Shown: positions 1 through 64,000 of the stretch, in pieces
Layout: every line of letters starts with the position of its first letter
Position numbering within the stretch: position 1 is the stretch's first letter
Source: Colius striatus
Taxonomy: Eukaryota > Chordata > Aves > Coliiformes > Coliidae
Assembly: GCF_028858725.1 (NCBI RefSeq)
Contig: NC_084766.1
Location: forward strand, 22,794,501-22,858,500
Direction of reading: 5' to 3'
DNA length: 64,000 bases
Notes under the pieces: generated by a model
What the model was told of the DNA's origin: nothing
Databases searched by the model: none
Seen by the model: only the letters and a program-made list of their open reading frames with translations
Program-made: the position numbers and the translations under genes

Positions 1-1148
1 CCAAAGATCACCCATTGTTCTCCTTGCTTTTTTCACTTGTATTTTGATTAAGTTACCACTAATGTCTGAAAATATTTCTCAGATCCTTTAACACTCCTGG
101 TGTACAGTTTTACTTGTAGCAGGCACAAGAAGCAAACATATTCACCCTTAGCTTAACTTCACTCCCTCTTATCCAGCAATGGAGGTTGCAGCACCTTTAG
201 TGATTCAATTTGTAATGCATGCAGTCTGTATTTGACAGCTTTATTAACCCTTCTATGCTAGCATGAATTGTTAGTAAAATCCAATTTTACTCTGTGGCCA
301 TGCAGTTTTAAAAAAAGTCAACCTGCATGCACCTGAGTAGCTGTGCTCAAATGAGTCACTTCGTAGAATTGAGGCCCCTGTTAACATAAACAGCAGATCT
401 AACTCTTGATGAATCTAGGAAACAATTTAATTGGACAATGAAATACCAAGCAAACTTTACTTCTCTTCAGTGCACAAATGAAATATAATAATTGTTTTAC
501 CTTTAAAATATATCTTAAAGGTCTTTTACTTTAGTAACTACACAAACGGAATTGGAGGAAATCACCCCAGTTGAAGGAGTTATTCTATTCCTCTCCTCTA
601 ATTAGTTGCAACGAATTAACCTCACTCTTATGCAAATAATTCTAGAGAGGTCAACAAAGGAAGTGATCTGGGTTTTTTTCTTTGTTTCTTTTTCTTTTTT
701 CAGACATTGTTCCGAATATCTCTAAACTTTTATGGTAAAATTTGTGTAGAATTCTGTACTAGTAAATGTTCTCAATCATGTAAATTTTATAAAAAACCTT
801 TTACATAAATAATGGTTTTAAAGTATGTATTTTCTGGAAAAAAAAAAAACCAAAAACCCAAACTCACCAACCCCTCTATGTCATATTTCAAGAGACTTTC
901 CCTGCCACAGATACACGCTAACAGCTGATTATATCTGCACTTTATCTGGAGGAGGAAAAGGACTGTCTGGGATTTCTGTTGTGTAGGGGGGTTCCTTGAG
1001 TCAGAGATGTAAATCAACCCACTAAAACGGGAACTCAGAACAACTGATGAAGTGTCTATGAAGAAGCACAATATCGGATTTCCTGGCACTTTAAGGAGTA
1101 CAAGCTTCCTTGTGAAATATGCTTTAATGATGTGAAATATGTCCTTAC
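1..1148 (-). other. BLNK-like intron 2 (partial)
   Basis: This is sequence 3' of the second SAM exon on the minus strand, running off the left edge. It is AT-rich with simple T and A tracts (about 668-702 and 838-850). No exon with SLP-76-family similarity was found on either strand. Confidence 0.6.
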
Positions 1149-1211
1149 CAAGAAATGATATCCATTCATGCCCACTTTTTCTACAACCACAGCAGATTCA
1201 GGCATTCCAAA
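1149..1211 (-). CDS. BLNK: BLNK-like coding exon 2 (middle of SAM domain)
   Basis: This exon has 63 bases and 21 codons, phase 0 at both ends. It has a strong acceptor (ttttttcctcatctcag) and a consensus donor (TTG|GTAAGG). It encodes FGMPESAVVVEKVGMNGYHF plus one more leucine. The closing GMNGYHFL fits the SAM pattern in which a helix ends in G-x-x-h-L (compare HIDGARFL in SLP-76). The following exon, expected to start with a polar N/S-h-T/S-x-x-D motif, is not recognisable in 1-1148 and probably lies off the left edge. Confidence 0.78.
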
Positions 1212-3739
1212 CTGAGATGAGGAAAAAATAGAGTTATTATAGTAGTACAAAACTTGACTTTTGTAAACAAACTAACATTTCTATGCTCAAATACTTGGGG
1301 TTGTGGAAAATCTTATACTATTTTATATGGATAGCTAGAAAAATATTGAATAGAATAATTTTAATACTTAGAAATAGGTACTGACTTCCTCATGAGAGAT
1401 AAGACAGTATTACCTCTTTCTTAGGAAGGAAGATTACAGAGGATAAGGGCTGATAAAATCATGAATGGAATAGACAAGCAGCACATGTAGCATAAATAAA
1501 ACAAATTGCCCAACAGAAATACGCTGTGGAGCTTTAATTGTTTTGGGATATGAGGAGCTTATATTGTTTTGGGATATGAGGATGACACTAGAAGCAGGTG
1601 AAGAGTTAGCTTCTGACAAAAGTCCCTCAGTAGCTGTGCCATCAGCTCAGGAAATGTTTATGTCACTGACTGCTGGAAAATGAAGCTTATCTAAGAGAAA
1701 GCTCTGTCATTACACAGTATGTGAAGACATACTTACAAGGTATCATGATCTGTATGTAAAAGGTGACAAACTGAGGTTCTAGAGGTAATCCCAGTTTTGG
1801 CACATTTGAGTACTTGTTTCTGCAGCTTTAACAGTATTATTTTAGCATTCATGCACATGTATGCCCAGCCTAAGTGGGGGAGATCCAGCACAGACCCTGG
1901 TGCGTGTGCTGACTGTGGAAATGATGGTGGTATCTGATGCTGAGGCTCACTGGAGTGCTATTAGTGAGACTGGAACAACTTTGTGTGTGGTAGCTGCAGG
2001 CAAATGGCTGCTGCTCCCCCCACCCCTCCCCCCCACCCACCCCGTGCTAGTCTTTGAAATGCAGAATGGCAAAGCACTTAGTGTTAGTTATACTGTAGTA
2101 AGTAGATCACTTAGCTGCTTTAATCAATTATGTGAGTGTAAGCATGGGCATTAACAGCATTTTATAAAGCTGGAAGACTCTCTCTTAACAAATACAAGGC
2201 CAGCAGTTGTGGCATGCCTGCTGAAATTTCCCTGGAAGCCTCTGAATTGTTGAACAATTGTTATTAATTTTTTGTCATGTATTCTGCTGTAGAATTGCAG
2301 TGTACTTTAAAATCATTACATAGTCTATTAATTAGTCTGATTTCCTTTAAGCTGAAAGCTAATTAATCCTCCAAGTAGCTGTTCACAGTAATAAGTTCAC
2401 AGTTTAGCTGATGCATTATCATTATGGTGTGAATTAATTCCATGGAACAGGTTATCTTTCTCAATAAGGCGACAACAGTCTGCCCGTGATACATTTGCAT
2501 TGTAAAACTTTGTCATTTGTTTTTGTTTTGTTTTTTTTTTTAAATTCTACACAAATGAGTGTATGCATTTATTCACCAGGCAAAATGGAAAAAAAAAATA
2601 CAAAAAGAAAATTTTAAACTTTGACCTACTTTTTACATGGCGACAAATGGAAGCCTTGAGGAAACACTTCATAACAGTGTAGTATTTTCCTTGAAAAAAG
2701 TTGTGTATTCCTTTGATTGAAAATGGTGAAAAACTTTAATGACAATAAATTCTCACTGTTGGTATGAAGCCAGTACTGAAAAAGATTTGTGCTTCTACAA
2801 TTAGAAGTAGGATGAAAATAAGGCAGATAATCCCTATATCTAAAAATATATAGGGAAACTTGCATTAAAAACCTGTAAAATCAGACTATATATCTAAATG
2901 CAGTGAATGGACTTCATAGTGTAAGTTACAAATTGAAGTCCAAAATCTCAGTCCCAGTATTCAAAATCTGAATTATTAAAAAAAAGAACATAGGATATAT
3001 CACAGAGGATAAATATTGGAGAAGATTATGCAAGTAGTGAATCGTGATGCCTGAAGTGAAACTTGGAATATTTTCTGTAATTCAGCTTACTTGCCATGTA
3101 AGTAAGGCCATTGCAGACGTACATGAAAACATATAAGCAGTCAAAGGAATGATTACTAAGTAAAATAATCTCAAGTACCTTAAACTTAAGCAACATCTAG
3201 CAACTACTGTGGGTATATATGCATTGAGAACAAAAGTTGAACAGTAAATTCTTATTGACAAGCTTAACATTTTAAATGAATATTAAAATATAAAATCTAG
3301 ATTCACTTTCAATGCACAATTTCTTCTCAGCAGGAGCTAAATTGGGGCATGAAACACATTTTCTATTATAAGAAATATCCCTATGAGCAGACATTTTTAT
3401 ATGATTTGCCAGGTAGGAGATCTTAGCTAGCAGCAGTTACCATGGATAAACTTTCTATGAAAAACAGGAAAACACCAAGAAACTCAGATAATATTAATAA
3501 GATTTTGGGAGTGAACAATTGCTGACTAACCTGTTTTCAGTACTTTTGAATATCTATACTAGATTTAGGACAAGATATTGGTTTTTCAAGGATAAATCCA
3601 GTAAGAGTTTCTTTTAGCTGAATATAGACTGGACTGTCTAAAGTATCACGTATACATTCAGTACCTGTCTCAGGAGATCTGCAACTTGAAAAGCTGTCCA
3701 GTTCTCAAATTCCTCTTGAGATGGTAGTTTTGTGGCCAT
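1149..3739 (-). CDS. BLNK: BLNK-like adaptor, SAM-domain 5' exons (partial gene)
   Basis: Two minus-strand coding exons (3665-3739 and 1149-1211) join in phase 0 and give 46 residues that read as the start of a SAM domain (FENWTAFQVADLLRQ, then FGMPESAVVVEK). The second exon is 21 codons. By my recollection this equals the second SAM-coding exon of LCP2 (SLP-76), which carries LNYKDCEKAV at the matching place. The SLP-76 family contains LCP2, BLNK and CLNK. BLNK is preferred because BLNK lies head to head with DNTT in mammals and DNTT is the next gene here. BLNK is a cytoplasmic scaffold that SYK phosphorylates after B-cell receptor engagement; it recruits BTK, PLC-gamma-2, VAV and GRB2. Human BLNK, as I recall it, starts after the SAM region, so this is a longer form. 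The tyrosine-rich and SH2 parts lie beyond position 1. I am sure these are real exons, fairly sure of the family, and less sure of the name. Confidence 0.72.
1531..1582. repeat. 26-base tandem duplication
   Basis: Two adjacent 26-base copies (1531-1556 and 1557-1582) share the core ATTGTTTTGGGATATGAGGA and differ at about two bases near the left of the unit. It lies within the BLNK-like intron 1 and looks like a recent local duplication. Confidence 0.85.
2015..2043 (-). other. C-rich tract, possible G-quadruplex on minus strand
   Basis: This is a nearly pure C tract broken by single A or T bases. On the minus strand, which is the sense strand of the BLNK-like gene, it gives at least four runs of three or more G with one- or two-base loops. 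That is the canonical pattern for a DNA or RNA G-quadruplex. It lies in intron 1, about 1.6 kb after the start codon. Function is not shown. Confidence 0.6.
3665..3739 (-). CDS. BLNK: BLNK-like coding exon 1 (start codon, SAM helix 1)
   Basis: This exon is 25 codons from ATG to a CAG|GTACTG donor. The ATG has A at -3 and G at +4, a strong initiation context. An in-frame TAA about 65 bases upstream shows that this is the first usable ATG of its frame. The peptide begins MATKLPSQEEFENW and ends VADLLRQ, an acidic lead followed by the aromatic and leucine pattern of SAM helix 1. The exon ends in phase 0, which matches the next exon. No acceptor precedes the ATG within the open stretch, so the 5' UTR is probably continuous here or is spliced farther upstream. 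Confidence 0.75.
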
Positions 3740-3760
3740 GTTGCCATCCAGTGAGAAAGA

Positions 3761-3766
3761 CACGTG
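3761..3766. promoter_or_regulatory. CACGTG E-box just upstream of BLNK-like ATG
   Basis: This palindromic CACGTG lies 22 bases upstream of the SAM-exon ATG on the minus strand. Such sites bind USF, MYC/MAX or TFE3-type factors. A six-base match alone is weak, and whether it lies in promoter or 5' UTR is unknown because the transcription start was not identified. Confidence 0.25.
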
Positions 3767-4464
3767 ATCTATATGAGTAACGTTGGACTGTTGCTTCACT
3801 GATTTTTACTGACCTGCTGTGGAAATTCTAGCAGGAAGTCCTTTTTGCAACTTTTTTCCTGTTTGCTCACTTAAAGTGAACGCCTGTGAAGGGTGATTTA
3901 GGAAGTACCAATATTCTTCTGTGAGTGACTTTCCAGTATAAGGAAACTTTATGTCAGCATAGGCAATATCTTCCATTGCAAATTCTGCTGAAAAACAATG
4001 CATAAACTATTTCTCAGTCATCAGCATCTTAGAGGTTTAAATGTGGAAACAGTGTTTCATATCTATTACAAAACCAATTCGGGATAGCTGTCCCTTGCCT
4101 ACCTTGAGAAACTTGATCCAGTTGCTTGGATCTGCCTTTAGATTACATTTGCCTTGCTTGTGGGTTTTGATGTGTTGTGCTGTGGATTTTAGACAGGAAA
4201 AATAGAGCTCAATTTCTCAGTTTACTTCCATATTGTCAAGTCATTCTCATTCTTCATATCAAGTCCAGTCATTGTACTTTTCAGCCTGAATAAATCAGTT
4301 ACTCTAGGGCAGTCTAAAGTTTTAGGGTGGTTGTTTTTGTTTGTTTGTTTGGCTTTTTTGTTTGTCTGGGGTTTTCTCCTTGTTGTTATTACTGCTAAAG
4401 AAAAAATTGTCAACAGATTAATTCCGATGTCGTGTTATCTTTTCAAAAGGCAATGATAACATAA

Positions 4465-4640
4465 AATACTTGTGCTGAGTCAGACCATAAGCTCATCCAG
4501 TCCAGTGACTGTTGTCAGAAGTGAGATACCCAGGAAACTGTAGAAACAGGGCGAGTGTGTAAGATTTCCATACTATTCTCCCAATCACCAATCATTCTGA
4601 ACTCAGAGACCTACTGGTCTGGATATGGTTTCTGTATGTG
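4465..4640 (+). repeat. Ancient amniote interspersed repeat fragment
   Basis: The text GTGCTGAGTCAGACC, then CATCCAGTCCAG, later CTCAGAGACC, follows in order a widespread reptile/bird repeat that I remember as starting TGCTGGGTCAGACC and CATCTAGCCCAG. It is probably a diverged CR1- or SINE-type tail. The family name is from memory and unverified. Confidence 0.4.
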
Positions 4641-5566
4641 CTGCATGCATATGTATTACATTATACTAGTGATTCCTAAATTTGGACTTGTGATCATTAT
4701 CGTTTAAGGACTGAGATGTACAATGGACTAGACAGGCACAGCCAGGAATTGCTTTTTGGGCTGCAAGAGGAGGAAGAAAGATATTTTCAGTGGGGACTGG
4801 GGCTTAGATGGAGTCAAGGGGGAGTAGAGCCAAGGAGGCTCAGGATGAACAATTCTGTCCCTTCCCATCCCTGTTCAGCTATCTTCTTTGTGCTGCATCT
4901 CTGCCTCACTCACAGCCCTTATCTGCCTGTTCACCTCTAACACAGAATACAGTTCCAGTTTGAGAGGAGTGACATACACAATTCTTAAAGATGGGGGCAG
5001 GGTACATATTCTAAAAGGAAAAAGTTTGAGAGCTATCTCTTTATAGAATAGGCAATAAAATTGCAAAGATGCAGCTGCTGAAACAAACGCAGATTATTTT
5101 GCTCAGCAGTTCTGAGTCATCACAACAGGAGAAATATGAAAGCTTCCATAAAAGGCCAGAGACCAAGGAATGTTATATTCTGCTTTCCAGTTACTCTTCC
5201 TGTTTTATTTCCCAGTGCAAAATGGATTTGGGGCACATGTTCAAAGATTAAAATGGATTTCAGTTAAGTTGAAATGTCTCTTCTGCTGTCCTCCTTCAGA
5301 TTTTCTTGTGTATATTTTTTGCAGTTGGACTGAATGAAAGGGCAGTTGTTGCCAGTGTGTACTCTTAACTCTTTACTATCTTGTGACTTTGCAGAACATT
5401 GAATGTGGCAAAATGCAGCTCCTGGAACTTCAGAAATGTAAAATTGAGATAGAAGCCTTTGCAAGTTAAATTTTGCTTCAGAATATTCTCCAAGTGCCTG
5501 GCTGTGCACAATGTAAGAAAAGTTATGTTTAATTTCATAGTGGTTTAGCTGTGAGTTGTTCCAAGT

Positions 5567-5589
5567 GGGGGGGGGGGGGGAGGGGGGGG
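5567..5589 (+). repeat. Poly-G run (14 G, A, 8 G)
   Basis: A run of 14 G, one A, then 8 G. It can form a G-quadruplex and is also prone to length error in sequencing and replication. It lies in the BLNK-DNTT intergenic region with no gene nearby. Confidence 0.85.
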
Positions 5590-8500
5590 CACATCTCCCT
5601 GGATGCTGAGAGGAAACAGAAGAGAGAGATGCATGCGTTCCTTAAGAAATTTTGCTTGCTAGTTTGAATACATGACTGATGGTTTCAGTATCAGAGTCTT
5701 CAGGTATAGTGAAGGTAGGAAGCAGCTGAGTGGGAGATATGCATGCTACAGGTTTAATGATTGCTTTGGGGAAACAAAATAACAGATGACATCAGGTGTG
5801 GAACTTGAATAAAGTGAAGCTTAGCAATGATGTCTCTGCATTGCAGGCTGAGTTTGGTTACTGAGCAGGCATAAACGGTTCTCGTTCAGAAGATCTCAAA
5901 GGCAAATTAAAAATAGAGTTTTAAGGATTTTGCAATTCAGTGTGTGCTGCTGGCACAACCTGTTCTTCCTTTCACTGTGACCCAGTAGGCCACCTGCATC
6001 TTCAGAAATATTGGCATGCCAGAAGATTGTCCTTGCTGCCTTCCACTGTTCCATTCCTATATGCATGGTAGTCTGCAGTGTGAGCTGAAGCTCTGCCCTG
6101 CCAGCTTGCCCACCTTAGTCTGCCCAGGACTCCTTCTCCTCCCACTCTGATTGCTCTCCCTCAACAGTAGCTTTTGGATAATTCTCCTATAATTGCCTGA
6201 ATTGGTACTGGGTTTTCAGGAGAGTACTCTCAAGAGGCCAATGTTTATGTAGTTCACCTCTCTCCATTGAATGGGACAGTGGAAGGTCTCACTTGTTGAG
6301 AGGGTCATGTTCAGCTTTGTGTTCCCAAAGGGGCTGCAACAGAGGGTCTTTGAACCACAGAGACTGTAGCTTGCAAGAAATATTTTGCAATTTTTGTTTT
6401 TTTCAGATTAAAAATGATGATGACACCAAAAAAAAAATGAAACAGGGACTTGGAAAGGCTTATCTGGGATCATGCAGCTAATGACTTGATGCCGAGATTG
6501 ATGTTGGCTTGATCACTGTAGATTTCTTTCCTGAAGTGTGCAGAAAAATGGAGAATATCATCATGCACTTCCACTTACTGTCCACTGCCTTCAAGGGTAT
6601 TATTTCAAAAGTTGTTGGCTAGGAGGAGCTCAGATTTGGTTACCAATTCTACTTGGTACCCTCATGTTTCTAATTACCCTATGCAGTAAGCTGCCTTTCA
6701 TGGCAATGTACATAAATACATGCACTTGAACACAAGTTGGCTATACAGGTAGCAGTGGGGGGATTCCTGTGCAGAATGTTGAGGCTTTCAGATAAAGATG
6801 GGCATAGATGCAGCTTCTTTCAAAAAGACCAGCTGCCTACACATAACTTTCAAGCATATTGTAGAGACTTGAATGAAAATCAACACTGTCTGTCCCTGGG
6901 CATCTAGTGCTCACTTGCGAGATTCTCTGGAGCTTCTTGATCTGTTGTGCACACTGGCAGACTTAAAAATGTGTTTGGGTAGATGCACAGAGGGTTACTT
7001 TAAACTTGTATCTACTTGGAAACTAACAAACAGTTTTCAGCTGTACTGTTATCAACTTCTCCACTCAAAAAGGGCAGAAATCAGAATCTGTATACTAAGA
7101 CATGTAATTTTTCTTCTGCCGTTAGCAAAAGTAACACCCAGTACTTGACAACTACCAGATTTCAGAGGATCTTAGTTAATTTGTGCATTTTATATACCAG
7201 GTAATTTGACCTCTAAACAGAAACTCATTCTAATACATGTACATAAAGCAAAGTTAACATATAGTAACAGTATCTAATTGAGTGATTTTTTTTGTTTGTT
7301 CATTTTGCTTTGTTTTTCTGAAATATGCAAGCCACACAAAAAGCCTATTTTTACAGGCTACAGCTCCTTGGATTTTCATAAAGTTAGTTCTCAGTTGTGA
7401 TTTCATTGAAATCATTAATAAGCAGTGTAAAAACTAGTTCTTAGATCATACCACTGGCATTCTTACTAAATATAACTATATATTTTATGTGAACATAAGT
7501 ACTAAATGTGTTAAACTTATTTCAAAACTTTCAAAGTTCAGTTCTGCTTTGCAAAAACCTATAGCAGCTGCAAGCAACTTATTTTACTACATGCAACACT
7601 GGAATACTTGGGAAAATACACTTGAGAAAAATAGCTCAATAAAATATTACAAATCATTGTCACTGGGATGGGGTTTTTTGCCTATTTTACAGAAAAAAAG
7701 ATGAAAGGAACATGACTTACCATATACTATTTTTTCTTCTCCCAGGCACACATGTTGGAGTAAATTCCAAATAAGTTAATGAAGCAGTTTCTCATGTCTG
7801 CTCTTCCTCCTTAAACTATCTCATATGTATTTTGTTGTTGTTAGTGTGATTGACAAGCTTGACGTTCTTGGTGGGTGGGAGAAAAACATTCTTAAAGTAA
7901 AAAGCTTTAATAATCTTATAGTATGAATAAATCTACAGAGAATTTGAGAAAATAAATGCTTACAACTGTCTGTCTAGGAGTTTGACAAAAATTTGCTAAT
8001 TGTTTTTGTTGATGTTTTTTCTTTTTTACTTTTAAGAGGAAAAATAATAGAATCAACAGAAATAATAAGGTCTGGGACAGACCTTGGAAGAACTAGAATG
8101 CAAGTAGAACAAGTTAGCTGACATTTGTAAATCAGTTTGATAACCTGTTTTTCTAACTATGAGTTCTTGAGGAAGCATCAGGTTCACCACATCCTTGGGT
8201 CTCACAGCAGGAGGAAGAACTCCAATAAATTTTGTGCTGTGCTGCTGGAGGGTGTAAGAGAAAGTGTCTGTTGGTAACGATAATTGCTGTCTAAGCACCA
8301 GATGGGCTGGAGATTCTCTCTTTCCTGAAGAAACAAACTCAATTTCATTAATATTTCTTCTTAAGTAGTGATTTAGGAAACTGTTGTTCAGTCTTTTAAT
8401 TCCCAGCACACTCTTCAATTTGGCTTCATCTTAACTGAAAAATTGGGTGGCCAAACACATCACTATTCTTTATCATGTGGCAACTGCTTCTGTCTTGGCA

Positions 8501-8859
8501 ATATCCAAATGTAATTTAAAGGTATGCTTCTTATTCAACATCCGTGTTATTAACAAAAGAGTGAGTACAATTAAGGCTAGAACAACTTCCTATGTGTCCC
8601 TATTCTCAGGTATCTTCTCAATGCAAGTCAAACAAGCACTTACAAAATGCCTTCATCACATTTCTCATTGTGATTTTTATATGGGACTTCATCAAAAAGC
8701 TTAGTGATAGAGTGCTTTGTGCCCTGCCCCTTATCTACTAGGAAATTATCACACTGAGGAAGGAAATGAGACTGTTTTAACATAGTTTGTTCCTGAGAAG
8801 TCAGTTTTTACTGTAGTGCTAAAGAAATTATTTAGAATAATATTGAGGCCCACCATTTA

Positions 8860-8990
8860 TTTTATTTGTGAGAACTGAAGTTGGGCTGACTGTTCTGTGG
8901 CTCACACTTCCTCTTTCTTGCTTCATCTTAAAGAGGGGATATTTGCCATTCTTTAGCTACTGTCATTTTAGTGACCTACATTATGTGGTG
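8860..8990 (-). repeat. Degenerate LINE (CR1/L3-like) ORF2 fragment
   Basis: Read on the minus strand, the segment resembles, with broken frames, the stretch just before the reverse transcriptase core of CR1/L3 elements: a W-x-h-x-P-h-F-K-x-x motif followed by a remnant of the N-Y-R-P-V-S-L type motif. Identity is low and the call rests on motif order only. Confidence 0.3.
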
Positions 8991-11900
8991 TATTCACAGC
9001 ACTCAGAGTTCAAGGATAATGCTTTGGCTAGTGTTTTACATAATCTGTATTGAGAATTTCTTTATGCTATTCTAATTTAAATTTTGAATCCACCTTAGTA
9101 CTGGTAATAAATATTCTGATTCTGCGGTGGCTGCCATCCAAGTTAAACATCTGGTCACAATCTTTTCTGTGGAGGCTAGCTACATACTTGAGTTTTCTCC
9201 CATATTTATTAGTATGGGAGAATTAATAAAGAATTTTATTCTTCTTCTGCTAGGATGTGGATTTTAATTCCTTCTGTTTTCGTCTTACTAATATTTCAGG
9301 AGCTACAGTGGCTTGAGTGGACTTTGGGTGAATCTGAGTGAGAGGAGTTTCACAGGCATTTCCAATGGTGCCACAGATAAATACTAAGGGAAGGAGTTGC
9401 TTACAAAAAACGTTTCTGTGAAAGTAATTCTGTACTTAGGATGGTTCAGCTTAATTGTATTCTGGAATGTACCTTCATAGTTGCATTGCTTTTTCATTTT
9501 CAGAATTTAGATTTCAGAAGTTCTCTTTGAAATTATAAAAATTATGCAACAAGAAGGTATTAAAATCATTTATTTTTATACAGCAATGCTATATTGCTTA
9601 AAGCTGGCATCTGTGCTTACAGTAATAAAACTGTAACGCCAAATTCATAACAACTTTTGTAATAGTGTAACCTATCTCTGAGTCTGAGTGTAACTCAGAA
9701 CCTGGTAGACTCAAGAAAATTGTCCTGATTCTGCAGAACAAGTGGGGATTAAGAGCTGTAGCTGTTCACATGTGACAACAAGTACTCCAAGAGTGGCAAC
9801 GTGTGCTATTGTTTTTTGAGTTCTAGTTGCATTTTACCTTTCATACTATGTCAGCCTTTTATATGAGACATGAAAATGGAGTTCCAGTGTCTTGGATTCC
9901 TTTTGTGACTGAAGTAAATTATTTTTTGTGACTTAGATAAGTCAATTAGGGAGTTTTTCCAAGGCCAAAGGGAACTTTGCCTGCCTAAATGCTTCATGTA
10001 TCTTTGCAAATCTTATTTTATGTCCTGATGTATTCCTCCATCGTTGTTTCTCTGAGAGGATTTAGTTCTGCAGGAGACAAAACCATAGGAAGCCTCTATA
10101 TCAACAAATGCCCCGATGCTATGGAAGCTTTCATGTTACAAAATGAGCGTGTGAGTTTTGTGGATGTCTGTTCTAATTTTGGTGTTTTTTTTCAATAACA
10201 GTATCTTTCCAGTTCTACAAACTACATGTTATGTTCATTATATATATGCACTATTTCTTTTAAGTTGTAATACAGAGCAATAATCTTTACAAATTCTTTG
10301 AACAGTTATCTCACAAGTCAACATAAAAATTATTGGATGATTCTGGCATCTAGGCTATGTTACTGAAAAATAATTAACTGTTTATTTTCAAGAATGAGGA
10401 ACATCTATTTGCATTACTTAATTGCAATCTCTTTCTGTGTAGTCCTAAACAGTAACTCTAAAATGCATTTCCTTCTTGTGATTGCAAAAAACCCAGACCC
10501 AAAGAAACCTCAAATGGAAGAGAAAAAAAGCCCACAAAAAACAAACCCCAGACTCCCTAAAACTTGCTAAGAATGATTTTATTACTACTCCAAGGAAACT
10601 ATGATTATACACTAATTTGAAACCTATCACCTTTAAATCACTTCCACTATATCCAATTTGGTGTATAAATATACCCTCTTTATTTCACTTCATTCCTAGG
10701 GGTTGCTATTTCAGATGAATTTTACTTATTGGCAAATGCTAGAGTTTTCTGTTTGCTTGTTTTGTCACAGAGGCCAGATACACAGCGTAAAGAGGATTGT
10801 TTTGGGGATAGTTGCTCTTTATTTTATCACTCGGCCTTCTAAAATATTTTATATGGATTTTCATTGTTAGTTTGACCTTCGCTTTGACTCTAGCAACACA
10901 TTCAGCCATTATTCTAGTGAGATTTTTCCCATGTCTAACCATGTATTGAAAAAGACACTTATAGATATTTGTAACCTGAATTTTGCACCTAATTTTATCT
11001 TTTCAAAAAATTCATGGTTTTTAACTAGCAAAATAAAATATAACAGTAATAAGACCCCAACCTGCTACAAAAGCAACATTGTTCATTAGAAATTCTCTTT
11101 GATTTTTTTTTTTTTGAACGCTGGAATTGATGCCGTAGTGCTTGGTTGTGATATGCTTTGCAAGTATTCAGTATTCTTTGCAGTTTAACTGAGCCACTTT
11201 TTTGATTTTTATTCTTTTGAACACCTTGGCAGAACTTGCTATCTGTTCCTCTAGATTCATATTTTGACTTGTATAGTTAGTGCTTACATTTCATATTGTT
11301 TCTTTGTAGGATTGTCTCCTTTGAAATCATCAAATAGTGTTGACTATTCTGAGAAAATATAGGAAAATGTGCATGAACAGATTTCTATCTGGCAACATTT
11401 ATATGCATTAAAATCTAGTGAGTAAATTTCAAACCAGAAAATATTATTCCACTGAAATGCCTTATCATTGAAATAACATTCCTAGGCAGTTTAAATTTGA
11501 AAAGCTGTGACTGATGCTTATCTTAAATGATTTTGTTTATGTTCTTTTGATGGATGTTGTTACTATAATGAATAATTAGTTAAACAGTATTGATTTTTTT
11601 GATGCTTGTACAATGATATATGTAGAAGATCTTTCACCATGCACAATAATACTTGATGTGGGATAAATGAGAAAATGTCAAATTAATACTTTAACTCGCA
11701 GTGGGCATACTAGTACATCATTGCATGGTATTTTACAACAGGAGATCTCAACAAAGGTTAGATGTTGAAGACCGCCATGAAGTTAGCATGTGAACTGGAG
11801 TGGTGGGGTTTTCTGTTCCACCTGTTTCCCAGGTCCAGCGTTAGCTGTCACTGCAATGAACGTGGCCAAGTCCAGCTAACTGTAGTTATAGAAAATCCCA

Positions 11901-12979
11901 AATTATACTTGGTAAGACTTCCAAAAGAGGGCTAGATTTAAATAAACTGCACAAAGATGTGCATTTATTTCAAGTGGTATGGATACCACTCATTTCTTTG
12001 AGATATAAGCACAGAGGTATGTCTCCATTCCCCACTTGCCCCATACTTCCACTGTTCTCCCTACACCCCTTTTTACCTTTGGAATAGCCTGTGATATTTC
12101 AGTACATCCAACTACCAAGAAGCCACTCATTTCCACAGTGAACTAATATCACTTGAGTTCACTGAATTGATAGTGATTTAAACCAGAAGAATTTCTGTCA
12201 CAACACACTTTGGAGTCATAACAGAAGTATTTGTTGTTAGGATGCATTGTTAACAGGAAATGTAAGGTATAACATGGAAAATAAAGCTGCTTCTGTTTTG
12301 TAAGAGATATTTCCTCCTGCCTAACATACAGGTTTGGAGAAGGATGGCATTTCACCCATACTTTTCCTGAACTGAGTTGCTTAGAGAGAAGGATCAAAAC
12401 AATAGTGAAGCATGAGTGAATTATTATATTATAGTCAGTATTGTAGTGTATACATGGCATGTTGTATATATAGTTCATATACACTATATACTATAGCACT
12501 ATATAATAGTGTAGCATGGTTGTATAGAATTAGGGTATTATTTTTCTATGCTACTGACATGCAGGTTTCATACAAAAAAGACATACCAGGTGAATTTACA
12601 AAGGTCATAACTTTAGTTCTACTTAGAAAGAGAAGAAACTGGACAGGGAGAATAACTAGATGGGGGAAGAGGACACTGCAAAATCTAGGTCATTGCTGTA
12701 GAACAGCAGAAAGTCTAAGGGAAACTGCAGCTGACTGTCATATGAAGGGGCAAGATTTGGGAACTGAGTCTGAGAGATAGAGTTGTTTTGGCAAGGTTTT
12801 TATTGCTTATTGTCACAAAGAGAGCACAAGAAAGGAAGGAAGGATGCAAACACTGTTGGTTTTGGGGAGCCCATAGAGTTCAGAGAAGCACATTATTAAT
12901 TTCTGTGGATAAAGAGAATTAAGTGGAACACATGTGTTAACCGACCAGCATCCAAATATTGTTTGGACCAAATGATATT

Positions 12980-13250
12980 GGTCTTCCAGTGGACAGAGCT
13001 CTGAAAATGAAGTTGGAAAAAGTAACTTCTGGACCCGAAGAAGAAGAAAGGAAGAATTCTTAAGGGGAATGTAGGCTTAGAAAATGAGTAGAGAAATAGA
13101 GAAATTGCAGAGGCAAGCTTAGAAGATGGGTAGAGAAATTGCAGAGACTCACAGAGAGAGGATGTAGAAGTGGAAGGACACAAAAAGTAAAGAAAATGAG
13201 AAAAGGGGTGACAGGGAGACAAGCTGTATAAATAGAGAATGTTTCTCAAG
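12980..13250. repeat. Purine-rich stretch with imperfect ~40-base tandem repeat
   Basis: The plus strand is strongly A/G biased for about 270 bases. Within it, 13074-13146 holds two imperfect copies of a unit reading GCTTAGAA-ATG-GTAGAGAAAT and ending AAATTGCAGAG. The complementary strand carries a 122-codon open frame (12896-13264) rich in Ser, Leu and Phe. That frame is best explained by the pyrimidine bias and not by coding. Confidence 0.55.
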
Positions 13251-16200
13251 GTTTTCAGACTCATAAATAGAGCTTTTACATGTCTTGTGTCCTTAGCCTG
13301 CTGACAGATAAAATTTTATGAGCGGAGTTTATTTGACAGCCAACAGAGAAAGAATATGATAAAATCTCAATAAATAAGAGAGACCTTTAGAGCTGAGCTA
13401 TAGAAGTTTATGAGTTTGTGTAATTTTTTTTTCTGACTGCAGTATTTGGGGAGATATCAGAGATATTTAAAGAGTTATTCAGTTTATGGTAACAAATTTT
13501 AAATGAAAGAACTATCAAGAAAAAAAGTCACAAAGTACTTTTAAATTTTTCTCCTTTGAGTCACACAACTTGAACTCAATTTCAGAACTTTTTATTCTAT
13601 TTTCCTTTTCTTAGTTTGATTTTGTTTAGCATTTCAGTAATGGTAATTAGCCATGCCAAGAACCAAATATTTTTTCCAAAGAAACATGAGTTGTCTATTT
13701 GAAAAATGCTGGGGCAGTTAAATATAACTACGTAGAGGATAAATAATGACATGGGATGAAACAAAGGGCAGTTTTGTGGTACCAGCTGGAATTAGTTGGA
13801 ATGAGGGTAGTAACTGACTGCTGCTTGTGTGTGTCTTGCATGACAAACAGTACCATTAAAGTATATCTCAACAGTTTTGCTATTTTTAGGGAATGTACTA
13901 GGTAATGTGAGGCTCAACATCCATGCATATTGCAACCTATCAGAGAAAACTCTGGTAACAACTTCTCTATGTGTAGTAAACCTTATAAGGATTTAGATGT
14001 GAGGTGTTCAGTATGCATCCATCTACTGATAGTATTATAAATAGTGTATTTCTGACCTTTACCTACATTCCTGATAAGTTAAAGTCTATTTTTGTTCAAA
14101 TATTTTATGAAAAATCAGTGGGAATTGTTCATACATAACCTTCCTGTCCTCATTCCTTTGTTATTCTAAAGAAATTAAGTGAGAACTGAAACATTAAAAA
14201 AAAAATCTTGACAATAAATGTCAGATTGATTAAAAACCTCACCACTGACCTTCAGAACAGTGAGATTTGACTATGATATGATTATCCTCTGAGGTCAGAA
14301 GTTGCAAATCAGATTATACAGTGATGACTTTAGTTCTCTACAACCAACACATTCTGTGCAACATCCCACACTTTATTTGCTACACCTTTTCCACTGTCTA
14401 AAACATGATTTATTTTTTCTGTTTAGAATTTTGCATCTCTCTGTTATTAGTGCATCACAGCAGACACTTGAATTCTCTGGCAATTCTTAGCTCTTGATCA
14501 GCTGTGCCCCTGGTCATAACCAAAGCAGTTAATATGTTGTGGATGTGACTGTCACATGTGAGTGCAAAACCTATGGGAGCATGCACTGACTCTGATATAC
14601 CTGTTTCAGCAACTGGAATGGCCCATAGCTTGTAACTGATTACAGATTATTTAATGTAGTTGTCAAATTACTCTTAGTTGTAGTTTGTGTCTTTTCTGTT
14701 GACTTGGATGCCTGACTTTGGTTTGATTTACATGCACAGAAATGATATATCATCGAAAGTTAACACTATCAGTATGTGCTGGAGGCATTCTGATCCAGTG
14801 TCCTCATCACATCATTGACATGATGCCATCAGTGTTGTTTACCCTGCCAGCCCAGCTTTTGAACTTCTGCCGTCAGTTTGCAAAGTGCTTATATCAGCTT
14901 AGAGAGTCATGTTTTTGTTTCTAGTTTTAAAGAAAGCTGAAGAACATGTAAGGATAAGTAACTATCAGGTAGTTTTGAGATCACATCTGGAAAGCCACAC
15001 AATTACTTATTCTTTAAATAGTTTTTTCCATACTGAGAATTTTCTTTTTCCTCATATTTTTTCTCTAGTAAGACTTGATAAATGCATGTCCAAGTGATGC
15101 TTAAATTTGAGGTATTGGAAGACCTAAGTGCTCAAATCTACTTTGCATTGAGAAGGAGTCAATAGAGATTCTGCTCTGGATGGACTAGATTCAGGAAGTT
15201 CGTGATCTATAATATTTTTCATTTTTCTTCTCATTCTCACAGAAGATGAATTACACTCAGCTCTCTTACCTCTTGCTGTCTCTCTTGCAGCATGCAAACT
15301 CTTATAAGTCAACACTCTATGTAAGAGCAGAACAGCAGGACAGCAAGGCGAAAAAGAATACAGTATTTTTGTGGGGATTTTCTTAGATAAGTCTCCTTCA
15401 GATTTCTTATCTGTATCCCAGGAAACTTGAGAGCACAGATACTTCCTTGTCAAGAGGTTCTCTGAAACAAAAGTAGGCTGAAACACATCACTCCTGCACA
15501 AGTGTGGCTATGAATTTCTGAGAGAGTGAAGAACATGCTAGGAGATGTGTGGTTGCCAACTTTGGCTGGATCTGTGAAAGACTGGCTTCAGTCCTTCTAC
15601 TGATGAAAAACTGACTGGGAAGTGAGAGACTCTTCTGATGTGAGGCAGTATATTAATAAGGATTGGATTTGAACATTAGAAACACCTTGACAGTAAGGTG
15701 ATTCTTTTGTGGAAAACCAGCTTTCTGTGTTTGCTCACCACATCTGAAAGTCAAAGCCTTTGTATTTTATGACTTTTAATCCTCTAACACAAACATCCTT
15801 GCCTGTATACCTAGTTAGAAAATACTTTTACTACTATTTTTTATGATTAACACTGGTTTTAGAAACTCTTAACAGTATTTCTGTGCAACTGCATAAACAA
15901 GAGTTGTAGAGCATCATCCTACAAAAGTGGACTCTGTCCAAATACAATCAATCTCAGAAAGAGTGAAGTTGAAGTGTAGAATTTCATATGAAATTTATCA
16001 TCTAGTAAATTTCTCATTTGCTAGCTTCATAACAGTAGAAGAATTTATGAGAAAACTTGACAGGACTAACCCTCTCTGCTTCAGAAGATAGACACTTTCT
16101 CCAAGACTCAGTTGTAAAATTTTTACCTAACAGAAGAATTAGTTTTGTGGATATGACTTTCTTTTGAAACTTGGAAAACAAAATTAGATGAGCTTCTTGA

Positions 16201-16426
16201 ACAGAGCTGCCCCCCAGCTGTTTGATTCTTGTTCATCCTTTAATGTGCTTGTAGAGAATGGATCTTTAGATTCTTTCTTATGTTGCCAGAGAAGATTAAA
16301 ATAGTACTGGGATCTATTTCTCAAGCGTTATATGTGAATGCTTCATTTTTGATGAGGGAATTTTAGTAGGTTTTTTGCCTAATTCCCCCAGTGGGCTGTT
16401 CACACACTTTGTTCTAGTAAATGTTC

Positions 16427-16448
16427 TTTTTTTTTTTTTTTTTTTTTA
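16427..16448. repeat. Long T homopolymer
   Basis: About 21 consecutive T bases in intergenic DNA. This could be a simple expansion or the tail of an old retroposed sequence, but no adjoining element is recognisable. Confidence 0.75.
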
Positions 16449-19400
16449 CATTTACTCTCACAAAATGTACTGTAGAAAATTTATAATTTGATTATTTTAC
16501 TTAGAGATCTAAATTGTAAATACATCCCTCTTAAACCCACTCATTTTTGAGTAACTGAGTAAGCAAAGCATTATCAGAAAGGATGCCTTTCAGCAAACTG
16601 TTTTATCAAAATGATTCCAGAACTATTCAGTTAAAGTTCAGGGATAAGAACTTGAATACAATGAAATGTTGTTTGTTTCCAGAGAGGGTCTTAATCCTTA
16701 GTGTACTTTACTTAACATTACAGGATCTTCTGGGAGAAGTTAGTGCTTGCCTTTTTTTGAAGTTACCAACTGAATTCAGAAGGCTTTGCAAAAGAGCGGA
16801 GCACTTTGCTGGACTGACACAGCACAAAGGTGGTGAAATTGCATCACTGTTAATGAATGACTTTCATTACATTCTAAGTACATCCTAAGATGTGTTGGAC
16901 CTAAAAAGTTGAGAAGGGGATTGATGGTAACTATATGTTTCACATTTTGAATAATATTTCAGATAAGGATATCAACACACTTTTCCTCTCAAAACATGCT
17001 GGGACATAGCAGAACAGGGAATGTATAGTAACACAAACTGTGTTGAGGAATAAGATATTACAGTTGGTTATAGCATAAGATTTTTTGAAAGGTGAAAGGC
17101 ATTTTATGTTGAACAGCTTTTAATCTAGTGCAACTGATCTAGTCTAACTAGTAAAGCATTCTTTTAAAGAGCAGCACAATTAATTTGCAAATCCTTTCTG
17201 TATGTTTTGAAGTGAGCATTTTGAAATTGCTTGATTTGAAAATATAGTGAACTCAGAGGTGGAAATATTTCTCACCAGATATACTCCTTCATATAGCAGA
17301 GTGAAAGTGACTGTGGCTGAATACACATACTGGCCATTTTTTCCCACTTCTTCAGGAAAATTTATTGAATACCATTTCATTGATATTTCATTTTACTGTG
17401 CTACATTTGTTTCTTACAGGATTAATAAATGCAATTTCAAGTAATTCACTTCACTAGCAAATCTATCAACAATGCACAGATGTATTTACTGCCCTCAGTA
17501 AATCCCAATAAGAGCAAGACATTTGTCAGTCAACCCTGATTCAATAAATTATTTCCCTATGTATTTGTATATTTATTCTGACATTTAATAATGGAGATCA
17601 AAGACATTTCAAAGCAAAACAATGAACTGTCATCTGCAGTTGCAAATATCTGTTATCATGGACTTATTCAATGACACAGTTTCTAAGATGAGTTGCAATG
17701 CTATATGCCTAGCTTAACTCAAGATATATCTACAGTGCATCTATGAGATGCTAGCATTTAATCAAGAGGAATACAACGCATTACAATGCTATGTTGTAAC
17801 AGCCCGTAAGAGGGAGTACTTAACAACTACATTGAATCATTGGAGCTCAGGAACAGAGGCTGAAAGCAGGAACTTTAATGCAAGGCACCTGAACATACAT
17901 AATCTCTATAGCTCCTGTTGACAATAAAAATCAGTTTCCAAAAAGAAGACTGTTGGATCTTTAGACTCAAAGTAATGAAGTCACCTAATGTATATATAAA
18001 ATCAAATAGTAAACACCTTACTGAACAGGAACTATAATTAATTTTCAGAAATGGAGTGATGGGCTTTGGTCACTTGGAAAGGATTGGGATCATTTCTTCA
18101 CTTATTTGACTGGATGGGTAATGTACTAAGTGTAAAATTTGGAATATTTGCACATATAAAAATACTATTTTTCTTTTCCATATTTATTCACTAAACAGAG
18201 GTTCTATCTGTAATTTTACCATGGATCATTGGTGCAGATCTTTTGTTTGGTGCTGTTTACTATGAGATCTTTTATTGTTACAGCTGTAACTGAGATAGGC
18301 ATCTAGCCCACAGTATATATTCACGCAGGAGACATTTGCAGCTGTCAGATAGCTGGCAGCTCATTGGCTTGTTTTGAGATCTGTAGATAAAAACCAGTGT
18401 AGATTAATGACAAGATAGAGGATTGTGTTTGGGTGGGTTTTTTTTGTTTCTTTTTTCTAACTGACATTCGGTATCAAGGGGATTTTACATGACAGCTGAC
18501 TTAGTTTACCCCGCCAAATTCTATGTGGAAGACAGTAGTAGTATAATGCCACATTTTGGAAAGAAAATGTTATACTTAGCCTTTTATTTGGGAATCTTTA
18601 TCTTCTTAAATGATATTAATACAATTTAAGCAAGCCATATTTATCAAGATTATATGGAATTCTTAACATTCCTCTATTTGTTAACAGTGGAGCAATGAGA
18701 TTTGTTCTGCATAGGTGTGCAAGAGCCTCTCACTGTACCTTCATAAGTAAAATCTTGCAGTAGCTCTAGAAAATATTTTCAAAATCTACTCTTCATTGTG
18801 ACCAGAACATGAAAGAGAGAGAAGTTATTAAACACTCATTCCACCTTATCATTTGTCTGCTGGGGGTGATATTCCCAATGTGCATGCATCATGTTGTAAA
18901 TAGAAACTGTATTATGAACTGGCAAATTCTGTCTGTGGTGCACTTTCTGGTGAATAAATGTTTGCTTATGATATAATTTCAGGACTTAATGTTTGTTCAG
19001 TTTGAAACAAGTATTAAATGAAGATTTTATTAAAAGATGTGATAAAGTCATTGATTGTAACCCTAATGAATTTTCGGTCTGCTTTTTGATGAGTAAACAG
19101 TGATTTCTGAGTTAGAGAGTTGGGACTAAGTGATATTGAACACAGACATTCGATGTACGTTTTCATGCTTCAGTAAGTCAAGTTCAAAGAAGTGTGTCAA
19201 CAGCATATTGGAGATGATACCTTAATCTCCATCAAATCACCTCTGAAAATGTTCAAAATCTTGAAAGGAATTTCTGTCTTAACAGTGAGCCAAAGACAAT
19301 TGTTGCATGTTTTTTCAAAGGATTACTTTTTCTTAACAACAAATTTATGTTTAAGGGAAACGGGGAGTGTGTTCTTAGGGGCAATAGTTTGCACTCCTTT

Positions 19401-20449
19401 CTCAGGTGAACTATTTGAATATTTGCCATTCTTTCCCTTTCACACCAAAACCATGATCACAAAAACCTGGGAACTAAGCTGTTCTTAGAATAGAAATAGC
19501 CTCATACAGGAGCATCATCTTTTTGTGTTGAAGTAATTGATCTCAGCGATTCACTCAAAAATTTTCCCTCCATTTCAATTTGCTATTCAAACATTTCCTG
19601 GATAAAATATTGCTGGATCTGACTAACACTGCAATCTGGCCTTTTTTTTTTTTTTTTTTAAAGGTATTTTTCTTGATTTATTTCCATTCTATGGACAGAA
19701 TGTCTTGTTTTACAAGCTGCAATTAAAAATCATGAGATTCCTTCCAGAAGAATTTACATCTATAACAAATCCCATGAACAAACATATGTGGATAGTATCA
19801 ACATTTCTCTGATGCACAAAAAGTGTCATATGAGTAAATTAAACTGCAATTTAAATGAGTGCTATGCCTTTAAAAAGCATGGAACACATTCAGCCCTTAT
19901 GCTATATATTATGATATTATTTTCTTGCATGGATAGTATAATAGTACATAGTTCTGTAGAAAGAAAGTATGCCCTAGATTAATGTACTCCATTAAGTTCT
20001 GAATCTCAGGAAAAGTTTGCTGTCCTGAATCTCTGGCTGTGCAGGACTGCGGTCTCTAATGAAGTAGTACCAACTGAATCATAAATGTTTTCAACTTTGG
20101 GCATTTGACCTAGCAAAAATGTTTTTAACATTCATAGAAGTGAAATGACCATGCACACGTGTACACACCAGTATGCAGGTACAAAGCAGATTTTTTCTGC
20201 ACGAGTTGCCAAGTAAAGGGCACCACTCCTCTCTGGCTCTTACTGAGCTCTTGTTTACTTATTTAGACTTCTGAAAATCTTAAATGAATCCCTTATTTCA
20301 ACACAAGCGTTTATGCCATTTATTTGAGTTACATTGTAGTAACTGAAGCAGAAATAATGCTGGCCTAGAACCAGGAATGAAAAAAAAAAACTACTCAGTG
20401 TACAAATCACAATACTCAGTCTTCTTCATGAAGGCTTTAATCAGAGATC

Positions 20450-20500
20450 CATAAAATCATATTTGTTAAGGTTGGAAGTGACTAATGGTCATTACAGAGT
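20450..20500 (-). repeat. Possible degenerate CR1 3' terminus
   Basis: A short segment containing AAATCAT, then GTTAAGGTTGGAAGTGAC, matches the order of the CR1 tail (AGAATCAT, then GGTTGGAAGGGACC) with several changes. It is too short to be certain. Confidence 0.3.
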
Positions 20501-20937
20501 ATGGTATTTTGTATAACAGAAATTAATTTTTATGAAAATAAATGCTTTCTTTATATCCTATGACTGTGATTCAACTAAAACATATGATTCATAAAAATAT
20601 CCAGCTTTGATAGAAATAGTTCCAATGTTTGAAAATTTGCCACAGCTCTGCAGCACAGAAATTGATGAAGGCAAATGGATCACATCTGCCATTTATTTCT
20701 GATGAGAGCTTGTATTTATCAAGATAGCTACATATTGCATCAAATTGATCTAAACACATCTAAGTATATCTTATTATGACTAGTTTTGATATGTCAAAAT
20801 ATGACTATGAAACATGAAGATCATAGTTAAAGAGTTGGTTGGAACTTCTTTAAACAATTATATTTAAAACAACAAGCCACAAACAACTCACCTCAAACAC
20901 TGTTCAATGCTGTTATGAAACATTTAACAAAAGACAG

Positions 20938-20951
20938 ATATATATATATAT
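20938..20951. repeat. TA microsatellite
   Basis: A short run of alternating T and A, followed by further AT-rich sequence. It is a simple repeat with no evident role. Confidence 0.7.
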
Positions 20952-23746
20952 TATACAATGTATATGGAACTGATTGTTCTAACATTTACATTGCTTATGC
21001 CCATTTAGGATTTGGTATTTACAAAACTTAGATAAACTAGTTGATGTCACCAGCAGAATGAGATGAAATACAGCGATGGCGTCACGCCCGTATTGACATT
21101 TGGTTTGTTTCTCCGATAGTGTTACTATTCTGCTAAATTTAGCAGTGTTATTTCTGAGATGTTTAACTAAGGGACTTCATGTTGACTTATCTTTTCATCA
21201 GCTTTTGGAGAATGGAGGCATTACTTTTTAGTGAATTCTACTTAAATAATAATAAAAGCTTTTGCAGAGCAGAGGAACCAGTGCGGTATTACAGAAAAAC
21301 CTTGAAAAAAAAATCTGGGAAAAGAAAAAGATTGAAATAGATTAAATGCATTGGTTTAAGATTTGTGATTATTTTACTCTTCTTGTTTAAAAAGAAAAAT
21401 AGACCTAAATTTAAAAGTAAAATAAGAAATTAAGAAAACAAGTATTCTTATGCCTGGCCTTGGATGAAACGAAACACATGATTCAACTTAAACTAAATGC
21501 AAATATTTTTAGATAATTGATACAATTTTTGATTGAATGAACACTTTCAATCACAGAGAAACATTTTAGTTTCATTTCATGAGAAATGTTCTGCCTTTTC
21601 CAATTAAACAAATATTTATTTCAACAATTGTTCAGCAAAGGAACTTGAAAACACTTTCTTTTTCTACTTGCATTCATAGAGCATGTGTGCTCCTCTGCAT
21701 TCAGTATAAAGCACTTGGTAACGTGAATGCTCTAATTTGGCCAAGGACTATATTTAATTTATCTATAATAGGGTCACTTTACAGGATGGAGAAAAGAGTT
21801 AGAGTTAGATTAAATAGAGAAGAAGTGAAAAAGCTCAGCTGAGTGTTCTGCAGAGAGAAGTTATTTCTTATATGACCACAAAACTAAGCCAGGTGGCTTG
21901 CTCTGAGTCAGGTCTGACTGGGCTGTCGAACATTGTTAGCCCAAATACAGATGTCAACTTCCCCACACCTAACACACTTATACAAACAGGAAAGGGTTTT
22001 TTTATTTGCATAGGAATCAATTAGCCAGAAAACCATTTAGCAATCCTGACATATCTACATGTGATCCATTGTCTGCATCCGCAGAATTGCTAGATAAATA
22101 GTCCTTTTAGACATAGGTCATGGGATACTATTGAATTAAACTCTACTGAATTTAACCTCTTCATTAATGTTGAAAACTGATTTGTTTTAGTGAAAATCCA
22201 AGGATGGGTTTCAGATCCTTGCTCATGCCAGTGCCAAATCGATTTTTTCTTTCTAGACTTAATCTAAACCACAGGCCAACGAGCTCTGTTTTTCAAAAAC
22301 CTAGTAATTACCCTAATGTCCTGTTAGTATGGATATATTGTATCACCCATAATAAATGGAGACTACTGTCCCAGACTAAATCTAGTCTGGTGGCATCTTT
22401 GATACTGATATCTAAGTATAAATTGGCTGGCTTTCTTGTTCTGGACCCTAAGTCTTATCCCAAATTTAGGCTTTCTTAGCTTAGTACCCTTGTTTGTAGC
22501 CATATTGAGCTAAGTAAGCACAACCCACACTTAAACCCTAATATATATTTCTGAACCTACCTCAATGTCTTTTTATTCTTTTTGTGTTCTTCAGTTATAA
22601 CCATAACCTTGACTCAAAACATCTTCCTGTTATATTAATGTGCAAAAGTAATATTTATTATCCAAAATATCATGGTCCAGGAGGTAAAATTATGTTAAGA
22701 GCACTAAATGTAGCTGAAGTACAGTCCTAACCTTACCTTATTGGACCCTGCAGGAGCCATTGATTTCAGATTGATACTGTTTTGGTCATTCCGCTATATT
22801 TAGAGTTCTGTTCTTCAAGGTTTATATATAGATGGACTCAGGTTTACCTTTCAGTCACAGAGTTAAGACAGTGTCTCAAAAGATTGCAGGACCAGATACC
22901 TATATTTGGCGATAACAGGATTGCTGCTTAATAATTTAAAACATCGTTTTTATTAAATGCGTAGAGCGTAAGCTTGCTGTGTTTGAATCCCAGGACTGTA
23001 CTGGAAGACTGTTATGTTTTCTTACAACTGAAAAAGGTTGAAAAGCAGTGATCTAAATGGCAAGTTTGGAGCTTCTAGTCACTTGTAAAAAAAAAACCCC
23101 AACCTGAAGAATGTTTGCTGAGTATGACACATTTATATATGTACTTATTTTGAAATATGAGGAGTGAGAGTAGTATTGACTACTTTTTAGGCATTTTCAG
23201 CACTAATTAGTGTGAAAAGTGATACGTAACTGTTCAGGTATATCCAATTTATTTATAGAAACCAAGAAATCTTAACAAGGTTGAGTATTTTAATGTATCA
23301 ATTTAAATATATGCTTGTAAAATGTGATTTCTCGGGAAAGAAAGCAACAGGACAGATCTTCAGTCATTACTGTCATGAGAAAATATTCTCAGAGTTAACA
23401 AGAAAAGGAAACCTGACTAATCACTGTTTAAATGGATTGCTAAAATCTTCCTTCCTTGCTCTGGAGATGACAGAGGAGGCTGTATAGCCTTCTCTAAAAA
23501 AGTAAGTCGTAAAACAACTAGCTCTACCATCATATTAAGTGTTTTCTTAACTGGTTCTTCTAACCTCAAGTTGCTCAGGCTTTGCAAGAACAAGGTTTTT
23601 CAAGTTTTCTTTCATGGTTTACAGAGACAGGTGCAGCACTTCTTTTGACTCAGATATTTTACAGAGGTTGAGTTGTAAGTTTTAATTTCAAATGTACATT
23701 ATAGATAAAGAATTGGAACTCCATCGATTGTATGTGCTACATATTT

Positions 23747-24088
23747 AGAATCATAGAATCATAGAATGGTAAGGGTTGGAAGGGACCTTTAGGGATCATC
23801 TAGTGCAACACCCCTGCAGAAGCAGGTTCACCTAGACCAGGTTGCATAGGAGCATGTCCAGGCAGGTCTTGAAGACCTCCAAGGAAGGAGACTCCACAAC
23901 CCCTCTGGGCAGCCTGTTCCACTACTCCATCACCCTCACAGTAAAATAGTTTTTTCTTATATTTAAGTGGAGCTTTTTGTGTTTCGGCTTCATCCCATTA
24001 TCCCTTGTCCTGTTGCTAGCTACTATAGAAAAAAGGGGATGTCCCAACCTCCTGACACCCACCATTTAGATATTTTTAAATATTAATC
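23747..24088 (-). mobile_element. CR1 LINE, 3' end (minus strand)
   Basis: The segment opens with AGAATCATAGAATCATAGAATG, the reverse complement of the ATTCTATGATTCT-type terminus of CR1, then the GGTTGGAAGGGACC and GATCATCTAG landmarks. It continues through the reverse complement of the ORF2 C-terminus (VVESPSLEVFKTR region). It is 5'-truncated at about 340 bases, as most CR1 insertions are. It is a non-LTR retrotransposon fossil in the BLNK-DNTT intergenic region. Confidence 0.95.
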
Positions 24089-25199
24089 AGAGTAGCTTAA
24101 TTTTATGAGTTTGATGTTCCGTTATTTTCCTTAATTTTTTTTACTCAATGAATCTCTTAAATTACCTACCAAGTAATGTAAAATAGTCTTGAGAACATCT
24201 TATGAATCAAAACACATATAGTGTCAGTTACTGTTTTGTTTCATGTTTACTCCTTTAAAACAGTTATCCTCAATTTCTGTCCTTCATCTTCATACTTCTA
24301 CTGCTGTTTGTTTATACTGGTACTTGTACTGTAGCCTACTTGTGGGTAGCACAGCTGTGGAGGTAGCATGAGGTGATCCTGCTGTGGTTTGCTGTGGAGT
24401 GGCACAAAGTGTGCACCACAGCATTGTACCTCACCACAAATGCTGGTGGGGTTTGTGTTTTGTTGATAATGCTATGTTTGGTTTCCTTTCATGATGCTGT
24501 GTACAACCAGAACAGTAAGGGCTATTGCAAAGTTAATCTGAACTTTTTCCAACCCTCTAAGCTGAGTATAATCATTTGCAATTGTGTATCCCCTCCTCGA
24601 GTTTTCAACACCTGTAAAATATGCAGGAAGGGAACGCGAAGACATTGTAACTCACACAACCTATATACCAATGAAATAAGTAACCAATAAGCCACGGTGT
24701 CTACATAAAGGCAAAGATAAACATTGCATGTAATTACGTGTGACAGAGAATTCTATGGATCTACCGAAGTACAAAAATATACTTGGATTTTCCCTCTGCA
24801 GGTTGTGTGATATGCCACATTGTGTACCTTATCAGATGCCTACACAAGATAATGGACTTGTGTAGGATGGATAATGGATAAAATATAGTGTTATTGATGT
24901 TAATGGCATGATTCGGTGATTATGACACTTACATACACAATTTACAATTCTTTAGTCAAATCTGTATGTATCGTTTCTATATCGTGTCCCATTTTGTTTA
25001 CTTTAGCTTTTTCTTACTTCTAAGAGACATCGTGGACTACTATCCTATACATCTAAAAGCATGACTACATCTTACATCATTATTCTTAGTAGTTCGCTAC
25101 TATTGAAGTATCTTTCTCTACAGACTTTTTTTTCTTGACACAATTTTGATATGTATTCACCTACAGTGTCATCTGTGTATGTTGTATACCCATGGTATA
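24089..25199. other. Intergenic spacer between two CR1 copies
   Basis: About 1.1 kb of AT-rich sequence. The 105-codon plus-strand open frame at 24373-24690 has no recognisable domain or splice context. Nothing else stands out. Confidence 0.55.
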
Positions 25200-25670
25200 C
25201 AGAATGATAGTGTTTGGGAGGGACCACTAAAGATCATCTAGTCCAACTTCCTGCTTAAACAGGTCCACCTAGATCAGGTCACACAGGAACATGTCCAGGC
25301 GGGTTTTGAAAACCTCCAGAGAAGGAGACTCCACACCCTCCCTGGGCAGCCTGTGCCAGGGCTCCCTCACCTTTATAGTTAACAAATTTTTCCTTAAGTA
25401 TAACTTTTTGTGTTCCACCTTTTTTTCATTACTCCTAGTCCTATCACTGGGCACTATAGAACAAAGTGTCTCCCTGTCCTCTTCACATACACCTTTCAAA
25501 CACTTGTAAATATTAATGAAGTCTCCCCTAAGTCTTCTCTTCTCTGGACTGAACAGCCCCAGATCTCACAGCCTTTCTTCATAAGATAGACGCTTCAGTT
25601 TCCTAATCATCTTGGTAGCCTTGCACTGGATTCTGTCCAGAAGTTCTTTGTCCCTCTTGAGCTGTGAAAG
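25200..25670 (-). mobile_element. CR1 LINE, 3' end with ORF2 C-terminus remnant (minus strand)
   Basis: CR1 landmarks are present in order: GATCATCTAGTCCAAC, AGGTCCACCTAGATCAGGTC, ACATGTCCAGGCGGGT, then the reverse complement of the ORF2 C-terminal region (25269-25499 retains an open 76-codon minus-strand frame ending FKTRLDMFLCDLI). The terminal ATTCT repeat is eroded, so this copy is older than the neighbour at 23.7 kb. Its 5' break is near 25670. Confidence 0.93.
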
Positions 25671-28600
25671 ACAAATGTTGAGATACTCAGGTGTTCTGTG
25701 CCATGAGTCTGCACAACACAGACCAGTGTGTAAGACTGTAAGAGAGAAAAAGCAGTGTTTTTCTCAGTGCCTCAGGTAAGTGAATCAGTGGTTTGGCCTA
25801 ACTGTCAAAAATCTATAGAACATTTTCTCCAATCCTCCTACTTATTTGCTTTGGATAGTGAAGCTGGGTTATAGATTGGTATCCCTTCTGCGATGCTTAA
25901 GCTTGTAGAAGAGTAGCCTAGAATAGCTGGAATAATAGTAGCTTAGAATAGCTGGAGATGAGTCAGCAGGGTTTTGAAAACATGTACATAGTAATATTGT
26001 CAAAATAATTGTTAGTAATATAATAACTTTGGCATCTACTGGCACCTGCTCTCCATAACCACTAGCACAGTCTCAGGATTTACATCTTTCTCTCATGTAA
26101 CTTGGCCTGATTTTATGTCTTTGTAATTTAACATATTTCAACACAGTTAAGCAAAACAGAGGCTGAATTTCTGTTATCACACTTGTATTCATGGCATTTT
26201 GAGTTCTAGTTCATTGTAAACCTCATAAAGATCTGCCAACAACAAGAAACTATGATATTGAATTGTATCTTTAATAACATCATGATGTGCAAAGTGACTA
26301 AATTAAAATGTCTTTAAGTTTTAAAGAACATGTATTTTTAGTAAATTTTGAGCAAACTGTTGTAACAGAACAACATTCAGAAATAGATTTACCTGCTTTA
26401 TATCCTTCCTGCTGTCCTGCATCATAATATATGATAATAATTAGTTTAGCATAGGAATAGAGAGCCAGAAGGGAAGAAGGACAGTGAAGTTTTCTGACAG
26501 AAAGTTCTTCAGTACAGTGTGGTCTTCTGATTTGTCACTTAACTATTGAATTACCAACTCCATCTGTAATTATGCCATAGTACGTTGAGTCAAACCTTTA
26601 ATGTAGCAGAAAATTAGCTTTCATTATTAAAACTGAATCCTCTCTGCAGCAGTAAACACAGAAAAGAGGAGTAAAGCTCATAGTACTTCAATTAGTTGAA
26701 ATTATACCATCTCTTTGAATAGTGTAAAAATGTATCAAAACTTGTAATTTCCTAAGAAGCAGGTGTGCATCATAAAATAATGGCATGAGATCTACATGTG
26801 TGATTTAAGGAGTCAGAAAGATGACTCTAAAGCCTTTTTTCTCAAAAATATCTAGGGACAAGGTGGTTTTCTTATAAAGATTGATCAACGTATGTTCACA
26901 ACTAAGCAAGTATGCAGTGCTACACTGGACAGGGCTTGTTGGGCTGCTGCAACTTTGAATTGATTTAGTATTGTCACATTTTCTGCAAGATGAAACAAAG
27001 GAGCAAATTTTGAGATAGCCTGGAAGAGCAGTTGTCAGTAGCTTTGAGCAGTACATTTTTTATGCCATTTGGAAAAATTACCTTTCATTGTAGTGAAAGG
27101 TAGAGCCATCAAAACAACACTGGGAAAAAAATTGATATTCTGTGATATCATAGGCAGCTGTCAAATTATAGGTGAATTCAGTAAGAAATGGAAAAGATGC
27201 TTTTGTGAAAACTGTATCTAGTGGTTTTGGATTTAAAAAAAAACAGCTAGATAAAGCAAACTCTTTCCTGCTTGATTAGCTCTGCATTAGTGAAACTCAA
27301 AACCTCAATAAATAAAAAAGGTGAGAATTCTGCCCTATTCCACTCTGTCTAGCTTTCTTCAGCTCAAATTTCTAGAATAGAAGTGACTTTTAATTTTTCC
27401 TTTACTTGCAAAATTCACATATCACTCAGATGAGTATCTGTTGGGTTTTTTTTTCCCTCTGGAGTTGATGCAAAGTGTAATCCTCATCAGTGGTTCTTTC
27501 AGCTTCTCTGATGTTGATTTTGACTGTTTTCTACAGTGGGTTGTGTGGAAAGAGCTCTGTCAGGACTCACTGTACTGTTAGCCATTACTTGTTGCTCTTA
27601 TCCTGGTGTGATTTGCATAAACTTTTTTGAGGACAAAGTGCAGAATTTTATAAGCTTTTATTCCATCTGCAATGTTATCAATGTTACTTATTCTTATTTA
27701 CTTCTCTTTTATATATATATGTATATAACCTGGTCTGATTATCTCCTCAGCTTGGTGATACGAGAACGGCAAGGCAAAAGAGCTTTCCTGTACTACTTAA
27801 AATTGAGTGTATAGTTGATACCTTTATGTGAAACATGACAAAAGTATTTTCCCATTTTTCATTAATATGACTTAAGTATATCTGTTTTTTTTAAGTCTAT
27901 CATACTTTACTTCCTCCAAGTGTAGAAGGCATAAATGTCACACATACTGCTGTTTGTATATTCTGTAATGTAAATAGGTTTGGAATCACATTTGTAGTCT
28001 TACTGACAGATGCATCAATTCTACCATCCAATAACTAATATAACAGCTAATTAAAAGAAGATACATGATCAATCTAGCTGTTACGTAGCAGTGTCCTATG
28101 AGAGGAGTGGGGGAGAAATTAGAATTCTTAATGACTGAATGAAGATGACAGGATTATATTGATATAACAGTGTATTCATTTCTAGCATTGTCTTTTTACA
28201 GAAGTTACTCAAATGTTCACAGGAATGTTATTTGGTCATCACTGAGGGAAACAATCTTTTCATCTGTCTAAATATAGATCATGAAACACCATTTGTGTAG
28301 CTCCTCCTCTCTGAAAGGTTGTTTGCTATTTATAAATTAAAGGGAATGTCCTTAATACTAGCAATGAGATGAAGATGAGAGTCTAAATAAATAGTACTCA
28401 ATATTCAGAGATCTTTACATTTGTAAACTGTGTTTAAAAGAAATGCATAACTGTCAAAGGACCTGCCTGACCATGTATATTGGAATGATGCAAATATGTC
28501 TTGGCTTGTTGCTGAGAGGTTCATGAGACTCTCATGAGACTTAGAGTATAAAAAAACCCCTTGATGCAACAGCACAAAAAAATCAAAGAATAGTCCAATA

Positions 28601-31600
28601 ACAATCACAACAAGGAGACATAGTTGCTGTTTGCAGAGTAACCAAAGAGACCTATTGTAAACCTTGTTACTGAACAAAGAGTAAAAGATGAGTGAAAAGA
28701 ATAGTTTCCAGGGAATATAGGCATATTGATGTGGGTAGGAAGTAGCTCCTGCCAGGACTTGTCACCAATTACTTTTCCCCATGCTGCAAGGGGAAACCCT
28801 ATTGCTCTATTTAATTATTCAGCACTGTGATATAGCTATTTCCTAATTTTCTCAGAAAGGGCTTAAAACAACCCCTTTTTATAATAGCTGTGTACACAAT
28901 CAGTTGAAGAAGCTGCCACATCTTGGTATGATTCCTATACGGACAGTTTTTGAGAGATGTTGCTAAGTACATTCTTCTTTTTCAGGTTTTAATCTTCAAT
29001 TTGGGAGAAAAAAAGAAAAATATGAGCAGCTATTTTAATGATATATACCAGAAATGTAAATTTGATGACAGTAATGACAAAATTTCATGTTCTCTCTAAG
29101 CCTACTTTCTCTTATATGCCAAACATGATGTAAGCCAAGTAAATTCATTAAAAGCATACTATCAATTCATCAATTTTTCAAAATTTTTGTTCATTTGGGT
29201 ATTTTATGAAGTTTATAATCTTTGATGTGAAAAACTCAAGCATGTGTACCTCAAAGTTGCCCCTTGAAAATGTTCCAGTAGTTCAAAGAATATAAACAAA
29301 AACAGGGGATGAAGGAGAACTGATTTTTAAATGTATCTGAACATTTCCAAAATATACTAGTCAACATTTCCTTATCTTTAATAATAGTATTCAAAGCAGT
29401 GGAATCAAATGTAACAGTATAGTGTTCTGTTTCTTTATTTTTAGGGTAGACAAATGGATTTACCACTCTCATTTTGTAAGAATTTATATACTAGCATATG
29501 GGAAAAATAACTAGGTTCATGCAATATGTGTTCAAAGAAAATTTGCTGATGCAGGTAGCAGTGTCCAGGACTTTCAGGTACTGACTCCTTTTGTCTGATG
29601 GAATGATAATATATTGCTAAGGTGGATCACCTACTAAACAAATATGAAAACATCCCACAGGATGCAGAATTAAGGACAGAAGCTTGAGGCCTTCATGAGA
29701 AGTGAAGCAGAAGATTGATGTAAAACAAATAAATAAAAATATGAACACAAAGCCTATACTTATTTGTAAGAGAGATCATTTGTACATCCTTCAATTCTGT
29801 GCATTGGCTAAATGTGATATGAATATAAAGTTCTATTTAATAAACTTCATTAAAAAAAATTGAATTCCACAAATTTTTTACTAAAACTTGGAAAAACGTC
29901 TGCTATACTTCTAGGCATCGAAAGACTGGTAGAACATGTTTCAACATAGAAGGGAATGCTTAGCAGCCAAGAAGGCCAGAATTTAAACAATAACAAAGTC
30001 AGGTTCATATCTGGAAAAAAACAATACCAGAGGGATTTTTAAAGTTTCACAAAATTGTTTACTGGAAACTTCCAAATTATCAAAGACTTTAAAATGAAAG
30101 TTTAAGCCTTGTGAAACAGGTTTTGTGATATTTCATGCAAAATTACTTGCAAAAAAGTATTCAAACAATCACTTCTCTAGTTTTTATTAGTAGTGCTTGA
30201 GAGATGCTTTCTCTGAAGGTTACCATACTGCAACTGTGTATTGAAATCACCCTTCACCCCTTTTCACTGTTCAGAGGAAAGCTATATAAAATAGACAAGT
30301 AACATCTTATAAAATATTTACAATGCAATTCACATGAAAGCCATGTGAAGCCTCTAAAGGACTGTCTGACAATAATCAAGAATGCGCAAATACTGAAACG
30401 CAGAGTAGCTGAACTGTGCTTTCCAGAAATTGTGTTCCTGCACATTCACTTTCACAAAGGGGAAATTCCCTTTGAAGCCATATCAGTACTCAGTGAGAAG
30501 TCTGTACTAGACACAGCTTATGGACTGTGTGGGACAGGCAGTACAAGTGATGAAAGGTGTTTACTTAAATGCCCATCAACATTTGTGGTGCATCTTATTC
30601 TTAATCTGAGTCATTGATAGTATAGAAAACCGTTGCACAGCAAGAACATTAGAACATAAAAATTTGTACTGGATTTCCTTTCAGGGATGTGAACTACTCT
30701 GAGCTCCAGGAGACTGTAGAGGATAGAAAAATTTCTGCAAGTTTCTGTGGTTTTAGGACACTAATCATGTAGTGGAGAATAAGGCATCATATGTGGTGTC
30801 ATGAGAGATAACAGAATGCTTTTCCTTTGTTATAAATGAAACATACTTTTTCTCTGATGTATTTACTCTCTCCCTGATGCATATTTTGCTTTCTGTGTTA
30901 CTGTCAAAAATATAATGTAATGTTGTAGGAGAGTATGTTATTAACTCATCTGGGATACGGGAATTTGGTTAATTTTAGAAGGTATGTTTAATAAAATTGC
31001 ATCATTGGCAGAGACCTTTTCATGTTATTATACTGCAGTGTTTACTAGAGAAAAATCTCTTTGCATTAGGTTCAAAGCCAGAAATTGATTTCCAAAGGAG
31101 CCGGGTGCCTATGTTGTTTAGATATTTTGAAAATCCCACTAGGCCTCTGTTTGCAGCTTTTTGGCACCTAAATACCCTTGAAAATCTGGCTCAAGACTTA
31201 TTACAGTAACACAAAGGCATAATAACGTATGTTTTTCATGCCAGAAGGATTTTACTGGCACTGAGCATCTTGATGTTACGCTGAGGGAAATTATATTTAC
31301 ACGTTTGAGAGCACTGAATTTAATTATAACATAAAATAAAACTTTAACATATGTAAAGAATCTGTTCTCAAATACATTATTCCTTGTAGGGCTTGAACTA
31401 AAGTGTTTTACGAAGCCTAGGAAGGCTGTAAACAGGGAGATGACCAGGGTTCAGTGCTTGATTAGTCTGGAAAACAGACACAGAGCAACCAAGACATATT
31501 GCTCAGCCTTAATGCCAGACCCATCACTTTTAATTTTTTTTCCTTCCTTACTGCTATTCTTTTGCTTAAGCCTCTTAAGTCTGCTTGTCCTTTTTCCAGT

Positions 31601-33100
31601 TCCTATGAAAATATCTCATATAATTTCAAAATAACCTTGAAATGATTTATTTTGACAATTTTAATGTTATGTATGAGAAGAAGGAATAGATATTTGGGCT
31701 TCTGGGTTATCCTTAGGCGAGGGAAGAAAATAATGGACTCTAGTCTATGTACTGAACTGTGTATATATTTTCTTCATGGCCTCAGGAAGACCCCAGGACT
31801 GAAAGCTCTATATTAATTTTTGATGGTTAGTTTCTATTCTGATGAAAACTTTATATCTATGATAATACAGTTGAAATAGCAAGAGCTATAGGGCTGGGAA
31901 AATGTCAGTAATACTTCTATAATTTAATTTTAAACTCATGGCCATAATTGCAAGAAATGGGTTTTAACTCATTTTTCTGTAACTCAGGTTGTATATCCAT
32001 CTGTGGTAAAAAAACTGAAAATAAAATTGATAGATCTGACTTAGGCGGAATTTTTCCACCTTGCTTCCTTTCTTGAACACGAACAGTGCGAATTGCAAGA
32101 TATAACATTTCTGACACATTCTGAAGGACTGGTAAAATCCAAATTCTCTGCTACACTAGAAATAAAATTCCAACTTGACATAGAAATGGGGATATTTATC
32201 ACTGAAGTAGATTTGTGCTGAAATAGATACACATGCATTAAACCAGGTTGTTTGCAGTCACTTTTCTCTGATGGAAATTCAAGGTGGTATCTAACTGGAT
32301 GCAAAACAATATCTGCAACAAATTTTAGTATAGTTCTGATGACCAATACCTCATCCTCTAGGAGAGGATGGTACATAGCATCCATAATTTCTGTAGTTGT
32401 TTGGAGGTGACTGGGTGCTTAAAAGAAGGAAGGTATTTACCTTTCCCCTACTGTACCTGATATGGATAGCTTTGCACTCCAGAGGAAATAGTAGAAAGCA
32501 ACGTTGTCAAAGCACATCAAAGATACAGTTAAACACATCTCTAATGCTTTCTCTTTGTCTTTCATTTTCTTAGTATCAAAACAGCAAAGGATTTATTTTA
32601 TTGTCAATTTATTTATTTTCAAAGGCCTCTATTTTGTTTTCTTTCTTAAAAAAATATTGATCTCTTTTAAATCAGAGTTAGCTAATGTACAGCTTATTGA
32701 AGAAAATCTTTTTATATTGTTATTTAGTTATATCCTAAGATATAGTTCCTAGCTAATAATAGTAAGTTGTTTTGTTGCTTTTTTTTTTTTTTAAGAAATT
32801 GAAAATGGATGTACCCTGCAATTTGTAAAAGTGAGATTTGGGAAAGATTTAAAAGCAGAAATTGATGGAACTGGGCCATTGAACCAACTGAAACCTGCTT
32901 GATATTTTGGGATATTTTGCTATGATTAATATTATTTGGGTAAAGTCTTTATAGGTAGCAGAATTTTTAAGGAATGAAGGCATATTTGCACCTGTCCGGA
33001 GTAGTCCTGTGCAAGAAGTCTCAGCTGACAAAAAGCAAATGATGTTTCTGCACCTGTTTTTTATTTCAGAGGGGAAAATGAAGAAAGTAACTTCAATGGG
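25671..33100. other. Intergenic DNA upstream of DNTT
   Basis: About 7.4 kb of AT-rich sequence between the second CR1 copy and the DNTT proximal upstream region. No gene, RNA gene or transposable element was recognised. Open frames of up to 114 codons (for example minus strand 32041-32385) have no family features. Confidence 0.55.
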
Positions 33101-33176
33101 TGGTGACATTAAATACGCCTGCTTCCTGGCAGAAAGCATATTGTCTCTCTTTTACCCAGGCTAAAACACTTGCATC
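33101..33176 (+). promoter_or_regulatory. DNTT proximal promoter / 5' UTR (inferred)
   Basis: This is the 76 bases before the DNTT ATG. They include GCTTCCTGGCAG at 33121-33132, whose reverse complement holds CAGGAAG, an Ets-type core (GGAA). No TATA box is evident close by. As I recall, mammalian TdT promoters are TATA-less and use an initiator with a nearby Ets/Ikaros element, so this arrangement is compatible. The transcription start is not identifiable by eye. Confidence 0.3.

Positions 33177-64000
<30,824 letters not shown>

Follow-up and report, generated by a model that had tools for sequence, protein, structure and literature searches.

The two minus-strand exons described here most probably form part of an alternative 5' end of bird BLNK (SLP-65), the gene for a B-cell signalling adaptor related to the T-cell adaptor SLP-76. 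This gene would have two starts, of which one yields a complete, protein-clustering SAM domain and the other only the fifth helix of that domain; we put the probability of this reading at roughly 0.8. The exons with their phases and reading frame, their similarity to the SAM domain of SLP-76 and the synteny of the locus can be read directly in the genome. The window is the whole stretch of 64,000 nucleotides that was analysed (C10:22794501-22858500, in a genome of 1.21 Gb in 191 contigs), and the 100 kb to its left were read in addition. Negative coordinates lie left of the window, coordinate 0 being the base just left of base 1.

Results

The BLNK and DNTT locus

A human DNTT probe matched seven plus-strand exons at 33177-60890, the first of which is identical to a chicken TdT sequence at 53/67 residues. 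Beyond human residue 336 this probe gave no credible match in the window, and DNTT appears to run past the window's right end. A search of the 100 kb left of the window with a human probe located BLNK on the minus strand: in the order of that strand, MDRLNKLTVPAGEKLR at -48646 and RKLQKMVHDIKKNE at -66464 are followed by exons of the acidic tyrosine region, roughly between -75 and -78 kb, and by those of the SH2 domain between -94.5 and -96.5 kb. The probe did not bring out the exons for human residues 39-51 and 204-337. With DNTT on one side on the plus strand and BLNK on the other on the minus strand, the synteny that had led the first-pass annotation to name BLNK holds. Rfam gave no match at gathering score in the whole window.

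The window contains two exons of SLP-76 type

LCP2, the gene for SLP-76, was located on contig C11 of the same genome and its SAM region was read exon by exon. Its SAM exons measure 78, 63 and 47 nt and end in phases 0, 0 and 2; the third ends in CC, and the A of the following exon, the helix-5 exon, which begins IVSKLSQEINKNEGR, completes a proline codon (CC/A). The length of 21 codons given by the first-pass annotation for an LCP2 SAM exon is thus that of exon 2 in this bird, and the SLP-76-family phases that it had assigned to the two window exons are indeed those of LCP2 (0/0, in exons of 75 and 63 nt as against 78 and 63 nt).

Table 1. Features of the BLNK 5' region in window coordinates.
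Feature	Position	Strand	Description
SAM exon 1 of BLNK	3665..3739	minus	75 nt, 25 codons; ATG at 3739; helix-1 region; phase 0 end; counterpart of LCP2 exon 1
SAM exon 2 of BLNK	1149..1211	minus	63 nt, 21 codons; starts and ends in phase 0
Intron, SAM exon 1 to 2	1212..3664	minus	2453 nt
Presumed leader/promoter of SAM start	3740..4239	minus	GC 0.39, CpG observed/expected 0.22; no CpG island
SAM exon 3 of BLNK	-27427..-27473 (L004:2527-2573)	minus	47 nt; phase 2 end; 27 kb left of window
Usual BLNK first exon (MDRLNK), coding part	-48646..-48692 (L006:1308-1354)	minus	47 coding nt; phase 2 end
BLNK exon 2	starts -66466 (L008:3534)	minus	aligns with LCP2 helix-5 exon; acceptor 4.9

Both window exons look like genuine phase-0 exons (Table 1). 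SAM exon 1 encodes MATKLPSQEEFENWTAFQVADLLRQ and has a weak donor (GTACTG, score 0.9); SAM exon 2 encodes FGMPESAVVVEKVGMNGYHFL, follows a polypyrimidine tract with CAG (acceptor score 6.3), has the donor GTAAGG and closes with GYHFL, the LCP2 counterpart of which is GQRFL. The 46 residues of these two exons alone matched no Pfam family, and a search of them against the PDB gave only three chance matches to FtsX and none to LCP2, so that the case becomes strong only when SAM exon 3 and BLNK exon 2, both left of the window, are taken into account.

Just upstream of the SAM start, the minus strand holds an open frame of 66 codons (window 3806-4006) containing a 56-codon ATG frame, MEDIAYADIKF..., in which we read an ITIM-like IxYxxI motif. 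This frame had no Pfam match and a best PDB match of E 0.15; it would be an upstream open frame if transcription begins above it.

A probable third SAM exon lies left of the window

The third exon was sought on the minus strand between SAM exon 2 and BLNK exon 2 among candidates of 38-71 nt, entered in phase 0 and left in phase 2, neither splice score being negative, ranked by their similarity to SAM third-exon peptides. The best of 17 candidates, NISDYELSRFKIMHQ at -27427, has a similarity of 18, the next having 9. As controls, the plus strand of the 164-kb region yielded 30 candidates (best 7) and the remaining minus strand 28 (best 12); at the LCP2 locus the true exon ranked first with 76, which, this exon being itself a query, shows only that the scan works. 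Given that one of 60 first-order random sets contained a candidate of at least 18 (it scored 32 and was 53 nt long), similarity alone does not place exon 3 beyond chance. Support is added by its exact length, by its strong acceptor (10.6) and by what follows it, namely the split codon CC/G, a proline parallel to CC/A in LCP2, and the helix-5 exon. Length and phase are also those of LCP2 exon 3, and the three BLNK exons together show the SLP-76-type pattern of phases 0/0/2 with a second exon of 63 nt and a third of 47 nt. A tblastn match of LCP2 third-exon peptides at -24373 proved a false lead, no fitting exon being present there.

The weak donor of SAM exon 1 would suit a fossil, i.e. exons that formerly belonged to BLNK and are now untranscribed and still recognisable. 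The state of the three exons argues against this, since their frames are open, their borders are GT/AG and their phases are those of LCP2. Moreover, BLNK and SLP-76 separated before the origin of jawed vertebrates, so that sequence long free of selection would no longer be alignable, although a recent loss is compatible with the data. On balance we consider a fossil improbable.

The SAM exons probably join BLNK exon 2 as an alternative to the usual first exon

When the range from exon 3 to the BLNK 3' end was scanned with LCP2 helix-5 queries only, BLNK exon 2 came first among 297 candidates (26, with the next at 14). At the DNA level SAM exon 3 joins this exon in frame, and the acidic tyrosine region and SH2 domain lie beyond; the proposal that the SAM exons attach to BLNK is borne out to this extent. 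Against the reading of the SAM exons as a BLNK start stand the length of the introns between the parts of SAM-BLNK (28.6 and 39.0 kb), the weak donor of SAM exon 1 and the lack of a CpG island at the SAM start.

The usual first exon, which encodes MDRLNKLTVPAGEKLR and is SAM-less, lies 52 kb downstream of SAM exon 1. The region of its ATG is CpG-rich (GC 0.70, observed/expected 0.81), as compared with GC 0.39 and CpG observed/expected 0.22 in the region from -500 to +100 of the SAM ATG. It has a good donor (6.7). Of the acceptors in the preceding 60 nt, the best lies 54 nt before the ATG and has a moderate score of 2.9; because this is below the acceptors of SAM exon 2 and BLNK exon 2, the MDRLNK exon is taken as a first exon. 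Direct splicing of SAM exon 2 to it is unlikely given this acceptor and the 18 in-frame residues, which have no evident SAM similarity. The usual exon and SAM exon 3 have the same coding length and both end in phase 2, which makes them interchangeable ahead of exon 2. Descent of the former from the latter was considered and rejected, the peptides not being clearly alike. The N-terminal 38 residues of the usual form matched no Pfam family.

The first-pass annotation had suggested that birds keep a SAM-bearing BLNK. This stands insofar as the SAM exons are in frame with BLNK; it does not stand as a replacement of the mammalian form, the MDRLNK exon being present as well. Since the bird also has this mammalian-type first exon, we favour the view that the SAM exons provide an alternative start.

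The distance of about 52 kb from SAM exon 1 to a usual start with a CpG-rich region of its own could instead indicate an independent gene lying between BLNK and DNTT, either an additional SLP-76-type gene or one for a short SAM-only protein. We regard this as quite unlikely: in the scan as far as the BLNK 3' end no helix-5 candidate ranked above BLNK exon 2 itself, and the phase and the split proline fit that exon. In addition, the 84-residue peptide obtained by joining the exons (MATKLPSQEEFENWTAFQVADLLRQ-FGMPESAVVVEKVGMNGYHFL-NISDYELSRFKIMHQP-KLQKMVHDIKKNESG...) matched four places in a genome-wide search, all four being exons of the BLNK locus; this result leaves room for another copy, because short exons can be missed in such a search and LCP2 was missed too.

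The joined peptide resembles the SAM domain of SLP-76

Taken together with exon 3 and BLNK exon 2, the window exons do encode the SAM-domain start that the first reading had seen in them. Against the PDB, residues 4-76 of the joined peptide aligned without gaps on residues 12-84 of 2EAP, the SAM domain of SLP-76/LCP2 (E 5.4e-6). The seven matches otherwise comprised four non-SAM chance matches (E 0.04-0.34) and two other SAM entries (E 0.92 and 1.1), an FtsX match at E 0.04 ranking between 2EAP and the latter; the LCP2 SAM is thus the closest solved SAM. In Pfam the joined peptide passed SAM_2 only at the border, its 20.5 bits over profile positions 2-65 of 66 just equalling the cut-off of 20.5, as compared with 40.7 bits for the bird's LCP2 in the same search; the SAM_1 cut-off of 23 was not reached by the joined peptide (19.3) and is also failed by bird LCP2 (21.1).

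Aligned without gaps to the bird's own LCP2, the joined domain is identical at 20/77 residues (26%), and the two have 22 hydrophobic columns in common, 11 being expected. The BLOSUM62 score of the whole domain is 94, and 20000 shuffles gave a mean of -68, a standard deviation of 18 and a maximum of 8. By exon, identities and the number of 20000 shuffles reaching the ungapped score were 4/25 and 2 for SAM exon 1, 7/21 and 0 for SAM exon 2, 4/16 and 6 for SAM exon 3, which had itself been picked by such similarity, and 5/15 and 18 for BLNK exon 2 against the LCP2 helix-5 exon. An accidental resemblance to the SLP-76 SAM, to which the shortness of the exons and the lack of a relevant database match for the 46 residues alone would lend themselves, is very hard to reconcile with four consecutive exons agreeing in order, strand, length, phase and sequence, with the E value for 2EAP and with none of the 20000 whole-domain shuffles coming near the observed score.

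Discussion

Combining the exon structure with the similarity data, we suggest that BLNK of this bird has two alternative N termini: (i) in a transcript starting upstream of 3739, SAM exons 1, 2 and 3 (75, 63 and 47 nt) would be spliced to BLNK exon 2, so as to place a complete SAM domain ahead of the ordinary adaptor with its acidic tyrosine region, proline-rich region and SH2 domain, and (ii) in the usual transcript the MDRLNK... exon, ending in phase 2, would replace SAM exons 1-3 and give a form that keeps only helix 5. Both transcripts are presumably made. The SAM form may self-associate in the way SLP-76 does, and the short form may use helix 5 for membrane association or for weaker self-association.

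The SAM domains of BLNK and SLP-76 (2EAP) share the phases 0/0/2, exons of 63 and 47 nt, the split proline and an ungapped alignment. They differ in that BLNK SAM exon 1 is one codon shorter, in that the BLNK domain is only 26% identical to that of bird LCP2 and in that it is attached to BLNK, where it is one of two starts, whereas LCP2 is known here from its SAM start alone. The usual form of BLNK/SLP-65, whose N terminus goes by the names of leucine zipper or lipid-binding region, comes from the same gene from exon 2 onward, and the helix KLQKMVHDIKKNE is common to both forms; unlike the SAM form, the usual form begins MDRLNK... and is without SAM helices 1-4. Human BLNK begins MDKLNK....

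These relations suggest that the N-terminal helix of usual BLNK represents what was the last helix in an ancient SAM domain. Given that BLNK exon 2 corresponds to the helix-5 exon of LCP2, the SAM form would be the older and the short form its truncation. To us the odds appear evenly divided on a wider proposal, according to which the N-terminal helix of mammalian BLNK is SAM helix 5, helices 1-4 having been cut off when a new CpG-rich promoter and first exon arose, and birds encode both forms from two promoters; promoter choice would then decide whether BLNK acts as a SAM-clustering or as a vesicle-binding adaptor, perhaps depending on the cell type or on the stage of the B cell.

What is reported on the two adaptors bears on the possible functions of both forms. 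The SAM domain of SLP-76 is required for self-association and microclusters; SLP-76 without helices 1-4 still self-associates, in smaller clusters and with stronger signalling, and self-association is impaired once helix 5 is deleted (PMC3795252). A further binding partner of the SLP-76 SAM is the kinase ACK1 (PMC5391757). The N terminus of SLP65/BLNK is called a leucine zipper (PMC4850452), and SLP65 minus its first 45 residues is described as showing no vesicle attachment, granules or support of calcium signalling (PMC7016142). The dN57 deletion protein of SLP-76 is, like the usual BLNK form, without helices 1-4 and with helix 5 kept; unlike that form, it is a laboratory construct (PMC3795252). 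Given that the natural short BLNK parallels this helix-5-only construct, a direct functional comparison is possible.

Invertebrate relatives also combine an N-terminal SAM with an SH2 adaptor, as bird SAM-BLNK does. Such a SAM is described for amphioxus slp76, which also has a WW domain (PMC5431462), and for the BLNK-like sea-star protein XP_038070561 (PMC11593052), in agreement with an ancestral SAM. Sea-squirt slp76, described in the amphioxus paper (PMC5431462) as having neither SAM nor WW, weakens a simple version of this scenario. Among the matches listed from the open-access literature, no title or abstract opening concerned a SAM domain in vertebrate BLNK, and the portions of PMC12133306, PMC3870970 and PMC2718928 available to us contain no mention of SAM in BLNK.

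If chicken has these exons, DT40, a chicken B-cell line in which BLNK has been studied, may contain an unstudied SAM form. A difference between their N-terminal anchors is usually held to set the adaptors BLNK and SLP-76 apart; should the bird gene make both N termini, the two anchors would be one structure, whole or truncated.
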